64,000 nt of DNA, from positions 186,001 through 250,000 of the forward strand of contig NC_014297.1 in NCBI RefSeq assembly GCF_000196895.1, written 5' to 3'. Position 1 is the first letter of the stretch. Each line of letters opens with the position of its first letter. This document shows, piece after piece, positions 1-64,000 of this stretch. This DNA is from Halalkalicoccus jeotgali B3 (GTDB lineage Archaea > Halobacteriota > Halobacteria > Halobacteriales > Halalkalicoccaceae). Position numbers and translations under genes: made by a program. The notes under the pieces were generated by a model. The model saw nothing but the letters and a program-made list of their open reading frames with translations, did no database searches and was not told where the DNA came from.

Positions 1-273
1 GCGGCCGATCGCGCCGCCGACCGCATAGCCCACCGTCTGTTCGGCGAACTGGCCGGGCGTGTAGCGCCCGACCGTCTGTTTGACGACGAGTCGGCCGGTC
101 ATCTGCCCGACCAGCTCGCCCATGCGCTCGAAGTCCATCGCCTCGGGATCGCCCTGTTCGAGCGCCTCTAGATCGACCGCCTCGACGAGTTGTGTGATCG
201 AGTCGGCGGTAAAGGCCGCCTCCAATCCTCGATCGAATCCCCGCCCCAGCAGGTCCGGTAGGTTCGGTGCCAT
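1..273 (-). CDS. Hypothetical protein, N-terminal part (runs off window start)
   Basis: An open minus-strand frame starts with ATG at 273 and is still open at base 1, so only about 91 residues are visible. The visible part begins MAPNLPDLLGRGFDRG, is acidic in its first half (LEALEQGDPEAMDF) and ends in a Gly/Ala-rich stretch that could begin a membrane or helical segment. I do not recognise a family. Codon use is like its neighbours. It is divergent from nothing: the next gene lies upstream on the same strand. Confidence 0.6.
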   Translation of the reverse strand, partial: MAPNLPDLLGRGFDRGLEAAFTADSITQLVEAVDLEALEQGDPEAMDFERMGELVGQMTGRLVVKQTVGRYTPGQFAEQTVGYAVGGAIGR

Positions 274-328
274 ACCCGTTTCTGTCGCTCCAAGGGGACA
301 AAAAGCCTCCCTGCACCTGCCGGTCCCT

Positions 329-2236
329 TCAGAGACGGAACCCGAGCAGGTTCCAGTAGCGAAGCACCGCGAGGAATACTACGCACGTCAGCGCCACCAA
401 CGTGTAGTGGAGCCGCGAGAGCACTCCCCAGTCGCCGTCGTGCCACGCGAGCACACAGCACGCGAGCGTTCCGAGCGTCGCCACCACCCCCAGCACCGGG
501 AGCGCAAGCAACCCCAGCAACGCCGGTGGTGCCTCGAACAGTATCGCGTTGGGGTCGACGGCCACGAGGGTGCCGAGCCCGACGGCGAACCCGACGAACA
601 GCGCGCTTGCGAGTCCCGCCGTCCACCGCGCGATCCGCGGCCGTTCGGGCCCCGGCGGGCGGTCCCTCATTCGGTGCCAGAGCCCGAGTGCGGACCAGCC
701 CACGACCGCAGAGAGGAACACGAGAAGCGAGAGCCCGACCACCGCGAGCTGCGCCGTCGTCGCCTCGTACCACGCGAGACGCTCGAACGCCATCACCGGA
801 ACGCTCCCCAGAAAGAGGTGGGTGATCTCGCCGTCGTCCTCCTCGAAAACCAGGGTATCCCCGCCGTCCTCGCGGCGAAAGACCAACGGCTCGACCTCGA
901 TCCACCGCTCGACGCCGGCCCCGGGGAGCTCCGTCACGAGCGCGTCGTCATCGATCCGGACCTCCATCGCCCCGCCCAGCGCGCCGATCTTCTCGTAGGT
1001 GGTGTGTGGATAACGGATCGCTCGGTAGGACCCCGTGAGCGCCTCGCCGCGGGTCACCCCGTCGGCCACAGCCGGCGGGTCGGGCTCCCCGAGGTAGCGG
1101 TCGAGAAAGGCCCCGATGAACTCCTCGCGGGCCTGCGTCCCGCCGGGGCTGTTGTACGAGACGAACAGCCCGAGGTCCTGTTCGGGTGCGAGCAACAGCT
1201 GGCTGTGAAAGAGTTCCGTATCGCCGCCGTGGCCGATGGCCCGTTCCCCGCCGTGGCTCATCTCGTAGAAGCCATAACAGATCCCGTCGACCCGCTCGTC
1301 GTGGGCGAACCGCCGGCGGTGCATCGCCTCGACTGTCCCCGCTTCGAGGATCCGTGTTCCCTTCAGCTCTCCGCCCGCCAGGTGCGCGCGCATGAATCGC
1401 GCCATGTCCGTGGCGGTCGCGCTCATCGAGCCTGCGGGCGCGATTCCGACGTACTCGAACTCGCCCTCGACGAACTCCCCATCTTGATACCGGTAGCCCT
1501 TCGAGACCTCACCGACCCCCTCCGGCACCGGCTGGGCGAACGTGCTGTGATCCATCCCCAGCGGCTCGAAGACGTTCGCCTGCACGTAGCCCCCGAAGCT
1601 CGTTCCGGCTTGCTCGGCGACGATATGGCCCGCGAGCGCGGCCCCGTAGTTCGAGTAGGCGGCAAGCTCCCCCGGTGGGCGAACCCGTGTCGGCTGTTCG
1701 CCGGCCAACGTCTCACCGAGCGGGCGGAGGTCTTCGGGATCCTCGACGAACGTCCCCCGGTAGCGCTCCTCGAAGCCCGGCGTGTGGGTGCCGAGGTGGT
1801 CGAGCGTGACCGGTTCGCTGTAGGCCCCGGGGATCGTCACGTCCTCTAAATACTCGTTGACGTCCGTATCGAGGTCGAACTCGCCCCGCTCGACCCCCTG
1901 CATCACGCCCGTCCAGCCGAACAGCTTCGAGACCGAGCCGATCCGAAAGAGGGTCTCCTCGGCGTCGACGGGTTCGTCGTTCTCGACGTCGGCCCGCCCG
2001 TAGCCCTTCGCGAGCAGCGTCTCACCCCCGCCGACGACCGCGACCGTCGCGCCCGCGACGTCGTGTTCGGCGAGCCCTTCGGCCATCAGCCCGTCGACGA
2101 ACGTCTCCAGGCCATCGGGGTCGGGCGAGTCGGGGTCGGACTGGGCGCCGGCCGGCCGCCCGGCCACCGCCCCGGCGGCGGCCGCTCCTGCGCCCTTGAG
2201 GACGGTTCGACGGGAGATGTCGGTGGAGGGACTCAT
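329..2236 (-). CDS. Tat-exported serine hydrolase (beta-lactamase/PBP4 fold) with C-terminal membrane segments
   Basis: A 635-residue protein of the beta-lactamase-related serine hydrolase family (class C/AmpH-like). The N-terminus carries a Tat signal (SRRTVLKGAGAAAAG), placing the catalytic domain outside the membrane. The active-site motifs are visible: SxxK as SVSK at residues 101-104, YSN at 194-196, and a downstream HGG box in IGHGGDTELF. After about residue 480 come several hydrophobic segments separated by short basic loops, so the enzyme is anchored by a C-terminal membrane domain. Likely substrates are D-amino-acid peptides or esters; the sequence does not identify them. The ATG at 2236 is chosen because it gives the complete Tat motif. 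Confidence 0.85.
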   Translation of the reverse strand: MSPSTDISRRTVLKGAGAAAAGAVAGRPAGAQSDPDSPDPDGLETFVDGLMAEGLAEHDVAGATVAVVGGGETLLAKGYGRADVENDEPVDAEETLFRIGSVSKLFGWTGVMQGVERGEFDLDTDVNEYLEDVTIPGAYSEPVTLDHLGTHTPGFEERYRGTFVEDPEDLRPLGETLAGEQPTRVRPPGELAAYSNYGAALAGHIVAEQAGTSFGGYVQANVFEPLGMDHSTFAQPVPEGVGEVSKGYRYQDGEFVEGEFEYVGIAPAGSMSATATDMARFMRAHLAGGELKGTRILEAGTVEAMHRRRFAHDERVDGICYGFYEMSHGGERAIGHGGDTELFHSQLLLAPEQDLGLFVSYNSPGGTQAREEFIGAFLDRYLGEPDPPAVADGVTRGEALTGSYRAIRYPHTTYEKIGALGGAMEVRIDDDALVTELPGAGVERWIEVEPLVFRREDGGDTLVFEEDDGEITHLFLGSVPVMAFERLAWYEATTAQLAVVGLSLLVFLSAVVGWSALGLWHRMRDRPPGPERPRIARWTAGLASALFVGFAVGLGTLVAVDPNAILFEAPPALLGLLALPVLGVVATLGTLACCVLAWHDGDWGVLSRLHYTLVALTCVVFLAVLRYWNLLGFRL

Positions 2237-2327
2237 TCCGCGTTGCTCGCATCCACTCGCGGATCGTATATATATCTTCAGCGGACGGTGGGTGGCCCGA
2301 ACCGGGCGTCGGAGGCGGGAGTCGCTC

Positions 2328-3548
2328 TCACTCCGGGCGAAACGTTCCCTCGACGGGGATCTCGATCCGCAAGAACAGCGGCAGACAGACAGCGGCGATC
2401 AGGACCTCGAGGCCACCGACGACGAGGAAGGCCGCGAGATACCCATACGCATCGGCGACGGTGCCACCGACGAGAAAGCCCGCGAGAAAGCCCATGCTGC
2501 CGGCGATGTTGAACCCGGCCATCGACGCGCCGCGCTCGCTCTCGTTCGCCAGATCGGTCACGAGCGCCATCGTCGCCGGCGAGACGAGCGCGCCCAGCAC
2601 CCCCACTAGCACCATGCCGGCCTGCGCGAGCGAAAGCGTCGGAGCCAGCCCGACGAGGACGATCGCGCCGCCGAAACACGCCGAGCCGACCACGATGGGG
2701 AGCGTCCGACCGATCCGATCGGAGAGCACGCCCATCGGATACTGCAACAGCGCGAAGGGGACGAAGAACATCCCGAGGACGATCCCGGTTTCTGCGGGCC
2801 CGATCCCGAAGGTCTCCTGGAAGTAAAAGGTGCCCACGAGCGCGAAGAACCCAGCGGTCATCCGGTCGATGAAGCCGAAGGCGAAGGGCAACCCGAGCGC
2901 CGGGGTTTCCGTGAGTCCCCCGAGGATCTCCCGCAGCGATCCCCGCCCCTCCCCGGGGGCCCGATCGCCGAGAAGCCCGACCAGCGGGACGACCGCGAGC
3001 AACAACACCCCGGCGACCCAGAGGGGTGCGAGCGGGTCCAGCGTGGCGAGTTGGCCGCCAAGCGGCGCGCCGGTCGCGGTACCCCCGCCGATGGCGATGC
3101 CCGCCGCACCCATGTTCTTGCCGTGCCCGCCCGGCAGGTCCATCAACATCGTCATCGACAGCGAGAAGGCCGCGATGGTCATCGCGCCCTGCAGGACGCG
3201 GATCAATAGCACGTGGGCGAAGGCGAGATCCACGACTGCGGGGAGGGCCGCCAGCCCGAGATAACCCGCCGCACCGCCGGTCGCCCCGAGGGCGATGAAG
3301 GGTACTCGTCGCCCCGCTCGGTCGCTGGCGGCCCCCCAGAGGCTCGCACAGACGACGAACGCCGAGAACTCCGCGACGAGAAACCACATGCTCGCGTCCA
3401 GGTCGGTACTCGCGCCCAGCGCCGCCACGAGGTCGGCGATCCCCGGATAGAGGAGTACTTGCGCCAGCAACACGACGAAGACCACCGCCGCGAGCACGAC
3501 CCGGTCGCGCCTCGGAGAGCTCACGCTCGCCCCTACGGGGGCGATCAC
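2328..3548 (-). CDS. Major facilitator superfamily transporter
   Basis: A 406-residue integral membrane protein with about 12 hydrophobic segments, the usual MFS size. The loop after the second helix carries the MFS A-motif (GAASDRAGRRVP), and a weaker copy (GVLSDRIGRTLP) occurs in the second half. It should be a secondary exporter or importer driven by an ion gradient; the substrate cannot be read from the sequence, though haloarchaeal relatives are usually annotated as drug/sugar-efflux type. The start is a GTG at 3548. It lies on the same strand as the serine hydrolase, 91 bases upstream of it, and is divergent from metY. Confidence 0.85.
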   Translation of the reverse strand: MIAPVGASVSSPRRDRVVLAAVVFVVLLAQVLLYPGIADLVAALGASTDLDASMWFLVAEFSAFVVCASLWGAASDRAGRRVPFIALGATGGAAGYLGLAALPAVVDLAFAHVLLIRVLQGAMTIAAFSLSMTMLMDLPGGHGKNMGAAGIAIGGGTATGAPLGGQLATLDPLAPLWVAGVLLLAVVPLVGLLGDRAPGEGRGSLREILGGLTETPALGLPFAFGFIDRMTAGFFALVGTFYFQETFGIGPAETGIVLGMFFVPFALLQYPMGVLSDRIGRTLPIVVGSACFGGAIVLVGLAPTLSLAQAGMVLVGVLGALVSPATMALVTDLANESERGASMAGFNIAGSMGFLAGFLVGGTVADAYGYLAAFLVVGGLEVLIAAVCLPLFLRIEIPVEGTFRPE

Positions 3549-3698
3549 CTAACCTCCTATGGATCGACGGGCGCCACGACGACGACTGCCGGACTCGCGG
3601 GGATCGCCGCCTCGATCCATCCACTCGCTTTTCCTCCGAGACGATGGACGGTTCCGACGGCCGTCGTCGAGAGGCTGCGAATCTTGCCGTTATTGCTG

Positions 3699-3708
3699 GT
3701 TATAAAAC
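3699..3708 (+). promoter_or_regulatory. TATA-like box upstream of metY
   Basis: The sequence gttataaaac sits 25-34 bases before the metY ATG, the spacing expected for a leaderless or very short-leader archaeal transcript. A GGAGG follows at 3713-3717, about 15 bases before the start, which is long for a Shine-Dalgarno site. Confidence 0.5.
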
Positions 3709-3732
3709 TCTAGGAGGATATGCATCACGTAC

Positions 3733-5016
3733 ATGAATCGATGGGGACCCGCGACGCGGAGCGTCCACGCCGGCACGCGTGCGGACCCGGCGACGGGCGC
3801 TCGCGCGCCGCCGATCTATCAGACGACCTCCTACGAGTTCGAGAGCGCCGACCACGCCGCCGACCTCTACGCGCTCTCGGCGGAGGGCGACGTCTACTCG
3901 CGGATCAGCAACCCGACGACGCGGGCGCTCGAGGAGCGTCTGGCCGCCCTCGAAGGCGGTGCCGGGGCGGTCGCCACCGCCTCGGGAATGGCCGCCCTCG
4001 ACGCCGCGACCTTCCTGCTTGCTGCCCCCGGCGACTCGATCGTTTCTTCCTCCGCTATCTACGGCGGCACTACCGCCTACTTCGAGCACGTCGCCGGTCG
4101 CCGGGGGATCGAAACCCGGTTCGTCGACACGCTCGATTACGAGGCCTACGAGAACGCGATCGACGAGGGGACGGCGTACGTCCACTGCGAGACCATCGGC
4201 AATCCGTCGCTCGTCACGCCCGACATCGAACGCCTCGGGGAGATCGCACACGATCACGACGTGCCGCTCGTGGTCGACAACACGTTCGCCACTCCCTACC
4301 TCTGTCGGCCCGTAGAGCGTGGCGCGGATCTCGTCTGGGAGTCGACCACGAAGTGGCTCCACGGTTCGGGCTCGACGGTCGGCGGCGTGCTCGTCGACGG
4401 CGGGGAGTTCGACTGGTCGGGCTACGAGGAACTGGCGGGCGAGAACCCCGCCTACGAGGGCATCGATTTCAGTCGCGACTTTTCGGATGCTCCCTTCGCG
4501 GCCGCCACCCGGTTTCGGTCGCTGCGGGCATTGGGCGCCCAGCAGGCGCCCTTCGACGCCTGGGCCACCCTCCAGGGGCTCGAATCGTTCCCCCTCCGGA
4601 TGGAACGCCACTGCGAGAACGCGCGGATCGTCGCGGAGTTCCTCGCGGATCACGAGGCCGTCGCGTGGGTCACGTATCCCGGCCTCGAGTCGCACCCGAC
4701 CCACGACAACGCCCGCGAGTACCTCGAAGGGGGCTTCGGCGGGATGATCGCCTTCGGGCTCGAAAACGGCTTCGAGGGTGGGAAACGCGTCTGTGAGGCC
4801 GTCGACCTGGTGAGCTTCGTCGCCAACATCGGCGACGCGAAATCGCTGATCATCCACCCCGCCTCGACGACCCACGGCCAGCTCACGCCCGAGCAGCGCG
4901 CGAAAAGCGGCGTCACCGAGGATCTGGTCCGACTGTCGGTGGGCATCGAGGACCCCGAGGACATCCTGGCCGATCTCGACCGGGCGATCGAGCGCGCGAC
5001 GGGCGGGGAGCCATGA
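3733..5016 (+). CDS. metY: O-acetylhomoserine sulfhydrylase (Cys/Met metabolism PLP enzyme)
   Basis: A 427-residue PLP enzyme of the Cys/Met metabolism family that converts O-acetylhomoserine plus sulfide (or methanethiol) to homocysteine (or methionine). Visible features are the N-terminal [15 protein letters not shown] segment, the phosphate-binding ASGMAAL region, Asp182 in VDNTFATPY, and the PLP-binding Lys207 in [15 protein letters not shown]. Length fits the MetY branch better than the shorter cystathionine gamma-synthases. It overlaps metX by four bases (ATGA), so the acetyl acceptor-forming and acetyl-consuming steps are translated together. The start at 3733 fits the TATA spacing; an out-of-frame ATG at 3720 is ignored. 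Confidence 0.93.
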
Positions 5017-6212
5017 GCGACAACCGAGAACTCGCCTCGCTCGGGGAGTTTCGCTTCGAGTGTGGCGAGTCCATTCCCGACCTCCAGATCGCCTACGAGA
5101 CCTACGGCGAGTTCACCGGCGAGAACTGCGTGCTGGTCTGTCACGCCCTGACCGGCAGCGCCCACGTCGCGGGCTCGTTTCGCGACACGACGACGGATCA
5201 GGCCTCGGCGTGGTGGGAGGACATCGTCGGGCCGGGCAAAGCCGTCGACACCGCCGAGTACTACGTCGTCTGTGCGAATATCCCCGGATCGTGTTACGGC
5301 TCTTCGGGGCCCGCCAGCGAGAACCCCGAAACGGGTGAGCCCTACGGCACCGACTTTCCGCCCGTCACGGTCGGGGACTGGACGCGTTCACAGCGGAAAC
5401 TGCTGGACCATCTGGGCGTGGGACGCCTGCACGCCGTCGTCGGGGGCTCGGTCGGCGGGATGAACGCGCTCGATTGGGCAGTCAGGTACCCCGACGACGT
5501 TCGGCGGGTCGCGCCGGTCGCCACCGCCGCCCGCCTCGACGCCCAGTGTCTGGGCATGGACGCCATCGCCCGGCGGGCGATCACGACCGATCCCAACTGG
5601 CGGGGTGGCGAGTATTACGGGGGGCCAGCGCCCGACGACGGGCTGGCGCTCGCTCGGCAGTTGGGGCATATGATGTACCTCTCGAAGGCCTCGATGGAGC
5701 GCAAGTTCGACCGCCGTTCGGCGGGTCGGGACGCCCACCGCGAGGCGTTTCCCGCCGACCCCGCCGCCGACTTCTTCCCGTATCGGGACGTCGAGTCGTA
5801 CCTCGACTACCAGTCGACGAAGTTCGTCGAGCGCTTCGACGCCAACAGCTATCTCTATCTCACGCGGGCGATGGACGACTACGACCTGTCCTCGGGATAC
5901 GAGTCCGACGCCGACGCGCTCGCGGCCTTTACTGGCGAGGCGCTTCTGATGAGTTTTACCGGCGACTGGCACTTCACCGTCGCCCAGTCCGAGCGCGTCG
6001 CTGAGGCGTTTCGCGCGACCGACGGGGACGTCGCTCACCACGTCATCGAGTCCGACCACGGCCACGACGCGTTTCTCGTCGAACCCGGGAAGGTGGGGCC
6101 ACCGCTCGCGGACTTCATCGACGACGGCCTCGCGGGCAAGGCGATAACCGACACGAAGACGGACCAGAGTAGCGACTTCGCGCCGGTCCACGCGAGCCTC
6201 TTCTCGCGGTGA
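5013..6212 (+). CDS. metX: Homoserine O-acetyltransferase
   Basis: A 399-residue alpha/beta-hydrolase-fold acyltransferase that makes O-acetylhomoserine from homoserine and acetyl-CoA, the substrate of the adjacent MetY. The nucleophile is Ser146 in [10 protein letters not shown]; Asp318 (FTGDWHF) and His351 (SDHGHDAFL) complete the triad. The N-terminal [12 protein letters not shown] and the [12 protein letters not shown] stretch are typical of MetX. Length matches the family. The C-terminal extension after about residue 365 is rich in Thr and Lys and looks haloarchaea-specific. Acetyl versus succinyl preference is inferred from the MetY partner, not proven by sequence. Confidence 0.93.
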
Positions 6213-6214
6213 GG

Positions 6215-6373
6215 TCAGTTCTCGGCGGTTTCCCCGAGTAGGCTCGCGACCTTCCCGCGGAGCGCCGCGTACGCACCCAGCCCGGTGCCGGCGGCAAACG
6301 AGAGGATACCTGTCAACACGAGCAGCGTCAGGTCGGGGTGTTCGGCCCCGGTGTGCAGCAGTGTCGGATCCAT
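6215..6373 (-). CDS. Small single-span membrane protein
   Basis: A 52-residue frame starting MDPTLLHTGAEHPD with one clear hydrophobic segment (LTLLVLTGILSFAAGTGL) followed by a basic, then acidic tail ending GETAEN. It sits in the short gap between metX and serB, convergent with metX. Codon use and length resemble many haloarchaeal one-helix proteins. No function is proposed. Confidence 0.6.
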   Translation of the reverse strand: MDPTLLHTGAEHPDLTLLVLTGILSFAAGTGLGAYAALRGKVASLLGETAEN

Positions 6374-6428
6374 ACCCTCACGGATTCACGCGGCTGACAT
6401 CAATGTGGCGGTCTTCCCAAACGTTACG

Positions 6429-7064
6429 TCAGAGAACGCCTCGATTTTCGAACAACCGGCGAAGCTGCGACATCTCCGAAATCACTTCCTCACAGTGGGG
6501 CTCGACGGCGGGTTTCGGGTCGAACCCGACCGCGAGTCCGGCGACTCGCAACATCGGCAGGTCGTTGGCGCCGTCCCCGACGGCGACCGTCGCCCCGGGA
6601 TCGACGCCCTGTGCGCTCGCCAGTCTGCGCAGGGCGTTGTCCTTGGTCCCCTCGATCAGGGGGCCCTCGACCTCGCCCGTCAATTCCCCGTCTTCCATGG
6701 GCAGGCGGTTGGCGACGATCGAGTCCACCGTGATGCCCTCGCGGGAGAGTGCGCGCTCGACCCCGCGCTCGAACCCCCCCGTCAGGATGGCGGTGTGGAC
6801 GCCCGCCGCGTTGAGCGCCTCGATCAGTGCCGCCGCGTCCGGCCTGAGACGAACTTCGCCGTAGGCCGCCTCCGCCTCCTCGCGCGACAGTCCGTCCAAC
6901 AGCGCGGCGCGCTGGCGCAGGCTGTCGGCGTAGCTCATCTCGTCGTTCATCGCGCGCTCGGTGATCTCGGCCATCTCGTCGGCGACGCCACAGCGCTCGC
7001 CGAGCAGGACGGTCATCTCCGAGTCCGAGAGGGTGCCGTCGAAGTCGAAGGCCACCAGTGTCAT
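6429..7064 (-). CDS. serB: Phosphoserine phosphatase
   Basis: A 211-residue HAD-superfamily phosphatase performing the last step of serine synthesis, phosphoserine to serine. HAD motif I is DFDGTLSD (nucleophile Asp7, acid Asp9), motif II is ILTGG, the motif III lysine is in EGTKDNAL, and motif IV is GDGANDLPM. The frame is open upstream to 7160, but the ATG at 7064 is chosen because it starts exactly at the conserved MTLVAFDFDG; the upstream extension is not conserved-looking. serA lies about 1 kb away on the other strand, so two serine genes are clustered with the methyltransferase remnant between them. Confidence 0.93.
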   Translation of the reverse strand: MTLVAFDFDGTLSDSEMTVLLGERCGVADEMAEITERAMNDEMSYADSLRQRAALLDGLSREEAEAAYGEVRLRPDAAALIEALNAAGVHTAILTGGFERGVERALSREGITVDSIVANRLPMEDGELTGEVEGPLIEGTKDNALRRLASAQGVDPGATVAVGDGANDLPMLRVAGLAVGFDPKPAVEPHCEEVISEMSQLRRLFENRGVL

Positions 7065-7285
7065 TGTCCGGCGTTCGTCCGCACGGGGTTTCAACCCTCC
7101 CATCCCCGTCGAGCCGTTCGACGCCGGTTTGCTATAGATCAACCGTGTTCTGGGGCCCAATAGACGAACGGCAGGTACTTCCCGGAAACCGGCCCATCTC
7201 CACCGGGTGAGCCGTCAGAGGCACCCACCACTGACCCGCGACCACGCCGCCCGCTGGCGATCGCGCCCTTCCACTTCCGTCGCCG

Positions 7286-7992
7286 TTATCGACCCAGTAC
7301 GACGCCGTAGGCCGCCGACTCGGTTTCGAGGAGGCGCTCGACCGTCCACGGCGTCCCGGCGATGACCCCGGCAAGCGCGTCGGGAGTGGCCATCAGCAGA
7401 TCGATCCACGGCCCCGCCAGCTCGTCGTACTCGACGCGAAACCGACGGTACGCGAGGCCGTCTCCGACCGCGTGGCGATCGAGGTACTCCGATTCGGCCC
7501 ACGCCTCGGGACCCGTCGGATCGCTCAGATCGGCGACGAGCCGTTCGCCCGGCTTTGTGACCCGGGCGAGCTCCGAAAGCGTCCCGTCGAGCGCCGCTCG
7601 CGAGCGCCCGAGTCCGAGCTGCTGGCCGACGACGAGCACCGTATCGAACGCGCGGTCTACCGGTAGGTGGGTCAGATCGCCCACTAGCGCGCGTTTGAGC
7701 CCTCGTTTGCGGGCGACCCGGATCGCGCCGGGGCTCCGGTCGACTCCGAAAACGGCGTGACCGCGTTCCCGTGCCCACAGCGCCGTCCGGCCGACCCCAC
7801 AACCGGCATCGAGGATCGATCCCGAAGCGTGCTCGACCATCCGTTTTCGAAGTCGCTCCACTCCCCGTAGTCGGCGAAATACCCCGCGAGATGCGCCTCG
7901 CTGACGTGTCCGTCGTCGCGCCGGTAGACGGGCTGCTCGACCAGCCGTCCATGGTGGAAGTCCGCGACCATGCGTCCGAACGCGTCGCTCAT
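7286..7992 (-). pseudogene. SAM-dependent methyltransferase broken by a frameshift
   Basis: The N-terminal part (start ATG 7992, MSDAFGRMVADFHHG through YFADYGEWSDFE) and the methyltransferase core (RMVEHASGSILDAGCGVG, then VDRSPGAIRVARKRG and LARVTKPGERLV) are in different frames. The switch falls at the run TTTT at 7844-7847 (AAAA on the coding strand): one more A would read DFEKRMVEHASGS continuously. The SAM-binding motif I is DAGCGVGR. Repaired length would be about 235 residues, normal for a class I methyltransferase. It may be a recent pseudogene or a sequencing error in a homopolymer. The substrate is unknown. Confidence 0.8.
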
Positions 7993-8110
7993 ACCTCGAC
8001 CTCGCGAGCCACCCAGATAGTGTTAGTCCGACACACGGTATCGCTTCCCCTGGAAGGCCAGCGCTGCCGATGACACAAGGGTTAACCCCGACGCGGGGGA
8101 GTTCTCTCGC

Positions 8111-9724
8111 ATGAGGATTCTCGTTACGGACCCCATCGACGACGCGGGGTTGGAAACGTTGCGCGAAGCCGGCCACGAGGTCGAAATCGACTACGATCTC
8201 GACGGCGGGCCCGCCCTCGTAGAGGCCCTCGCCGGCGTCCACGGGCTGATCGTCCGTTCTGGCACCGAGGTAACTCGCGAGGTGCTCGACGGCGCCGCCG
8301 ACCTGATGATCGTCGGCCGCGCGGGCATCGGCGTCGACAACATCGATATCGACGCGGCGACCGAACACGGCGTGATCGTCGCCAACGCACCCGAGGGTAA
8401 CGTCCGGGCGGCCGCAGAACACACCGTCGCGATGACCTTCGCCGCCGCCCGCTCGATCCCGCAGGCTCATACCAGATTGAAGGCCGGCGACTGGGCCAAA
8501 AGCGACTTCTTGGGGACCGAGGTCAACAACAAGACGCTCGGAATCGTCGGGCTCGGACGCGTCGGCCAGGAGGTCGCGAAACGGCTGAATAACCTTGGGA
8601 TGGACCTCGTCGCGTACGATCCGTACATCTCCGAGGACCGCGCCGAGCAGATCGGCGCCGACCTCGTCGAGTTCGAGGCCTGTATCGAACGGGCGGACTT
8701 CCTGACCGTCCACACCCCGCTGACCCCCGAGACGGAGGACCTGATCAGTCACGACGAACTCGAACTGCTCGGCGAGGGCTACCTGATCAACTGTGCCCGT
8801 GGCGGCGTCGTCGACGAGGCGGCGCTCGCGGAAGCCGTCGAGACCGGCCCGCTGAAGGGGGCGGCGCTCGACGTCTTCGCCGAGGAACCGATCTCGCCCG
8901 AGAACCCCCTTCTCGATGTCGAGGACGTTATCGTCACGCCCCATCTCGGCGCTTCGACGGAAGCCGCCCAGGAGAACGTCGCGACCAGCACGGCCGAACA
9001 GGTGCTCGCCGCTTTCAACGACGAACCCGTCCTCAACGCGCTGAACGCCCCCTCGATCGACAAGAGCGCGTTCCCCCGCGTGCGCCCGTACATCGAACTC
9101 GCCGAGACGGCGGGCCGGATCGCCGCCCAACTGCTCGATAAGCGCGTCGAGAGCGTCGACATCCGCTATGCCGGCGAAATCGCAGAGGAGGAGGTCGATC
9201 TGGTGACCGCAAGCGCGCTGAAAGGCGTGTTCTCTCCCTTGGAGTGGCAGGTCAACGCCGTCAACGCCCCGCAGGTCGCGGAGGACCGCGGCGTCGACGT
9301 CACCGAGACCAAGAGTCATCAGGCCGAGAACTTCCGTAGCGTGGTCACCGTAACGGTCGGCAACGGCGACGGCGAGACCGAACTCGGCGTTTCAGGCACC
9401 CTCTTTGCCGACGACGATCCCCGGATCGTCCGGATCGACGACTACCGGGTCGACGCCATTCCCCACGGCCATATGCTCGTCGCGCGTAACTACGACGAGC
9501 CCGGCACCATCGGCTTTATCGGCACCGTTCTGGGGGAGAACGGCATCAACATCGCGGGGATGTTCAACGCCCGCGAGGCCATCGGCGGCGAGGCGATCAC
9601 CGTCTACGACTTAGACGAGGAGGTGGGCGAGGAGCTGCTCGCCCAGCTGGAGGACGACGAGCGGATCATCGAGGCGCGCTACATCACGCTGGACGGCGCG
9701 GATACGGTGCGGACCTCGTTGTAG
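8111..9724 (+). CDS. serA: D-3-phosphoglycerate dehydrogenase
   Basis: A 537-residue enzyme of the long SerA type, catalysing the first committed step of serine synthesis (3-phosphoglycerate to 3-phosphohydroxypyruvate with NAD+). Domain order is a substrate-binding segment, a Rossmann domain with GLGRVGQEVAKR, the catalytic regions NCARGGVVDEAAL and TPHLGAST, an intervening (ASB-like) domain around residues 310-440, and a C-terminal ACT domain beginning HMLVARNYDEPG. The ACT domain suggests allosteric control by serine, as in characterised relatives. A possible TATA-like ggttaacc lies about 20 bases before the start. Downstream the base composition drops abruptly into an AT-rich island. Confidence 0.95.
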   Translation: MRILVTDPIDDAGLETLREAGHEVEIDYDLDGGPALVEALAGVHGLIVRSGTEVTREVLDGAADLMIVGRAGIGVDNIDIDAATEHGVIVANAPEGNVRAAAEHTVAMTFAAARSIPQAHTRLKAGDWAKSDFLGTEVNNKTLGIVGLGRVGQEVAKRLNNLGMDLVAYDPYISEDRAEQIGADLVEFEACIERADFLTVHTPLTPETEDLISHDELELLGEGYLINCARGGVVDEAALAEAVETGPLKGAALDVFAEEPISPENPLLDVEDVIVTPHLGASTEAAQENVATSTAEQVLAAFNDEPVLNALNAPSIDKSAFPRVRPYIELAETAGRIAAQLLDKRVESVDIRYAGEIAEEEVDLVTASALKGVFSPLEWQVNAVNAPQVAEDRGVDVTETKSHQAENFRSVVTVTVGNGDGETELGVSGTLFADDDPRIVRIDDYRVDAIPHGHMLVARNYDEPGTIGFIGTVLGENGINIAGMFNAREAIGGEAITVYDLDEEVGEELLAQLEDDERIIEARYITLDGADTVRTSL

Positions 9725-9905
9725 TCGACCGTTGTCTTTTATTAAACATCGAGGAATATCCACATCTAATTTATGCCATACGATAAAATATACATAAGGA
9801 ATATTGATAAAATATCTTGATATCACATCTTGATTCCATTATAAATATAAAATCTGATATTTAATTAAAATAGTTAACTATATAAAATAAAATATTAGAA
9901 ATATT
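9725..9905. other. AT-rich spacer opening island 1
   Basis: Right after serA the sequence becomes almost entirely A and T, with many TATA-like strings and a repeated cttgat word around 9815 and 9830. No coding frame is seen. The composition contrasts sharply with the GC-rich flanks and continues, less strongly, through the two following genes to about 10,700, which suggests recently acquired DNA. Confidence 0.8.
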
Positions 9906-10157
9906 ATGTGGAATAAAAACTACAACCGGCGCTCAGTATTCACGACTATCAGCAGTTCTGTAGCTTTCTTTGGTGCTACTGGAATCGTCGGTGCAGCAAG
10001 TGGAAAGGGTGACACACATGCTTCTGATGAGTCTGTGGCGTCGGAAGGCCACTCCCTTGAATTATTTGAATCAAACGCGATTCGCTCTCCGTTTTACTTC
10101 GACACAGAATTTCTCCCCGGTCTTACGTGGAGAACGCGCGTTGTCGGAAACCCGTAG
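9906..10157 (+). CDS. Small Tat-signal exoprotein, family not recognised
   Basis: An 83-residue frame with an N-terminal NYNRRSVFTTISSS motif followed by a hydrophobic stretch ending GIVGAASG, a plausible Tat signal peptide. The mature part would be only about 50 residues, containing the stretch FYFDTEFLPGL. The frame ends at TAG 10155-10157, and the same frame continues open for a further 22 codons, so the stop could be a late truncation. Codon use is more AT-rich than the chromosome. Its neighbour downstream is also a Tat exoprotein, 68 bases away on the same strand. I do not recognise a family. Confidence 0.5.
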   Translation: MWNKNYNRRSVFTTISSSVAFFGATGIVGAASGKGDTHASDESVASEGHSLELFESNAIRSPFYFDTEFLPGLTWRTRVVGNP

Positions 10158-10225
10158 GCGTTTCCCGGTGATGCTGGAGAACAACGACGACAGAATACAA
10201 AAATTGAAAAATCAAGTGATACGTA

Positions 10226-10657
10226 ATGGTTACTCGTAGACAACTTCTCGGCGCTGGATTGGCTACCATTGGTAGCAGCTCCACGGCTTATGTGCTCCTG
10301 AACAGACCATCTGAAGCGACCGGTGGTTCGACAGAGGGGACGATATGCAGAGCACCAATACAGCGCTCTCCCGGTGAGACGTTGAGCATTCTGACCGTCT
10401 TGGTCGACGAAATGTCTGTGACCGTCAAGTTCGACGTCGAAACTGACCAGTCCGCCGATTCGATAGCGATCATTATTGACGGCGAGCAGGTGATGAGTCA
10501 ACCGTGGACCGGCGAGCAGGGGTCACTTACGTTTGACTACGATGGCCCGGTGGTATTCGAACTCCATGCACGTTCGGAGGATGGGGCCGTTATCGACAGT
10601 GCGAAATTTCTCGCCGAATGCGGTCCCGCTGAGGAACTGTCCGCGAACACGGCGTGA
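10226..10657 (+). CDS. Tat-exported hypothetical protein
   Basis: A 143-residue protein starting MVTRRQLLGAGLATIG, a textbook Tat signal, followed by a short hydrophobic segment (TAYVLLN). The mature domain of about 110 residues has alternating beta-type strands (MSVTVKFDVETD, SIAIIIDGEQV, GSLTFDYDGPVVFELHAR), suggesting an Ig-like beta sandwich, and two cysteines (in TICRAP and AECGPAEE) that could pair outside the cell. No Cys lipobox follows the signal. It lies in AT-rich island 1, and its composition is intermediate between the island and the chromosome. The function is unknown. Confidence 0.65.
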   Translation: MVTRRQLLGAGLATIGSSSTAYVLLNRPSEATGGSTEGTICRAPIQRSPGETLSILTVLVDEMSVTVKFDVETDQSADSIAIIIDGEQVMSQPWTGEQGSLTFDYDGPVVFELHARSEDGAVIDSAKFLAECGPAEELSANTA

Positions 10658-10712
10658 TCTCCCTGCGCTCGCTGCCTGACGATTCCAATGGTATGATCGA
10701 TCGGAACCGCCT

Positions 10713-11969
10713 CTAACTTCTGAGATGCTCCAGCACGCCCGCCGTCTCACCCGGCACCGACTCGGGTTCCACGCCGGCTTCGGCCGCCGCGTCGGGGTCT
10801 TTTAGTAGATGACCGGTCGTCAGACAGACCACGCGCTCCTCGCTCCCCACGACGCCCTCCTCCCGAAGCTTCCGCAGGCCCGCGACGCTCGCCGCCGAGG
10901 CGGGCTCGACGCCGACGCCCTCGCCCGCCAAGGCCCGCTGGGCGTTCGTGATCTCCTCGTCCGAGACCGCGACGGCCGTCCCGCCTGTCGCCCGGATGCC
11001 CGGCAGCGCTTTGGGCGCGTTCACCGGGTTGCCGATCCGAATCGCGGTTGCGCGCGTCTCGACTTCCTCCCAGCGCTCGACTTCTTCTCTCCCTTCCTCG
11101 ACGGCCTCGACCATCGGTGCCGCGCCCTCGGCCTGCACGCCGGTGAGCTTGGGGACCTCCTCTTCGTCGAGCGCGCCGCTCGCGACGAGCTCCCTGAAGG
11201 CCTTATACAGCGCCGCGGTGTTGCCCGCGTTGCCGACGGGGAGGACGATCCGATCGGGGAACTCGCCGTACTCCTCGCGGTGGCGTTCGAGGATCTCGAA
11301 GCCGATCGTCTTCTGGCCTTCGAGCCTGAAGGGGTTCAGCGAGTTGAGCAGGTAGGCCTCGCCTTGGTTCGCCAACTCCTGGACGATGTCGAGACAGGTG
11401 TCGAAGTTACCATCGACTTCGAGGATACGTGCGCCGTGCAGGCTCGCCTGGGCGATCTTGCCCGCGGCGACCTTGCCCGCCGGGAGCAAGACCACGGTTT
11501 CCATGCCCGCACGCCCGCCGTACGCGGCGAGCGCGGCGCTCGTGTTTCCAGTGGAAGCACAGGCCAGCCGGTCGACGCCGAGCCGTTGGGCGACGCCGAC
11601 GCCGACGGTCATGCCCCGGTCCTTGAAGCTCCCCGTCGGGTTCATTCCCTCGTGTTTGATCCGGAGTGATTCGACGCCGACCTCGTCTTCCAGCCGGGGC
11701 ACTTCGTACAGCGGGGTCGCGCCCTCCTCGATGGTGACCTCCCGCTCCACTGGAAGCGCGTCGGCGTAGCGCCAGACGCCGGTTCCCGAAAAGGTGTCGA
11801 ACGTCGGGTGTTCGGCGTAGCGCACTTCGAGCAGCGCGCCCGCGTCGCTGCGATACCTGACTCCCTCGAAGGGGGCGTACTGCTCGCCGGTTTCGATGCA
11901 TTCGAGCCAGACACCGTCGTCGGCGACGTCGGGGACGGCTTCGGTCCCGATCGTGAGGTTCGGACTCAT
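10713..11969 (-). CDS. thrC: Threonine synthase
   Basis: A 418-residue fold-type II PLP enzyme converting O-phosphohomoserine to threonine. The PLP lysine is Lys116 in PTGSFKDRGM, followed by the substrate/PLP-phosphate regions STGNTSAALAAY and PVGNAGNTAALYKAF and a C-terminal CLTTGHLLKDP. The N-terminus (WLECIETGEQYAPFEG) resembles the zinc-ribbon-like leader of archaeal threonine synthases, but only one Cys remains there. Length fits the family. It is monocistronic as far as visible, bounded by island 1 on one side and a small hypothetical gene on the other. Confidence 0.93.
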   Translation of the reverse strand: MSPNLTIGTEAVPDVADDGVWLECIETGEQYAPFEGVRYRSDAGALLEVRYAEHPTFDTFSGTGVWRYADALPVEREVTIEEGATPLYEVPRLEDEVGVESLRIKHEGMNPTGSFKDRGMTVGVGVAQRLGVDRLACASTGNTSAALAAYGGRAGMETVVLLPAGKVAAGKIAQASLHGARILEVDGNFDTCLDIVQELANQGEAYLLNSLNPFRLEGQKTIGFEILERHREEYGEFPDRIVLPVGNAGNTAALYKAFRELVASGALDEEEVPKLTGVQAEGAAPMVEAVEEGREEVERWEEVETRATAIRIGNPVNAPKALPGIRATGGTAVAVSDEEITNAQRALAGEGVGVEPASAASVAGLRKLREEGVVGSEERVVCLTTGHLLKDPDAAAEAGVEPESVPGETAGVLEHLRS

Positions 11970-12002
11970 TATCGGATGGTGGGGTCGGGAGGTGAAAAGC
12001 GC

Positions 12003-12200
12003 CTAGTTACTCGCCGTTCCGAACCCGTCGATCCGCTCGTGAACCCGCTCGTTCCACTCTTCGAGCGCCTCGTGCATCCGTTCTTTCGCCTCGGGCAACG
12101 CTACCGCGGTGTACTGATAGACGTAGCCACCCGAATCGAGCAGGCCGATCAACTCCTCGGTGGTCAGCTCACCCGCACTCACGCGGAGCGGTGCGGCCAT
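12003..12200 (-). CDS. Small conserved-looking hypothetical protein
   Basis: A 65-residue acidic protein (MAAPLRVSAGELTTEEL...) with a predicted long helix (EAKERMHEALEEWNERVHER) and no membrane segment or cysteine. It lies upstream of thrC on the same strand with a 33-base gap, so it may be co-transcribed. Codon use is typical of the chromosome. No function can be assigned. Confidence 0.55.
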   Translation of the reverse strand: MAAPLRVSAGELTTEELIGLLDSGGYVYQYTAVALPEAKERMHEALEEWNERVHERIDGFGTASN

Positions 12201-12325
12201 TCGTTCGCAGAGAGACGCCCGCGCGCAATCAGCGTTCGCCCTCCCCTATATGAACGTCACCCGTTCGTGCGTCGCCGGAACTATACCGAACAATCGTTAC
12301 TATCTCCGCGACCCTCTCCGAACTC

Positions 12326-12793
12326 GTGAGCACTGAAACACCGATTGAAACGGGATCGTCGACCGAAACGTGCTTCGAGCCGTGGCAGGCCGGGTTGATC
12401 GGCGGGATCGCCGGCGGGCTGGTCTTCGGCGCGATGATGAGCCTGCTGATGCCGTCCATCATCGAGGTGGGAATCCCCGCCCTGTACGGGATCGAGGGGT
12501 CTGCCGGCCTCGCCGGCTGGCTCATCCACATGGTAAACAGCGCGGTGCTGGGCGTCGTCTTCGGGGTGATCGTCGGCGCGGCCGGGCTGACCGGGACCGG
12601 CCGTACCGTAGGCATGGGACTCGTCTATGGAATCGTCCTCTGGATCGCGCTCGCGGTGCTCGTCATGCCGGTCTGGCTCGGCGCGGTCGGTTTCCCGATG
12701 ACCCCGCCACTGCCGAACGTCGACCCGATGAGCATGATGGGCCACGCAGTCTACGGCGTGGTGCTGGGCGCGGTCTACGCCGCGATCCGGTAA
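12326..12793 (+). CDS. Four-span membrane protein
   Basis: A 155-residue protein with a 20-residue polar N-terminus and about four Gly-rich transmembrane segments, including GLIGGIAGGLVFGAMMS, AVLGVVFGVIVGAAG and YGIVLWIALAVLVMPVW, ending VYGVVLGAVYAAIR. It is similar in size and pattern to the protein at 54906-55391, so the two may be distant paralogues of a haloarchaeal small membrane-protein family. The start is GTG at 12326; no in-frame ATG precedes the first helix. It is convergent with argF, 23 bases away. Confidence 0.7.
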   Translation: MSTETPIETGSSTETCFEPWQAGLIGGIAGGLVFGAMMSLLMPSIIEVGIPALYGIEGSAGLAGWLIHMVNSAVLGVVFGVIVGAAGLTGTGRTVGMGLVYGIVLWIALAVLVMPVWLGAVGFPMTPPLPNVDPMSMMGHAVYGVVLGAVYAAIR

Positions 12794-12816
12794 ACGTGCG
12801 CCCCCGACCGAGCCTC

Positions 12817-13722
12817 TCACTCCTCGAGCAGCCACGACAACAGTCCCTTCTGGGCGTGGAGCCTGTTTTCGGCCTGCTCGAAGACCAGCGAGCGCTCGCC
12901 TTCGACGACCTCGTCGGTGATCTCCTCGCCACGGTGGGCCGGCAGGCAGTGCATCACGCGGGCGTCGGTGTCCGCGAGCAAGTCCTCGTTAACCTGAAAC
13001 CCCTCGAACGCCGCCAAGCGGTAATCGCGCTGGTCCTCCTGGCCCATACTGATCCAGACGTCGGTGTAGACGACGTCAGCGCCCGCAACCGCCTCGGCAG
13101 GGTCGTCGGTGACGGTCGGTACCGCCCCGAACGAGTCGGCCCGTTCGACGTGATCGGCGTCGAGGGCGTACTCCGGGGGCGTCGCGACGGTCAGATCGAC
13201 GCCCGCGATCGCACAGCCTAGCGCGAACGAGCGTGCGACGTTATTCGCGTCACCGACCCACGCCACCGACGTCCCTTCGAGTTCGCCGACCGCCTCCCGA
13301 ATCGTCAGCAGGTCCGCGAGCGTTTGGCAGGGGTGGGCGTCGTCGGTCAGGCCGTTGATTACGGGGACGGTCGCGTAGCGCGCCAGCTCCTCGATGTTTG
13401 CGTGCTCGAAGACACGGGCCATGATCGCATCGACGTAGCCCGACAGCGCCCGCGCGGTGTCCTTCAGTGGCTCGCCGTGACCCAGTTGGATGTCGCGCTC
13501 GCCGAGGAAGACGGCGTGCCCGCCCAGCTGGGTCATTCCCGTCTCGAAGGACACCCGGGTGCGGGTGCTCGGCTTTTGAAAGAGCATTCCCAACGTCTGG
13601 CGTTCGAGGTCAGGGTGCGAGACCCCTTCGTGCTGTTTTTCCTTGTACGCTACCGCACGATCGAGCACCTCCTCTAGCTCCTCGGCGCTCAGGTCGTCGA
13701 TATCGATGAAGTGTCGTGTCAT
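12817..13722 (-). CDS. argF: Ornithine carbamoyltransferase
   Basis: A 301-residue enzyme that converts ornithine and carbamoyl phosphate to citrulline. The carbamoyl-phosphate motif STRTR is at residues 52-56, with HPCQTLAD and HCLPAHRGEEI, the ornithine-binding signature with its catalytic Cys. The length is normal for the family. The frame is open far upstream, but ATG 13722 is chosen because it overlaps the argE stop (ATGA) and starts the conserved N-terminus. It is the last gene of the arginine cluster and is convergent with the small membrane protein at 12326. Confidence 0.95.
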   Translation of the reverse strand: MTRHFIDIDDLSAEELEEVLDRAVAYKEKQHEGVSHPDLERQTLGMLFQKPSTRTRVSFETGMTQLGGHAVFLGERDIQLGHGEPLKDTARALSGYVDAIMARVFEHANIEELARYATVPVINGLTDDAHPCQTLADLLTIREAVGELEGTSVAWVGDANNVARSFALGCAIAGVDLTVATPPEYALDADHVERADSFGAVPTVTDDPAEAVAGADVVYTDVWISMGQEDQRDYRLAAFEGFQVNEDLLADTDARVMHCLPAHRGEEITDEVVEGERSLVFEQAENRLHAQKGLLSWLLEE

Positions 13723-14810
13723 AGGCGGTCTGCTACCTCCGTCAGTACCGCGATCGAGCGGTCGTACTCGGACAGATCGAGGCGTTCGTCGGGTGCGTGA
13801 TCCAGATCCGAGTCGCCGGGGCCGTAGGTCACCATCGGGCAGTCCCAGGCCGAGGCGTAGATGTTCATGTCGCTGGTGCCGGTCTTGCGCAGCAGGCGTG
13901 GATCCCCGTCCTCGCCCCGGATGGCGACCCGAAAGGCACGCGCGAGTTCGGTTCGGGGGCTCTCCATCACCGGCGGGATGGGCTTGCTCCAGTTGACGGT
14001 GCCCGCGGCGTCCGTGTCCGTCCGGAGTTCGCCCTCGGCGATCTCGCGGACCTCCCCGGTCGTCATCGACGGGGGAACCCGGAACTGACCGTCGAGCGTC
14101 GCCGAAACCGAGAGCCCGTCCTCGTCGGTGCCGCCCTCGATCGAGACCGGCTTGGTCGTCACGCGCTCGAAGACGGGGCCCCACTCTTCGTCCTCGCTCG
14201 GCGAGAAACGCTCCTCGATACGGCCCCACCAGCCGATTGCGTGCTGGATCGCGTTTGGCTCGGGCCGGGAGGTATGACCCGACTCGCTGGTCGCGACGTA
14301 GGTGCCCGCGAGCATCCCTCGATAGCCAAGCGTGATGCCGTCCCACCCGCTCGGCTCGCCGTTGATCAGCGCGTCCGGTGGCTCCCTGTCCTGTAACAGG
14401 TACCACGCGCCCCGCGAGTCGGTCTCCTCGCCGACGACGCCGGCGAAGCTGGTTCCAGAGTCGACGGCGGCGACCGCCATCGCACACAGCGGGCCGGTCG
14501 CGTCGACGCTGCCCCGCCCCCAGAGCACTTCAGCGGTTTCACCGCTTCCGTCTCGTTGCCCCTCCGGCGCAACGCCCTCCTCCGTCCGGACGGGGATGTC
14601 GCCCGGGACCGTATCGATGTGGGAGGTGAGCAGCACGCGGTCGTCCGCGGGGGCGCGAACGTTGCCGACCGCGTCGATCCGCGCCTCGCGGTCGTGAGCC
14701 TCGAAGAAGTCAACTAACCGCTCGGCGGCCGCCCGCTCCTCGCCCGAGGGCGAGGGTGTCGAAACCATCCCGATCAGCAGGTCGCGCGCCGAGTCGCTCG
14801 AAACGCTCAT
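13719..14810 (-). CDS. argE/lysK: LysW-ornithine hydrolase (M20 family deacylase)
   Basis: A 363-residue M20-family metallopeptidase. In the LysW pathway it releases ornithine from the carrier protein, in place of a classical acetylornithine deacetylase. Metal-ligand regions are visible: LLTSHIDTVPGD, GRGSVDATGPL, VGEETDSRGAW (catalytic and bridging glutamates) and a C-terminal KTGTSDMNIY. The surroundings (argX, lysW, argB of the carrier type) decide for the LysK/ArgE assignment. It overlaps argF by four bases and is separated from argD by one base, so it is translated in a tightly coupled operon. Confidence 0.92.
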   Translation of the reverse strand: MSVSSDSARDLLIGMVSTPSPSGEERAAAERLVDFFEAHDREARIDAVGNVRAPADDRVLLTSHIDTVPGDIPVRTEEGVAPEGQRDGSGETAEVLWGRGSVDATGPLCAMAVAAVDSGTSFAGVVGEETDSRGAWYLLQDREPPDALINGEPSGWDGITLGYRGMLAGTYVATSESGHTSRPEPNAIQHAIGWWGRIEERFSPSEDEEWGPVFERVTTKPVSIEGGTDEDGLSVSATLDGQFRVPPSMTTGEVREIAEGELRTDTDAAGTVNWSKPIPPVMESPRTELARAFRVAIRGEDGDPRLLRKTGTSDMNIYASAWDCPMVTYGPGDSDLDHAPDERLDLSEYDRSIAVLTEVADRL

Positions 14811-14811
14811 C

Positions 14812-15951
14812 TCACGACTCCGTACTCGCGCTCATCGTTTCGGCGAGCGCCCCGACGACGCTCTCGACGTGCTCCTCGTCGATGACGAGCGGCGGGAGGA
14901 GTCTGAGAACCGACCGACCGGCCGGCAGCGCGAGCACCTGGTGGTTCAACGCGAGATCCCGCAGGAGGCGATTGGAGCCCCGCTTGACCTCGATACCGGT
15001 CATCAGCCCGCGCCCGCGGACGTCGCGGATCGGCAGGTCGGCGGCCTCGATTTCCTCGTGAAGGTACTCGCCCATCTCGGCGGCATGAGTGGGGACGTCC
15101 TCCTCGACGAGGACGTCGAGGGTCGCCGCGGCGGCCGCACAGACCACGGGGTTCCCGCTGAACGTCGAGCCGTGCGGGCCGGCGTCCTCGGCGATCCAGT
15201 CCTTACAGAGGGTCGCGCCCAGTGGCAGGCCACTCGCGAGGCCCTTCGCGCTCGTCAGGATGTCGGGGGTAACGCCCTCGCCCTCGCACGCCCAGAACTC
15301 GCCGGTGCGCCCGAGCCCGGTCTGGATCTCGTCGAAGACCAACGCCGCGCCCGTCTCGTCGCAGGTCTCGCGGGCGGCCTGTAGATACCCCTCGGGTGCG
15401 GCGTTGATCCCGCCCTCACCCTGGATGGGTTCGACGATCACCGCGGCGGTCTCCTCGTCGACGGCCTCCGCGAGCGCTTCGCCGTCGCCGTAGGGCACCG
15501 TCTCGAAGCCCGCCGCCAGCGGCTCGAACGGTTTTTTGTACTTCTGTTTCCAGGTCGCCGCGAGCGAGCCCATCGTCCGGCCGTGAAACGCGCGCTGGGT
15601 GGCGACGATCTTCTTCCGTCCCGTGGCGCTGCGGGCGAATTTCAACGCCGCCTCGTTGGCCTCGGTGCCCGAGTTACAGAGCCAGACGTTCTCGATGTCG
15701 CCGGGCGCCACGCTCGCCAGCTTCGAGTAGCAGGCGTCGCGTGCGTCGTTGGGATACGACGCCTGAACGAACATCAGCTCCTCCAGTTGGTCCTTTGCGG
15801 CCGAAACCACCTCGGGATGGCAGTGGCCGACCGGCGTGACCGCGTAGCTCGCGCCGAAATCGAGGTATTCGGTCCCCGAGTCGTCGTAGAGGTACGTTCC
15901 CTCGCCGCGTTCGATTCTGATCGGCTTCTCGGAGAAGACGAACCCGCTCAT
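14812..15951 (-). CDS. argD: LysW-glutamate semialdehyde (acetylornithine-type) aminotransferase
   Basis: A 379-residue class III PLP aminotransferase. The PLP lysine is in LTSAKGLASGLPLGA, preceded by the Asp of LVFDEIQTGLGRTGEF; the N-terminal YLDFGASYAVTPVGHCHP is characteristic of the ArgD/LysJ group. It would transaminate the carrier-bound glutamate semialdehyde to carrier-bound ornithine. It overlaps argB by four bases and lies one base from argE. Length is normal. As in other LysW systems, dual activity in lysine synthesis is possible, but no lysine-specific genes accompany it here. Confidence 0.94.
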   Translation of the reverse strand: MSGFVFSEKPIRIERGEGTYLYDDSGTEYLDFGASYAVTPVGHCHPEVVSAAKDQLEELMFVQASYPNDARDACYSKLASVAPGDIENVWLCNSGTEANEAALKFARSATGRKKIVATQRAFHGRTMGSLAATWKQKYKKPFEPLAAGFETVPYGDGEALAEAVDEETAAVIVEPIQGEGGINAAPEGYLQAARETCDETGAALVFDEIQTGLGRTGEFWACEGEGVTPDILTSAKGLASGLPLGATLCKDWIAEDAGPHGSTFSGNPVVCAAAAATLDVLVEEDVPTHAAEMGEYLHEEIEAADLPIRDVRGRGLMTGIEVKRGSNRLLRDLALNHQVLALPAGRSVLRLLPPLVIDEEHVESVVGALAETMSASTES

Positions 15952-16781
15952 TCGTCCGCACCTCCGAGCGCGCCGGGAGTAAAGCGTGTTCCATGTCCGT
16001 CGAGCGCGGCCAGAATGGGGTCGTTGAAGTTCGCATCCGAGACGATCACCTCGCTGGCGCCGCCGTCGAGCGCTTCGGTCGCGGCCATCACCTTCTTGGT
16101 CATGAATCCTTCGGCGGCCGCCTCGACGCGCTCCATCTGTGCGGGCGTCTCGGCGCTCTCGATCAGCGTCTCGGGGTCCTCGGGGTCCTCGTAGACGCCC
16201 GCGACGTCCGTCAGCACGACGAGCGACGCGCCGAGCGCGCCGGCCACGGCCGCAGCCGCCCGGTCCGCATCGGCGTTTACGGGGGTCCCGTCCTCGGCGA
16301 GCATCGGAACGCTCACGACGGGCGTATAGCCCGATTCGAGCAGCTCTTTGAGGAGCTCGCTGTTGACCGACTCGATCCTCCCCGAGTGATCGCCGCGCTT
16401 GATCTTCTTCCTGCCGTCCTCGATCACTCTGACCGCGGACTTGCGCGCCCCGGTCAGCAGGCCGCCATCGACACCCGAGAGCCCGAGCGCGTTGACGCCC
16501 TCGTTTCTCAGCGCCGCCGTCAGGTCGGTGTTGACCTGCCCGGCCATCGCCATCGTAAACGCCTCCATCGTCTCCGCGTCGGTAAAGCGGCCCGTGACGC
16601 CGCCCGGCGTGGTGACGTATTCGGGCTCGGTCCCGAGATCGGCAAGCAGCTCGTCGACCGCGGTCGAGCCGCCGTGGACCACGACGACCCGCTCGCCGTT
16701 GGCCGTCAGGTGTGCGATGTCCGCCAGCGCGCCTTCGGGCTCGACGGCGCGGGCGCCGCCGATCTTGACGACGATAACCAT
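15948..16781 (-). CDS. argB: LysW-glutamate kinase
   Basis: A 277-residue amino-acid kinase family protein that phosphorylates the gamma-carboxylate of the glutamate attached to LysW. The N-terminal VVKIGGARAVEP and VVVVHGGSTAVDELL are the phosphate-binding loops, and the core ends with a segment rich in Asp (VLTDVAGVYEDPEDPETL) as in this family. It overlaps argC by one base (TAATG) and argD by four. It lacks the N-terminal regulatory helix typical of arginine-inhibited bacterial NAGKs, so feedback control through that helix is not expected. Confidence 0.94.
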   Translation of the reverse strand: MVIVVKIGGARAVEPEGALADIAHLTANGERVVVVHGGSTAVDELLADLGTEPEYVTTPGGVTGRFTDAETMEAFTMAMAGQVNTDLTAALRNEGVNALGLSGVDGGLLTGARKSAVRVIEDGRKKIKRGDHSGRIESVNSELLKELLESGYTPVVSVPMLAEDGTPVNADADRAAAAVAGALGASLVVLTDVAGVYEDPEDPETLIESAETPAQMERVEAAAEGFMTKKVMAATEALDGGASEVIVSDANFNDPILAALDGHGTRFTPGALGGADE

Positions 16782-17848
16782 TAGGGAGCCCCCACGGGAT
16801 GCAGGCCCTGGAACTCCAACCCGGCCGTCTCCTCCAGTCCGAGCGCGACGTTCGCGGCGTGGACCGCCTGGCCCGCCGACCCTTTCATCATGTTGTCGAT
16901 CGCCGAGAAGACGACGATTCGCTTGTTGGCCGGATCGAGCTCGAAGCCCACGTCGCCGTAGTTCGTGCCGGCGACGGCCTTGGGTTCGGGGTAGCGATAG
17001 ACGCCACCGCCGCCGGAGGCGATCCGCATGAACGGCTCCTCGGCGTAGCTGTCGCGATACGCGCCCCAGAGATCCTTTTTCGAGACCGGCCCGTTCGGAA
17101 AGACGTGACAGGTCGCGCTGGCACCGCGGATCATATCGACCGCGTGAACGGTGAACGACACCGAGATCCCGAACTCCTGTTCGATCTCCGCCTCGTGGCG
17201 GTGGCTCGTCGGCGCGTAGGGCCGGACGATCCCCGAGCGCTCGGGGTGCGAGGAGGCCGCGCCGCCGCCGGCACCCCCCTCCGAGGAGCCGACTTTCACG
17301 TCGACGACGATCTGCTCGTCGCCCGAAAGCAGCTCCGAATCGAACAGCGGGCCCAGTCCGAGGATCGTCGCGGTGGCGTTACAGCCCCCCGAGGCGATCA
17401 GGTCAGCGCCGGGTAGTTCCTCACGATAGCGTTCTGGCAGCGCATACACCGACTTCTCGAGGTACTCGGACGCACTGTGCCCGTCGTACCACTGCTCGTA
17501 CTGTTCTTTGGTGTTCAACCGGAAATCAGCCGAGAGGTCGACGACCGTATCGGCGGCGTCCTCGAAGGCGTCGATGCGCTCCATCGACACGCCGTGGGGT
17601 GTCGCCGCGAACAGCACGTCCACCGACTCCAGATCGGTGGGATCGGAAAACCGCAGGGTCCGGCCCCGGAGGTTCGGGTGGACCGAGCCGATGGTCTTGT
17701 TCTCCGCCGAGCGGCTCGTCGCCTGTGCGATCTCGAAGTTCGGGTGGCCGTCCAGAAGCCTGAGCAACTCGCCGCCGGTAAAGCCGCTTCCCCCGACGAC
17801 GCTCGCGCTGAGCGGTTCGGTCGAGCCGTTCTCCCCCCCGACCGCCAT
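16781..17848 (-). CDS. argC: LysW-glutamyl-phosphate reductase
   Basis: A 355-residue NADPH-dependent reductase making carrier-bound glutamate semialdehyde. The Rossmann motif SVVGGSGFTGGELLRLL is at residues 15-31 and the catalytic Cys is in IASGGCNATATILGL. The frame is open well upstream, but ATG 17848 is chosen because it gives a standard N-terminus and joins the argX stop as TGATG. The 14-residue Gly/Ser-rich head before the Rossmann fold is slightly longer than usual. It shares one base with both argX and argB. Confidence 0.94.
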   Translation of the reverse strand: MAVGGENGSTEPLSASVVGGSGFTGGELLRLLDGHPNFEIAQATSRSAENKTIGSVHPNLRGRTLRFSDPTDLESVDVLFAATPHGVSMERIDAFEDAADTVVDLSADFRLNTKEQYEQWYDGHSASEYLEKSVYALPERYREELPGADLIASGGCNATATILGLGPLFDSELLSGDEQIVVDVKVGSSEGGAGGGAASSHPERSGIVRPYAPTSHRHEAEIEQEFGISVSFTVHAVDMIRGASATCHVFPNGPVSKKDLWGAYRDSYAEEPFMRIASGGGGVYRYPEPKAVAGTNYGDVGFELDPANKRIVVFSAIDNMMKGSAGQAVHAANVALGLEETAGLEFQGLHPVGAP

Positions 17849-18714
17849 CAAGCGGTCACCTCGGTTTCGGCGGGCACCTGCGCTTCGAGCCAGTCGACGA
17901 CTCTCGCCGGGACGTCGACGTCGACGACCTCGTTGAGCGCCTTGAACTCGACCGTGTGGTTGACCTCGTGGACGGTGTAGCCCTCCTCGGTTTCCATCAG
18001 GTCGATCCCGAGCAGACCACCGCCGACGGCGTCGCTCGCGCGCTCGACGAGATCGAGCGCTTCGGCGTCGGGCTCGAAGACCTCGGTCGTCGCACCCTTC
18101 GCGGCGTTGGTCAGCCAGTGCTCCGAGGCGCGCGCCATCGCGGCGATGGGCTCGCCGTCGACGGCCACCACTCGGATGTCGCGGTCGGGTTTGGCGACGA
18201 ACTCCTGGATGTAGAACACCTTGTGCTCGTAGTGGCCCAAGGTCTCCTTGTGTTCGAGGATCGCCTCGGCGGCCGAGCGCGATTCGAGCTTCGCCATCAG
18301 GCGACCCCACGAACCCATGACGGGTTTGAGGACACAGGGATAGCCGAAGTTCTCGATGCTTTCGAGGGCGGCCTCGGTCGTGAAGGCCACGTCCGTATCG
18401 GGTGTCGGCACGCCCGCGCTCGCGAGCGCGAGGCTGTTTTTCACCTTGTCCGCACAGGTCTCTGCGGTGTCGGGCCCGTTGACCACGGGGATCCCGTAGG
18501 CCTCACAGAAGCGCGTGACGTAGAGGCTCCGGCTCGTCGAGAGACACCGGTCGAGCACGACGTCGACGCCCTCGAAGATTTCGGGGGGATTGTGGACGTT
18601 GAACTGGTGTTTTCGCACGTCGATCTTGGTGATCTCGTGGTCGCGCTCGCGAAGCTCGTTCAGAAGGAGCTTCTCGTCTCTGCGGATCCGGGAGTAAAGG
18701 ATGCCTACGTTCAT
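17848..18714 (-). CDS. argX: LysW-glutamate ligase, ATP-grasp (ArgX/LysX)
   Basis: A 288-residue ATP-grasp ligase that joins the amino group of glutamate to the C-terminal glutamate of LysW, starting the carrier-bound arginine route. Visible ATP-grasp features are the Lys-containing VLKPVMGSWGRLMAKL, VFYIQEFVAKPDRDIRVV, and the metal-binding end GIDLMETEEGYTVHEVNHTV. Because no alpha-aminoadipate pathway genes are present, the substrate is inferred to be glutamate (ArgX) rather than aminoadipate (LysX). It is preceded by lysW with a 95-base gap and followed by argC with a one-base overlap. Confidence 0.93.
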   Translation of the reverse strand: MNVGILYSRIRRDEKLLLNELRERDHEITKIDVRKHQFNVHNPPEIFEGVDVVLDRCLSTSRSLYVTRFCEAYGIPVVNGPDTAETCADKVKNSLALASAGVPTPDTDVAFTTEAALESIENFGYPCVLKPVMGSWGRLMAKLESRSAAEAILEHKETLGHYEHKVFYIQEFVAKPDRDIRVVAVDGEPIAAMARASEHWLTNAAKGATTEVFEPDAEALDLVERASDAVGGGLLGIDLMETEEGYTVHEVNHTVEFKALNEVVDVDVPARVVDWLEAQVPAETEVTA

Positions 18715-18809
18715 TCTATCGGGTCCACCTCGTCTGCCGGGTGGAAAAACTAACCGCTGTCTCGGTGTTCATTGCTGGTCGATCTCGTTCGCCTTCTCGC
18801 CGATCGCCA

Positions 18810-18995
18810 TCACTCGCCCCAGTCTTCCTCGAGCTCGGGCGCTTCCTCGAGCTCGACGGGATCCGTCGAGACGACCTCGAGCTCCGCGCCGCTGACGGGG
18901 CTGTCGATGATCTCGCCGACTTCGACGTCGGCCGGTACCTCGATCTCGTCGCCGGTCAGGGGGTCCTCCGCCGTGATGGTGCTGTCGTCTGCCAT
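18810..18995 (-). CDS. lysW: Amino-group carrier protein LysW, cysteine-less variant
   Basis: A 61-residue acidic carrier whose C-terminus ends in the diagnostic EEDWGE, the glutamate to which substrates are attached. Known LysW proteins fold around one zinc held by two CPxCG-type knuckles. Here the aligned positions are D11-P-L-T14-G and S32-P-V-S35-G, and no cysteine occurs anywhere in the protein. The surrounding framework (EIEVPADVEVGEI, GAELEVVSTDP) is retained. The ATG at 18995 is chosen over an upstream in-frame start at 19022 because it fits the family length and the TATA spacing. Gene context makes the identity secure despite the missing zinc ligands. Confidence 0.9.
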   Translation of the reverse strand: MADDSTITAEDPLTGDEIEVPADVEVGEIIDSPVSGAELEVVSTDPVELEEAPELEEDWGE

Positions 18996-19021
18996 TGTAC
19001 TTCCCCGTATCGCACGGCTCA

Positions 19022-19031
19022 CCTTAAACCC
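19022..19031 (-). promoter_or_regulatory. TATA-like box upstream of lysW
   Basis: The minus-strand sequence GGGTTTAAGG ends about 27 bases before the lysW ATG, fitting a leaderless promoter for the lysW-argX-argC-argB-argD-argE-argF unit. The 164-base gap after argH supports a separate transcription start. Confidence 0.4.
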
Positions 19032-19159
19032 GTCGAATCTATCGCTTAATTAACATGACTGCAGTATCCGCTACGCGTGCACAAAAGCCCTCTGAGCGCG
19101 AATCGCGCTTCGAATATCAGCGACGAAGTGTGTGTGTGTGCCCCGGACGGGGCGGTCGC

Positions 19160-20608
19160 TCACTCATACGAACGCACCTCCTCGTCTAGTGCCGTGGCGG
19201 CGGCCCCGAGCGCCTCGGCGAGGTCGTCGACTGCTCGCTCGTCGGCGCCGATCCCGTCCCAGGCCGCCGCCAGCGTCTCCTCGACCGCCTCGGGTGCGGG
19301 CCCGCCTTGCGAGTCCCGGCTCGCGACGCTCGCTTCGGGGTCGAGCGCCGCCTCGACCGCCTCGCGGGGGACGTACTCGGCGAGGGGATCGCCGAGGACT
19401 GCCTCGCTCGCCGCATCGAGCGCCGCGTAGTCGCTGGCGTCCTCCGAAGCGAGCGCTACCAGTTCGTGAGCAGTCCGGAAGGGCAACCCGGCCATCGCGA
19501 GCGCGTCCGCGACGCCCGTCGCGGTCGAGAACCCCTCGCCTGCGGCCGCCTCCAACTGGTGTTCGTTCCACTCGGCGGTCGCGACCGCGCCGGCCGCGAC
19601 GTCTGTCGCCTCGCGCACGGCGTCGACCGTCTCCCAGGCGTGGGGCGTCGCGCGCTGGAGGTCACGGTTGTACGCTCTCGGCAGTCCTTTGAGCGTCGTC
19701 AGGAGGCCGTTCAGCCCCGAAGAGGCGTCGCCCGCCGTGGCGCGAACCAGCTCCAGGGTATCGGGGTTCTTCTTCTGGGGCATGATCGAGGACGTCGAGG
19801 AGTACTCGTCCGAGAGTTCGACATAGCCCTTGTTCGAAAAGAGGATCAGGTCTTCGGCCATTCCGGAGAGCGTCGTCGACAGCGTCGCGAGCGCGCTCAC
19901 CGTTTCGAGCAGGAAGTCCCGCGTCGAGGAGGCGTCCATCGAGTTTTCGAGCACGGACTCGAAGCCCAGCAGCTCCGCGGTTCGCTCGCGGTCGATATCG
20001 AAGGGCGTGCCCGCGAAGGCCGCCGCCCCCAGCGGGCAGCGGTTCGTTCTGCTATAAGCGTCGAGCAGGCGTTCGGTGTCGCGCGCCACCGCTCCCTCGT
20101 ACGAGAGCAGCCAGTGAGCCACGGTGGTCGGCTGGGCCGGCTGGAGGTGGGTGTAGCCGGGCAACAGCGTTTCAGTCTGCCCCTCGGCGGCCCCGACGAG
20201 TGCCTCGCGGAAGGCAACCGTCGCTTCCAGGACCTCCAGGAGGTCCTCGCGCAGTCGGTGGCGGATGCAGGTCGCGACCTCGTCGTTGCGCGAGCGGGCG
20301 GTGTGCATCTTCCCGCCGACCGGTCCGATGGAGTCGATCACCGCCGTCTCGATGGCGGCGTGGACGTCCTCGCCGTCGGGCAGCGCGTCGTGGCCCGTGG
20401 CCTCCACCTCCGAAAGCGTCGCGAGGATCTCGCCGGCCTCCTCCTCGGGAACGATCCCCTGTTCTGCGAGCATCACGACGTGTGCGCGATCCACCGCGAG
20501 GTCGGCTTCGAAGATCCGTTCGTCGGCCGCCATCGAGGAGAGGAATCCGCGAGCGGGCCCACCACTGAACCGCTCGCGGCGCACCACGTCCCCGGACTCC
20601 CCGCTCAT
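19160..20608 (-). CDS. argH: Argininosuccinate lyase
   Basis: A 482-residue member of the fumarase/aspartase superfamily that cleaves argininosuccinate to arginine and fumarate. The family signature SSIMPQKKNPDTLEL, with its catalytic Ser in the preceding loop, is clear, as are TARSRNDEVATCIR and GYTHLQPAQPTTVAHWLLSY. Length is normal. It abuts argG directly, with the argG stop codon followed immediately by the argH ATG, so the last two arginine steps are co-expressed. Confidence 0.95.
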   Translation of the reverse strand: MSGESGDVVRRERFSGGPARGFLSSMAADERIFEADLAVDRAHVVMLAEQGIVPEEEAGEILATLSEVEATGHDALPDGEDVHAAIETAVIDSIGPVGGKMHTARSRNDEVATCIRHRLREDLLEVLEATVAFREALVGAAEGQTETLLPGYTHLQPAQPTTVAHWLLSYEGAVARDTERLLDAYSRTNRCPLGAAAFAGTPFDIDRERTAELLGFESVLENSMDASSTRDFLLETVSALATLSTTLSGMAEDLILFSNKGYVELSDEYSSTSSIMPQKKNPDTLELVRATAGDASSGLNGLLTTLKGLPRAYNRDLQRATPHAWETVDAVREATDVAAGAVATAEWNEHQLEAAAGEGFSTATGVADALAMAGLPFRTAHELVALASEDASDYAALDAASEAVLGDPLAEYVPREAVEAALDPEASVASRDSQGGPAPEAVEETLAAAWDGIGADERAVDDLAEALGAAATALDEEVRSYE

Positions 20609-21844
20609 CTACTGCTCACCCTCGCTCGCGTCCCCGCCGTCGGTCACTGCGGGCGTGCGCTCGCCGACGTCGGCCTCGACGGCGTTCGCGAGGCGCTCTT
20701 GCAGGCCGTGATACTTCGCGACGCCGGTGGCGTCCTCCTGGGCGATCCCGTCGACGGTCTCGGTGTTGAACGACGCCGCGCTCGCCGAGTAGACCGCGAA
20801 CTCGCTGTCCCTGCCTACGGGACGGGCTTTTCCGCCCTCGAGCTTGATCGTCACCGTGCCCGTCACCTTTGTCTGGGTCTCGTCGATGAAGCCGTTCAGC
20901 GCCTCCACGAGTGGTGCGAACAGCAGCCCCTCGTAGGCCTTCTCGGACCACTCGTGGTCGACGCCGACCTTGAACGACCGCTCGCCCTTCGTCAGGACGA
21001 GGTCCTCGAGCGCCCGGTGGGCGTTGAGCAACACGCTCGCCGCGGGGTGCTCGTAGTTCTCGCGGACTTTGAGCCCGAGCATGCGGTCCTCCATCAGGTC
21101 GGTCCGGCCGACGCCGTGGGCGCCCGCGAGTTCGTTCAGGTGCTCGATCAACTCGACGCCGTCCATCGCCTCGCCGTCGACCGCGACGGGAACCCCTTCG
21201 TCGAACTCGATCTCGATCTGCTCGGTTTCATCGGTTGGCTCGGCGGTCCAGTCGTAGATCTCTTCGGGGGGTACGTAGCTCGGCTCTTCCAACTGACCGC
21301 CCTCGACCGAGCGACTCCAGAGGTTCGTGTCGATCGACCAGACGCCGTCATTCCCTGCCTCGACGGGGAGGTCCTTCTCGTCGGCGTACTCGATCTCCCA
21401 TTCCCGAGTGAGCCCGAGTTCGCGCACGGGCGCGATGACCTCCATGTCCGAGCCGCGCCAGACCGCCTCGAAGCGCAATTGGTCGTTGCCCTTGCCCGTA
21501 CAGCCGTGGGCCAGCGCCGAGCAGTCCTGCTCCTCTGCGACTTCCAGAATCGCTTGTGCGATCACCGGGCGGGCAAGCGCGGTCCCGAGGGGATAGCCCT
21601 GATAGGTCGCGTTCGCTTTCACGCCGTCGAAGCAGGTCTCCGCGAACTCGGATTTGGCGTCGACGATGTGGTTCTCGAGCCCCAGTGCCTCGGCGGTCTC
21701 TTCGGCCTCCTCGAACTCCTCTTCGGGTTGGCCGACGTCGACGGTCACCCCGATCACTTCGTCGTAGCCGTACTCCTCTTCCAGTAGCGGTACACAGACG
21801 GTCGTATCCAGTCCACCCGAAAACGCGAGTGCCACACGTTCCAT
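20609..21844 (-). CDS. argG: Argininosuccinate synthase
   Basis: A 411-residue N-type ATP pyrophosphatase that condenses citrulline with aspartate. The PP-loop AFSGGLDTTVCVPLL is at the N-terminus, followed by AHGCTGKGNDQLRFE, the citrulline/aspartate-binding region. Length is slightly above the bacterial average because of a C-terminal acidic tail (GDASEGEQ). The start ATG 21844 has a GGAGG at 21861-21865 and a TATA-like AATTTATG at 21873-21880, both on the minus strand. It is the first structural gene of the arginine cluster. Confidence 0.95.
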   Translation of the reverse strand: MERVALAFSGGLDTTVCVPLLEEEYGYDEVIGVTVDVGQPEEEFEEAEETAEALGLENHIVDAKSEFAETCFDGVKANATYQGYPLGTALARPVIAQAILEVAEEQDCSALAHGCTGKGNDQLRFEAVWRGSDMEVIAPVRELGLTREWEIEYADEKDLPVEAGNDGVWSIDTNLWSRSVEGGQLEEPSYVPPEEIYDWTAEPTDETEQIEIEFDEGVPVAVDGEAMDGVELIEHLNELAGAHGVGRTDLMEDRMLGLKVRENYEHPAASVLLNAHRALEDLVLTKGERSFKVGVDHEWSEKAYEGLLFAPLVEALNGFIDETQTKVTGTVTIKLEGGKARPVGRDSEFAVYSASAASFNTETVDGIAQEDATGVAKYHGLQERLANAVEADVGERTPAVTDGGDASEGEQ

Positions 21845-21991
21845 CGTTGCTCGAACGAACCTCCTATGGGGACATAAATTCTTCCTTTTTGATTATGAAA
21901 AATAAGGATAGAGGCTACGCTAACCGGGGAAATAGACGAATCGACGATTAGTCGAAATTTCGGAAGGTCGGGGATGAAGATAGTAGTGGGC

Positions 21992-22144
21992 CTAGCGGAG
22001 GCCCGGTCGCGGTCGTCGGGGACGCGGGGCTCCGGCCCGCGTGCGTGGCGCTACGGGCCACGAGCGTGGGGCCACGGCCTGTGGACGCGATACGACGGCG
22101 TCGCTCGTGGAAACGGGCGCATCCGCGAGCGGGTGCCGACTCAT
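21992..22144 (-). CDS. Possible arginine-rich leader peptide upstream of argG
   Basis: A 50-codon frame starting MSRHPLADAPV and ending in an Arg/Pro cluster (APRPRRPRPGLR), with ten arginines. It reads in the direction of argG and ends 147 bases before it, and it has a well-spaced TATA-like box. Arg/Pro-rich frames occur by chance opposite or between GC-rich genes, and no Shine-Dalgarno site is present, so it is listed only as a candidate. The opposite strand also has an open 58-codon frame here. Confidence 0.2.
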   Translation of the reverse strand: MSRHPLADAPVSTSDAVVSRPQAVAPRSWPVAPRTRAGAPRPRRPRPGLR

Positions 22145-22167
22145 TGAGGAATGAAAATAGGCTCTGA

Positions 22168-22175
22168 CTATTAAA
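22168..22175 (-). promoter_or_regulatory. TATA-like box upstream of the Arg-rich mini-ORF
   Basis: Minus-strand TTTAATAG, preceded by the purine-rich AAGCG (BRE-like), lies 24 bases before the ATG at 22144. That is the spacing of a leaderless haloarchaeal promoter and would direct a transcript through the hairpin block towards argG. Confidence 0.35.
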
Positions 22176-22280
22176 CGCTTCCGGCCCGGCAGTCCTTGAC
22201 GAGAAGTTCGATCCGTACCATGGCCCCCGTGTGACCCGTCGATCACCGCGCTTATCCGGTCGTACGCCGTCGAAACGCGG

Positions 22281-22790
22281 GTGGCGATCAGTCTGAACGT
22301 TCCCGTACCGGGGCAGGTAAAGCGACTCGCCGGCGATCTCGAACCCGACCTCTATCGCTTCGAGCGCGTCCGGCGAACCCACACCCTCGGGGTCAAGCGC
22401 TTCGGCGAGCGCACACCGACGGAGTACGCCCGTCTCGCCCCGCAGGTCCGCCAAACCATCGCTGGAACACCGCCGTTCGAGGCCCGTATTACGGGGATCG
22501 AGTCCTTCGACGCCCCAACCAAAGGCGACTCCCCGGTCGTCTACCTCGCGGTCGAAAGCCCCCTGCTGGGCGAGCTCAACGCACGCCTCTCGGAGACGTT
22601 CGGCGCGATCGAGGGGATCGACGCCGAGGACTACGTCCCGCATATCACCCTCGCGCGCGGTGGGACCGAAACAATACGCGAACGCCTCCGCGAGCGGGCG
22701 ATAGACCCGATCACGTGGACGGTCAACGAACTCGTGTTGTGGGACGCGACTCACGAGGAGGTCGCCACCCGGTTTTCCCTACCCGTCTAA
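22281..22790 (+). CDS. 2'-5' RNA ligase / cyclic phosphodiesterase family protein (LigT-like)
   Basis: A 169-residue protein of the 2H phosphoesterase superfamily. The two His motifs are HTLGVKRF (residues 35-42) and HITLARG near residue 121, separated by the usual distance. Such proteins hydrolyse or ligate 2'-5' linked or cyclic phosphates in RNA; the physiological substrate in archaea is uncertain. The start is a GTG at 22281, matching the expected first beta strand (AISLNVPVPG). Its 3' end overlaps the helicase gene by 12 bases, tail to tail. Confidence 0.75.
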   Translation: MAISLNVPVPGQVKRLAGDLEPDLYRFERVRRTHTLGVKRFGERTPTEYARLAPQVRQTIAGTPPFEARITGIESFDAPTKGDSPVVYLAVESPLLGELNARLSETFGAIEGIDAEDYVPHITLARGGTETIRERLRERAIDPITWTVNELVLWDATHEEVATRFSLPV

Positions 22791-24956
22791 CCGCGGTTCG
22801 GGTGCCTCCTCGTAGGCATCGTGATCGCCGTAGAAGTTCAGCATCGAGAACTGGAGTTTCTCCGGGGAGATGTCGATCAGCTCGGCGCGCTCTTCGGGCG
22901 GGAACGCCCCTCGAACGCTGTATTTGCCCATCTCGCGCTCTGCGGTCTGCGTATAGCGCTTGTCGATGAGCGCGCGCACCCCGACCTCCTCTGGCGAGCG
23001 AAGCACCCGTCCGAGGGCCTGTCGAGTCTTCCTGATGGTCGGGATCTCGACGGCGTACTCCCAGCCTGCGTCGGGGTTCGCGTCGCCGTAGATCGATTGG
23101 TAGGCGTCTTGGACCGCGTCCATGCGCTCGTCGAGATGAGGATAGGGAACCCCGACCACGAGGACGGTGTGGGCGTCGTCGCCGTCGAAGCTCACCCCTT
23201 CCGTTAGCGTGCCCCACAGCGAGGTAAAGAGGACCGCATCGTCGCTTTCGGTGAACTCCTGTCTGAGTTCTTCGGCACCCACGCCGGGCCGGTCGAGATA
23301 CGGCCCCGCGCTCGTCTCGACGAGCCCGTAGTAGCGCTCGGCCTCGTAGTAGCTCGGGAAGAATATCAGGGAGTTGCCCGGCGTCATCCGGATCGCGTCC
23401 TCGATCACGCGCGCGATCGTCCGCTGGGTATCCGGGTTCTCGCGCTCGCTCGCGAAGAGCGCGGGCGTCTCGACCGCGAACGTTCGCCGGTTTTCCTCGG
23501 GGAATTCAAGGCCGTAGGCTATCTCGATGGGCTCTTCGAGGCCCAGTACGTCCTCCAGGACGTCGAAGGGACGCAGCGTCGCGCTCATCAGCACGCTCGC
23601 GTGGACGCTCGAAAAGAGGCTCTCTGCGACCTCGCGGGGGATACACGTATAGAGCTCCGCCCGGCCGTACACCTCCTCGGTGCCCTCGTCCCGGCGCACC
23701 CCAAGGACGGGGTATTGACCCAGTGCGGCCCCGTCGTCGAGCCAGCCCTCGATGAACGCGGCGGCCTGGAGGGTCTGACACTCCGCTCGCGTCTGAGCCT
23801 GCCCGTTGCGATAGGCCTCCTCGTACTGCTCGTCGAGTTCCTCGCCGAACTCCAGTGCGCTCTTGAGGTCCCGATCGATCCCTTGGCCCGTGTACTCCTC
23901 CAGAAAGGCGAGCGTGAGCTCGTCGCGACCCGACTCGTTGGCGATGGCGACGTCCTCCCAGTTCTCGTCGACCTTTCCCCGGTCGCCGAAGCCAAACGAG
24001 TCCTCGTAGGTCGAAACGAGCGCCCGGCGAAAGGCCGCGAACACGGCGAACGCGTCCTCGCTTCGCGGGTCGTCTGCGTCCTCACACTCGTCGAGGGCGC
24101 TGTCGACGGTGTTCTCCGTCAGCGTCCGGGTCGCGTGGTCCCGGGCAGCGTCCTCGATGTTGTGGGCCTCGTCGAAGACGCAGATCACGTCCTCGGGGTC
24201 GCGATCCAGCCACCGGAAGAACTGCTCTCTGATCATCGGATCGAGCAGGTGGTGGTAGTTACAGACCACGAGGTCGACGCCCTCCATTCCGTCTTTGAGC
24301 AGTTCGTAGCCACACAAGCCCTCGCGTTCGGCGTACTCGTAGACCTCCTCGGGGGTGCGCACGTCGCTGAAGAGCCACTGGTAGAACGCGTCGGTGTTCT
24401 CGACGAGATTGTTGTAGTAGTGCTCGCAGGTGGGCTCTTCTTCGAGGTCCGAGACCTCCTCGTCGACGGATTCGAGCTCGTCCATCACCGCGCTGCGGGC
24501 TTCGGCGGCCCCCTGATCGCCCGCCTGACTCTCCTCTAAGAGTTCCTCCTGTTTGCGTTCGAGCTGGGCCTTATCGATCTCGGAGTCGGCCAGGTCGCGG
24601 GTCGTATCGCGAAGCACCTGACACTCCTCGTAGCTCACGTCGATATGGCACATCGAGGCCTTCCCCTTGAAGACGACCGCGCGGATCGCCTCCTCTCGCG
24701 TGATCGCGCGGGCCTCCTCGACGAACTGGCGCATCTGCTGGTGGACGTTCGTCGTGATCACCACCGTCTTGTCGGTCTCGCGGGCGTGTGAGAGCGCGGG
24801 TACGAGCGCCGAGAGGGTCTTTCCCGTGCCACAGGCACCCTCGAAGAGCACGTCCTGGCCGCGAGCGAGACCGTTTTCGATCCGCTCGATCGCCTCGCGC
24901 TGGTTCTCGTAGGGGGCGTCGTACGGGAAAAACCGCTCGGAGTCGGTCGTCGCCAC
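22779..24956 (-). CDS. XPD/Rad3-family Fe-S DNA helicase
   Basis: A 725-residue superfamily 2 helicase. Walker A is GACGTGKT at about 40-47 and the DEAH box is at 262-265. Between them four cysteines (C103, C112, C177, C215) form the Fe-S pocket typical of XPD, FancJ and DinG helicases, here with a long acidic insertion (residues 125-175) between the second and third cysteines. C-terminal motifs include FFPSYYEAERYYG, and QALGRVLRSPEEVG (motif VI). It probably unwinds DNA 5' to 3' in repair. An N-terminal VVITTNVHQQMRQF matches motif Ia. Confidence 0.92.
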   Translation of the reverse strand: MATTDSERFFPYDAPYENQREAIERIENGLARGQDVLFEGACGTGKTLSALVPALSHARETDKTVVITTNVHQQMRQFVEEARAITREEAIRAVVFKGKASMCHIDVSYEECQVLRDTTRDLADSEIDKAQLERKQEELLEESQAGDQGAAEARSAVMDELESVDEEVSDLEEEPTCEHYYNNLVENTDAFYQWLFSDVRTPEEVYEYAEREGLCGYELLKDGMEGVDLVVCNYHHLLDPMIREQFFRWLDRDPEDVICVFDEAHNIEDAARDHATRTLTENTVDSALDECEDADDPRSEDAFAVFAAFRRALVSTYEDSFGFGDRGKVDENWEDVAIANESGRDELTLAFLEEYTGQGIDRDLKSALEFGEELDEQYEEAYRNGQAQTRAECQTLQAAAFIEGWLDDGAALGQYPVLGVRRDEGTEEVYGRAELYTCIPREVAESLFSSVHASVLMSATLRPFDVLEDVLGLEEPIEIAYGLEFPEENRRTFAVETPALFASERENPDTQRTIARVIEDAIRMTPGNSLIFFPSYYEAERYYGLVETSAGPYLDRPGVGAEELRQEFTESDDAVLFTSLWGTLTEGVSFDGDDAHTVLVVGVPYPHLDERMDAVQDAYQSIYGDANPDAGWEYAVEIPTIRKTRQALGRVLRSPEEVGVRALIDKRYTQTAEREMGKYSVRGAFPPEERAELIDISPEKLQFSMLNFYGDHDAYEEAPEPRLDG

Positions 24957-24993
24957 ACGAGACGTGGGTCCCGATCGGATAAAAACGCTCGGA

Positions 24994-25944
24994 TCAGGCC
25001 GTCTGGGGTTCGATGTAGACGCTTTTGACGCTCTCGTCGGCCTCCCGCAGCGCCCGTTCGATCCCGCCGATGCGTTCGTCGATCTCCTCGCCGTCGAGGG
25101 CCGGGTCGAACCCGACGTCGGCGGCCACGAGCAGGTAGTCCGGACCGAAATGGACGCTACGGAACCCGGTGATCTCGGTGACGCCGTTCCAACCGGCGAC
25201 GATCTCCCGTAGCCCCCGCTCGTCGGTCTTCGGGAGGCTCTCGCCGATCAGCAGGCGCTTGTTCTCCCAGGCCAGCGCGAGGGCAAAGCCCATCAGCATC
25301 AGCCCGATCAACAGCGCCGCCGTCCCGTCGTAGACGGGGTTGCCGGTGACGCGGGTGAGGTAGATGCCCGCGAGCGCGATCCCGAGCCCGGCGAGCGCGA
25401 CCGTGTCCTCGGTCAACGCGGTCAACACGGTGGTCCGGCTGGTCTTTTTGAACGCCTCGCGGTAGCCGCTCCAACCCCGCTCGTCGATCTCCGCGCGCAT
25501 CGCCGCGCGGGCCTTGATGAGTGCGTAGGTCTCGAAGACGATCGCGCCGAGCAACACAGCGTAGTTGACGTAGATCCCCGGAACGGTCGTCCCCAGCAGG
25601 GTGACCGAGCCTTCGGTCAGGTGTGCCTCGCCGTGGACGAGTGCCTCGTAGCCACCCTTCGCGCTCTCCCAGCCCGCGATCCCGAACAGCAGGACGCTTA
25701 CGAGGAAGCTGTAGAAGAACTCCGCCTTGCCGTAGCCGAAGGGATGCGAGCGATCGCGCTCCTGTCGGCCGTAGTAGATCCCAACCAGCAGGAAGACCTG
25801 ATTGCCCGTATCCGAGACGGAGTGGTACGTCTCGGCGAGCATCGCCGGGCTCCCGGTCAGCAGGAACCCGCCGAATTTCAGTACCGCGATCGCCCCGTTG
25901 GCCACCAACGCAGCCAGCACCACGCCGACGCTTTCACCTGCCAT
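24994..25944 (-). CDS. Cation diffusion facilitator (CDF) family transporter
   Basis: A 316-residue protein with six transmembrane segments and a cytosolic C-terminal domain. Metal-site positions are visible in helix 2 (YHSVSDTGNQ, HxxxD type) and helix 5 (TALTEDTVALAGLGIAL, where a Glu-Asp pair takes the usual site), with a HPFGYGKAEFFYS signature loop. It should export Zn2+, Mn2+ or Fe2+ in exchange for protons. The HxxxD plus ED pattern differs from the classic HD-HD zinc site, so zinc specificity should not be assumed. Start ATG 25944. Confidence 0.88.
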   Translation of the reverse strand: MAGESVGVVLAALVANGAIAVLKFGGFLLTGSPAMLAETYHSVSDTGNQVFLLVGIYYGRQERDRSHPFGYGKAEFFYSFLVSVLLFGIAGWESAKGGYEALVHGEAHLTEGSVTLLGTTVPGIYVNYAVLLGAIVFETYALIKARAAMRAEIDERGWSGYREAFKKTSRTTVLTALTEDTVALAGLGIALAGIYLTRVTGNPVYDGTAALLIGLMLMGFALALAWENKRLLIGESLPKTDERGLREIVAGWNGVTEITGFRSVHFGPDYLLVAADVGFDPALDGEEIDERIGGIERALREADESVKSVYIEPQTA

Positions 25945-26046
25945 CGGATCCGCTACTCACCCGGGGATAATGCCCTTTGGGATCGAGTCCCGCCTGGAGA
26001 GTCGGGGGAGCGAAACCGACACTATCGTCCCCGATCACGTCCACGT

Positions 26047-26556
26047 ATGCTCGCGGTCGTCTCCGACACCCACAGTACCGAGGCCCACGCCCTGACCGGC
26101 CGGACGCTCGCGGCGGTCCGGGACGCAGAGCGCGTGATCCACGCCGGTGACTTCACGTCCGTCTCCGCGCTCGACGCGTTTCACGCGGAGGCTCCCCGCC
26201 TCGACGCGGTCCATGGCAACGCCGACGAGTCGGCGGTCCGGGACCGACTGCCGGCGGCCCGAACCCTCGAATGGGAGGGGCTGCGGATCGCGCTTACTCA
26301 CCGCCGGGACGGCGGCCCCACGGGGCTGGCGATGTTCGGGCGCGAGCGCGGCGCGGACCTCGTGGTCTCCGGACACACCCACGCCCCGGGCGTTACGCGG
26401 ACCGACGATCTCGTCCTGTTGAACCCGGGGAGCCATGCCGACCCTCGTGGTAATCGGCCGGCTCATGCGGAACTCGAAGCGATTGACAACGAGGTTCGCG
26501 GGCGGCTCCGTCGGCCCGACGGAACCGTCCTCGAGGAGTTCTCGATTCGGGCCTGA
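26047..26556 (+). CDS. YfcE/MJ0936-type metallophosphoesterase
   Basis: A 169-residue calcineurin-like phosphoesterase. Metal-binding motifs appear in order: SDTH, HAGDF, HGNADESAV, a His in LTHRRDGG, and SGHTHAPG. This is the minimal YfcE/MJ0936 type, with phosphodiesterase activity on model substrates in characterised members. The open frame extends upstream to 25621, but ATG 26047 is chosen because it gives the canonical MLAVVSDTH start; the extension lies opposite the CDF gene. It is divergent from the CDF gene and followed by a small membrane-protein gene. Confidence 0.88.
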   Translation: MLAVVSDTHSTEAHALTGRTLAAVRDAERVIHAGDFTSVSALDAFHAEAPRLDAVHGNADESAVRDRLPAARTLEWEGLRIALTHRRDGGPTGLAMFGRERGADLVVSGHTHAPGVTRTDDLVLLNPGSHADPRGNRPAHAELEAIDNEVRGRLRRPDGTVLEEFSIRA

Positions 26557-26653
26557 TCGGGGGTGTGAGCACCGACCCGGTTTTGCCCTGTAGGCCATTG
26601 CAGCCCGTCCGGCTGGCCGAAACGCTCTTTTGCCCACCCCGAGTGGTGGACGT

Positions 26654-26785
26654 ATGTTCCTCCAGCTCGATCCCGTCTATCTCGTCTTCGTCGGGATACT
26701 GGTCTTCTTCGTCGGCGGGGCGTACCTGTTCGTCCGGAAGGTGCTTTTCGGCTTCCGAGACGGCTTGGAGAGCGGCCGGCGCTAG
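26654..26785 (+). CDS. 43-residue single-span membrane protein
   Basis: The frame reads MFLQLDPVYLVFVGILVFF through a single transmembrane helix, followed by a basic, Arg-ending cytosolic tail (FRDGLESGRR). It is followed by TAG in CTAG, which is at the same time the stop of the convergent threonine aldolase. The length and pattern match small one-helix proteins that are widespread in haloarchaea. Function unknown. Confidence 0.65.
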   Translation: MFLQLDPVYLVFVGILVFFVGGAYLFVRKVLFGFRDGLESGRR

Positions 26786-27798
26786 AGCGCCCGATCGACG
26801 GCCGAAATCGCCTCCTCGACGTCCCCGTCGTCGACGTCCCAGTGCGTACAGAACCGGACGACGTACTCGCCGAAGGCCACTCCGAGGACGCCCGTCGACT
26901 CGACCGCCGCGAGGAACTCCTCGGCGGTGTGGCCGGTCCCCTCGCAGTCGACCAGGACGATGTTCGTCTCGGGCTCGAGGACGGAGAGCCCCTCGATCCC
27001 GTCGAGCCCGGCCGCGAGCCGGTGGGCGTTCTCGTGATCGTCGGTGAGCCGATGGCGGTTTTCGAGCGCGAGCGCTCCCGGCGCGGCGATGATTCCGGCT
27101 TGCCGCATCCCGCCACCCAGCAGCTTGCGGTTCCGGCGGGCACGATCGACGAACTCCTGACTGCCGGCAAGCATCGATCCGACGGGCGCGCCCAACCCCT
27201 TCGAGAGACAGAACATCACCGAATCGACCGGCGCGACGATCTCGCGTGCCTCGACGCCGAGCGCCGCCGCGGCGTTGAACACACGCGCGCCGTCCAGGTG
27301 GACCGGGACGTCGAGACCGTGGGCCGTCTCTGCGGTCTCGCGGATCTTCTCTACCTCGATGGCCGCCCCGCCCTTGCTGTTGTGGGTGTTCTCGAGGGTC
27401 AACAGGCCCGTCCCCGGTCGATGTAGGTCCTCGGCGACGTAGCTTTCTCGTACCCGTTCGGGCGAGACGACCCCGCGGTCGTCCCCCTCGACGGTGCGCA
27501 CCTGCAGGCCCGAGAGCTGAGCCATCCCGCCCAACTCCCATTTGACGACGTGGCTCTCGCGCTCACAGAGCACCTCCTGACCGCGCTCGGTGTGGGTCCG
27601 CACCGCGATTTGGTTGCCCATCGTCCCCGTGGGGACGTACAGCGCCGCCTCCGTGCCGACGATCTCGGCCGCCCGCTCTTCTAGCTCGTTTACGGTCGGG
27701 TCCTCGCGATACACGTCGTCGCCGACCTCGGCGTTCGCACTCGCTTCGCGCATCCGGTCGTCCGGTCGCGTCACCGTATCGCTTCGCAGATCGATCAT
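26782..27798 (-). CDS. ltaE: L-threonine aldolase (low-specificity)
   Basis: A 338-residue fold-type I PLP enzyme (beta-eliminating lyase family) cleaving threonine or allo-threonine to glycine and acetaldehyde. The N-terminal MIDLRSDTVTRP is diagnostic, followed by YVPTGTMGNQIAV, VHLDGARVFNAA (PLP Asp) and the PLP lysine in MFCLSKGLGAPVGS. The frame is open upstream to 28065, but ATG 27798 begins the conserved N-terminus. It shares the four-base CTAG with the convergent small membrane protein. thrC at 10.7 kb makes its substrate. Confidence 0.93.
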   Translation of the reverse strand: MIDLRSDTVTRPDDRMREASANAEVGDDVYREDPTVNELEERAAEIVGTEAALYVPTGTMGNQIAVRTHTERGQEVLCERESHVVKWELGGMAQLSGLQVRTVEGDDRGVVSPERVRESYVAEDLHRPGTGLLTLENTHNSKGGAAIEVEKIRETAETAHGLDVPVHLDGARVFNAAAALGVEAREIVAPVDSVMFCLSKGLGAPVGSMLAGSQEFVDRARRNRKLLGGGMRQAGIIAAPGALALENRHRLTDDHENAHRLAAGLDGIEGLSVLEPETNIVLVDCEGTGHTAEEFLAAVESTGVLGVAFGEYVVRFCTHWDVDDGDVEEAISAVDRAL

Positions 27799-27904
27799 GG
27801 GCGGGCTTTGTGTTTGGCGGGCAAAACCCTGCCCGTCCCTACGGGCCCGGCGGCACCTGCCAGTATCGACCCCCTTTTGGTTCCGATCCGGGAACTGCCA
27901 GTAG

Positions 27905-29299
27905 ATGACACTCGTCGCCCGTCTCGACGCGCTTCGCTCACCGCTGCCCGCGTTCGCGCTCGCAGCGGCCATCGGAGCGATCGCGCTCGTCGCCGCGCCG
28001 CTGGCGGCCGACGCCGCGACGATGCTCGCGATCACGCTGTTCTGTATCGTCCTCTGGGTCCTCACGCCCGTCCCGCCGGCCTACACGGGCGTGATCTGTA
28101 TCGGCCTCGTCGGGGCCGCCTTCTCGACGGAGCTGGCGCTCGTGGGCTTTCGTTCGCCCGCGACCTGGCTGATCGGGTTCGGGCTGTTGATCGGGCTTGC
28201 GACCCGCGAGAGCGGCCTCGCGGACTGGGCCGGCCGGTGGCTCGTCGCCCGCGCCGTCCCGGCCCTCTGGCGCGAGGATCCCCGCCGGTCTTACGGCGCG
28301 CTGCTCGTGGCGCTCTGTCTGGGCACGCTCGCCTTCGCGCTGTTGGTCCCCTCGACGCTCGTACGCGTGCTCGTGCTCGCGCCGGTGCTCTACGAGACCG
28401 GACGCTTCTTCGAGGACCGCGATGCTCGGATCGGGCTCTTTTTGGGACCGCTGTTCGCGACCTTCTACGGTGCCTCGGGGATCTACACCGCCGCGCTCCC
28501 GAACGTCATCATCTCCGGGATCGCGGAATCGGTCGGCGACCTCGCGATCGGGTGGACCGAGTGGGCGACGGTGCTCTTTCCGGTGATGGGACTTGCCCGG
28601 ACGGTCCTCGTCGCGGGCGTCGTCTTCGCGCTGTATCGGCCCGCTGCCGACTCGGGCGTCGAGGTTCCCGAAGACGGGCCCGGGTCCGCGGGCGGGCGCG
28701 AGCGGCGGATGGCGCTGTTCTTGCTGGCGGGCGCGCTCTTTTGGATGACCGACTTCCTCCACGGCCTGCATCCGGTCTTCGGCGCGATCCTCGTCGTCGT
28801 GCTTGCCTTCCTTCCGACCGTGGGCGTCGTCGAGTTCTCGCGAGCCGGCGACCCCGACTACTCGATCCTCTTCTTTTTGGGCGGGGTCTTCGCCGTCGGC
28901 GAGGGCCTCTCGCAGACGGGGTTTGCGGACCTCGCGGCGGGGGCGCTGTTCGAGACCATCCCCGCCGACGGGTCGCTCGCACTCGTCCTCGCGTTCGTTT
29001 TCGGGGCGACCATTCTCCTCAACCTCCTGATGGAGGGGCTCGCGGTCGCGAGTGTCCTGACCCCGGTGTTGGTCTCCTACGCCTCGGGTACGGGCCTGCC
29101 GCTCACCCCGGTCGTGATGACCGAGGCCCTCGCCCTGGGGACCTACTTCTTCCCGTACCAGTCGGCCGTCCTCGTCGCGATCCTCGCACAGGACGGCGTC
29201 GAGGCGGGCGATCTGATCCGCGTAACGGTCGCCTGCTCGCTGGCGACGATCCTCCTCTTGCTCCCGATCCAGTTCGGGCTCTTCTCGATCCTGTACTGA
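27905..29299 (+). CDS. SLC13/DASS-type sodium-anion symporter
   Basis: A 464-residue membrane protein with about 11-12 hydrophobic segments and the length of the divalent anion:Na+ symporter family. Characteristic features are the two hairpin-like repeats, with Pro/Gly-rich turns in LTPVPPAYTGVICIG and a re-entrant region around NLLMEGLAVASVLTPVLV in the second half. Likely substrates are dicarboxylates or sulfate; the sequence does not separate these. It is divergent from ltaE and lies 39 bases upstream of the M29 peptidase on the same strand. Confidence 0.82.
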   Translation: MTLVARLDALRSPLPAFALAAAIGAIALVAAPLAADAATMLAITLFCIVLWVLTPVPPAYTGVICIGLVGAAFSTELALVGFRSPATWLIGFGLLIGLATRESGLADWAGRWLVARAVPALWREDPRRSYGALLVALCLGTLAFALLVPSTLVRVLVLAPVLYETGRFFEDRDARIGLFLGPLFATFYGASGIYTAALPNVIISGIAESVGDLAIGWTEWATVLFPVMGLARTVLVAGVVFALYRPAADSGVEVPEDGPGSAGGRERRMALFLLAGALFWMTDFLHGLHPVFGAILVVVLAFLPTVGVVEFSRAGDPDYSILFFLGGVFAVGEGLSQTGFADLAAGALFETIPADGSLALVLAFVFGATILLNLLMEGLAVASVLTPVLVSYASGTGLPLTPVVMTEALALGTYFFPYQSAVLVAILAQDGVEAGDLIRVTVACSLATILLLLPIQFGLFSILY

Positions 29300-29338
29300 A
29301 CCCAAACGAGTTTGGTCGGGCGCGCGCCAGAACCGGGT

Positions 29339-30424
29339 ATGGATCCGCGAATCCGCGAACACGCAGAGACCATCGTCGACCATTCCACCGATATCGCCGA
29401 GGGCGACGACGTGATCGTCAGCGCACCCCCCGTCGCGAGCGACCTCGTGGTCGCGCTCTTCGAGGTGCTCGGGGATCGCGGTGCGAACCCGGTCTCGCTC
29501 AACGCCGACGAGCGCGCAAAACGCGCCTTCCTGCGTGCTTCCGAGGGGTTCGAGACGCCGAGCCACGAGCAGGCGCTGATGGACGAAACCGACGCGTTCA
29601 TCCACCTGCGTGCGACCGAGAACGCCACCGAGACCGGCGACGTCGACCCCGAGACGACCGCCGCCTACTCGGTGGCCCAACAGCCGATTCGGGAGGAACG
29701 CCTCTCGAAGCGCTGGTGTCTCACGCAGTTCCCCGCGCCCGCGAACGCCCAACTCGCGGGCATGAGCACCGAAGCCTACGAGAACTTCGTCTGGGACGCG
29801 ATCAACAAGGACTGGGGGGCCCAGCGGGAGTTCCAGGACCAGATGGTCGAGATCCTCGACCCTGCAGAGGAGGTCCGGATCGTCTCGGGCGAGGGCACCG
29901 ACGTGACGATGAGCGTCGCGGGCAACACCACGCTCAACGACTACGGCGAGAAGAACCTCCCTGGGGGTGAGGTCTTCACAGCCCCTGTGCCCGACAGCGT
30001 CGAGGGAAGCGTCTTCTTCGACAAGCCCCTGTACCACCAGGGCCGCGAGATCACCGATGTCGCCCTCGAGTTCGCGGGCGGCGAGGTCGTTTCCCACTCG
30101 GCCGGGCAGAACGAGGACCTGCTGACGGAGGTGCTTTCCACCGACGAGGGTGCTCGCCGACTCGGGGAACTGGGTATCGGGATGAACCGCGACATCGACC
30201 GGTTTACCTACAACATGCTGTTCGACGAGAAGATGGGCGACACCGTCCACATGGCTGTCGGGATGGCCTACGACGACTGCGTCGGCGAGGGGGGCGAGGT
30301 CAACGAGAGCGCGGTCCACGTCGACATGATCGTCGACATGGGCGCCGAGTCGCGAATCGAGGTCGACGGCGAGGTCGTCCAGCGAAACGGTACCTTCCGA
30401 TTCGAAGACGGGTTCGAGGCCTGA
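29339..30424 (+). CDS. M29-family aminopeptidase
   Basis: A 361-residue metallo-aminopeptidase of the M29 (aminopeptidase T/S) family. Conserved metal-ligand regions are visible: GGEVFTAPVPDSVEG (Glu), DEKMGDTVHMAVG (Glu and His with the catalytic Tyr upstream), and SAVHVDMIVDMG (His-x-Asp). Such enzymes release N-terminal residues from short peptides in the cytosol. The ATG at 29339 (MDPRIREHAETIV) is preferred to an in-frame start at 29312 because the extra residues are atypical. It may be co-transcribed with the upstream SLC13 transporter. Confidence 0.9.
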   Translation: MDPRIREHAETIVDHSTDIAEGDDVIVSAPPVASDLVVALFEVLGDRGANPVSLNADERAKRAFLRASEGFETPSHEQALMDETDAFIHLRATENATETGDVDPETTAAYSVAQQPIREERLSKRWCLTQFPAPANAQLAGMSTEAYENFVWDAINKDWGAQREFQDQMVEILDPAEEVRIVSGEGTDVTMSVAGNTTLNDYGEKNLPGGEVFTAPVPDSVEGSVFFDKPLYHQGREITDVALEFAGGEVVSHSAGQNEDLLTEVLSTDEGARRLGELGIGMNRDIDRFTYNMLFDEKMGDTVHMAVGMAYDDCVGEGGEVNESAVHVDMIVDMGAESRIEVDGEVVQRNGTFRFEDGFEA

Positions 30425-30452
30425 ATTTCGCCTTTTGGTCCAGATTTTGCGA

Positions 30453-30577
30453 GTGAACGGCGACGTCGCGAACGAGACAAAACCAGTCCCGCGGGCGTCG
30501 AGGCCGTACTCTCGGACCTGGGGTTCGACGTCGAGCGCATCGAGGACCGGGGCGGGGAGTACCTGATCAGCGCTTGA
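30453..30577 (+). pseudogene. Remnant or frameshifted small ORF
   Basis: A conserved-looking C-terminus (GVEAVLSDLGFDVERIEDRG, then GEYLISA and TGA) is open in the frame of the upstream peptidase stop but has no usable start. A GTG at 30453 in the next frame reads MNGDVANETKP and then leaves frame. A one-base change near 30483 would join them into a roughly 40-residue protein. Coding bias in the last 26 codons is strong. It could be an annotation-missed small gene with an indel, or a tail left by a deletion. Confidence 0.3.
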
Positions 30578-30586
30578 TCGCCCTGA

Positions 30587-30991
30587 TCAGGCGACCTCGA
30601 TCTCCCGCAGGAGGTCCGCCAGCACGTGCGCGTAGACGACGACCGCGCTGAACGTCGCCAGCAGGCGACTCGCCGGTCGGAACGCGAGGACGAGGGCGCC
30701 GCCGATGAGGACGTGGCTCGTCAGGCGTTCGAGTTTCATACGCACGTCGGGGAACACCGACTCCTGCTCGGTGAACGCCCAAATCGGGTGACGAACCGCC
30801 CGTGTGAGATAGGACCAACTGCCGGTCTTCAGCCGCGCGATGACGAAGTGATCGAGGTCGATGAACACGCTCAAAAGCAGGCCGTAGGTCCAGAGGGCGA
30901 GTTTCGTCGGGAGCGAGCGACCGCGCGCGAGGAGGGCCGCGGCCAGCGCACTACAGAGCGCGCCGATCGCCGCGTGTTCGTGCGAGCGCAT
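30587..30991 (-). CDS. Small membrane protein, possible membrane-bound metal-dependent hydrolase-like
   Basis: A 134-residue protein with about four hydrophobic segments. The N-terminus MRSHEHAAIGALCSAL and the motif SVFIDLDHFVIARL, with conserved His and Asp residues at membrane edges, recall the YdjM/DUF457 group of membrane-bound predicted metal-dependent hydrolases, here in a shortened form. The ATG at 30991 is preferred over 31006. It lies 83 bases downstream of carS on the same strand and could share its transcript. The enzymatic call is tentative. Confidence 0.6.
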   Translation of the reverse strand: MRSHEHAAIGALCSALAAALLARGRSLPTKLALWTYGLLLSVFIDLDHFVIARLKTGSWSYLTRAVRHPIWAFTEQESVFPDVRMKLERLTSHVLIGGALVLAFRPASRLLATFSAVVVYAHVLADLLREIEVA

Positions 30992-31074
30992 GGCGGGCGT
31001 TCTCACGACGGGGGCTTTAGTTCGCCGGTTGTCGGTCGGTCCCCCGAATGCGACTCATACGGCCTCGGCCGCGA

Positions 31075-31620
31075 TCACCACGGCTCGTGTTTGAACCCGA
31101 AGAGGTAGGCGAGCACGTTCGTGACGACGTGGAGGACCGGCGTCACGACGAACACGACCACCAACAGCGGGAGCGTAAAGACCGCGAGGACCCACTCGAA
31201 GGCGACCAGCGCGGTCAGGACGAGCGCCACCACGGCGAAATCGAGCTGATCGACGCCGGGAAGGGGTGCGCCCCGGTTGCGCCCGGTACGACGCTTGATA
31301 AACGAGGCGGCCATGTCCCCGAGCATCGCTCCCAGCGGGAGGGTGATCATCACCGCGAGGGGAAAGGTGGGAACCGACACGCCGAACGCCGAAACGGCGG
31401 TCGGTTGGAAGACGTTGAGCAGGTAGGCGACGCCGATCCCGATCAGCGTGCCGACGATCGTCCCGCGCCAGGTCTTGCCGTCCCCCAACAGCCGGCGGCC
31501 CTTCCAGGTCCGGCCGCCGTCGATCGGCGCGCCCCCGCCCGCGAGGACGGCGGCGTTGTTCGGCACGTACGCGGGCAACATCACCCAGAAGGCGACGACG
31601 AGGAGTTCGAGCGGGCCCAT
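31075..31620 (-). CDS. carS: CDP-archaeol synthase
   Basis: A 181-residue integral membrane enzyme transferring CMP from CTP to unsaturated archaetidic acid, the step that activates archaeal lipids before polar head-group addition. The N-terminal MLPAYVPNNAAVLAGGG, the basic loop DGKTWRGTIVGTLIG and the C-terminal SFIKRRTGRNRGAPLPGVDQ are the family hallmarks, analogous to the CdsA signature. About five transmembrane segments are present. The length is exactly that of haloarchaeal CarS proteins. Confidence 0.93.
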   Translation of the reverse strand: MGPLELLVVAFWVMLPAYVPNNAAVLAGGGAPIDGGRTWKGRRLLGDGKTWRGTIVGTLIGIGVAYLLNVFQPTAVSAFGVSVPTFPLAVMITLPLGAMLGDMAASFIKRRTGRNRGAPLPGVDQLDFAVVALVLTALVAFEWVLAVFTLPLLVVVFVVTPVLHVVTNVLAYLFGFKHEPW

Positions 31621-31707
31621 ACCGACCCCGAACCGCCGAACGATTTAATGCTCAACGGTTCGCCCGCGCACGTCCATCATTAAAGTCCGGCGGGCCGAAG
31701 GCGACGT

Positions 31708-32544
31708 ATGCTCCCACCGATCGCCCGCCGGTTCGTCGCCGGGGAGACCCCCGCGACCGCCCTCGAACACGCCCGCGAGTGCAATGATCGCGACATCGGC
31801 GCGATCCTCAACCTGCTCGGCGAACACTACGAGGACCCCACGGCCGCCGACGACGACGCCCGGGCCTACGCCGCGTTGCTCGCCGATCTCGGCGGAACGG
31901 ACCTCGATGCCTGCATCTCGGTCAAACCCACCCAGATCGGGCTGGATGTCAGCGAGGCACGCTTCCGGGACAACCTCCGAGGGATCGTCGACGCCGCCGA
32001 CGAATACGACCGGTTCGTCTGGATCGACATGGAGGATCACACCACCACCGACGCCACGCTCGACGCCTTCGAGGAGTTCGTCGAGGCGCGAGGCGGGGGC
32101 CTTGGCGTCTGCCTGCAGGCGAACCTCAAACGCACCCGCGGGGACCTCGAACGGTTCAGGGACGTCCCCGGCAAGATCCGCTTGGTAAAGGGTGCCTACG
32201 ACGAACCGCCCGCGATCGCCTACAAGAGTCGTGAGCGGATCAACGAGGTGTACCAGGAGCACCTCGAGTATCTGTTCGAACACTACGAGGGCGGGATCGC
32301 GCTCGGCAGCCACGACCCCGTGATGATCGATCGGGCCCGGGAGCTTCACGCCGAACACGACACCGACTTCGAGATCCAGATGCTGATGGGGGTGCGAGAG
32401 GACGCCCAAGAGGACCTCGCCCGCGAGTACGAGGTCTACCAGTACGCCCCCTACGGCGGGAAATGGCTCTCGTATTTCTACCGCCGGATGATGGAACGAA
32501 AGGAGAACGCTGGGTTCGCGCTACGGGCGATTCTGGGCCGATGA
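31708..32544 (+). CDS. Proline dehydrogenase
   Basis: A 278-residue FAD enzyme with the monofunctional proline dehydrogenase TIM barrel, oxidising proline to pyrroline-5-carboxylate. Visible motifs are ISVKPTQIGLD, WIDMEDHTTTDATLDAF, VCLQANLKRT (FAD contact), RLVKGAYDEP, and the substrate-binding C-terminal YFYRRMMERKENAGF, with the conserved paired arginines. The Gln in LQANLKRT replaces a Tyr/His seen in some bacterial enzymes. It is followed 36 bases later by a DUF502 gene on the same strand. Confidence 0.92.
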   Translation: MLPPIARRFVAGETPATALEHARECNDRDIGAILNLLGEHYEDPTAADDDARAYAALLADLGGTDLDACISVKPTQIGLDVSEARFRDNLRGIVDAADEYDRFVWIDMEDHTTTDATLDAFEEFVEARGGGLGVCLQANLKRTRGDLERFRDVPGKIRLVKGAYDEPPAIAYKSRERINEVYQEHLEYLFEHYEGGIALGSHDPVMIDRARELHAEHDTDFEIQMLMGVREDAQEDLAREYEVYQYAPYGGKWLSYFYRRMMERKENAGFALRAILGR

Positions 32545-32580
32545 ACAACTCTTTTAGCCCGGCCCAGTAAGAGGGGAGCG

Positions 32581-33222
32581 ATGTCGACATGGAAGCGGGA
32601 CATGGCCAGCGGGCTGGTCGTCCTCGTCCCGATCATCGTCACGGTCTGGGTGGTCTACTGGCTCTTTCGGTTCATCGCGAACCTCCCGCTGACCCAGTCG
32701 ATCGACGACGCCGCCCTCCGTGTGCTCATCACGCTCGCCGTGTTCGTCCTGCTCGTCTTTGCCGTCGGCTATCTGATGCGCACCGCGATCGGCTCGCTGG
32801 TCGAGGCCGGAATCGACAGCGTGATGAACAGCGTGCCCGGCCTCCGGGTGGTCTACAACGCCTCGAAGATGGCCGTCGAGACCGCCCTGACCGGGACCGA
32901 GGACCTTCAGGCGCCGGTGAAGGTAAACACCTGGGAGAACATCCGCATGACCGCGTTCAAGACCGGACGGGAGGCTCCCGACGGTCGGAAACTCCTCTTC
33001 TTGCCGACCGCGCCCAACATCACCAGCGGGTTCGTCATCGAGGTCGAGGAGGAGGACGTCATCGAGACCGACGACACGGTCGAGGAAGCGCTCACGAGGA
33101 TCCTGAGCGCCGGCTTCGGCGAGCGCGACGAGACCCCCGCAGGCATCCCCATCGACGTCGTCGAGGAACGCCCCGGGCCCGAGGCCAAGACCGACGCGGA
33201 CGACCGCCCGACGACCGACTGA
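32581..33222 (+). CDS. DUF502 membrane protein
   Basis: A 213-residue protein with two transmembrane helices near the N-terminus (LVVLVPIIVTVWVVYWLF and VLITLAVFVLLVFAVGYLM), followed by a soluble domain containing SVPGLRVVYNASKM and LFLPTAPNITSGFVIEV, the pattern of the DUF502 family. The C-terminal tail is acidic and probably disordered. Function is not established; members sit in the cytoplasmic membrane. It is convergent with larE, three bases away. Confidence 0.85.
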   Translation: MSTWKRDMASGLVVLVPIIVTVWVVYWLFRFIANLPLTQSIDDAALRVLITLAVFVLLVFAVGYLMRTAIGSLVEAGIDSVMNSVPGLRVVYNASKMAVETALTGTEDLQAPVKVNTWENIRMTAFKTGREAPDGRKLLFLPTAPNITSGFVIEVEEEDVIETDDTVEEALTRILSAGFGERDETPAGIPIDVVEERPGPEAKTDADDRPTTD

Positions 33223-33224
33223 CG

Positions 33225-34091
33225 CTACTCGACCGTGGGGTACTGCGTATCGAGCAGGTCCGTTTCCGTCTCCGTGGCCGGGTCGGCCCCCTCGGGACTG
33301 ACGCTGCCGGTCCGATAGCCGTGTAAGTCGAGCGTGACGTGCTCGAAGCCGAGGTCGTTCATGTGTGCGCGGGTCGCCCGGACGAACTCGATGTCCAGTG
33401 CCTCCTCCAGTTCCTCGGGCGCGATCTCGATGCGGGCCAGTCCGTCGTGATCCCGCACGCGAAACTGCGAGAAGCCCCAGCCCCGTAGCAGGGCTTCGGC
33501 CTTATCGACGCGAGTGAGTCGCTCCTCGGTGACCTCGATCCCGGTCGGGATCCTCGACGAGAGACAGGCCATCGCGGGTTTCTCGGCGACCGAGAGGTCA
33601 TACGTAGCGGCGATCTCCCGTACGTCGTCCTTGGTGATGTCGTGGTCCAAAAGCGGCGAGCGCGCGTCTAGTTCCGCGACCGCCTGCAGGCCCGGCCGAT
33701 GTCCCTCGCCGGGGTCCGAGGCGTTGGTGCCGTCACACACCACCGGAATCCCGAGTTCCGCGGCCCGTTCGAACATCTTACCGAGTCGCATCGACCGGCA
33801 GTGATAACAGCGGTCGCCGTCGTTTTTGACGAACTCGGGGTCGTCAAGCTCGGAGAACTCGACGATCTCGTGGCGGATGCCGATCTCCCCGGCGACCCGT
33901 CTCGCGTCCTCCAGTTCGGCATCGGGCAGCGTCTCGCTTTTCGCGGTGCAGGCCACGGCATCCTCCCCGAGGGCGTCGTAGGCGATGGCGGCGACGGCGC
34001 TCGAATCCACTCCCCCGGAGAAGGCGACGAGTACCCCCTCTTCGGTGGCGAGGTCCGCGCGGGCGGCGGCCAGTTTCTCCTCCGTGGACAT
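33225..34091 (-). CDS. larE: LarE-type ATP-dependent sacrificial/Fe-S sulfur transferase
   Basis: A 288-residue PP-loop protein (SGGVDSSAV at 25-33) that adds sulfur to the pyridinium precursor of the nickel-pincer nucleotide cofactor. Cys176 lies in ACLSSRIPTG, the position of the sacrificial cysteine in the Lactobacillus enzyme. Two more cysteines, C95 and C98 in RCYHCRSM, give the three-Cys set seen in LarE proteins that carry a [4Fe-4S] cluster. ATG 34091 is preferred to an in-frame start at 34118. larB is found 5 kb away; no larC was found in the window. Confidence 0.88.
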   Translation of the reverse strand: MSTEEKLAAARADLATEEGVLVAFSGGVDSSAVAAIAYDALGEDAVACTAKSETLPDAELEDARRVAGEIGIRHEIVEFSELDDPEFVKNDGDRCYHCRSMRLGKMFERAAELGIPVVCDGTNASDPGEGHRPGLQAVAELDARSPLLDHDITKDDVREIAATYDLSVAEKPAMACLSSRIPTGIEVTEERLTRVDKAEALLRGWGFSQFRVRDHDGLARIEIAPEELEEALDIEFVRATRAHMNDLGFEHVTLDLHGYRTGSVSPEGADPATETETDLLDTQYPTVE

Positions 34092-34184
34092 GCCCCGCCC
34101 TTGCTCGCCCGCGGACAAAAGCCGTGCGCTCTCGCGGGGTGCGGCCGGGACGTTTTTGCGTTCGCGCCGGTAGTGAGCCTATTG

Positions 34185-36161
34185 ATGGAGTTCGAGTCGA
34201 TCCCCGGGGTGGGCGCGAAGACCGCGAGCGCGCTCGCCGAACTCGAGGACGCCAAACGCGCACTCCGGGAGGGTGACGTCGCCGCCCTCGCGGGCGCGCC
34301 GGGGATCAGCGAGGGCCGGGCCGCCCGGATCGCCCGCGGTGCGATCCGTCGGGAACACGACGACTCCTCGCGGCTGTTGCGGACCGACCGCGCCCGCGAG
34401 ATCCACCGCGAGCTGCTCGCCCTGCTGCAGGAACGGGCGGTCACCTCGTACGCAAAACGCCGCCTCGAGACGTTCTACCCTTCGTCCTCGTCCTCCCGGA
34501 TCGAGGAGGTCCAGTCGTTCGCCCAGCGGGCGACCGACCGCGATCCCGACCCCGACGTTCGGGGGGCGCTGGCGGGGGTCACACCCCTCGAAGCGCCGCG
34601 CCAGGTCCGGGTACGCGATCGCTGTCTGGTCACGAGCGACGCCGAGACGCTGGCCGCCGCACGCGAGGCCGTGCCCGAACTCCCGGTCGAGGTCTGCGAG
34701 GACGCCCGCGGGCTGGCGGACCTCGCACGGGGCTACTCGACGGTGATCGCACTCGACGAGGCCTTCACCGGTGTGGAGGTAGCGGGTGACGTGCGGGTCC
34801 GGCCCGACGCCCTCGACGATCCCGCCGAGACCGTTCCTGAACGAACCCTCTCGTTTTTCGCGGGCAACCGGGAGTCGATCCGTGCGGCGATCGCCGTTCA
34901 CCGCACGGCCGACCTCGACCCGACCTGTGATCTCGCCGCCCTCGACGACGCGCTCTCGCGGCTGGGCCCCGACGGCGAGGTGAAAGACGACGCCGAACTC
35001 GAACGCCTTTCGCGGGCGGTTTCGGACCTCGACGCGAGCGTCCACACCGCAGAAAGCGTCGCCAACGACTCCCTCAGGGGGGCGATCGAGAAACGCGACG
35101 TGACCATCGAGGGGACGGACCTGCTCTCGCTTGCCGAGCGGGGGGCGGGCATCGACTCGCTGCTCTCCCGGGAGCTCGCAGACGAGTACGACGCCGCCGT
35201 GGAGGCGGCCCGCGAGCACCTGATCGACGCGCTCGCGCTCGATTCGGGCGAGAGCGAGATCGCCCGCAACGCCTTCCCCGAGGAGCCGACCTTTCCGGTC
35301 GAGCACGACGAGAGCGTCGTCGGGCGGCTTCGCGAGGAACTGGTCGCCCGGAAAGAGCGCCGCGCGACGCGGGGCAAGCGTGACCTCGCCGCGGACCTCG
35401 CGGCGTTTCGGGAGCCGTCCGCGTCGCTGGTCCGGGCCGCGCTCGAACTGGACGTCGAACTGGCCGTCGCCCGTTTCGCCCGCGAGTTCGACTGTGCGAT
35501 GCCGGCGTTCGGTGGGGCGGGCATCGAGATCGAGGGCGGACGCTCGCCGCTGCTTTCCGAACCCCTCGAAGCGATCGAACCCGTCGATTACACGGTGGCG
35601 GGCGTCACCCTGCTGTCGGGGGTCAACAGCGGCGGGAAGACCTCGACGCTGGATCTGGTCTGTGCCGTTGTAATCCTCGCCCAGATGGGCCTGCCGGTGC
35701 CCGCCGACTGCGTCCGACTGGAGCGCTTTTCGGAACTGCACTACCACGCCAAGACCCAGGGCACGCTCGATGCGGGGGCCTTCGAGGGCACGGTCAAGGA
35801 GTTCGCCGACCTCGCCTCGGGGGGCGAGGGCCGACTGGTGTTGGTCGACGAACTCGAGAGCATCACCGAACCGGGCGCGAGCGCGAAGATCATCGCCGGC
35901 CTCCTCGAAGCGCTCAACGAAACCGATACCACGGCGGTCTTCGTCTCCCATCTCGCCCGCGAGATCCGCGCGGCCGCCGACTGCGAGCTCGCGGTCGACG
36001 GGATCGAGGCCGTCGGGCTGGCCGAGGGCGAACTCGTGGTGAATCGCTCGCCCGTGAAGGGCCGTCTCGCGCGCTCGACGCCCGAGCTGATCGTCGAGAA
36101 GCTCGCCCGCGAGGAGGGGACGGCGATCTACGACCGCCTGCTCGGGAAGTTCGAGTCATGA
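34185..36161 (+). CDS. MutS2-related ATPase with N-terminal helix-hairpin-helix
   Basis: A 658-residue protein. The first 55 residues hold a helix-hairpin-helix-like DNA-binding region (SIPGVGAKTASAL and GAPGISEGRAARIARG). The middle has clamp/core-like helices. The C-terminal ATPase has Walker A SGVNSGGKTSTL and Walker B RLVLVDELESITEPG, with FVSHLAREIRAAA downstream, as in the MutS superfamily. No C-terminal Smr nuclease domain is present, unlike bacterial MutS2. The start ATG 34185 is chosen because upstream sequence lies opposite larE. It overlaps the next gene by four bases (ATGA). Confidence 0.85.
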   Translation: MEFESIPGVGAKTASALAELEDAKRALREGDVAALAGAPGISEGRAARIARGAIRREHDDSSRLLRTDRAREIHRELLALLQERAVTSYAKRRLETFYPSSSSSRIEEVQSFAQRATDRDPDPDVRGALAGVTPLEAPRQVRVRDRCLVTSDAETLAAAREAVPELPVEVCEDARGLADLARGYSTVIALDEAFTGVEVAGDVRVRPDALDDPAETVPERTLSFFAGNRESIRAAIAVHRTADLDPTCDLAALDDALSRLGPDGEVKDDAELERLSRAVSDLDASVHTAESVANDSLRGAIEKRDVTIEGTDLLSLAERGAGIDSLLSRELADEYDAAVEAAREHLIDALALDSGESEIARNAFPEEPTFPVEHDESVVGRLREELVARKERRATRGKRDLAADLAAFREPSASLVRAALELDVELAVARFAREFDCAMPAFGGAGIEIEGGRSPLLSEPLEAIEPVDYTVAGVTLLSGVNSGGKTSTLDLVCAVVILAQMGLPVPADCVRLERFSELHYHAKTQGTLDAGAFEGTVKEFADLASGGEGRLVLVDELESITEPGASAKIIAGLLEALNETDTTAVFVSHLAREIRAAADCELAVDGIEAVGLAEGELVVNRSPVKGRLARSTPELIVEKLAREEGTAIYDRLLGKFES

Positions 36162-36358
36162 ACCGGGATGGCACCCTCTACGAGATCGTCCACTTCGGCG
36201 CGGTGGTTAGTCTCGCCTACGCCGCGCTGTACGCCGCCAGCCTCGCCGGCGTCACCGAGTTTTGGGCCGAGTTGCTGATCGCGGGCGTCGTCGGTGTTGG
36301 CTACGTCCTCGTCGCGTTCTATCTCGATCTCGCGCCGCCCTCCTGGCGCGGGGAGTGA
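36158..36358 (+). CDS. Small two-span membrane protein
   Basis: A 66-residue protein with two hydrophobic helices (FGAVVSLAYAALYAASLAG and ELLIAGVVGVGYVLVAFYL) and a short cytosolic end APPSWRGE. It starts inside the stop region of the MutS2-like gene (ATGA overlap), so its translation is coupled to that gene, and it ends 44 bases before orc1/cdc6. A membrane partner for a DNA-repair ATPase would be unexpected; the linkage may be only transcriptional. No family was recognised. Confidence 0.75.
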   Translation: MNRDGTLYEIVHFGAVVSLAYAALYAASLAGVTEFWAELLIAGVVGVGYVLVAFYLDLAPPSWRGE

Positions 36359-36402
36359 GCTGTGGCGAACGATTAAATAGGCCGGCGAGCGTGGTGAAAG
36401 TG

Positions 36403-37530
36403 ATGGTCGAGGACCCCGAGGAGGGGATGCTCTCGTGGGACGAGTCGGTCTTTCGCGACGAGCGCGTCTTCGAGATCGACTACCTCCCCGAGACGTTCGA
36501 ACACCGAGAGAGCCAGCTTCGGGGCCTCCAGTACGCGCTGCGGCCCGCCGTTCGGGGCTCACGGCCGCTGAACGCCCTAGTGCAGGGCCCGCCCGGGACC
36601 GGCAAGACGACCGCCGTCCAGAAACTGTTCGGCGAGCTCTCGGGCCATTCGGGGGTGCGGACCGTCCACGCCAACTGCCAAGTCGACTCGACGCGCTATG
36701 CCGTGTTCTCGCGGCTGTTCGAGGGGATCTTCGAGTACGAGCCGCCCTCCAGTGGCGTCTCCTTTAAGAAGCTGTTCGGGCAGGTCACCGACCGGCTGGT
36801 CGAGGCCGACGAGGTGCTCGTTGTCGCGCTCGACGACGTGAACTACCTCTTTTACGAGAACGAGGCCAGCGATACGCTCTACTCGCTGTTGCGCGCCCAC
36901 GAGACCCACCCCGGTGCGCGGATCGGCGTGGTCGTCGTCTCCTCCGACCTCGCGCTCGGTACGATCGAGGAGCTCGATTCGCGGGTTCAGAGCGTCTTTC
37001 GACCCGAGGAGGTCTACTTTCCGGTCTACGACACCGGCGAGATCGTCGACATCCTCGGCGAGCGCGTCGACCGGGGGTTCCGGGAGGGGATCGTCTCGAC
37101 GACGGTCCTCGACCGGGTCGCGGAGTTCACCGCCGACAGCGGCGATCTCCGGGTCGGGATCGACCTCCTGCGCCGGGCGGGCCTGAACGCCGAGATGCGC
37201 GCGAGTCGAACCGTCGAGATAGAGGACGTCGAGGAGGCCTACGAGAAATCGAAGTACGTCCACCTCTCGCGGAGCCTGCGGGGGCTCGCCGACAGCGAGG
37301 CGACGCTCGTGGGCGTACTGGTCGATCACGACGGCGAGCAGGCCGGCGAGGTCTACGAGGCCTTCGCCGAGAAGACCGGCCTGGGCTATACGCGCTACTC
37401 GGAGATCGTCAACAAGCTCGACAATCTGGGGCTCATCGAGACCTCCTACGCCGGAATGGAGGGGCGGGGTCGTTCGCGCCAGCTCTCGCTGGCGTACGAC
37501 CCCGAGGCGATCACCAACCGGCTGGAGTGA
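36403..37530 (+). CDS. orc1/cdc6: Orc1/Cdc6-type replication initiator ATPase
   Basis: A 375-residue AAA+ protein with Walker A QGPPGTGKTT at about 61-70, Walker B VVALDDVNYLF, a sensor-2 region (SGDLRVGIDLLRRAG), and a C-terminal winged-helix domain (YTRYSEIVNKLDNLGLIETS). It would bind replication origins and load MCM. ATG 36403 is chosen; a GTG 12 bases upstream is possible. The flanks are short and show no repeated origin-recognition boxes, so this copy does not look origin-linked, unlike some haloarchaeal orc genes. Confidence 0.9.
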   Translation: MVEDPEEGMLSWDESVFRDERVFEIDYLPETFEHRESQLRGLQYALRPAVRGSRPLNALVQGPPGTGKTTAVQKLFGELSGHSGVRTVHANCQVDSTRYAVFSRLFEGIFEYEPPSSGVSFKKLFGQVTDRLVEADEVLVVALDDVNYLFYENEASDTLYSLLRAHETHPGARIGVVVVSSDLALGTIEELDSRVQSVFRPEEVYFPVYDTGEIVDILGERVDRGFREGIVSTTVLDRVAEFTADSGDLRVGIDLLRRAGLNAEMRASRTVEIEDVEEAYEKSKYVHLSRSLRGLADSEATLVGVLVDHDGEQAGEVYEAFAEKTGLGYTRYSEIVNKLDNLGLIETSYAGMEGRGRSRQLSLAYDPEAITNRLE

Positions 37531-37632
37531 CACGTTCCGGTTGACATTCCGTTTTGGGACCCGCTTTCGGCTCCTCGCCGGCCCTCACCACGAAAAACGA
37601 GAGCGAGCGGGAGCGGTGACCGGTGACTCGCC

Positions 37633-37977
37633 TCAGGCGGCCATCCCGCGGCAGGTCTCGGCACACTCGCGCAGGACTGCCGCACAGACCTGACAGTGCT
37701 CGTGATCGTGGCTCTCGCACTCCTCTGCACATTCCTCGCAGGCGTCGGCACAGACCGCCGCGAGGTCCGCGTGGTAGCCCGAGTCGCGCGCCATGAAACG
37801 GGCGTGAAGCGTCGCGATGTCCGCGACGTCCCGACACAGTCGGATACACTCGGCCATGCCCTCGCCTTCCTCGGCACAGGCGTCAGCACACCACTCGCAG
37901 GCCTGTGTGGCCTCCAGGCAGTTGTCCATGCACTCGGCCATCTCGTCGTCCAGGTGATCGATCTCTGTTAGCGCCAT
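37633..37977 (-). CDS. Cys-rich four-helix-bundle protein (Csp/DUF326, likely copper binding)
   Basis: A 114-residue helical protein with 15 cysteines, many spaced CxxC or CxxxC along helices (ACEWCADAC, CADACEECAEEC, HEHCQVCAAVL). That is the layout of Csp copper-storage proteins, whose helix-lining cysteines bind many Cu(I) ions. No signal peptide is seen, so it would be the cytosolic type. His residues near the C-terminal helix (SHDHEHC) could help load metal. ATG 37977 gives the standard N-terminus. It stands alone between orc1/cdc6 and rpiA. Confidence 0.82.
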   Translation of the reverse strand: MALTEIDHLDDEMAECMDNCLEATQACEWCADACAEEGEGMAECIRLCRDVADIATLHARFMARDSGYHADLAAVCADACEECAEECESHDHEHCQVCAAVLRECAETCRGMAA

Positions 37978-38262
37978 CGCACTTCCCGATACGGGTGCAG
38001 GCATTTCCTCGATTTCGGTTGCGATAGCCGGTTCTCTCGCCCGGATTCGCTTCGAAATCCGATGGCGATCGGGTCGCCGGCGACCGACCCGTTCGGTGTT
38101 TGCGCCGGCCGGCTCTCATACGAGCGTCCCCAACCCCGTTCTCGACCGCGAGCGGGGCGTTCCGGTCGGTCCCCGACGACTTTCGATTCCGAACCGGCGC
38201 TCGCACGGACGGGTTCCGACCCGATTGAAACGCTTTTTTCCCCGGGGAGCGACCGGCCGCGC

Positions 38263-38952
38263 ATGAAGACCACCGGTGGGAGTGAGGTCGAAAAACGGAA
38301 CGCGGGCGAACGCGCGGCCGAACTCGTCGCGGACGGGGCGGTCGTCGGGCTCGGCACCGGCTCGACGACGGCCCACGCGATCCGTGCGCTCGGCCGTCGA
38401 GTCGAGGACGGGTTCGAGGTGCAGGGAATCCCGACCTCCTACCAATCGGCTGATCTGGCCCGCGAGGTCGGAATCCCCCTCACGACGCTCGATGACGCCG
38501 CTCCCGCCATCGCGATCGACGGTGCTGACCGGATCGCGGGCTTCGAGTTGATAAAGGGCGGCGGGGCGGCCCATACCCGAGAGAAACTGGTCGCAAGCGC
38601 CGCCGCCCGGCTGGTGATCGTCGCCGACCCCTCGAAGGAATGCGAGACCCTCGACCGACCGGTTCCGCTCGAAGTCCTGCCCGCCGCGCGCCGGCCCGTT
38701 TCCGAGGTGGTCGAGGGACTGGGCAGTACGCCGGACCTACGGCTGGCCGAGCGAAAGGACGGCCCGGTCGTCACCGATAACGGCAACCTCGTGCTCGATT
38801 GTGATTTCGGCCGAATCGAGGAGCCTGCCGACCTCGCCCAAAAGCTCGCTTCGATTCCGGGCGTGCTCGAACACGGGCTGTTCGTCGGGCTGGCCGACAC
38901 CGTATTGATCGGCACCGAAACCGGCGTCGAGGAACGCGAGCGCCGCCGCTGA
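38263..38952 (+). CDS. rpiA: Ribose-5-phosphate isomerase A
   Basis: A 229-residue enzyme interconverting ribose 5-phosphate and ribulose 5-phosphate. Family motifs are GLGTGSTTAHAI (phosphate loop), AIDGADRIAGFELIKGGG and AHTREKLVASAA (catalytic Glu). The usual DGADE reads DGADR here, but both aspartates are kept. ATG 38263 is chosen over the longer open frame because it is followed by the standard helix. The 285 bases between it and the Csp gene hold no gene that I can see. Confidence 0.92.
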   Translation: MKTTGGSEVEKRNAGERAAELVADGAVVGLGTGSTTAHAIRALGRRVEDGFEVQGIPTSYQSADLAREVGIPLTTLDDAAPAIAIDGADRIAGFELIKGGGAAHTREKLVASAAARLVIVADPSKECETLDRPVPLEVLPAARRPVSEVVEGLGSTPDLRLAERKDGPVVTDNGNLVLDCDFGRIEEPADLAQKLASIPGVLEHGLFVGLADTVLIGTETGVEERERRR

Positions 38953-38990
38953 TCGACGGAAAAATATACGAGAAGGGCTCGGAAGCCAGC

Positions 38991-39158
38991 TTACAGGTCG
39001 CGGGGCTGGACCGTCTTCCGGTCGTTGTCCTCGGCGCGTCGCGCCGCGTCGTTGAGGAGCTCCTCGACCTCCTCGTCGAGCGCGTCGTAGAAGTCGGAGG
39101 AGACGTTGTGGTCGGACAGTGCTTCCTTTACGGCGGCTTTGACGATCAGGTCTGCCAT
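38991..39158 (-). CDS. Histone-fold-like small protein (DUF1931-type)
   Basis: A 55-residue protein beginning MADLIVKAAVKEALSD and ending DNDRKTVQPRDL. The helix-loop-helix-loop pattern and the C-terminal RKTVxPRD resemble the end of a histone-fold strand-and-helix, as in the DUF1931 group of archaeal proteins. It is much shorter and more acidic than a true archaeal histone, so it may act as a partner or modulator of DNA-binding proteins rather than wrap DNA itself. It is divergent from larB, 96 bases away. Confidence 0.7.
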   Translation of the reverse strand: MADLIVKAAVKEALSDHNVSSDFYDALDEEVEELLNDAARRAEDNDRKTVQPRDL

Positions 39159-39254
39159 ACGAACGGGCCTTTTCCGGCCGCCTTTATAAGTTTTCGTAAA
39201 TCGGCGTGATTCGAAGGCGACGAATAGGAATAGCTGGGGGTCTACCCCCCGAAT

Positions 39255-40010
39255 ATGGGACTTCGCGACATTCTTGACGACGTGCATTCGGGCGAATTAA
39301 CCCCGGAGGAGGCGCAAGCGCGCCTCGCAGGCTACGCGAGGACGGAGGCCGGGCGCTTCGATGCCGCCCGCGAATCGCGACGCGGCATCCCCGAAGCGAT
39401 CTTCGCGCCCGGCAAGACCACGGAGGAGATCGCCGCTCTCGCCGAAACTGCCCTCGAAACGACGGGACGGGCGGTCATCACGCGGGTCGACGGCGAGGCG
39501 GTCACCGCCCTCGAAACCGTCCTCGACGGCGAGGTGACTCACCACGAACGCGCGCGCTGTCTGGTCGTCCACGCGCAGGGGTTCGAACCGCCCGAACTCG
39601 ACGCTTCCGTGGGGGTCGTCACCGGCGGAACGGCGGACCGTCGGTCGGCCGGTGAGGCCGCGGTGATCGCCGGCGAGATCGGCGCGCGCGTCGAACGGAT
39701 CGAGGACGTCGGCGTGGCGAACCTCTCGCGGGTGATCGACCAGCTCCCCCGATTGCGCGAGATGGACGTGCTCGTGGTCGCCGCCGGGCGCGAAGGAGCC
39801 CTCCCGACCGTGGTCGCCGGGCTCGTTTCGACCCCCGTGATCGGCCTGCCCGTCTCCAGCGGCTACGGGTTCGGCGCCGGCGGCGAAGCCGCCCTGCTCG
39901 GGATGCTCCAGTCCTGTAGCGTCCTCTCGGTCGTCAACGTCGATGCGGGCTACGTCGCGGGCACGCAGGCCGGACTGATCGCCAGCGCGATCGCCGATGC
40001 GCGTCCGTAG
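39255..40010 (+). CDS. larB: LarB, pyridinium-3,5-biscarboxylate mononucleotide synthase
   Basis: A 251-residue protein with a PurE-like C-terminal domain (GVVTGGTADRRSAGEAAVIA, VLVVAAGREGALPTVVAGL, SSGYGFGAGGEAALLGML). It carboxylates and hydrolyses nicotinic acid adenine dinucleotide in the first step of nickel-pincer cofactor synthesis. The N-terminal 70 residues are the LarB-specific segment. larE at 33.2 kb supplies the sulfur step. LarC and a lactate-racemase-type LarA are not in the window. Confidence 0.9.
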   Translation: MGLRDILDDVHSGELTPEEAQARLAGYARTEAGRFDAARESRRGIPEAIFAPGKTTEEIAALAETALETTGRAVITRVDGEAVTALETVLDGEVTHHERARCLVVHAQGFEPPELDASVGVVTGGTADRRSAGEAAVIAGEIGARVERIEDVGVANLSRVIDQLPRLREMDVLVVAAGREGALPTVVAGLVSTPVIGLPVSSGYGFGAGGEAALLGMLQSCSVLSVVNVDAGYVAGTQAGLIASAIADARP

Positions 40011-40130
40011 TTCGGAATGTGAAAACGATAGTAGGGACTCACCGACTTCCGGATCCCCGATCGGCGCATTCGATTCCCCTTTCGCGAACATATCTTTCCC
40101 GAAGGCAAATATTGGAGTGATTTTGGAAAG

Positions 40131-40140
40131 AGTATATATT
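40131..40140 (+). promoter_or_regulatory. TATA box upstream of the zinc-finger gene
   Basis: The string agtatatatt, the best TATA match in this region, follows the purine-rich ggaaag (BRE-like). It lies 55 bases before the ATG at 40195, implying a leader of about 30 bases. Confidence 0.5.
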
Positions 40141-40194
40141 CGGTCCTCCCATACTCCTACCTACCGGCACGGCGGTCCTGCCGGAACGAACGCG

Positions 40195-40344
40195 ATGCCA
40201 CACTGTGACCACTGCGAAGCGCACGTCTCCGAGCGGTTCGAGCGCGTGTTCGCCGACGAACACGGGCGCATCTTCGCCTGCCCGAGCTGTTCGGCAAACG
40301 CGGGCATAGCGGAGGCCGCGAGATTGCGTGCGCGAAAGGCATAG
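40195..40344 (+). CDS. Small two-CxxC zinc-finger protein
   Basis: A 49-residue protein with two knuckles, HCDHCEAHVS and ACPSCSANAG, that should bind one zinc ion. The central ERVFADEHGRIFACP forms the beta hairpin expected of a zinc ribbon. It matches the size and pattern of a small haloarchaeal zinc-finger family (DUF7563-like; name from memory). Such proteins are often regulators or complex subunits. The next gene follows on the same strand 59 bases downstream. Confidence 0.78.
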   Translation: MPHCDHCEAHVSERFERVFADEHGRIFACPSCSANAGIAEAARLRARKA

Positions 40345-40403
40345 GGCCCTCCGGGGCTATCCGAACCGTAACCCAACCACCACGCGAAGCCCTTTCGGAT
40401 CCG

Positions 40404-40646
40404 ATGACTCACTACGTCTACGTCCTCGAATGTGCCGACGGAAGCCTCTATACCGGCTATACCACCGACGTCGAGCGGCGGGTCGCCGAACACGACGCCG
40501 GCGAGGGCGCCAAATACACCCGTGGTCGGACGCCCGTCTCGCTCGTCTACACCGAATCCTTCGAGACGCGTTCCGATGCGATGAGTAGGGAGTACGCGAT
40601 CAAGCGGCTCTCGCGGGCCGAGAAAGAGGCACTGGTCGACTACTGA
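40404..40646 (+). CDS. GIY-YIG domain protein (UPF0213/YhbQ-like)
   Basis: An 80-residue single-domain GIY-YIG protein. The signature is YVYVLECADGSLYTGYT, followed by the conserved Arg in DVERRVAEHDAG and a Glu in the SREYAIKRLSRAEKEAL region. Stand-alone YhbQ/URI proteins have nuclease or structure-specific DNA-binding activity in bacteria. The 3' end overlaps the convergent FMN reductase gene by seven bases. Confidence 0.88.
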   Translation: MTHYVYVLECADGSLYTGYTTDVERRVAEHDAGEGAKYTRGRTPVSLVYTESFETRSDAMSREYAIKRLSRAEKEALVDY

Positions 40647-41209
40647 GCCGTGGTCGTGTGTTCGGTGATCGGCTCGGGGTCGATGAAGGCGTACTCGACG
40701 GCCTGTCGGCCGAGCTTTCGGACGCGCTCGTCGAGCGCCGAATCGAGGAACGCCCCCTCCGAATCGAACCGGTCGCTCGCGTTGCGGATCCCCACCTCGT
40801 GGGGCAGGGTCCAGCCGTGGACCGCCCGGACGCTCGCGCGGAGGTGTTCGAGGGTGGGTCCGTAGGTGCCCCCGCCCGCGACCGCGAGCAGGCCGACCGT
40901 GGTGTCCTCGAACTCGTCGAACCCACAGTAATCGAGCGCGTTCTTCAGCGCCGCCGAGAAGGTGCCGTGATAGACGGGCGTTCCCAGCAACACGGCGTCG
41001 GCCTCGCGGATCTCGGTCATCAGTTCCTCGGCGTCGCGGGTGTCCTCGGTGTCGGGGTCGTAGACGGGCAGGTCGTACTCCCGAAGGTCCAATAGCGCCG
41101 TTGAGGCGCCGGCTTCACGGGCGGCTTCGAGGGCGTGACCGAGCGCGAGACGGGTGTAACTGCTATTGCGGAGGCTGCCACAGACGGCGACGACGCGCGG
41201 TGGGTTCAT
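40640..41209 (-). CDS. NADPH-dependent FMN reductase
   Basis: A 189-residue flavodoxin-fold reductase. The FMN phosphate loop is CGSLRNSSYTRLAL and the isoalloxazine loop is GTPVYHGTFSAALKNALDY, the usual NAD(P)H:FMN reductase/azoreductase signature. It probably transfers electrons to quinones, azo compounds or FMN; the sequence does not choose. The start ATG 41209 begins MNPPRVVAVCGSL. It is divergent from the phosphohexomutase gene. Confidence 0.87.
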   Translation of the reverse strand: MNPPRVVAVCGSLRNSSYTRLALGHALEAAREAGASTALLDLREYDLPVYDPDTEDTRDAEELMTEIREADAVLLGTPVYHGTFSAALKNALDYCGFDEFEDTTVGLLAVAGGGTYGPTLEHLRASVRAVHGWTLPHEVGIRNASDRFDSEGAFLDSALDERVRKLGRQAVEYAFIDPEPITEHTTTAQ

Positions 41210-41287
41210 GCCCGAACGAAGGTGGCGAGGAAGGAAAACGACTCCGAAGACCCGCCGGTTTTTCCTCCCCGGGCCCGATGGCCGCGT

Positions 41288-42658
41288 ATGGACGCGATCA
41301 GCTTCGGGACCGACGGCTGGCGGGCGACGCTCGATACCTTCACGGCCCCCCGCGTGCGGATGGTCGGACAGGCCGTCGCCAGGCACCTCACTGAGGAGGA
41401 CCTCGACGGCCCCGTCGGGGTCTGTTATGACGCACGCGAGAGCTCCAGAGGGTTCGCCGAGGAGATCGCCCGGGTGCTCTGTGTCAACGGTTTCGACGTC
41501 GTGATGCCCGAGCGCGACCGTCCCACGCCGTTGCTGTCGTGGAACATCGTCGACCGCGACCTCGCCGGCGGGCTGATGATCACCGCCTCGCACAACCCGC
41601 CCGAGTACAACGGCGTGAAGTTCATTCCATCCGACGGCGCGCCCGCCCTGCCCGAGATCACCGAGGCCATCGAGGCGAACCTCGCGGAACCCGATCCCCT
41701 CCCCGAGGCCGAGTGGGGCGCAGTCCGGGAGGTCGATTTCGTCTCGGGCCACGCCGAGCACGCCCTGGAGCTGGTCGGTGCCGATCCGGACCTCTCGGTC
41801 GCCTACGACGCGATCCACGGTAGCGGTCGCGGGGTCACCGACGCGTTGCTCGAACGGACCGGTGCCGAGGTCGAGCGGCTTCGCTGCGAGGAGGACCCGA
41901 CCTTTGGGGGGGGTTCGCCCGAGCCCACCCGGGAGAACCTCGCGGAGCTGATCGAGCGCGTCACCGACGGCGACGCCGAGTTGGGGGTAGCCAACGACGG
42001 CGACGCCGACCGGATCGCGGTGGTCACGCCCGAACGCGGCCTGCTGAACGCGAACCTGCTGTACGCGGTGCTGTACGACTACCTGCTCGAACGCGACTCG
42101 GGGCCGGCCGTCAGGACCGTCTCGACGACGTTCCTCGTCGACCGGATCGCCGAGGCCCACGGCCAGGAGGCGATCGAGGTGCCGGTCGGGTTCAAGTGGG
42201 TCGCCGACGCGATGGTCGCGGCGGACGCCCTGATTGGCGGCGAGGAGTCGGGCGGGTTCTCGATGCGCGGGCACGTTCCCGAGAAGGACGGCGTGCTGAC
42301 GGCGCTTTTAGCCGCCGCGGCCCACGACGCCGAGTCCCTCGACGACCGCGTCGACCGCCTACTCTCCGAACACGGCGAGATCCACCAGTCCCGGGTGAGC
42401 GTCGACTGCCCCGACGAGGAGAAGGTCCACACGCTTGATGCCCTCGCCGAGGCGATTCCCGATTCGGTCGCCGGCGAGCCCGTTGAGGACGTCAACACCG
42501 CCGACGGGTTCAAGCTCCTGCTCGAGAGTGGCGCGTGGCTGCTCGTTCGCCCCAGCGGCACGGAGCCCAAACTCCGGGTCTACGCCGAAGCCGAGAGCGA
42601 GGGCCGCGTCGAGGCGTTGCTCGACAGCGGGCGCGAGCTCGTACGCGAGGCCCGGTGA
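41288..42658 (+). CDS. Phosphohexomutase (phosphomannomutase/phosphoglucosamine mutase family)
   Basis: A 456-residue alpha-D-phosphohexomutase. The phosphoserine loop is TASHNPPEYNGVKF, the metal loop NDGDADRIAVV, the sugar-recognition loop GGEESGGFSMRG, and the phosphate-binding loop RPSGTEPKLRVYAE. All four catalytic elements are intact. Specificity among phosphoglucose, phosphomannose and phosphoglucosamine cannot be read reliably; the EESGG sugar loop suits glucose/mannose substrates. ATG 41288 gives the conserved N-terminal SFGTDGWRA. Confidence 0.92.
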   Translation: MDAISFGTDGWRATLDTFTAPRVRMVGQAVARHLTEEDLDGPVGVCYDARESSRGFAEEIARVLCVNGFDVVMPERDRPTPLLSWNIVDRDLAGGLMITASHNPPEYNGVKFIPSDGAPALPEITEAIEANLAEPDPLPEAEWGAVREVDFVSGHAEHALELVGADPDLSVAYDAIHGSGRGVTDALLERTGAEVERLRCEEDPTFGGGSPEPTRENLAELIERVTDGDAELGVANDGDADRIAVVTPERGLLNANLLYAVLYDYLLERDSGPAVRTVSTTFLVDRIAEAHGQEAIEVPVGFKWVADAMVAADALIGGEESGGFSMRGHVPEKDGVLTALLAAAAHDAESLDDRVDRLLSEHGEIHQSRVSVDCPDEEKVHTLDALAEAIPDSVAGEPVEDVNTADGFKLLLESGAWLLVRPSGTEPKLRVYAEAESEGRVEALLDSGRELVREAR

Positions 42659-42711
42659 TATCAGTCGATACTACCAGCTAGTTATATAGCCGACGGGGGC
42701 AAAGCCCGCTC

Positions 42712-43371
42712 ATGGCGTTCAGCGACGACCTGCTTGAACTCGGCGAACCGATCTGGGCCGCCCAGCGCGAGCATCCCTTCGTCACGGAGCTGGCAGCAGG
42801 CACCCTCGCGGAGGAGGCCTTCCTCCACTGGGTGAAACAGGACTACCGGTACCTGCTCGACTACGCCCGGACGTTCTCGGTGGCGGGCGCGCGTGCCCGC
42901 GACGAGGAAACGATGACTCACCTGATGGGCATCGCCCACACCACGCTCGACTACGAGATGGACCTCCACCGGGAGTTCGCCGCCGACTACGGGATCGACC
43001 CCGCCGACCTCGAAACGGTCGAGAAGGCGCCCACCTGCGTTGCCTACACGAACTTCCTCGTGCGGACGGCCCACGAGGGGTCGCTCGCGGAGATCGCCGC
43101 CGCGATCTATCCCTGCGGGCAGGGGTATCTCGACGTCGCGGCCCACATGGCCGAGCTGAGCGAAGGCACGCACCGCTATACCCCCTTCATCGAGAAGTAC
43201 ACCGACGAGGAGTTCCTCGAGGTCGTCGAGTGGATGCGCGAACTTGTCGACCGCTGTGGCGAGCGGTATCCCGGCGAGCGCGAGGCGATGGAGGCGGCGT
43301 TTCTGACTAGCGCCCGGCTCGAACACGCCTTCTGGGAGATGGCCTACACGCGTGAGGGCTGGGAGCTGTGA
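42712..43371 (+). CDS. tenA: TenA family protein, cysteine class (thiaminase II-like)
   Basis: A 219-residue all-helical protein of the TenA/PQQC family. The active-site cysteine is Cys135 in AIYPCGQGYL, the same position as the catalytic Cys of Bacillus TenA, and conserved acidic and Tyr residues lie in WVKQDYRYLLDYARTF. Characterised TenA_C enzymes hydrolyse damaged thiamin pyrimidines (aminopyrimidine salvage). It is translationally linked to a second TenA gene through a GTGA overlap. No thiamin genes are seen nearby. Confidence 0.88.
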   Translation: MAFSDDLLELGEPIWAAQREHPFVTELAAGTLAEEAFLHWVKQDYRYLLDYARTFSVAGARARDEETMTHLMGIAHTTLDYEMDLHREFAADYGIDPADLETVEKAPTCVAYTNFLVRTAHEGSLAEIAAAIYPCGQGYLDVAAHMAELSEGTHRYTPFIEKYTDEEFLEVVEWMRELVDRCGERYPGEREAMEAAFLTSARLEHAFWEMAYTREGWEL

Positions 43372-44039
43372 ACGACGCCTTCGACGGCCAGGGCCGCTTC
43401 AGCGAATGGCTCCGCGAGCGCTCGGAACCTGCGTGGACGGAGGCGACGCGCCACCGGTTCGTCGAAGAACTCGGGAGTGACGCCCTCGAGGACGCGGTCT
43501 TCGAGCGCTACCTCGTTCAGGACTACGCCTTTCTCGAACTCGGCGCGCGCACGACCGCGCTCGCGGTCGCTCAGGCCCCCTCGATGGACGAGATGGCACG
43601 GTTGAGCCAACAGCTCTCGGTGCTCACCGGCAGCGAGAACGACTACTTCGAGCGGGCGTTCGCGGAGCTGGGGGTGAGCAACGAGGAGTGGCGCGAGCCC
43701 GATCCCGAACCGATAACCCGGACCTTCACCGACTTCATGCTCCGGGCGGCCCACGAGGGCGGCTACGAGGAAACCCTCGCGACGACGCTCGCCGCCGAGT
43801 GGGTCTACCTCGAATGGGCGCGCCACGTCGCCGACCGCGGGCCAGAGCGCTGGTATCTCGAGGAGTGGATCGAGATTCATATCGTAGAAGGGTTCGAGGC
43901 CTACGTCGCGTGGTTGCGCGGGCAGCTCGACGCCCACGGCCCGGCCCTCTCGGCGCGCAGACAGCGGCGGGTCGCCGAACTGTTCGCCCGCACCGTCGAT
44001 CTGGAGGTCGCCTTCTTCGATATGGCCTACGAGTCCTGA
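43368..44039 (+). CDS. TenA family protein, glutamate class
   Basis: A 223-residue TenA paralogue directly following the first one. The position of Cys135 is replaced by Glu in LAAEWVYLEWARH (Glu144 here), the pattern of the TenA_E subgroup, while FERYLVQDYAFLELGA keeps the conserved acidic site. TenA_E members in other organisms act on related thiamin breakdown products, with a different step from TenA_C. The start is a GTG overlapping the previous stop (GTGA). Its 3' end overlaps the convergent GNAT gene by 13 bases. Confidence 0.85.
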   Translation: MNDAFDGQGRFSEWLRERSEPAWTEATRHRFVEELGSDALEDAVFERYLVQDYAFLELGARTTALAVAQAPSMDEMARLSQQLSVLTGSENDYFERAFAELGVSNEEWREPDPEPITRTFTDFMLRAAHEGGYEETLATTLAAEWVYLEWARHVADRGPERWYLEEWIEIHIVEGFEAYVAWLRGQLDAHGPALSARRQRRVAELFARTVDLEVAFFDMAYES

Positions 44040-44413
44040 CCCCCGAGTCGGCCTCGATACCGTCTCTCGGTCCCATCGCTTCTCGTCTCTTCGCACTCGA
44101 TCTCGAAGCCGAGCGACTCGTAGAACGGTCGGACGGCGGGACGAAAGTCCGCGATCAGCACGCCGCGCTCGCCAGCCCGTTCGATAAGCGCCGAGCCGAG
44201 CCCCTTCGCCCGGTGGCGCCGGGCGACCGCGACCGCCGCGACGCGGTTCCCGTCGAGTACGAGCGCGCCGCGAACGTGGCCCGCCTCGCGTGCGACCAGC
44301 ACGTCGCCCCGGTCGATCGCCCCGCGGACGGCGTCGGGGTCGCTCTCCAGAAGCGCCCCTTCGAGCACCCGCATGACGGCCTCCGATTCGCCCTCGCGGG
44401 CCTCGCGGATCAT
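44027..44413 (-). CDS. GNAT family N-acetyltransferase
   Basis: A 128-residue acetyltransferase. The acetyl-CoA pyrophosphate loop is [16 protein letters not shown] (R/QxxGxG/A type), preceded by beta strands [16 protein letters not shown] and followed by [12 protein letters not shown]. The substrate is unknown. It lies 10 bases downstream of the SAMP2-type gene on the same strand, so the two are probably co-transcribed. Its 3' end overlaps the second TenA gene. Confidence 0.85.
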
Positions 44414-44423
44414 CCGGCCCGAA

Positions 44424-44621
44424 TCACCCGCCTTTGATCAGCCGGAGCACTCGCACTCGCTCGGCCTCGACGGGCTGGTCCTCGGGGACGGGCTGGCCCT
44501 CGACCATCACGCTGACTTCGTGGGGGCTCAGATCGAGTTCCGAGAGCAGATCCGCGTAGGTCGGATCGGGGAGCGTGAGGTCGTGGGTCCCCTCGCCGAC
44601 GACCTCGACGGAGACGTTCAT
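44424..44621 (-). CDS. samp2: Ubiquitin-like small archaeal modifier, SAMP2 type
   Basis: A 65-residue beta-grasp protein ending in the diglycine LIKGG. In Haloferax the homologous SAMP2 is adenylated by UbaA and either conjugated to lysines of target proteins or used as sulfur carrier for tRNA thiolation. The visible pattern, strands MNVSVEVVG and [13 protein letters not shown] and the C-terminal [10 protein letters not shown], fits SAMP2 rather than MoaD. ATG 44621 is chosen; the frame is open far upstream opposite rfcS. No E1-like gene is in the window. Confidence 0.88.
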
Positions 44622-44702
44622 GGCCCTCGTACCCGCGGACGGGATTTCAGGCTGTCGGCCCGTCTCGGGGGGTTTATCACGACAGCGACGCGTGAATCGG
44701 GT

Positions 44703-45692
44703 ATGAGCGAGACCGAGGAAAGCGAGCCGGCGGGGCCGGGTCGCGAGGAGATCTGGGTCGAGAAGTATCGCCCAGGGACGCTGGGCGAGGTGATCGGCCA
44801 GGAGGAGATCACCGACCGCCTGGAGCGCTACGTCGAGCGCGATGACCTCCCCAATCTCTTGTTTTCGGGATCGGCGGGGATCGGCAAGACGACGTGTGCG
44901 ACCGCCATCGCCCGCGAGGTCTACGGCGAGGACTGGCGCGATAACTTCCTCGAACTCAACGCCTCCGACGACCGCGGGATCGACGTCGTCAGAGGGCGAA
45001 TCAAGGAGTTCGCACGCGCGAGTTTCGGTGGATACTCCTACAGGATCATCTTCCTCGACGAGGCCGACTCGTTGACCAGCGACGCCCAGTCCGCACTCAG
45101 GAGAACGATGGAGCAGTTCTCCTCGAATACACGATTCATCCTCTCGTGTAACTACTCCTCGAAGATCATCGACCCGATCCAGTCGCGCTGTGCGGTCTTT
45201 CGCTTCTCGCCGATCTCCGACGCGGCGGTCGGCGAGCGAATACGGGAAATCGCCCACATCGAGGGGATCGAGATCACCGACGGGGGCGTCGAGGCGCTCG
45301 TCTATGCCGCAGACGGCGACATGCGCCGGGCAGTGAACTCCCTGCAGGCCGCGGCCGTCATGGGCGAGACCGTCGACGAGGAGGTGGTCTACACCATCAC
45401 CGCCACCGCCCGCCCCGAGGAGATCGAGGCGATGGTCACGAGCGCGCTGGAGGGTGATTTCACGACCGCACGTGCGACGCTCGACGACCTCCTCTCGAAC
45501 AAGGGTCTCTCCGGGGGCGACATCATCGATCAACTGCACCGTTCGGTGTGGGACCTCGGGCTCTCGGATCGGGAAGCGGTGCGCACCCTCGATCGGATCG
45601 GCGAGACCGATTATCGTATCACCGAGGGTGCAAACGAGCGGATCCAACTGGAGGCGTTTCTCGCCTCGCTTACCCTCGCCGACGAGGCGTAG
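44703..45692 (+). CDS. rfcS: Replication factor C small subunit
   Basis: A 329-residue AAA+ clamp-loader subunit. Visible are [16 protein letters not shown], Walker [11 protein letters not shown], Walker [16 protein letters not shown], the RFC-specific [10 protein letters not shown] (arginine finger) and the C-terminal collar region [18 protein letters not shown]. With a large subunit it loads PCNA during replication and repair. No intein is present, although haloarchaeal rfc genes sometimes carry one. ATG 44703 follows a divergent gap of 81 bases from samp2. Confidence 0.95.
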
Positions 45693-45977
45693 TTACCGTT
45701 TCTCGAAGTCCTCCAGATCGCCCTGTGGGTCGCCCTCTTCGACCTCGACGTCCTCGACCTCGGCCTTGATCGGTCCCGTCCGACACCACTCGAGCATCGC
45801 CTCGACGTCCTCCTCGCTGCCCTCGAACACGCCTTCGACGCGACCATCGTCGAGGTTGCGGATCCAGCCGGTCAGGTCGTGGGCCCGGGCGGTCTCGTGG
45901 GCGTTGTCGCGGAAATGGACGTCCTGGACGTTCCCCTCGACGAAGACGTGAGCGCGGGATTCGGGCGTGTTCGTCAT
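45693..45977 (-). CDS. acyP: Acylphosphatase
   Basis: A 94-residue enzyme hydrolysing acyl phosphates. The signature loop reads VEGNVQDVHFRDNAHETA, with the catalytic Arg in FR and the Asn in RNLDDGRVEGVFEGSE. The usual VQGV is VQDV, a replacement of the loop glycine by Asp. The protein is very acidic. It abuts rfcS tail to tail with no intervening base. Confidence 0.9.
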   Translation of the reverse strand: MTNTPESRAHVFVEGNVQDVHFRDNAHETARAHDLTGWIRNLDDGRVEGVFEGSEEDVEAMLEWCRTGPIKAEVEDVEVEEGDPQGDLEDFEKR

Positions 45978-46024
45978 ACCGGCTCTTTCGGCGTCCGGTG
46001 CAAAGCCCTTGACCCGTCACTCGC

Positions 46025-46158
46025 AACGGTCTGGCCGACCAACTCGGTCTGGACGAGGCCGCCACCTGCTCGAGCAGAACCTGCGCGAGAAGCAGGAGAC
46101 GCTCGCCGAGCTCGCCGAACTCGGCGAGGAGTTCGACTCCGGTCGCATCGAGGCGTAG
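46025..46158 (+). pseudogene. C-terminal remnant of a DUF892 (YciE/YciF-like ferritin-fold) gene
   Basis: Two adjacent frames together read NGLADQLGLDEAAT and LLEQNLREKQETLAELAE, then EFDSGRIEA and TAG. The junction is at about 46063-46066 and needs one inserted base. The joined text looks like the last helix pair of a DUF892 ferritin-like protein. No upstream domain remains, so the gene is both 5'-deleted and frameshifted. It marks the edge of AT-rich island 2. Confidence 0.45.
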
Positions 46159-46252
46159 TCGCTCGACTCACCGGTCTGATCTCTCGTTTTTCGCAACCAC
46201 GCCGAGACGTCCATGAGAAGCGTTGCTGCCACTGGTACCGCGTGGATGCTGG

Positions 46253-46642
46253 TTACGACCGATACAGCAGGGCGAGCATGACGACGCCACCGATCGCACC
46301 GGTGATCGTGAACCCGATCACGTCGAACGACGAGCGGACCGTGACGAGGAACACTGCACCGACGGCGAACCACAGGGCGAAGACGGTCACCAAGATCCGT
46401 TCCGTCGGCCCGGACTGACCGGATGAGGTTCGATCCTCTTCCAACCGGGCACCGAGCTTGATTCCGACGTACAGTATTAGGAGTAACAGACCGAGCACTA
46501 TGTCCACGATCCACTCCCCGACCGATGCACCCTGCACGAACGCCTGCAAACCCGGGTACGCGATTAGTGCAGTTGCGACCGTAACCATGACTGGCCAGAC
46601 GAGTCGCATCTTTTTTTTCGGAATAGCGGAGTTTTCAGTCAT
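46253..46642 (-). CDS. Small four-span membrane protein, possible immunity partner
   Basis: A 129-residue protein starting MTENSAIPKKKMRLVWPV with about four hydrophobic segments (VTVATALIAYPGLQAFV, IVDIVLGLLLLILYVGIKL, ILVTVFALWFAVGAVFLVTV, IGFTITGAIGGVVMLALL) and a hydrophilic loop (ARLEEDRTSSGQSGPTE). No family was recognised. It is the third gene of a minus-strand series after a Tat exoprotein and a hydrophobic peptide, 77 bases downstream of the peptide. A role as producer self-protection is an inference from layout only. Confidence 0.65.
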   Translation of the reverse strand: MTENSAIPKKKMRLVWPVMVTVATALIAYPGLQAFVQGASVGEWIVDIVLGLLLLILYVGIKLGARLEEDRTSSGQSGPTERILVTVFALWFAVGAVFLVTVRSSFDVIGFTITGAIGGVVMLALLYRS

Positions 46643-46719
46643 GTGTATGAATATTGTCTACAGTCATCATCTGTCTATCCTCGGTCAGTCACCGGCGTAC
46701 GCTAGCACAATTAAGTGGC

Positions 46720-47001
46720 TCATTGTCGGCTGATACTCGGGGTCGCTCTGCTGGGGATCAAGACTGTCGTTGGATCGTAAGTTACCTCCCAGACGACGCC
46801 ACAGCCCCTGTTCACGACCACCATTGTTCCCCACGTAATAAGGATCGCTCCAGCGACAAAAGCTGCGGCGGGACTGCTGAGAGCCCCCGCAGCGATGACC
46901 CCTCTCTGAACGAGTCTTTGGTATATTGTCCCACTTCCAGCACCGATCGCGATAAGTCTGTCAAGGTTGCTGATTGTAGCGTCACTGAGGTAGAGTCTCA
47001 C
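46720..47001 (-). CDS. Hydrophobic small protein with Gly-rich tail, halocin-like candidate (5' end interrupted)
   Basis: A 93-residue frame from a GTG at 47001. It begins RLYLSDATISNLDRLIAIG, continues with a long hydrophobic Gly/Ala segment (GVIAAGALSSPAAAFVAGAI) and ends with a polar tail containing VVNRGCGVVWEVTYDP. In the same frame, ATG 47058 overlaps the preceding stop as TAATG and reads 13 codons (MCNRDDYEIESSW) before a TGA at 47017-47019, so the original start was probably 47058 and the gene may be interrupted. The shape is that of membrane-active peptides with a C-terminal Asn/Gly motif. I infer but cannot show secretion or toxicity. Confidence 0.5.
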   Translation of the reverse strand: MRLYLSDATISNLDRLIAIGAGSGTIYQRLVQRGVIAAGALSSPAAAFVAGAILITWGTMVVVNRGCGVVWEVTYDPTTVLIPSRATPSISRQ

Positions 47002-47057
47002 CGTTCGCCTCGCCCCTCACCACGAACTCTCTATTTCGTAATCGTCTCTATTGCACA

Positions 47058-47456
47058 TTACTGATCCTCCTTACTTGTCTCGGCAGAATCACCGTGGACC
47101 TCAATCGTCGTCTCATTAGCCGATATTTCGGATGTCTTCGCGCTCTCTTCCGGATCCTCATTTTTGTTCGTGATACTCAAGCGGCCTGCCTCAATCGCCC
47201 TGTTGAAGTCCTCAATGACCTCGCGCCACTGCCTGTATTCGGCTTCTTCTAACTCACTGGGGTCAACATTGATTTCAAATCGGCCATTTCTGACCTTGAG
47301 ACCTTTTCCGTCTCCGTGAGCGTTGTTGTGGCCTTTTCTGTTTCCACGACCGTTGGATGGGTCAGCGGTGGCGACACTGCTGCCTCCAACCAGCACTCCG
47401 AGGGATAATCCAGTATTTACCAGCACTTTTCTCCTTGAGCTGTTTTTGTTAGACAC
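47058..47456 (-). CDS. Tat-exported hydrophilic protein of island 2
   Basis: A 132-residue protein with an N-terminal SSRRKVLVNTGLSLGVLVGG, a Tat signal, cleaved probably after SSVATA. The mature part is very polar: a Gly/Asn/His-rich stretch (SNGRGNRKGHNNAHGDGKG), a short beta segment (VRNGRFEINVDPSE), a helix (YRQWREVIEDFNRAIEAGR) and a Ser/Thr/Glu-rich tail. There is no recognised domain. The start is GTG 47456, directly at the edge of an extremely AT-rich spacer. The stop overlaps the next start codon (TAATG), linking it to the hydrophobic peptide frame. Confidence 0.7.
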   Translation of the reverse strand: MSNKNSSRRKVLVNTGLSLGVLVGGSSVATADPSNGRGNRKGHNNAHGDGKGLKVRNGRFEINVDPSELEEAEYRQWREVIEDFNRAIEAGRLSITNKNEDPEESAKTSEISANETTIEVHGDSAETSKEDQ

Positions 47457-47564
47457 ATAATCTAAATATAACTAATAATATATATTACCTACTATAAAAT
47501 ACAAATTTATATTATATTTTTATAATATTTTATAAGATTATTAATCTATATTAGTTTATTTCAG
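47457..47564. other. Extremely AT-rich divergent spacer
   Basis: About 108 bases made almost only of A and T separate the minus-strand Tat exoprotein from the broken plus-strand frame. Many TATA-like strings are present on both strands, so a bidirectional promoter is plausible. No hairpin terminator or coding frame is seen. Confidence 0.7.
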
Positions 47565-47933
47565 ATGTGTATCTATCCTACTGATAACTTACAGACGGAG
47601 TCACCACAAGAAGATGCAGCCGTAATCCCAACCTCCGTCAGATATCTGATCGTCTGCGATCCCGTCTGAGCCGATTACTGCTTGGAACTGGAGGTTACTG
47701 TTTCATGGTATTACGTTGGGATTGAGGCGTACGTTGCTGGCGTTAACGTGGCTCAAGGTGGAATAGGCAGAGATGATCGATTCTGGTCCGTCTCGTTCAT
47801 TTACAAAGGTGTCAAGTTCACGGTCGGAGTCAACGCGGTATGGGATGGCGGCTATGACGTTCGACTTGATGCAACAGGAGAGGCCTGCGTACTCGGTCAA
47901 TGCGTCTCCGGAACACGGACTATCTCTCCATAA
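47565..47933 (+). pseudogene. Interrupted small protein frame in island 2
   Basis: From ATG 47565 the frame reads MCIYPTDNLQTESPQED through RYLIVCDPV, meets TGA at 47667-47669, and then continues without shift as ADYCLELEVTVSWYYVG for 87 more codons to TAA 47933. The second part is rich in beta-strand-like alternation (VSFIYKGVKFTVGVNAVW) and has a Cys pair in EACVLGQCVSG. Together this would be a protein of about 122 residues, with no obvious signal peptide. A TTG at 47682 could start the second part alone. Either a nonsense mutation or a wrong start explains it. Confidence 0.4.
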
Positions 47934-48039
47934 TTTTCTCCCGGACCACCTTACTGGATCCGGGGCCACGGCTCCAACTCACCCGTTCTGATGGTGGGTG
48001 CGCAACAGTTTTACCGCCCGATTGGCCACTAGCGGTATC

Positions 48040-50805
48040 ATGAGTGCGCTCGAAGCCGAATACCGCCTCGAGTATTTCGAGGAGAACGACTTCATCAGGC
48101 GGGAGTGTCCGGAGTGTGGGGCCCACTTCTGGACGCGGGACCACGACCAGGAGTTGTGTGGGGAGCCCCCGTGTGTCGAGTACTCCTTCATTGACAACCC
48201 GGGGTTCGAGGGGGAGTACTCGCTGGAGGAGATGCGCGAGAAATTCCTCTCCTTCTTCGAGGAGCACGGCCACGAGCGGGTCGAGCCCTACCCGGTCGCC
48301 GCGAACCGCTGGCGCGACGACGTGCTTCTGACGCAGGCCTCGATCTACGACTTCCAGCCGCTGGTCACGAGCGGGAAGACCCCGCCACCGGCGAATCCGC
48401 TGACCATCAGCCAGCCCTGCATCCGGATGCAGGACATCGACAACGTCGGAAAGACCGGCCGACACACGATGGCCTTCGAGATGATGGCCCATCACGCGTT
48501 CAACACCCGCGATGACGTTCCCGAGGACGAGTACGCTTATTACGGGGAGGTCTACTGGAAGGACCGAACGGTCGAGTACTGCGACGACTTCTTCACTTCC
48601 TTGGGTGCGGACCCCGAGGAGATCACCTACATCGAGGACCCGTGGGTCGGCGGAGGGAATGCAGGACCCGCGATCGAGGTCATCTACCGAGGGGTCGAGC
48701 TCGCCACCCTCGTCTTCATGTGCATGGAGCAGGACCCCGAGGGCGACTACGAGCTCAAGGACGGCAACCGCTACTCCTATATGGACACCTACATCGTCGA
48801 CACGGGCTACGGGCTCGAACGCTGGACGTGGGTGTCCCAGGGCACCCCGACCGTCTACGAGGCGATCTACCCCGAGATGATCGACTTCCTGACTGACAAC
48901 GCCGGGATCACCCACACCGACGAGGAGGCCGCGCTGCTGCATTCGGCCTCGAAGCTTGCGGGCCACATGGACATCGACGAGGCCGAGGACATGGAGAGCG
49001 CCCGCGGCGAGATCGCGGCGGGCGTCGGGGTCGACGTGGGCGAGCTCGAAGCGCTGATGGAGCCCATGGAGGCCGTGTACGCCATTGCGGATCACTGCCG
49101 AACCTTGGCCTATATGCTCGGGGACGGGATCGTCCCCTCGAACGTCGCGACCGGCTATCTGGCCAGAATGGTCCTGCGGCGCACGAAACGCCTCTGTGAC
49201 ACCGTCGGCGTCGACGCCCCGCTCGACGAGCTCGTCGACATGCAGGCCGAACGACTGGGCTACGAGAACCGTGACACGATCCGCGACATCGTGCGCACGG
49301 AAGTCGAGAAGTACAGAGAAACCCTCGAACGCGGTGGCCGACGGGTCGAGCAACTGGCCGAGGAGTACGCACAGCGCGACGAGCCGATCCCGGTCGAGGA
49401 GCTGCTCGAACTCTACGACTCACATGGGATCCAGCCCGACATGGTCGAGGAGATCGCGACGGAGGCTGGGGCGACGGTCGAGGTGCCCGATGACTTCTAC
49501 AGTCTGGTCGCGGGACGCCACGACGCCGGTGAGGCGATGCGTGAGACCGAAGAGCGCGACGAGCGGGTCGTCGACCTGCCGGATACGGAGAAGCTCTACT
49601 ACGACGACGCGGAACGCACCGAGTTCGAAGCGGTGATCCTCGACGTGATCGAGCGTGCTGAGGGCTACGACGTCGTCCTCGACCAGACGATGTTCTACCC
49701 CGAGGGCGGGGGCCAGCCCGCCGACCACGGAATGATCTCGACCGACGACGGCAGCTACACCGTCAGCGACGTCCAGGAACGAGAAGGCGTCGTCCTCCAC
49801 CGAGTGAGCGAGGAGCCCGAAAAGGGCGCGCTCGTGCGCGGCCGGGTCGACCCCGAGCGCCGCCGTCGACTCATGGTTCATCACACCGCCACCCACATCG
49901 TCGGCCACGCGACCCGCGAGGTCCTCGGCGAGCACATCCGGCAGGCCGGTGCACAGAAAGGGACCGACAGCGCCCGCCTCGACGTGCGCCACTACGACCG
50001 GATCGGTCGGGAGCAAGTAAAGGAGATCGAGCGGATCGCGAACGAACTGGTGAGGGACAACGTCACCGTCAGCGAGGAGTGGCCCCACAGAAACGAGGCC
50101 GAGGCAGAACACGGCTTCGACCTCTATCAGGGGGGAATCCCACCGGGTGAGCGGATCCGCCTGATCCATATCGCCGAGGACGTCCAGGCCTGCGGGGGCA
50201 CGCACGTCTCTCGAACCGGCGACATCGGCGCGATCAAGGTCGTCTCGACCGAGCGCATCCAGGACGGCGTCGAGCGCCTGACGTTCGCGGCGGGCGACGC
50301 CGCGATCGAGGCGACCCAGGAGACCGAGGACGCCCTCTACGAGGCCGCAGCGATCCTCGACGTCTCGCCGCCGGAGGTGCCCGCAACCGCCGAGCGCTTC
50401 TTCGAGGAGTGGAAGGCCCGCGGCAAGGAGATCGAGTCGCTCACCGAGGAGCTCGCGGAGCTCCGGGCGGGCGAGGGCGAGGCGGTCGAGGTCGGCGGGA
50501 CGACCGCCGTGATCCAGCGTGTCGATGCCGACAGCGACGAGCTCCGCGCGACCGCGAACGCGCTCGTCGAGCAGGGGAAGGTCGCCGTGCTCGGAAGCGC
50601 GAGCAACGGCGCGCAGTTCGTCGTTGCGGTGCCCGAGGGCGTGGGGATCAACGCCGGCGAGGTCGTCGGCACGCTCGCAAGTCGCGTCGGCGGCGGCGGT
50701 GGCGGCCCCGCGGACTTCGCACAGGGCGGCGGTCCCGATACGGACGAACTCGACGAGGCGCTCGCGGACGCTCCGGGGATTCTCAAGGAAGTCCTGAACG
50801 CCTGA
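48040..50805 (+). CDS. alaS: Alanyl-tRNA synthetase, archaeal type
   Basis: A 921-residue class II synthetase charging tRNA-Ala. The archaeal N-terminal zinc segment has four Cys in CPECGAHFW and LCGEPPC; the catalytic core has [20 protein letters not shown] (motif 2 region) and GYGLERWTW (motif 3). The editing domain carries [17 protein letters not shown] and [13 protein letters not shown], and the C-Ala domain is Gly-rich near the end ([17 protein letters not shown]). ATG 48040 is chosen because it starts the conserved [13 protein letters not shown]; the upstream part is not conserved-looking. Confidence 0.96.
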
Positions 50806-50888
50806 AACGGCCCTTCGATTCCCGGCTCCCGTCCTCCATCACCCGCCAACCGGATTCCTTACCCACAGTCGGCCGGTAGCCTTCGACA

Positions 50889-51662
50889 ATGGTGAGCGTA
50901 GACCGGAAGGGTGTGGCGCTGTACTACGAGGTCGAGGGAGACGGCGAGACGGTCGCATTTCTCGGCGACCTCGGGCTGGGCGCGTGGCAGTGGGGCTGGC
51001 AACACGCCGCGCTCGCGGGGCCCTACGAGGTGGTGGTCTCCGACATGCGCGGAACGGGCCGCTCCGATACACCGCCGGGGCCGTACTCCGTCGAGTCGCT
51101 CGCCGCCGACCTCGAAGCCGTTCTCGCGGACCACGGCACCGCCCGGGCTCACCTCGTCGGCGCCGGCTTGGGTGGGATGGTCGCCCTGGAGTACGGGCGC
51201 GCGCGGAGTCTCACCCTGATCGGGTCGAGCCCCGGGGGACCACACGCGCCCCTCCCTCGCGACCCCCGCGAGGCGCTGTTCGCGTCGCCCGACGATCCTA
51301 AAGCGCGTCGGGAGTCGCTGCCGGCGCTGTTTTCCGAGACGTTTCTCACAGAGCAATCGGAGGCGTGCGAGGGGATCGCCGAGTGGCGGGCGGGCGACGC
51401 CGCTCGCGAGGGGTGGGACGCGCAGAACGCGGCGTTCGAGGCGTTCGACGCGAGCGACTGGCTCTACGAGGTGACGATCCCGGCGCTCGTCGTCCACGGG
51501 GAACGCGACGAGCTCGTCCCCGTCGAGAACGCCGCTCTGCCCGCCGAGGGATTGCCGAGGGCGACCCGCGAGATCTACGACGGCGCGGGCCACGGCGTCT
51601 GGATCGAACGTTCTCGGCCCGTGAACGACCGGCTGCTCGACTTTCTCAACTCACTCGACTAA
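50889..51662 (+). CDS. Alpha/beta-hydrolase fold protein lacking the nucleophile serine
   Basis: A 257-residue alpha/beta-hydrolase. The oxyanion region is FLGDLGLGAWQWG, the strand before is DMRGTGRSDTP, the acid is in HGERDELVPV, and the base His is in GAGHGVWIERS. The nucleophile elbow, normally GxSxG, reads LVGAGLGGMVAL, so Gly93 replaces the serine. The protein is thus unlikely to be a normal esterase. It could be a non-hydrolytic member or simply inactive. Otherwise length and order are normal. It shares a four-base stop overlap with the next, convergent gene. Confidence 0.85.
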   Translation: MVSVDRKGVALYYEVEGDGETVAFLGDLGLGAWQWGWQHAALAGPYEVVVSDMRGTGRSDTPPGPYSVESLAADLEAVLADHGTARAHLVGAGLGGMVALEYGRARSLTLIGSSPGGPHAPLPRDPREALFASPDDPKARRESLPALFSETFLTEQSEACEGIAEWRAGDAAREGWDAQNAAFEAFDASDWLYEVTIPALVVHGERDELVPVENAALPAEGLPRATREIYDGAGHGVWIERSRPVNDRLLDFLNSLD

Positions 51663-52771
51663 CACAGCGCCGCCCGCACCGCGTCCGCGATGGCGTTGGT
51701 TCGTAAGGAGTGTTCGAACTCGTCGCGGATCCCGTTCGTGACGTAGGCAACGGCGAGGTCCGCTTCGGGGTCGGCCCAGCCGACGATGCTGCCGAGCCCG
51801 CCGTGGCCGAAGACCCGTTCCGGGGATACCGTCCCGAATTTGTCCCATGCGCCGCCCCCGAGCACCACGCCCATCCCGTAGCGCCGGGGCACCCCGAGGG
51901 TGCCGTCGTGCTCGACTGCGGTCTGCTCGCTCGCCATTACCGCGACGGTGTCCGTCTCCAGGATCCGAACCCCGTCGATCTCGCCGCCGTTCGCGAGACA
52001 GCTATAGAATCGTGCCATGTCCCGCGCGCTGCCGGTCGCGGAGGCCGCGGGAACCACCGCACGGTGGAGCCACTCCTCGCCGAACAGCGCCGCCGCCTCG
52101 GCGTTCGAGAAGGTATCGAGGCCCGCCCCGTGCTCGCGGGCGCGCTCGCCGGGTTCGAACCCCGCGAGACTCGCGGTGGTGTCGGGCTCGTCCGCCGGGA
52201 CCCCAAGGTCGGTGTCATCCATTCCCAACGGGCCGAACACCCGCTCGTCGAGATACGCGTCTACGGGTGTCCCGCTCGCCCGTCGGACGAGCTCACCGAC
52301 GAGAAACCCGTAGGAGAGGGCGTGATACGCCGCCGTTTCGCCCGGGGAGAACGTCGTTTCGGCGGCCTCCATCGCCTCGACCGCGGCGTCCCAGTCGGGC
52401 CACTGTTCGAACTCGGCGTCGAAGGCCGTCTGGTGGAGGCCGGCTTGGTGGGAGAGTACCTGTCGGACGGTGATTTCGCTTTTCTCCCCGCCGGAGGCGA
52501 ACTCCGGCCAGTGGTCGACGACCGGGTCGTCGTAGTCCAGCAGCCCGTCTTCGACACACTGATGAAGCGCGACGCCCGCATATGGTTTCGTACACGAGAA
52601 GAGGACGTGTTTCCGGTCAACGGTGGTGGCCTCGCCGTCAGGGCCCGTCGTGCCGCCCGCAACGTCGAGGACGGGTTCGCCCTCGTGGTAGACCGCGAGC
52701 TGTGCGCCGTGGTGCAGGCCGGCTTCGACGTGGGTTTCGAAGACGGCTTCGATCCGGTCGATCGCGTCCAT
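51659..52771 (-). CDS. Class C-like serine hydrolase (EstB/beta-lactamase family)
   Basis: A 370-residue cytosolic member of the beta-lactamase-related family. SxxK is SCTK in HVLFSCTKPYAGVAL, the Tyr is in YHALSYGFLVGELV, and GHGG is in VFGHGGLGSIVGW. No signal peptide is seen, in contrast to the related gene at 329-2236. Proteins of this group are esterases or amidohydrolases; the haloarchaeal substrates are unknown. It ends within the stop codon of the convergent alpha/beta-hydrolase gene. Confidence 0.88.
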   Translation of the reverse strand: MDAIDRIEAVFETHVEAGLHHGAQLAVYHEGEPVLDVAGGTTGPDGEATTVDRKHVLFSCTKPYAGVALHQCVEDGLLDYDDPVVDHWPEFASGGEKSEITVRQVLSHQAGLHQTAFDAEFEQWPDWDAAVEAMEAAETTFSPGETAAYHALSYGFLVGELVRRASGTPVDAYLDERVFGPLGMDDTDLGVPADEPDTTASLAGFEPGERAREHGAGLDTFSNAEAAALFGEEWLHRAVVPAASATGSARDMARFYSCLANGGEIDGVRILETDTVAVMASEQTAVEHDGTLGVPRRYGMGVVLGGGAWDKFGTVSPERVFGHGGLGSIVGWADPEADLAVAYVTNGIRDEFEHSLRTNAIADAVRAALC

Positions 52772-52869
52772 AGCCGAACGACAGGTGCCAGCTCCAAAGG
52801 CACACGGTCTATCAGGTCATAACTGTCCATTCCACAACTGTTTTTACGATTGGCCTCGTGAACACGGTA

Positions 52870-53568
52870 GTGAGTGTCCCCCGCATTGCGATTCTCGACG
52901 CCTCCCACGGAGATCGAAACACGAAACGGAACTTCCGACGCGAACTCGACGCCTCGCTGACCGAGTTCGACGTCACCGACGGTCAGCTCCCCGATACGTT
53001 CGCGTTCGACGCGGCCGTCGTCACCGGTTCGCGCTCGTCGGTCTACTGGGACGAACCCTGGATCGACCCGACGAAAGCGTGGATCGGCGAGGCTATCGAG
53101 CGTGAGCTGCCGTTCCTCGGGATCTGTTACGGCCACCAGCTCCTCGCAGACGTACTCGGCGGCACGGTTGAGGGGATGGGCGAGTACGAGATCGGCTACA
53201 ACGCGATCAGCCTCACCGGTGACTCGCGGCTGTTCGACGGGGTCGACGAGGAGTTCCTCGCCTTCACCACCCACTCCGATGCCGTCGTCGAGCTCCCGCC
53301 CGGCGCCGAGCCCCTCGCGGAAAACGAGTACTCGAACCACGGCTTCCGGAAGGGCCACGTCTTCGGCGTCCAGTTCCACCCCGAGTACGACATGGACACC
53401 GCGGCCCAGCTCACCCGACGCAAGGACCTCTCGGCGGAGCGCCGGTCCGCGGTCCTCGACGGGATCACCGAGGAGAACTACGCCGCCGCCTGCGAGGCGA
53501 AGCTCGTCTTCGAGAACTTCCTGGGATACGTCGAAGGGGTCACCGAGACACCGGTCGCCGCCGACTGA
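52870..53568 (+). CDS. Class I glutamine amidotransferase
   Basis: A 232-residue amidotransferase similar to GMP-synthase-type GATase domains. The nucleophile is Cys86 in LGICYGHQLLAD, and the His-Glu pair is in VFGVQFHPEYDMD. An amidated product is not evident because no synthetase domain is attached. Two GTG starts are possible (52858 and 52870). The second fits a leaderless promoter, with a TATA-like tttttacgat at 52841-52850, and the usual VSVPRIAILDASHGD start, so it is preferred. It is divergent from the serine hydrolase. Confidence 0.85.
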   Translation: MSVPRIAILDASHGDRNTKRNFRRELDASLTEFDVTDGQLPDTFAFDAAVVTGSRSSVYWDEPWIDPTKAWIGEAIERELPFLGICYGHQLLADVLGGTVEGMGEYEIGYNAISLTGDSRLFDGVDEEFLAFTTHSDAVVELPPGAEPLAENEYSNHGFRKGHVFGVQFHPEYDMDTAAQLTRRKDLSAERRSAVLDGITEENYAAACEAKLVFENFLGYVEGVTETPVAAD

Positions 53569-53614
53569 CGGGTCGATAGGAGCGTTTTTGAGGCATGGCT
53601 CCCGAGATTCGTCC

Positions 53615-54778
53615 ATGCTCGATTATGTGGAACTCGAAGCGGAACTGGACGACGAAGAGCGGTCGTATCGCGACAGCGCCCGCGAGTTCGTCGACGAGCA
53701 CGTCCGCCCGGAGATCGCAGCACACTACGAAGCGGGTACGTTTCCCGAGGAGATTATCCCCGAGATGGGCGAGCGCGGTTTCTTCGCGACGAGCCTCGCG
53801 GGGTACGGTCTCCCCGATGCCAGCGAGACGGCCTACGGGCTGGTGATGCAGGAGCTCGAAGCGTGCGATTCGGGGCTGCGCTCGATGGCCAGCGTTCAGG
53901 GCGCACTCGCGATGTACCCTATCCACGCCTTCGGGAGCGAGGAGCAGAAAGACGAGTGGCTCCCCCCGATGGGGACGGGACAGGCGATCGGTGGCTTTGC
54001 GCTCACCGAGCCCGACCACGGGTCGGATCCATCGAGGATGGAAACCCGGGCCGAGCGCGACGGCGACGAGTACGTCCTCGACGGCGAGAAGCGCTGGTGT
54101 ACGAACTCGCCCATCGCGGACGTGCTGGTCGTCTGGGCACGCGATACGTCGAGCGAGGGCGAGCCGGTGCGGGGCTTTTTGGTCGAGACGGATCGTGACG
54201 GTCTCGATATCGATTCCATCGACGGGAAACTCTCGCTTCGGGCCTCCAGTTCGGGGGAGTTCACGATGGACGGCGTTCGAATCCCCGAGGGGAACGTTCT
54301 GCCCGACGTCGAGGGGATGAAGGGGCCGCTGTCGTGTCTCACACAGGCGCGCTACGGCATCGCATGGGGTGCGGTCGGGGCGGCTCGGGACTGCTTCGAG
54401 GAGGCCCGCGCGTACGCGACCGACCGCGAGCAGTTCGGCAAGCCCATTGGCGGATTCCAGCTCCAACAGGACAAACTCGCCGAAATGGCGACACGGATCA
54501 CGACGAGTCAGCTGCTCGCCCACCGGCTCGCCGAACTCAAAGAACGCGGCGAGATGCGCCCACAGCACGTCTCGATGGCCAAACGGAACAACGTCGAGAT
54601 GGCGCGCGATCAGGCGCGAGTCGCCCGCGAGATGCTCGGGGGTAACGGCATCACCGACGAGTACTCGCCCATCCGGCATATGGCAAACATGGAGACGGTC
54701 TACACCTACGAGGGGACCCACGACATCCATACGCTGATTCTGGGACAGGACCTGACGGGGATCGCCGCGTTCGAGTGA
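53615..54778 (+). CDS. Acyl-CoA dehydrogenase (glutaryl-CoA dehydrogenase-like)
   Basis: A 387-residue FAD flavoenzyme. FAD- and substrate-binding segments are GGFALTEPDHGSDPSRM and KRWCTNSPIADVLVVW, and the catalytic Glu is in VYTYEGTHDIHTLILGQ. The pattern ACDSGLRSMASVQGALAM and the ARYGIAWGAVGAA helix are those of glutaryl-CoA/short-branched dehydrogenases, so glutaryl-CoA or a related acyl-CoA is likely. The ATG 53615 starts MLDYVELEAEL. It lies 46 bases downstream of the amidotransferase on the same strand. Confidence 0.9.
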   Translation: MLDYVELEAELDDEERSYRDSAREFVDEHVRPEIAAHYEAGTFPEEIIPEMGERGFFATSLAGYGLPDASETAYGLVMQELEACDSGLRSMASVQGALAMYPIHAFGSEEQKDEWLPPMGTGQAIGGFALTEPDHGSDPSRMETRAERDGDEYVLDGEKRWCTNSPIADVLVVWARDTSSEGEPVRGFLVETDRDGLDIDSIDGKLSLRASSSGEFTMDGVRIPEGNVLPDVEGMKGPLSCLTQARYGIAWGAVGAARDCFEEARAYATDREQFGKPIGGFQLQQDKLAEMATRITTSQLLAHRLAELKERGEMRPQHVSMAKRNNVEMARDQARVAREMLGGNGITDEYSPIRHMANMETVYTYEGTHDIHTLILGQDLTGIAAFE

Positions 54779-54905
54779 AAACGATAACTACCAGTGTAAC
54801 TACCGTGCGGAATCGAAGCTTTCGATCTATAAGCCAACTGGATGCCCGGTGTGACGAACTAACACTCAGATATACATTTAACGTCACAGTCACCGTATCC
54901 GTGAT

Positions 54906-55391
54906 ATGGAGATCGTTCGCAGCAGCATCATCGGGGGGATCGCTGCCACAGCCGTTCTGACGGCACTTTTACTCGTCTCGGACTCGCTTATCGGCGGGAC
55001 GAGCCCCTTCGTCTTCGCGACGTTCATGAGCCTGTGTGCTATCGGCGGGCCTCCGTACTGTGAGCCGAGCAGTCTCATGGCGACCGCGATGACGTTCCTC
55101 TCGTTTCTCGCGCTGTTCGCGCTGGCATGGCCGCTCCTCTTCGGCGCGTTCACGTGGGGGCTCCCGGGCGAGTCCGGCCTTACTCACGGGGCGGTCTTCG
55201 GCCTCGTTCTCTACGCGGGATACGTCGGGACGGTTCTCTACGGGATCGGAATCGGTGGGGAGACGGTCGCGGAGAACCTCCCGCTGTTGGCCGTCATGGT
55301 GTTCGCGTATCTCGCCTACGGGCTCGTTCTCGGTGGCGTCTACGACCGCCTCGCCGCCCATCGGACGTTTTTGAGCCCAAACCCCGACTGA
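54906..55391 (+). CDS. Four-to-five-span membrane protein
   Basis: A 161-residue protein with hydrophobic segments at the N-terminus (IIGGIAATAVLTALLLVSD), the middle (TFLSFLALFALAWPLLF) and near the end (LPLLAVMVFAYLAYGLVLG). Two Cys occur in a loop (SLCAIGGPPYCEPSS). It resembles the protein at 12326-12793 in size and in its GxxxG-like glycine pattern, so it may belong to the same haloarchaeal family. A TATA-like gatatacattt is about 25 bases upstream of the ATG. Function unknown. Confidence 0.7.
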   Translation: MEIVRSSIIGGIAATAVLTALLLVSDSLIGGTSPFVFATFMSLCAIGGPPYCEPSSLMATAMTFLSFLALFALAWPLLFGAFTWGLPGESGLTHGAVFGLVLYAGYVGTVLYGIGIGGETVAENLPLLAVMVFAYLAYGLVLGGVYDRLAAHRTFLSPNPD

Positions 55392-56357
<966 letters not shown>

Positions 56358-56394
56358 ACCTTTTGTAGGGTTCGCACACGGTTGAAGGCTCCGT

Positions 56395-57174
56395 TTACGG
56401 CAGCCGAGCGTCGATCTCCCGATAGGCGACTTCGTCGAGCCCCGCCCGCCCCAGCCGGTCGTCGTGGGCATCGCTCCCTCCCGTCGCGAACAGCCCGTTT
56501 CGCTCGATGACCCGATCCAGGAGGTCGGTGTCGACGGGCCGCCCGTAGGGGTACCACCGCTCGACGCAGTCGAGCTCGCGCGTGAGCGAGAGGGCAGCCT
56601 CGGGGTCGGGATATCTGAAGGGATGGGCGAGGCCGACGAGCGCACACGACTCGCGTAGGGCCGAGAGCCCCCGCTCGAAGTCGGGGATCTTTCGCGGGAC
56701 GTAACACGGACAGTTCGCCCCGATCAGCTCCGCAAACGCCCCCTCGTAATCGAACCCTGACTCGGGGTGGGCCGCGATGGCGCGGGCGACGTGTGGCCGA
56801 CCCAGCCCGGGGGCGGGTTCGAGGTCGAGTCCGATCCCGAGTCGGTCCTCGACCCGGCGGATGATCTCGCCGCCGCGCTCGATTCGGCTGGTCTGGATCC
56901 ACTCGACGAGCCCGTCGAGGGCGGGGGTTTCGCGCACGCCATAGCCGAGCAGATCGACCGCCCCCTTCGGCGAGTCCACCCGGAGTTCGATCCCCCGGAT
57001 GAGGGTTACGTCCTCGCGTTCGGAGACGGGTGCCTCCAGGTCGGGGTGGGTCCGGTCGTGGTCGGTGATCGCGACGACCGCCACGCCCGCCTTCCGGGCC
57101 GCCGCCGGAACCGACGCGAGCGCCATCGCCCCGTCGGAGGCGGTCGTGTGGACGTGGAGGTCGGCATACACCAT
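56395..57174 (-). CDS. PHP-domain phosphoesterase
   Basis: A 259-residue protein of the polymerase and histidinol phosphatase (PHP) family. Metal-ligand regions are ADLHVHTTASDG, AITDHDRTHPD, GIELRV, a His in LGRPHVARA, and GGSDAHDDRLG near the C-terminus. Such proteins hydrolyse small phosphoesters, for instance 3',5'-bisphosphates; the substrate is not predictable here. ATG 57174 is chosen over an in-frame ATG at 57195. It lies 37 bases upstream of the zinc-finger gene on the same strand. Confidence 0.88.
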   Translation of the reverse strand: MVYADLHVHTTASDGAMALASVPAAARKAGVAVVAITDHDRTHPDLEAPVSEREDVTLIRGIELRVDSPKGAVDLLGYGVRETPALDGLVEWIQTSRIERGGEIIRRVEDRLGIGLDLEPAPGLGRPHVARAIAAHPESGFDYEGAFAELIGANCPCYVPRKIPDFERGLSALRESCALVGLAHPFRYPDPEAALSLTRELDCVERWYPYGRPVDTDLLDRVIERNGLFATGGSDAHDDRLGRAGLDEVAYREIDARLP

Positions 57175-57284
57175 ACTCTCGCTACGGCTCCTCATTCGAA
57201 GTCCTTGTGCATTATACGCCTAGAAGTATCAAAGGCCGTTTATGGACAATCATTATAATCTTCGTTCATCCAGATAGGGGTACG

Positions 57285-57569
57285 ATGTGTTACACCAGCA
57301 CCGACGCGCTGTTCGACGACCACAGCTACCCCGCGACGACCCGTGAACTGATCGACCGATACGGCGAGCAGACCCTCGAACTGGCCGGCGGCTCACAGAC
57401 GGTCGGCGAGGTCCTGGGCGTGGCCGGTGAGGAAACGTTCGAGAGCGCCGAGGAGGCCCGGTACGCCGTTTATGCCGGGATGGGAAGCGAGGCCATCGGT
57501 CGTGTCGGCTACACCGACCGGGACCCCGAACCGCCCGGCACCAACGGCCACGTCCCGGTCTCGTTTTAG
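57285..57569 (+). CDS. Small haloarchaeal protein (DUF5789-like)
   Basis: A 94-residue protein beginning MCYTSTDALFDDHSYPATT, with the core ELIDRYGEQTLELAGGSQTVGEVLG and EARYAVYAGMGSEAIGRVGY. This arrangement is like a haloarchaea-restricted family that I associate with DUF5789; the name is from memory. It is soluble, with one Cys. The start is ATG 57285; an in-frame ATG at 57207 would add a hydrophobic IIIIFV stretch without SD or TATA support. Stop overlaps that of the convergent gene. Confidence 0.65.
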   Translation: MCYTSTDALFDDHSYPATTRELIDRYGEQTLELAGGSQTVGEVLGVAGEETFESAEEARYAVYAGMGSEAIGRVGYTDRDPEPPGTNGHVPVSF

Positions 57570-58567
57570 ACCCACTCGACGTCGTCGAGTTCGATCGGCA
57601 CCGACCCCTTCGCGTAGGCCTCGGTCCACCCCGACGGCCGGACCCGAAAGACCACCGCCGGGCGATGGCCGACCGAGGGCTTCTCGCCACGGACCTGGGC
57701 CCACTCGTCGTCACGAAACGACGAACAGTCGACGAAGAGCGTGATCCCCCCGCCGTGTTCTGCCAGTTGGCCCGAGGTCTTCGTCTCGGCGGTCTCCCTG
57801 ACGGCGGCGACCGCGGTGCTTGCCGCCCGGTGGGTCGGCGGTAGGGGCCGGGTCACCTCGACGAGGGTCCCCGTCTCGCCTTTCTCGGCCCGGAAGTCGA
57901 TCGAGTGGCCCGTCGTCACCTCGATCTCGGGAACGATCCCGTAGCCGGCCCGCGCCAGGAGGTGTGCAACGGTGAACTCGCTCATCGTCGCGCTCATGCG
58001 GACGGGATCGAGGCGCTGGCTGGTCCCCAGTTTGCTCGCCATCGTGTAGCGATACTCGTCGAGGACGCCCGGGTGGAGGACCGATTCGTAGAACGCACAG
58101 GCGTCCTCCCGACTGGTGTCGGGAAAGCCGGCGGCGTGATCGCGAAAGAACGCCCGGGTGGTCTCGCGGCCGTCCTTCGAGCAAAAGACGGGCAGAAAGA
58201 ACCACGAGAGGTGTGGGTAGGCGGCGAGCCACGGTTCGCCCTCGTGGAGTTCGGCGAGCAGTTCGCGCTGGGCCCACCGCGCGACGGGGTAGGGCACCTC
58301 GTCGAAGGTGTACTTCTCGGTTCGCCAGAGCGCACTGGGCGTTTCGGTGTTGCCCAGCCAGTAGGCCTCCCCGTCGTCCCAGACGAACAGCGCCGTATCG
58401 CCGTTGTCCATGTCGAAGCGGCGGGCGTCGTACCCCGCGGGCGACCGGTACCACGGTGTCGAGCAGCGCGCGCCCATGGCGTCGTCGAGCGAGCGAAACA
58501 GGTCGCGATGGAGGCGGTCTACGGACCACGACTGGGGGGAGTGTCGAAAGCGAAGCGGGCGGGCCAC
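57566..58567 (-). CDS. Haloarchaeal DUF5784-like protein, possible nuclease-fold C-terminal half
   Basis: A 333-residue soluble protein. The N-terminal half is rich in Trp/Tyr (FRHSPQSWSVDRLHRDL, LSWFFLPVFCSKDGRETTRA). The second half contains a segment with the order of a restriction-endonuclease-like fold: EIEVTTGHSIDFRAEKG (acidic), GTLVEVTRPLPP (E-x-T where ExK would be expected) and a helix with KTSGQLAEHGG. No partner protein is evident. The name DUF5784 is from memory. Neighbouring genes are small haloarchaeal-specific proteins, so the region may be a haloarchaeal core set. Confidence 0.65.
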   Translation of the reverse strand: MARPLRFRHSPQSWSVDRLHRDLFRSLDDAMGARCSTPWYRSPAGYDARRFDMDNGDTALFVWDDGEAYWLGNTETPSALWRTEKYTFDEVPYPVARWAQRELLAELHEGEPWLAAYPHLSWFFLPVFCSKDGRETTRAFFRDHAAGFPDTSREDACAFYESVLHPGVLDEYRYTMASKLGTSQRLDPVRMSATMSEFTVAHLLARAGYGIVPEIEVTTGHSIDFRAEKGETGTLVEVTRPLPPTHRAASTAVAAVRETAETKTSGQLAEHGGGITLFVDCSSFRDDEWAQVRGEKPSVGHRPAVVFRVRPSGWTEAYAKGSVPIELDDVEWV

Positions 58568-58671
58568 GATATATCTCAGGGAGTCGGAGCGGTTTAGCGT
58601 TCCGACCCGCGACAGTGTGATCGTCCGTTACATTAATACACCGGGATTTCCAAGATTGAGTGTGGTTCGCA

Positions 58672-58845
58672 ATGTCAATGGGTGCCTACGACGACGACGA
58701 ACACGAGCGCCGAGAGAAGAAGAACGCAACCGTCGATACGGACTTCGACGACGACCGCTCTGAATACCACGGAAAACTCGAGTTCGATTCGGGAGAGTCC
58801 GCGGAGGCGCTTTTGGACCAGTTCCGGCGGATCAAATCGAGCTAA
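58672..58845 (+). CDS. Small acidic haloarchaeal protein (DUF5786-like)
   Basis: A 57-residue protein beginning MSMGAYDDDEHERREKKN and ending AEALLDQFRRIKSS, with very high Asp/Glu content and no Cys or membrane segment. It matches a family that I recall as DUF5786, found in nearly all haloarchaea; the name is from memory. Function unknown. It shares a four-base stop overlap with the next, convergent gene. Confidence 0.72.
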   Translation: MSMGAYDDDEHERREKKNATVDTDFDDDRSEYHGKLEFDSGESAEALLDQFRRIKSS

Positions 58846-59558
58846 CGCCGGCTTCTGGCGATCAGATACGACGATCCCGAGAACGTCGTCACCGCGAGGA
58901 TGTGTCCACCCAGCGCGACGACCAGCGACGGGTGATCGAGGACGAACGGGACGAGGATCACCTGTAGCAGGCCGAAGCCGACGTTGAGGAGGTCCACCTG
59001 GCCGAGCGTCGCCCCTGTCTCGCTATCAACTGGATAGCGAAGCGTGCGCCACAGCGAGACGACGCCGATCCACCAGCTCGCGCCGATCCGATAACAGAGG
59101 TCCCAGCACACCAACAGCGCGAAGTAGACCAGAACCATCGGTGGCTCGGGCCCGAACAGCTCGTTCAAAAGCGGCGTCGCGGACTGTCGGGGATCGACCA
59201 CGAGTAGGTAGGTCACGAGCGCGATAAACGCGAGCACGCTGAGGACGACCTCGACGTTCGAGCCAAACAGCAGCTTCCGGTAGGACCCGGAGACCGAAAC
59301 CGAGCGGACGAGCGCGCCCATCCGGAGCATGACGACGCTGCCGCCCGCGGCGACGATCACGGCGGCGGTCCCCACGAGGGCGGCCGACCACGCGTCGTAG
59401 ACCGCCGCGAGGGCGAACACGCCGACCTGAAAGAGCGCGAGCTGGAAGGCAACGGCCACCCGGTCCGAGAGATCGATCCCCGGCAGGGCGCTGACGATGC
59501 TCTCGTAGGTCCACGTCTCGCCGAACTCCGGTTCCGGCGTCGAACTCCTGGCCATCAC
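58842..59558 (-). CDS. Multi-span membrane protein
   Basis: A 238-residue protein with about six hydrophobic segments (AVAFQLALFQVGVFALAAVY, AALVGTAAVIVAAGGSVVML, VVLSVLAFIALVTYLLVV, MVLVYFALLVCWDLCYRIG, FGLLQVILVPFVLD, AVTTFSGSSYLIA). I know no functional assignment. Two Cys flank a Trp-Asp in CWDLCYR. It overlaps the next upstream gene (epimerase) by four bases, so the two are translated together. Confidence 0.75.
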   Translation of the reverse strand: MMARSSTPEPEFGETWTYESIVSALPGIDLSDRVAVAFQLALFQVGVFALAAVYDAWSAALVGTAAVIVAAGGSVVMLRMGALVRSVSVSGSYRKLLFGSNVEVVLSVLAFIALVTYLLVVDPRQSATPLLNELFGPEPPMVLVYFALLVCWDLCYRIGASWWIGVVSLWRTLRYPVDSETGATLGQVDLLNVGFGLLQVILVPFVLDHPSLVVALGGHILAVTTFSGSSYLIARSRR

Positions 59559-60439
59559 TCCTCCCCGAGGGCCCGCGAGACCGCCGTCTCGAAGGGTGTC
59601 AGCTCGACGGGAAGGGACTCGCGGATCCGGTCGTCGGTAACGACGACGGGGTTTTTGAGCCCGGCCGCAAGCGCGTGGGCGACGTCCCGGTCGACGTCGG
59701 TGACGAGGCTGACCCAGTAGGCCGACAGCGTGGGCGTCAACACGGGCACCGGAAGGATGTAGAGGCGTTTGCCGAGCTTCTCGGCGGTGACCCGCAGCAT
59801 CGACTCGTAGGTCATCACGTCCGGCCCGCCGATCTCGAAGGTCTCACCGGCCGTCTCGGGCGCCTCGAGCACGCCCACGAGATACGCGATCACGTCGTCG
59901 ATGGCGATGGGCTGGCAGTCGTTTCGGACCCACCGGGGGGTGATCATCACCGGCAGTCTGCTCGCCAGCTGTTCGATCATCTCGAAACTCGCGCTCTCCC
60001 CGCCGATGATCACCGCCGCCCGAAGCGCCGTCAGGTCGTACTCGCCCTCCTCGAGGACGTACTCGACCTCGCGGCGCGAACGCAGGTGTCCCGAGAGTTC
60101 GTCCGCCTCCTTGCCCAGCCCCCCGAGGTAGATCACCCGCTCGACACCGGCCTCGCTGGCCGCGTCGCGGACGTTTGCGGCGAGTTTGCGGTCCATCTCC
60201 TCGAACTCTCCGCCGGATTTCATCGAGTGGACCAGATAGTAGACGGCGTCGATCCCCTCCAGGGCGGGCGGGATCGTCTCGGGTTCGAGGAGATCGCCCT
60301 CGTAGACGTCGACCTCGCGGGGCCCCCGGTAGTCCGCCGCGTCGCGGACGAACACCCGGACCTCGTGGCCCGCCGAAAGCAACGGCTCTACCAGTCGCTC
60401 GCCGACGAACCCGGTCGCCCCCGTCACCAGCACGTGCAT
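59555..60439 (-). CDS. NAD(P)-binding epimerase, NDUFA9-like atypical SDR
   Basis: A 294-residue Rossmann protein with VTGATGFVGERLVEPLL at the N-terminus, YYLVHSM, GVERVIYLGGLG and VRNDCQPIAIDDVIAYLVG, the pattern of the complex I NDUFA9-related atypical short-chain dehydrogenases. These proteins often bind NADP without a catalytic Tyr-Lys pair; here YxxxK is not visible. A role as membrane-associated reductase or assembly factor is possible. It overlaps the downstream membrane protein by four bases. Confidence 0.85.
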   Translation of the reverse strand: MHVLVTGATGFVGERLVEPLLSAGHEVRVFVRDAADYRGPREVDVYEGDLLEPETIPPALEGIDAVYYLVHSMKSGGEFEEMDRKLAANVRDAASEAGVERVIYLGGLGKEADELSGHLRSRREVEYVLEEGEYDLTALRAAVIIGGESASFEMIEQLASRLPVMITPRWVRNDCQPIAIDDVIAYLVGVLEAPETAGETFEIGGPDVMTYESMLRVTAEKLGKRLYILPVPVLTPTLSAYWVSLVTDVDRDVAHALAAGLKNPVVVTDDRIRESLPVELTPFETAVSRALGEE

Positions 60440-60492
60440 ACCCGAACGTGGGACGGACGCTCCTTATACTGTGGCCCGGCCGGGCCGAGCGC

Positions 60493-61344
60493 TCACTCCC
60501 CCCAGCCCGGCGTCCCCGGCGCGCCCCGTCGTTCCTCTACCCCTCGGGCGAACTCCGGGTTCGGATCCTCGCCCGCCCGGCGCTTCCACTCGGCGGTGGA
60601 CTCGCCGACCCACGAGGTCGTTTCGAGTACCCGCGTCCGCTCGCGTTCGTAGACCGCCCGGTTGTGGGTCACCGTTCCCGGAGCGCTCGCGCGCGCCCAC
60701 GCGACGAACTCCGCGCGATCCGCGTCGGTCGCCTCGCCCGTCCGTATGCGCCCGATCATCCCTTCGATTCGATCCGGCTCGGGGTGGACGAACAGCTTCT
60801 GGCCCAGCGCCTGGGGACCGAGCATGAGTCCCGAAAGGTCGTCGGGGACCGTCCCGTCGAGCAGGCGCTCGTCGCCGAAGGCGTCCTCGACGCGCTCACA
60901 CTCGGTTTCTGCCTCCAACGCGAGGTTGTGGCCCGGGTACTCCGCACACTCCTCGGGGTAGGTTTCCGTACTGTGGATCCGACACTGGAGGGTCGTCGGA
61001 TCGAGAAAGGCACAGGTCGGTAGCCACGTCGGGGGTCGGTCGAACGGCCCGACCGGTTTGGGTGGCTTCCTGAGCCCGACGAAGAAGACGGGTTTGTCGT
61101 CGATCGCCGCCAGCGTCGTTCCGTCGATCTCGACGCCCGCCTCGGCCGTCCAGAGGCGCGGGGTCATGGCGTCGCCCAGTCCCGCCTCGAGGAACCCCCG
61201 GACGTCATCGCGGGTCAGCGGGACGAGGTTGTAGGCGTCGTCGAGGGGTTTGCGGGGCCCGCGGCGCTCGTGTTCGATCTCGGCCCCGGAGAGCGCGCGC
61301 CAGTCGATACAACAGCCCGCACAGCCCGCACAGTCCACCTCCAT
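60493..61344 (-). CDS. YkgJ-family cysteine-cluster protein
   Basis: A 283-residue protein. The N-terminal MEVDCAGCAGCCIDW carries the CxxCxxCC cluster of the YkgJ/UPF0153 family, and a second set lies in TCAFLDPTTLQCRIHS and PEECAEYPGH. Together these residues may bind zinc or an Fe-S cluster. The C-terminal 150 residues are helical and acidic (RIRTGEATDADRAEFVAWA) with a short Pro/Gly tail. ATG 61344 is chosen over an in-frame ATG at 61395. Its exact function is unknown. Confidence 0.82.
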   Translation of the reverse strand: MEVDCAGCAGCCIDWRALSGAEIEHERRGPRKPLDDAYNLVPLTRDDVRGFLEAGLGDAMTPRLWTAEAGVEIDGTTLAAIDDKPVFFVGLRKPPKPVGPFDRPPTWLPTCAFLDPTTLQCRIHSTETYPEECAEYPGHNLALEAETECERVEDAFGDERLLDGTVPDDLSGLMLGPQALGQKLFVHPEPDRIEGMIGRIRTGEATDADRAEFVAWARASAPGTVTHNRAVYERERTRVLETTSWVGESTAEWKRRAGEDPNPEFARGVEERRGAPGTPGWGE

Positions 61345-61412
61345 ACTCGACGGACGTGACAGAGAGACAAAAAGACGACCCCATTGAATACCCACCGCGT
61401 CCTACGCCCGTT

Positions 61413-62048
61413 ATGAGCGCTCTCCCGTTTGCCGACCGAACCGACGCCGGCGAGCGCCTCGCCGACCTGCTCGAAGACCGTGGCGTGAGTGCCGACCGCG
61501 TGCTCGCGATCCCCCGTGGCGGCCTCCCGGTCGGGCGGGCCGTCGCCGACGCACTGTCGATCCCCCTCGACGTGATCGTCGCGCGCAAAGTCGGCGCGCC
61601 CGACAACCCCGAGCTCGCGATCGGCGCGGTCGGCGCCGACGGCTCGCTCTGGCGAAACGACGCGCTGATCCACCAGTTGAACGTCCCCGAGGCTTACGTC
61701 GAGTCACGGGCCGCCCGCGAGGCCCAGGCCGCCCGCGAGAAGCGCGACCGGTATCGAGGATCGCGCGGCCCGCTCGATCTCGCCGGCGAGGCCGCGTTGA
61801 TCGTCGACGACGGGATCGCGACCGGCGCGACCGCCGTCGCCTGTATCCGACAGGCCCGCGCGGGCGGCGCGCGACGGGTAGCGCTCGCGGCGCCCGTCGC
61901 CCCACCCGAGGTCGTCGCCGATCTCGAGACCGAAGCCGACGACGTCCTCGCGCTCGTGACGCCGGCGGACTTCGGGGCGGTCGGGCGCTTCTATCGCTCG
62001 TTCGACCCGGTGGCAGACGAGGTGGCGATGGGCTACCTCGACGGTTAA
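61413..62048 (+). CDS. Phosphoribosyltransferase domain protein
   Basis: A 211-residue type I phosphoribosyltransferase. The PRPP-binding loop is ALIVDDGIATGATAVACI, with an upstream VLAIPRGGLPVGRAVADAL and the flexible VIVARKVGAPDNPELAIG segment. The nucleobase acceptor is not predictable. The proteins of this subgroup (ComF/predicted PRTase type) act in salvage or in unknown modification. ATG 61413 is chosen because it starts the folded domain; the frame is open upstream to 61356. Confidence 0.88.
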   Translation: MSALPFADRTDAGERLADLLEDRGVSADRVLAIPRGGLPVGRAVADALSIPLDVIVARKVGAPDNPELAIGAVGADGSLWRNDALIHQLNVPEAYVESRAAREAQAAREKRDRYRGSRGPLDLAGEAALIVDDGIATGATAVACIRQARAGGARRVALAAPVAPPEVVADLETEADDVLALVTPADFGAVGRFYRSFDPVADEVAMGYLDG

Positions 62049-62072
62049 GCTCCTCTGTCCCCTACTGGAGGT

Positions 62073-62360
62073 ATGCCAGATACGAAACGTGGCCGCGAGC
62101 GGAGCGGACGGGGAAAGCGCTACCAGACCCGGATCCGCGACATCGAGCAGGAACTCGCGGCCCTCCGGGAGGGCGAACCGACCCTCTCGGAGACGCCGCT
62201 TGTCGCGACCTACACGAGCGAGGACGGGCAGGACCTCGATCGCGTCGAGTGCTACGGGTTCGAGGAGCTGGTCTACGGTGTCGCGCTCTACGACGCGGCG
62301 GGCGAGCAGGTCGCCTACGTCCCTCACGACGCCATCGTCGCGATCGAACCCGCCGACTGA
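62073..62360 (+). CDS. Hypothetical haloarchaeal protein
   Basis: A 95-residue soluble protein beginning MPDTKRGRERSGRGKRYQTR, then a helix (IRDIEQELAALREGE) and a small beta domain (VATYTSEDGQDLDRVECYG, VAYVPHDAIVAIEP). The basic N-terminus could bind nucleic acid. It follows the phosphoribosyltransferase by 24 bases on the same strand. I do not recognise a family. Confidence 0.65.
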   Translation: MPDTKRGRERSGRGKRYQTRIRDIEQELAALREGEPTLSETPLVATYTSEDGQDLDRVECYGFEELVYGVALYDAAGEQVAYVPHDAIVAIEPAD

Positions 62361-62504
62361 GACCACGACCGTTATAGGGCGTTCTAGGACACGCCTACCC
62401 ATGAAGGAGTACTTTTTTCAGCCGATCGTCCGCTACAGACCGATAGGAACGATGAACGCTCACAAGATAAGAGTAAAATTGGACGATCCGTCCACGATAG
62501 ACCG

Positions 62505-64000
62505 ATGAGCGAGCCCATCCCGACGACCTGTATGCGGTGTGCGGTCGGCTGTGGACACCTCCAACACGGTGCGGACCGGGGCTACGGGCTGGCGGGAATC
62601 AGCGGCGATCCGGCTCACCCGACCAACGGGGGGCTGGCCTGTGGACGCGGCCTGCGAGAGACCGCCGAACCCGACGGTGAGTGGCTCACCCGGCCGCTCG
62701 TCAGGAAGGAGGGCGAACTGGTCCCCACGAGCTGGGATACGGCCCTCGGAATCGCCACGGACCGACTCGCCGCGGCCCGGGCGCGCGACCCCGACCGAGT
62801 CGCGGTGCTGGGAAGCGGCCAGCAGACCAACGAGGCGGCCTACCTGTTGGGAAAACTCGCCCGCGGGGCGCTCGGCACCCGCAACTACGACGCCAACACC
62901 ACCCTGTGTATGGCCAGCGCCGTCACCGCCTACTACGACGCCTTCGGCAGCGACGCCCCGCCGCCGACGTACGACGACATCCCCGAGGCCGACGTCCACC
63001 TGCTCTGGGGGGCCAACCCTGCCGTGGCCCACCCCGTGCTCTTTCGGTGGCTCAGAAACACTGAGAGCGAACTGATCGTCGTCGACCCCGTCGAAAGCGA
63101 GAGCGCGGATCACGCCGACGTCCACGTCGCGCCCGAACCGGGCACCGACCTCGCGCTCGCGCGTGCCGTGTTGGCCCGTCTGATCGAGACCGACCGGATC
63201 GACCGGGCGTTCGTCGCCGAGCACACCGAGGGATTCGAGGATCTCGCCGCCGGACTGGCGACGACCCGCGAGGCCGCCGCGAACGCCGGCGTCTCGCTCG
63301 ATTCGATCGAGACGCTCGCGGCGGCATTCGAGAAGCGAACCCTCGTCTACTGGGGGATGGGCGTCAACCAGAGCACCCAGGGGACCGCGACGACAGGCGC
63401 GCTGATCGACTGCTGTCTCGCCTCGGGCAACCTGGGCGAGGGTTCGGGGCCGTTCTCGCTGACGGGGCAGGCCAACTCGATGGGGACGCGGGTCTGCTCC
63501 GCGAAGGGGACCTGGCCCGGCCACCGCGACTTTTCCGATCCCGACCATCGCGGGGCCGTCGCCGAGGCGTGGACCGTCCCCGTCGAGCGCCTGCCCGCCG
63601 ATCCGGGGCCGGGACCCGTCGGGATCGGGCAGGCGATGGCCGACGGGGACGTAGAGGTGTGTTATACGGTCGCGACGAACCCGGTCGCCGGGCTTCCCGA
63701 CGCGGCGCGTGCCCGCGAGGCCTTCGAGGACACCTTCCTCGTCGCTCAGGACGCCTTCGAGACCGAGACCACCCGGCTGGCCGACGTGGTTCTCCCGGCG
63801 GCGACGTGGGGCGAATCGGAGGGGACGACGACCAACATGGAGCGGACGGTCTCGCGGGTGCGTGCCGCGACCGACCTCCCGAGCGGGGTCAGATCCGACC
63901 TGGACGTCATCGGCGCGATCGGACGTGAACTCGCCCCCCGGAGCTTCGAGCGCCCGCCGCTCGACCCCGAACGGGTCTTCGAGGAACTCGCCGCGCTCAC
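62505..64000 (+). CDS. nasA: Assimilatory nitrate reductase, molybdopterin type (partial, runs off window end)
   Basis: At least 498 codons of a molybdopterin oxidoreductase are open to the end of the window. The N-terminal [4Fe-4S] ligands are C9, C12, C16 and C46 (TCMRCAVGCGH and GGLACGRGL). Cys135 in TTLCMASAVTAYYDAFG takes the molybdenum-ligand position seen in Nap/Nas enzymes. VYWGMGVNQSTQGTATTG, TGQANSMGTR and WGESEGTTTNMERTVS are cofactor-binding segments. In haloarchaea such a gene is the ferredoxin-dependent NasA, reducing nitrate to nitrite for nitrogen supply. No Tat signal precedes it, which favours the cytosolic assimilatory enzyme. The rest of the operon lies outside. Confidence 0.88.
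   Translation, partial: MSEPIPTTCMRCAVGCGHLQHGADRGYGLAGISGDPAHPTNGGLACGRGLRETAEPDGEWLTRPLVRKEGELVPTSWDTALGIATDRLAAARARDPDRVAVLGSGQQTNEAAYLLGKLARGALGTRNYDANTTLCMASAVTAYYDAFGSDAPPPTYDDIPEADVHLLWGANPAVAHPVLFRWLRNTESELIVVDPVESESADHADVHVAPEPGTDLALARAVLARLIETDRIDRAFVAEHTEGFEDLAAGLATTREAAANAGVSLDSIETLAAAFEKRTLVYWGMGVNQSTQGTATTGALIDCCLASGNLGEGSGPFSLTGQANSMGTRVCSAKGTWPGHRDFSDPDHRGAVAEAWTVPVERLPADPGPGPVGIGQAMADGDVEVCYTVATNPVAGLPDAARAREAFEDTFLVAQDAFETETTRLADVVLPAATWGESEGTTTNMERTVSRVRAATDLPSGVRSDLDVIGAIGRELAPRSFERPPLDPERVFEELAAL

Follow-up and report, generated by a model that had tools for sequence, protein, structure and literature searches.

The window analysed here is a 64,000-nucleotide stretch of the Halalkalicoccus jeotgali B3 genome, in which an arginine gene cluster is read from the minus strand in the order argG, argH, lysW, argX, argC, argB, argD, argE and argF, with all frames open. 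The lysW gene of this cluster encodes a cysteine-free amino-group carrier protein. The features are listed below, with profile scores in bits and the corresponding cut-offs.

12817..13719, minus strand: argF, ornithine carbamoyltransferase (PF00185/PF02729)
13719..14810, minus strand: argE/lysK hydrolase, expected to free ornithine from the carrier (NF003367, 512.9 against 363)
14812..15951, minus strand: argD/lysJ aminotransferase (TIGR00707, 423.5 against 410.05)
15948..16781, minus strand: argB/lysZ kinase (NF010661, 488.9 against 251)
16781..17848, minus strand: argC/lysY reductase (TIGR01850, 356.2 against 233.6, searched with 16781-17833; an in-frame ATG at 17848 extends the frame)
17848..18714, minus strand: argX/lysX ligase (ATP-grasp), 288 aa, with a GSWGR motif (TIGR02144, 296.6 against 275.6)
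18810..18995, minus strand: lysW/argW, cysteine-free amino-group carrier protein, 61 aa, stop included (open reading frame and LysW models)
18813..18830, minus strand: EEDWGE carrier tail, residues 56-61 (sequence)
18888..18902, minus strand: second former zinc knuckle SPVSG, residues 32-36, ligand positions S32 and S35 (alignment)
18951..18965, minus strand: first former zinc knuckle DPLTG, residues 11-15, ligand positions D11 and T14 (alignment)
18966..18995, minus strand: N-terminal extension, residues 1-10, typical of the cysteine-free type, with residues 6-10 a predicted beta strand (sequence comparison and AF2)
19160..20608, minus strand: argH, argininosuccinate lyase (PF00206/PF14698)
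20609..21844, minus strand: argG, argininosuccinate synthase (PF00764/PF20979)

The initial annotation had described, without naming a strand, a 61-residue LysW with an intact EEDWGE end and no cysteine, accompanied by complete argX, argC, argB, argD and argE genes. Both descriptions were confirmed: the lysW frame starts with ATG at 18995 and stops at 18810-18812 on the minus strand, and the five enzyme genes have open frames whose products each score above at least one curated NCBIfam cut-off. The carrier sequence, MADDSTITAEDPLTGDEIEVPADVEVGEIIDSPVSGAELEVVSTDPVELEEAPELEEDWGE, contains no cysteine, lysine or arginine, and 22 of its residues are aspartate or glutamate. Its four former ligand positions are encoded by GAC (11), ACC (14), AGC (32) and AGC (35), of which two would need two base changes to become TGC and two would need one. 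The terminal Glu of the tail is the attachment site in the LysW/ArgW proteins that have been studied (PMC10433800). The protein scores above the cut-offs of TIGR01206 (59.2 against 53.2 bits) and PF21344 (53.1 against 27) and below that of NF041070, the curated archaeal LysW/ArgW model of NCBIfam (51.3 against 75); annotation through NF041070 alone would therefore overlook it, which is a warning for genome annotation in general. The closest solved structures by sequence are LysW of Thermococcus kodakarensis (5k2m), Thermus thermophilus (3wwl) and Sulfolobus tokodaii (3vpb). A second, cysteine-containing lysW, which the initial annotation had held open, was sought in the whole of this genome (3,698,650 bases in 7 contigs, 98.58% complete) and none was found, the next-best matches having E values of at least 1.1. 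The other doubt raised there, a base-call error, was ruled out because the cysteine-free type recurs: it was read in 72 search-set genomes and 78 named records, two sets that overlap. Halalkalicoccus paucihalophilus (L044) has a LysW identical to that of the window.

Across the order, a LysW match was obtained in 384 of 392 sampled genomes, and the scores against the window protein were bimodal, with 69 genomes at 82.5 bits or more and the next best at 63.1 bits. All 69 high-scoring genomes were read and all carry a cysteine-free LysW; of the remaining 315 genomes, 160 were read for at least one LysW, and each LysW was of the four-cysteine type, one with a fifth cysteine. Together with three additional Haloferax genomes, 232 genomes were read, comprising 159 with four cysteines, 71 with none, one with both types and one with five cysteines, where for genomes with two copies of the four-cysteine type the second copy was read in only some. 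No LysW with one to three cysteines occurred among these 232 genomes, which argues against stepwise loss, and 231 of them carry one LysW type only. The exception, G010, has a four-cysteine lysW beside ArgX and a cysteine-free orphan elsewhere; the orphan (L217, 5122-5310) lies amid photolyase-like genes, named by look, and is possibly a spare or differently regulated carrier. The counts exclude five weak matches that were not LysW or contained a stop (L002-L005 and L311), as well as G113, where the frame of a four-cysteine lysW (L347) continues past EDWG beyond the usual stop site, perhaps through misassembly, perhaps through a genuine change at the C-terminus. L311 (G381:C1:1097116-1097265) is a weak second LysW-like stretch in Haloferax with a stop codon and a score of 21.8 bits, maybe a remnant. 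LysW went unmatched in eight of the 392 genomes (G064, G332 and six others); completeness is 90% or more and contamination low in two of these. The eight organisms may be arginine auxotrophs.

Cysteine-free LysW was found in all 15 Haloferax species examined, and the two types alternate inside the genera Natronomonas and Halovenus. Among relatives in the GTDB collection, 78 of the 80 kept from 284 were cysteine-free and two had four cysteines; this list was ranked by similarity to the window protein and gives no frequency. The 78 named records belong to Halalkalicoccus, Halorubrum, Haloferax, Halobellus, Halogeometricum, Haloquadratum, Salinigranum, Halovenus and Natronomonas, plus unplaced genomes. 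A sample of 294 genomes across the phylum yielded 52 matches, all inside the order, and no cysteine-free LysW outside it. ArgX lies on the same DNA piece in 140 of 143 cysteine-free loci, the three others being the G010 orphan (counted twice) and L065 at a contig end. Fourteen four-cysteine lysW loci (L208, L258, L260, L274 and ten of L006-L029), from genera g36, g47 and others, had no ArgX match on the DNA examined, and some of these genomes have two LysW copies. For H. volcanii itself, a 61% identity of its argW product HVO_0047 to T. kodakarensis LysW has been reported (PMC8305020). Our computed identities to the same protein are 60-63% for cysteine-free Haloferax LysW and 49-57% for three four-cysteine LysW; together with the genus, this suggests that the H. 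volcanii carrier is cysteine-free.

An alignment of homologues at positions 11, 14, 32 and 35 shows the same set of replacements recurring across haloarchaea, mostly Asp, Thr/Ser, Ser and Thr/Ser. In 139 cysteine-free loci with ArgX, a count that includes several genomes twice, the four columns read DTST (95), DSST (27), DTSS (12, the set of the window), DAST (2), DTNT (2) and ETST (1). The N-terminus ahead of the first ligand position is eight to eleven residues long in 65 of the 70 unique cysteine-free sequences and three to seven residues long in all 145 unique four-cysteine sequences; the five short N-termini were counted as found, and some may reflect the choice of a later in-frame Met. 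Median dN/dS was 0.078 for the cysteine-free type (3329 pairs) and 0.204 for the four-cysteine type (7588 pairs), estimated by simple counting from pairs with dS of 0.1-1.5 only. The cysteine-free LysW is under strong purifying selection. The share of Asp plus Glu is 34% in the cysteine-free and 32% in the four-cysteine type, so both are about equally acidic and acidity alone cannot tell them apart. This near-equality speaks neither for nor against the suggestion of the initial annotation that acidic-surface and salt effects may hold the fold.

The AF2 model of the cysteine-free type, built from 12 cysteine-free sequences only, has predicted strands at residues 6-10, 17-21, 29-31 and 38-40 and a pLDDT of 83; the four other models of this type reached 68-72, against 83-85 for the four-cysteine control. 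In the four-cysteine control model, with a pLDDT of 86, the two later strands are present, but the first hairpin is replaced by one isolated bridge (residues 3 and 10). The cysteine-free prediction is thus the less stable of the two, which could reflect a less ordered fold. The cysteine-free model was superposed on crystal LysW at 0.9 Å over 38 residues (5k2m_F) and 1.2 Å over 39 (5eio_C), with 3wwl also inside 0.9-1.2 Å over 38-39 residues, and LysW crystal chains ranked ahead of all other chains. VIA Z scores to LysW were 3.6-4.6 (best rows 4.2-4.6), against 3.0 or less for unrelated chains, although the tool rates Z scores of this size as common by chance; Foldseek E values to LysW structures were 0.017-0.34. 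Since the model fits crystal LysW, the protein probably retains the fold, with the extended hairpin 6-10/17-21 as a candidate substitute for the zinc.

The history of the two types was followed through pairwise identities and trees. Over the 47 non-ligand columns, the median LysW identity between types is 58.5-63.8% in every bin of ArgX identity (extremes 44.7-74.5). Where ArgX is 90-95% identical, the LysW core is 59.6-66.0% identical across types (13 pairs), against 83-100% for four-cysteine pairs (60) and 85-100% for cysteine-free pairs (415) in the same bin. Cores of the cysteine-free pairs compared are never less than 72.3% identical, and the level of about 60% between types is, by itself, matched by distant four-cysteine pairs, whose identity goes down to 44.7%. 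The clearest case is a pair of Natronomonas genomes, G147 with four cysteines and G243 with none, which are 93% identical in ArgX, 86% in ArgC and 79% in ArgH, whereas 28 of 51 residues agree in LysW. At the DNA level, the between-type pairs compared are 50-63% identical in the first 120 bases of lysW and 81-95% over most of argX, while two cysteine-free Natronomonas share 85-90% of lysW; upstream, the intergenic stretch of the compared pairs has diverged, which prevents placing the left border of the replaced segment. In the LysW tree, built from the 47 columns without the ligand columns, one change splits the types, and the branch joining the cysteine-free proteins has an SH-aLRT of 64. The types interleave on the ArgX tree (143 representatives, 12 changes, 3 forced by well-supported branches), where a single cysteine-free clade was rejected (p-AU 2.5e-6, 103 rows, after 40 long-branch or near-duplicate ArgX rows had been taken out by hand), and the ArgH, ArgX and ArgC tree has 10 changes, 7 of them forced (79 hand-chosen loci). 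All trees came from a short search. Transfer of lysW together with its enzymes as a whole cluster was rejected, because ArgX, ArgC and ArgH do not track the LysW type. One change in the LysW tree and interleaving in the enzyme trees indicate that the zinc-free lysW most likely had a single origin followed by repeated in-place replacement, and transfer is the most likely route of that replacement.

Two other histories were weighed. In the first, each lineage turned its own four-cysteine LysW cysteine-free, perhaps with the low-cysteine trend of haloarchaea, in which cysteine depletion and degenerate metal sites are documented (PMC5861453; for L43e, PMC8305020). Convergence could account for the four replacements, which resemble one another chemically, and the branch uniting all cysteine-free LysW is weak. 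Repeated loss predicts, however, a LysW otherwise like that of its relatives, and close relatives of different type differ throughout the core; the cysteine-free proteins share the rest of their sequence and mostly the longer N-terminus too, no core outside the knuckles is common to the 46 unique cysteine-free and 141 unique four-cysteine cores, and intermediates are absent from the 232 genomes. Independent loss is thus disfavoured, and we regard it as improbable. The main rival is that zinc and zinc-free paralogues coexisted in the haloarchaeal ancestor and were lost differentially, without transfer. Differential loss would likewise yield incongruent trees, some genomes have two LysW copies, and G010 combines a four-cysteine gene in the arg cluster with a cysteine-free orphan near photolyase-like genes. 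Both types occur, however, in just one of the 232 genomes read, and they alternate inside Natronomonas and Halovenus. Moreover, ArgX adjoins the carrier in nearly all cysteine-free loci, which makes in-place replacement of the zinc form in the arg cluster necessary even with paralogues. This explanation seems rather unlikely to us, yet it is clearly to be taken more seriously than repeated loss.

Function and metal content were considered in the same way. A LysW that has decayed or been repurposed, and no longer works as a carrier, might be suspected because the structural ligands are missing and the NF041070 cut-off is not reached. The low dN/dS, the intact tail, the sole copy in its own genome and the adjoining ArgX all stand against decay, as does the need of on-carrier enzymes for arginine prototrophy in Haloferax (PMC4300041), and we consider it very improbable. 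A different question is whether the site, though cysteine-free, is metal-free. It might bind another metal, or zinc weakly, through Asp11, hydroxyls and nearby carboxylates, since side chains bearing oxygen occupy all four positions in 137 of 139 loci and the other two have a single Ala. Only one of the four positions is acidic, however, and serine and threonine are poor zinc ligands. The TFE-alpha of H. volcanii, with one cysteine left, still gains stability from weakly bound zinc (PMC5861453), so that loss of ligands from a degenerate ribbon need not mean loss of all metal. We give this reading a small but real chance. Somewhat less probable still is a sulphur site for a soft metal turned into an all-oxygen site filled by K+, Na+ or Mg2+, hard cations that abound in a salt-in cytoplasm, giving a salt-dependent carrier that spread by gene exchange among haloarchaea and took the place of the zinc carrier under unchanged enzymes.

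In our assessment, the window LysW is very probably a working ArgW of a zinc-free lineage, whose gene arose once and was swapped in place several times while the enzymes were kept. ArgX would charge the carrier with glutamate at the Glu that ends its EEDWGE tail, ArgB, ArgC and ArgD would act on the carrier-bound glutamate, and ArgE would free ornithine. The LysW fold would form without zinc, which the window protein presumably lacks; the conserved oxygen-bearing Asp, Thr/Ser, Ser and Thr/Ser that replace the cysteines most likely form an internal hydrogen-bond network, and the extended N-terminal strand would pair with the strand after the first knuckle and aid stability. After its origin, the zinc-free gene would have been exchanged for the zinc form in the arg clusters of several haloarchaeal families.

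The carrier cycle is established for relatives. There, ArgX/LysX links glutamate or aminoadipate, through its amino group, to the Glu at the end of the carrier; the on-carrier enzymes then act, and the last enzyme frees the product (PMC10433800). In Natrinema gari, whose ArgW has four cysteines, deletion of argW or replacement of its terminal Glu by Ala causes arginine auxotrophy (PMC10433800). In H. volcanii, transposon insertions in argB, argC (twice) and argD gave arginine auxotrophs (PMC4300041, Table 5), and the on-carrier pathway is thus in use in Haloferax. We found no experiment on, or description of, a cysteine-free LysW in the open-licence literature (supplements lay outside its scope): the argW knock-out found was that of N. 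gari only (PMC10433800), and LysW appears as annotations only in the relevant parts of PMC10694973.

How partner enzymes recognise such a carrier, a question posed by the initial annotation, is partly answered by the finding that very similar ArgX, ArgC and ArgH adjoin either LysW type, the identity of ArgX reaching 93%. ArgX recognises the EDWGE tail through its GSWGR motif (PMC10433800), which is present in all 43 representatives linked to cysteine-free LysW and in 97 of the 100 linked to four-cysteine LysW. Thermus pathway enzymes have basic regions around the active site for the acidic LysW surface, and similar regions are reported for haloarchaeal enzymes with the data not shown there (PMC3402447). 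Neither the account of charging at the terminal Glu nor the statement on basic regions involves the zinc site. Since the enzymes were not exchanged with the carrier, it is probably the tail and the acidic surface that they recognise, not the zinc site, as this natural carrier swap suggests. Residues at ArgX columns 36 and 218 are distributed unequally over the types (67% vs 12%), and the window ArgX is without the typical residues; a search for carrier-linked ArgX residues gave three independent pairs on well-supported branches, too few for significance.

The initial annotation had also raised the possibility of a functional zinc-free carrier, which would be new. The functional part gained from the comparative evidence, as a single copy, an intact arg cluster, purifying selection and a conserved tail point to a working protein; it is no peculiarity of this genome, the type being widespread in haloarchaea, the genus Haloferax included. 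LysW has been described as a zinc protein, and a conserved zinc-free lineage suggests that zinc is dispensable for amino-group carriage. Because cysteine-free LysW seems to be the sole type in Haloferax, the genus of the model H. volcanii, this can be tested in an existing genetic system.

A possible coupling to zinc economy was examined through ribosomal protein L43e. Of 69 genomes searched, 50 were taken by hand and 49 read (G237 was not included). L43e was zinc-free in 19 of 22 genomes with cysteine-free LysW and in 18 of 27 with four-cysteine LysW (Fisher p 0.18), where G010, with both LysW types, was counted as cysteine-free and three cases with cysteines only before the Met were counted as zinc-free. 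The association was not significant. The L43e of the window's own genome (G000:C1:2379417-2379686; L356, L357) is itself without zinc cysteines, and its congeners G040 and G050 (L387, L388) have all four. A zinc finger is said to occur in L43e of all Halobacteriales (PMC8305020); Halalkalicoccus may be an exception to this rule and a further case of exchange between zinc and zinc-free forms.

Compared with known systems, the window LysW resembles the zinc LysW/ArgW of T. thermophilus (3wwl, 3wwn, 5eio), T. kodakarensis (5k2m), S. tokodaii (3vpb) and N. gari in its EDWGE tail, size, predicted fold and gene neighbours, but it has none of their four (or three) zinc-binding cysteines (PMC10433800) and a longer N-terminus. 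Loss of zinc-ribbon cysteines is also known from haloarchaeal L43e and TFE-alpha (PMC8305020; PMC5861453); L43e, however, is ribosomal, and in the TFE-alpha of Haloferax one cysteine and weak zinc binding remain (PMC5861453), whereas the window LysW has no cysteine. The nearest parallel in mode of evolution is bacterial ribosomal protein S4, whose zinc (C+) and zinc-free (C-) versions have been swapped horizontally at a conserved cluster (PMC3087516). LysW fits that pattern in having two sequence classes, with and without ligands, that are incongruent with the neighbouring genes, although S4 is a bacterial ribosomal protein and LysW an archaeal substrate carrier of amino-acid synthesis. LysW adds a metabolic carrier to the zinc/zinc-free exchanges of ribosomal proteins, and with its zinc-free form a familiar evolutionary pattern extends to a new protein class.

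Follow-up and report, generated by a model that had tools for sequence, protein, structure and literature searches.

Do three small minus-strand genes of Halalkalicoccus jeotgali B3, here called A, B and C (Table 1), form an antimicrobial peptide system with its own immunity gene, and is this system at work in the strain? An earlier note, made from the letters of the 64,000-nucleotide stretch analysed here (the window), had proposed such a cassette on acquired DNA. We consider it probable (roughly 0.6) that A-B-C is a halocin-like haloarchaeal toxin/immunity cassette whose toxin is probably dead in this genome and whose immunity part is retained. The antimicrobial idea fits the fused A-B precursors, the near-universal small membrane neighbour, the insertion at an otherwise conserved site and the lack of a match to known families, but the local copy, in which B carries a nonsense codon, is probably a non-producer. 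The three reading frames named in the earlier note (A, the part of B after the stop, and C) were recovered, as were the RR signal of A and four hydrophobic spans in C.

Table 1. Features of the locus, with positions in the window.
Feature	Positions	Strand	Description
DUF892 (ferritin-like) remnant	46031..46158	+	Truncated gene beside the island
Acquired island	46202..47982		About 1.78 kb, GC 0.511, flanked by alaS and the truncated DUF892 gene; edges placed to within about 10 bp
C	46253..46642	-	129-aa four-span membrane protein, intact ORF, proposed immunity protein
B	46720..47058	-	Gene of the proposed toxin domain, read from the TAATG, with an in-frame TGA inside; alignment with intact homologues spans the stop
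Part of B after the stop	46720..47001	-	ORF of the earlier note, beginning with GTG; has a hydrophobic stretch, NRGCGV and a Q at the end
Nonsense TGA	47017..47019	-	After B codon 13, at or beside a Gly of homologues; codon lists: window, L011, L010
GGAGG ribosome-binding site	47066..47070	-	7 nt upstream of the B ATG, within A
A	47058..47456	-	132-aa Tat-signal protein; SSRRKVL Tat motif; homologue of the N-terminal region in fused precursors
AT-rich upstream region	47457..47669		GC 0.286; probable promoter region of A
Gene fragment inside the island	47670..47933	+	Truncated homologue of a Tat-signal protein

The supposition of acquired, AT-rich DNA held: the GC content of the island compares with 0.664 for the window, and the region is an insertion at an otherwise conserved site. 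In six congeners alaS follows shortly after the end of the DUF892 gene and the island DNA is absent; in the most distant of them (L130) the alignment is confined to the two flanking genes. The DUF892 gene, assigned by the Pfam match of a congener gene, has lost its front three quarters here, which are present in congeners L125 and L126. The co-occurrence that the earlier note had proposed to look for was found, with homologues of A, B and C lying near one another in the same order in other haloarchaea, and given these ordered homologues and the absence from six congeners, the arrangement is not a product of chance. The plus-strand fragment inside the island belongs to a 209-214-aa Tat-signal protein that is whole in G066 and G117 (L122, L123) and gave no Pfam match.

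Stop-to-stop reading of the minus strand places the true start of B at the ATG of the TAATG junction (47056-47058), since the GGAGG site lies 7 bases upstream and split homologues carry a ribosome site at the same place of the A/B junction (GGAGGTGATG in L010, from G149, and GAGGGTGATG in L008, from G183). From this ATG, 13 codons (MCNRDDYEIESSW) lead to the in-frame TGA, after which the same frame continues as GARRTVRLYLSD..., also read as GARRTVRLYLSDATISN.... The TAATG that had been taken to join the first two genes thus follows A but does not open the next ORF directly; as B starts at TAATG, that 93-aa ORF, in which NRGCGVVWEVTY is present, is the remainder after the nonsense codon. Homologues of B align across the TGA, and a profile that does not contain window B (A11) matches it with E 3e-23 in an alignment running through the stop. 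With a nonsense codon after codon 13, called from one assembly, the copy in this genome is unlikely to be a functional producer. Ribosomes might instead restart at the GTG at 46999-47001 and keep the system active here by making a shorter B, without the first Cys but still with the hydrophobic region and the NRGCGV tail. A GAGG-like sequence upstream of this GTG and 92 more stop-free codons with an intact conserved tail speak for such a restart, but the strong ribosome site and conserved junction favour the TAATG start and the part lost includes a Cys kept in nearly all members, and we regard the restart as improbable.

When 293 genomes of the order were searched, clear relatives of B turned up in G183, G251, G149, G102, G171 and G049. 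Separate A and B genes share a TAATG in G183:C3, G251 and G149 and overlap as ATGA in G003; G102, G171 and G049 encode a single 255-260-aa protein with a Tat signal. The fused form, a Tat-exported precursor of about 200-285 aa with a C-terminal hydrophobic domain, is the commoner one among the homologues and ends in N-D/E-G-C-G-V and a terminal Q. Because the fused proteins read ...GCNRDD or ...SCNRQD at the join and split B proteins begin with M(x)CN, the split point lies directly before the first conserved Cys. In the domain tree the clade of the window, comprising split and fused members, has a support of 99/99; beyond this clade, each of the 13 rows is a fused protein. The B domain consists of the Cys, a short beta part, a Gly/Ala-rich hydrophobic helical region of 40-50 residues, the N-D/E-G-C-G-V motif and the terminal Q; the RR, the N and G of an FNxAIExG-like motif, the Cys, an Asp and the C-terminal motif with its final Q are conserved across the family. 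A itself has an FNxAIExGxL motif common to L008, L010, L011 and L013. No ordinary start codon precedes the Tat signal of A in G149, and A may be impaired there too.

The profile check suggested for the peptide tail, made with a profile of distant members, gave matches in 30 of 391 haloarchaeal genomes, spread over 19 of 86 genera, and approximately 8% of the sampled haloarchaeal species have a family member. Window B matches the C-terminal-domain profile of this haloarchaeal NDGCGV...Q precursor family, as we define it here. The system had been suggested to be undescribed, and neither the window proteins nor their relatives matched a family of Pfam, NCBIfam or PHROG. Searches of PADLOC and of PDB sequences yielded no useful match, a fold search with low-confidence models yielded none (pLDDT 47 and, for the four-helix model of C, 62), and none of the tested toxins was matched in sequence or in fold. 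Many weak matches of B to proteins of about 900 aa were treated as chance similarity of hydrophobic segments. Carriage by viruses or phages was rejected, no relatives having been found in viral contigs or phage records; the only plasmid-borne relative was that of Natrinema sp. SYSU A 869.

C-like four-span proteins lie less than 150 bp downstream of B in the window, G149, G049, G373 and G183:C10, and five of the six strongest matches to the C profile are directly downstream of B. Elsewhere in the family the neighbour is a 2-span protein of 58-86 aa, a 3-span protein of 118-131 aa or a different 4-span protein; the neighbours vary in size, and likeness among them was seen only in the 4-span C group and in the L057/L061/L160 group. 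When one rule was applied to all sites (an ORF of 50-175 aa, with two or more hydrophobic spans, no further than 500 bp away), a small membrane ORF was present at 26 of 27 Q-ending precursor loci versus 12 of 152 random sites, with a p value (5e-21) that is only a guide, as spans were counted with a simple hydropathy criterion and some of the loci are related by descent; L157 was counted in the Q group though its C-terminus is SVSTR. By the same rule a membrane neighbour accompanied none of the six members of the Cys-ending subgroup (0/6). The precursors L065-L067, L062, L070 and L147, most of which end in HCDC or similar, are without a small membrane neighbour; immunity in the HCDC-type subgroup may be carried by other means.

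An open orphan C exists in G197, and decayed copies occur in G029 (a congener), G134, G194 and G055, with L090, L089 and L092 among them. Together with the stop in B, the second gene fragment and the truncated DUF892 gene in or beside the island, the decayed copies in a congener and elsewhere could mean that the whole island is decaying acquired DNA, functionless at present, C included. However, the frames of A and C are fully open in the window and both have kept the residues conserved in their families, which makes such general decay rather doubtful.

At five loci the precursor is broken and the membrane gene open, through five different lesions (nonsense, frameshift, truncation, internal deletion and TnpB insertion). 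Besides the nonsense codon in B of the window, B is cut and runs into trpG in G183:C10, the frame shifts between CNRDD and VRLYLS in G373, the Tat signal is joined straight to the end of B in G354, and a TnpB-type element sits inside B of the split A/B cassette of G003 (L131), downstream of which an intact 123-aa four-span gene is found. The reverse, an exportable precursor with a broken membrane gene, was seen at none of the loci; L058 has an exportable precursor without a membrane neighbour. This 5:0 pattern (one-sided p 0.03, from a small sample) is suggestive and is what retained immunity predicts. In G055 precursor and membrane gene are both remnants, at the site where G149 carries the cassette. 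In Halostagnicola sp. A56 (L080) a Rieske-like protein has taken the place of the Tat part of A and is joined in frame to what is left of A, its tail, with B intact and C broken, an arrangement that is a recombination at the cassette. Alternatively, A-B-C might be a secreted peptide with a membrane partner in a non-killing role such as signalling or cell-surface assembly, a suggestion that draws on the missing homology to tested toxins. Yet the patchy distribution and rapid divergence resemble toxin/immunity genes and not a housekeeping or signalling pair, and precursors were repeatedly broken with the membrane gene kept, alongside orphan and decayed copies of C, so that we hold a non-killing role to be unlikely.

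According to the toxin/immunity reading, A would be a propeptide domain with a Tat signal that carries the C-terminal domain B out of the cell, either within a single polypeptide or as a separate protein, translationally coupled to A and probably passing the Tat pore in complex with it. B would presumably be released by processing and then inserted into the membrane of related cells, and the producer would be protected by its cognate small membrane protein, which is C or a counterpart of C. As B is cut by a nonsense codon and C is intact, the locus of this genome most likely confers immunity without production. Tentatively, and at somewhat less than even odds, we propose that the whole set is a toxin family, new and widespread in haloarchaea, whose members leave the cell by the Tat route and have small membrane proteins dedicated to immunity. 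In some lineages the precursor would have been split and its two products co-exported, the signal-less toxin presumably being carried through the Tat pore by its signal-bearing partner, and producers would repeatedly become immune non-producers when the toxin breaks and immunity is kept. Few halocins are known by sequence, and this putative antimicrobial family, with its share of about 8% of the sampled haloarchaeal species, is apparently undescribed. The natural split, immediately ahead of the first Cys, probably shows where the propeptide ends and the toxin begins and makes Tat co-export testable, and a recognisable family with a candidate immunity gene near almost every Q-ending copy would allow producers, immune non-producers and sensitive strains to be predicted.

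Halocin C8 (ProC8/HalC8-HalI) is made from a Tat-exported 283-aa precursor that yields an N-terminal protein and a small C-terminal peptide (PMC11509114, PMC12893001). The family described here shares with it the haloarchaeal host, a Tat-exported precursor of similar size and a C-terminal peptide, as found in the fused relatives with Tat use judged from sequence. Membership of the halocin C8 family was rejected, as halocin_C8_dom (TIGR04449), a model confirmed to be part of NCBIfam, was matched neither by the window proteins nor by 10-12 relatives, nor, up to E 10, by the alignment members. The halocin C8 peptide (76 aa) is rich in Cys, whereas the present family has two main Cys, and its immunity function lies inside the precursor, in contrast to the separate membrane neighbours and natural two-gene split observed here. 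In principle A could act as the immunity part, as in the halocin C8 precursor, but the presence of separate membrane neighbours speaks rather against this. HmHapP (HFX_0892) of Haloferax mediterranei, likewise a haloarchaeal precursor of similar size (about 235 aa), is activated by an extracellular protease, with the N-terminal 45 aa as active part (PMC12893001). Its ends as deduced from primer sequences (start MKMSTV, end FAGKDA) are neither Tat-like nor Q-ending, and identity with it was rejected on these primer-inferred ends.

The Geobacillin 26 family (Geo26, Ali24; NF035925) comprises secreted proteins, about 240 aa long, that carry a hydrophobic helix at the C-terminus and kill in a membrane-associated manner (PMC13176240). 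Such a protein with a tiny membrane ORF adjacent is common to both families, a resemblance of layout and not membership; Geo26 proteins have a Sec signal and Gram-positive hosts, in contrast to the Tat signal and haloarchaeal hosts here. Membership was rejected, since NF035925 scores stayed below threshold (E 0.017-0.055; 13.3 bits for L059 against a cut-off of 40 bits) and profile comparison with hhalign gave a probability of 0.4-0.5, that is, no homology. Beside Geo26-family bacteriocins we observed tiny 2-span ORFs in Alicyclobacillus acidoterrestris (L081:30951-31139, minus strand), where it is absent from the annotation, and in A. fastidiosus (L164:2272-2436, plus strand), where it is annotated as hypothetical; the two look alike by eye and are candidate immunity proteins of the Geo26 family.
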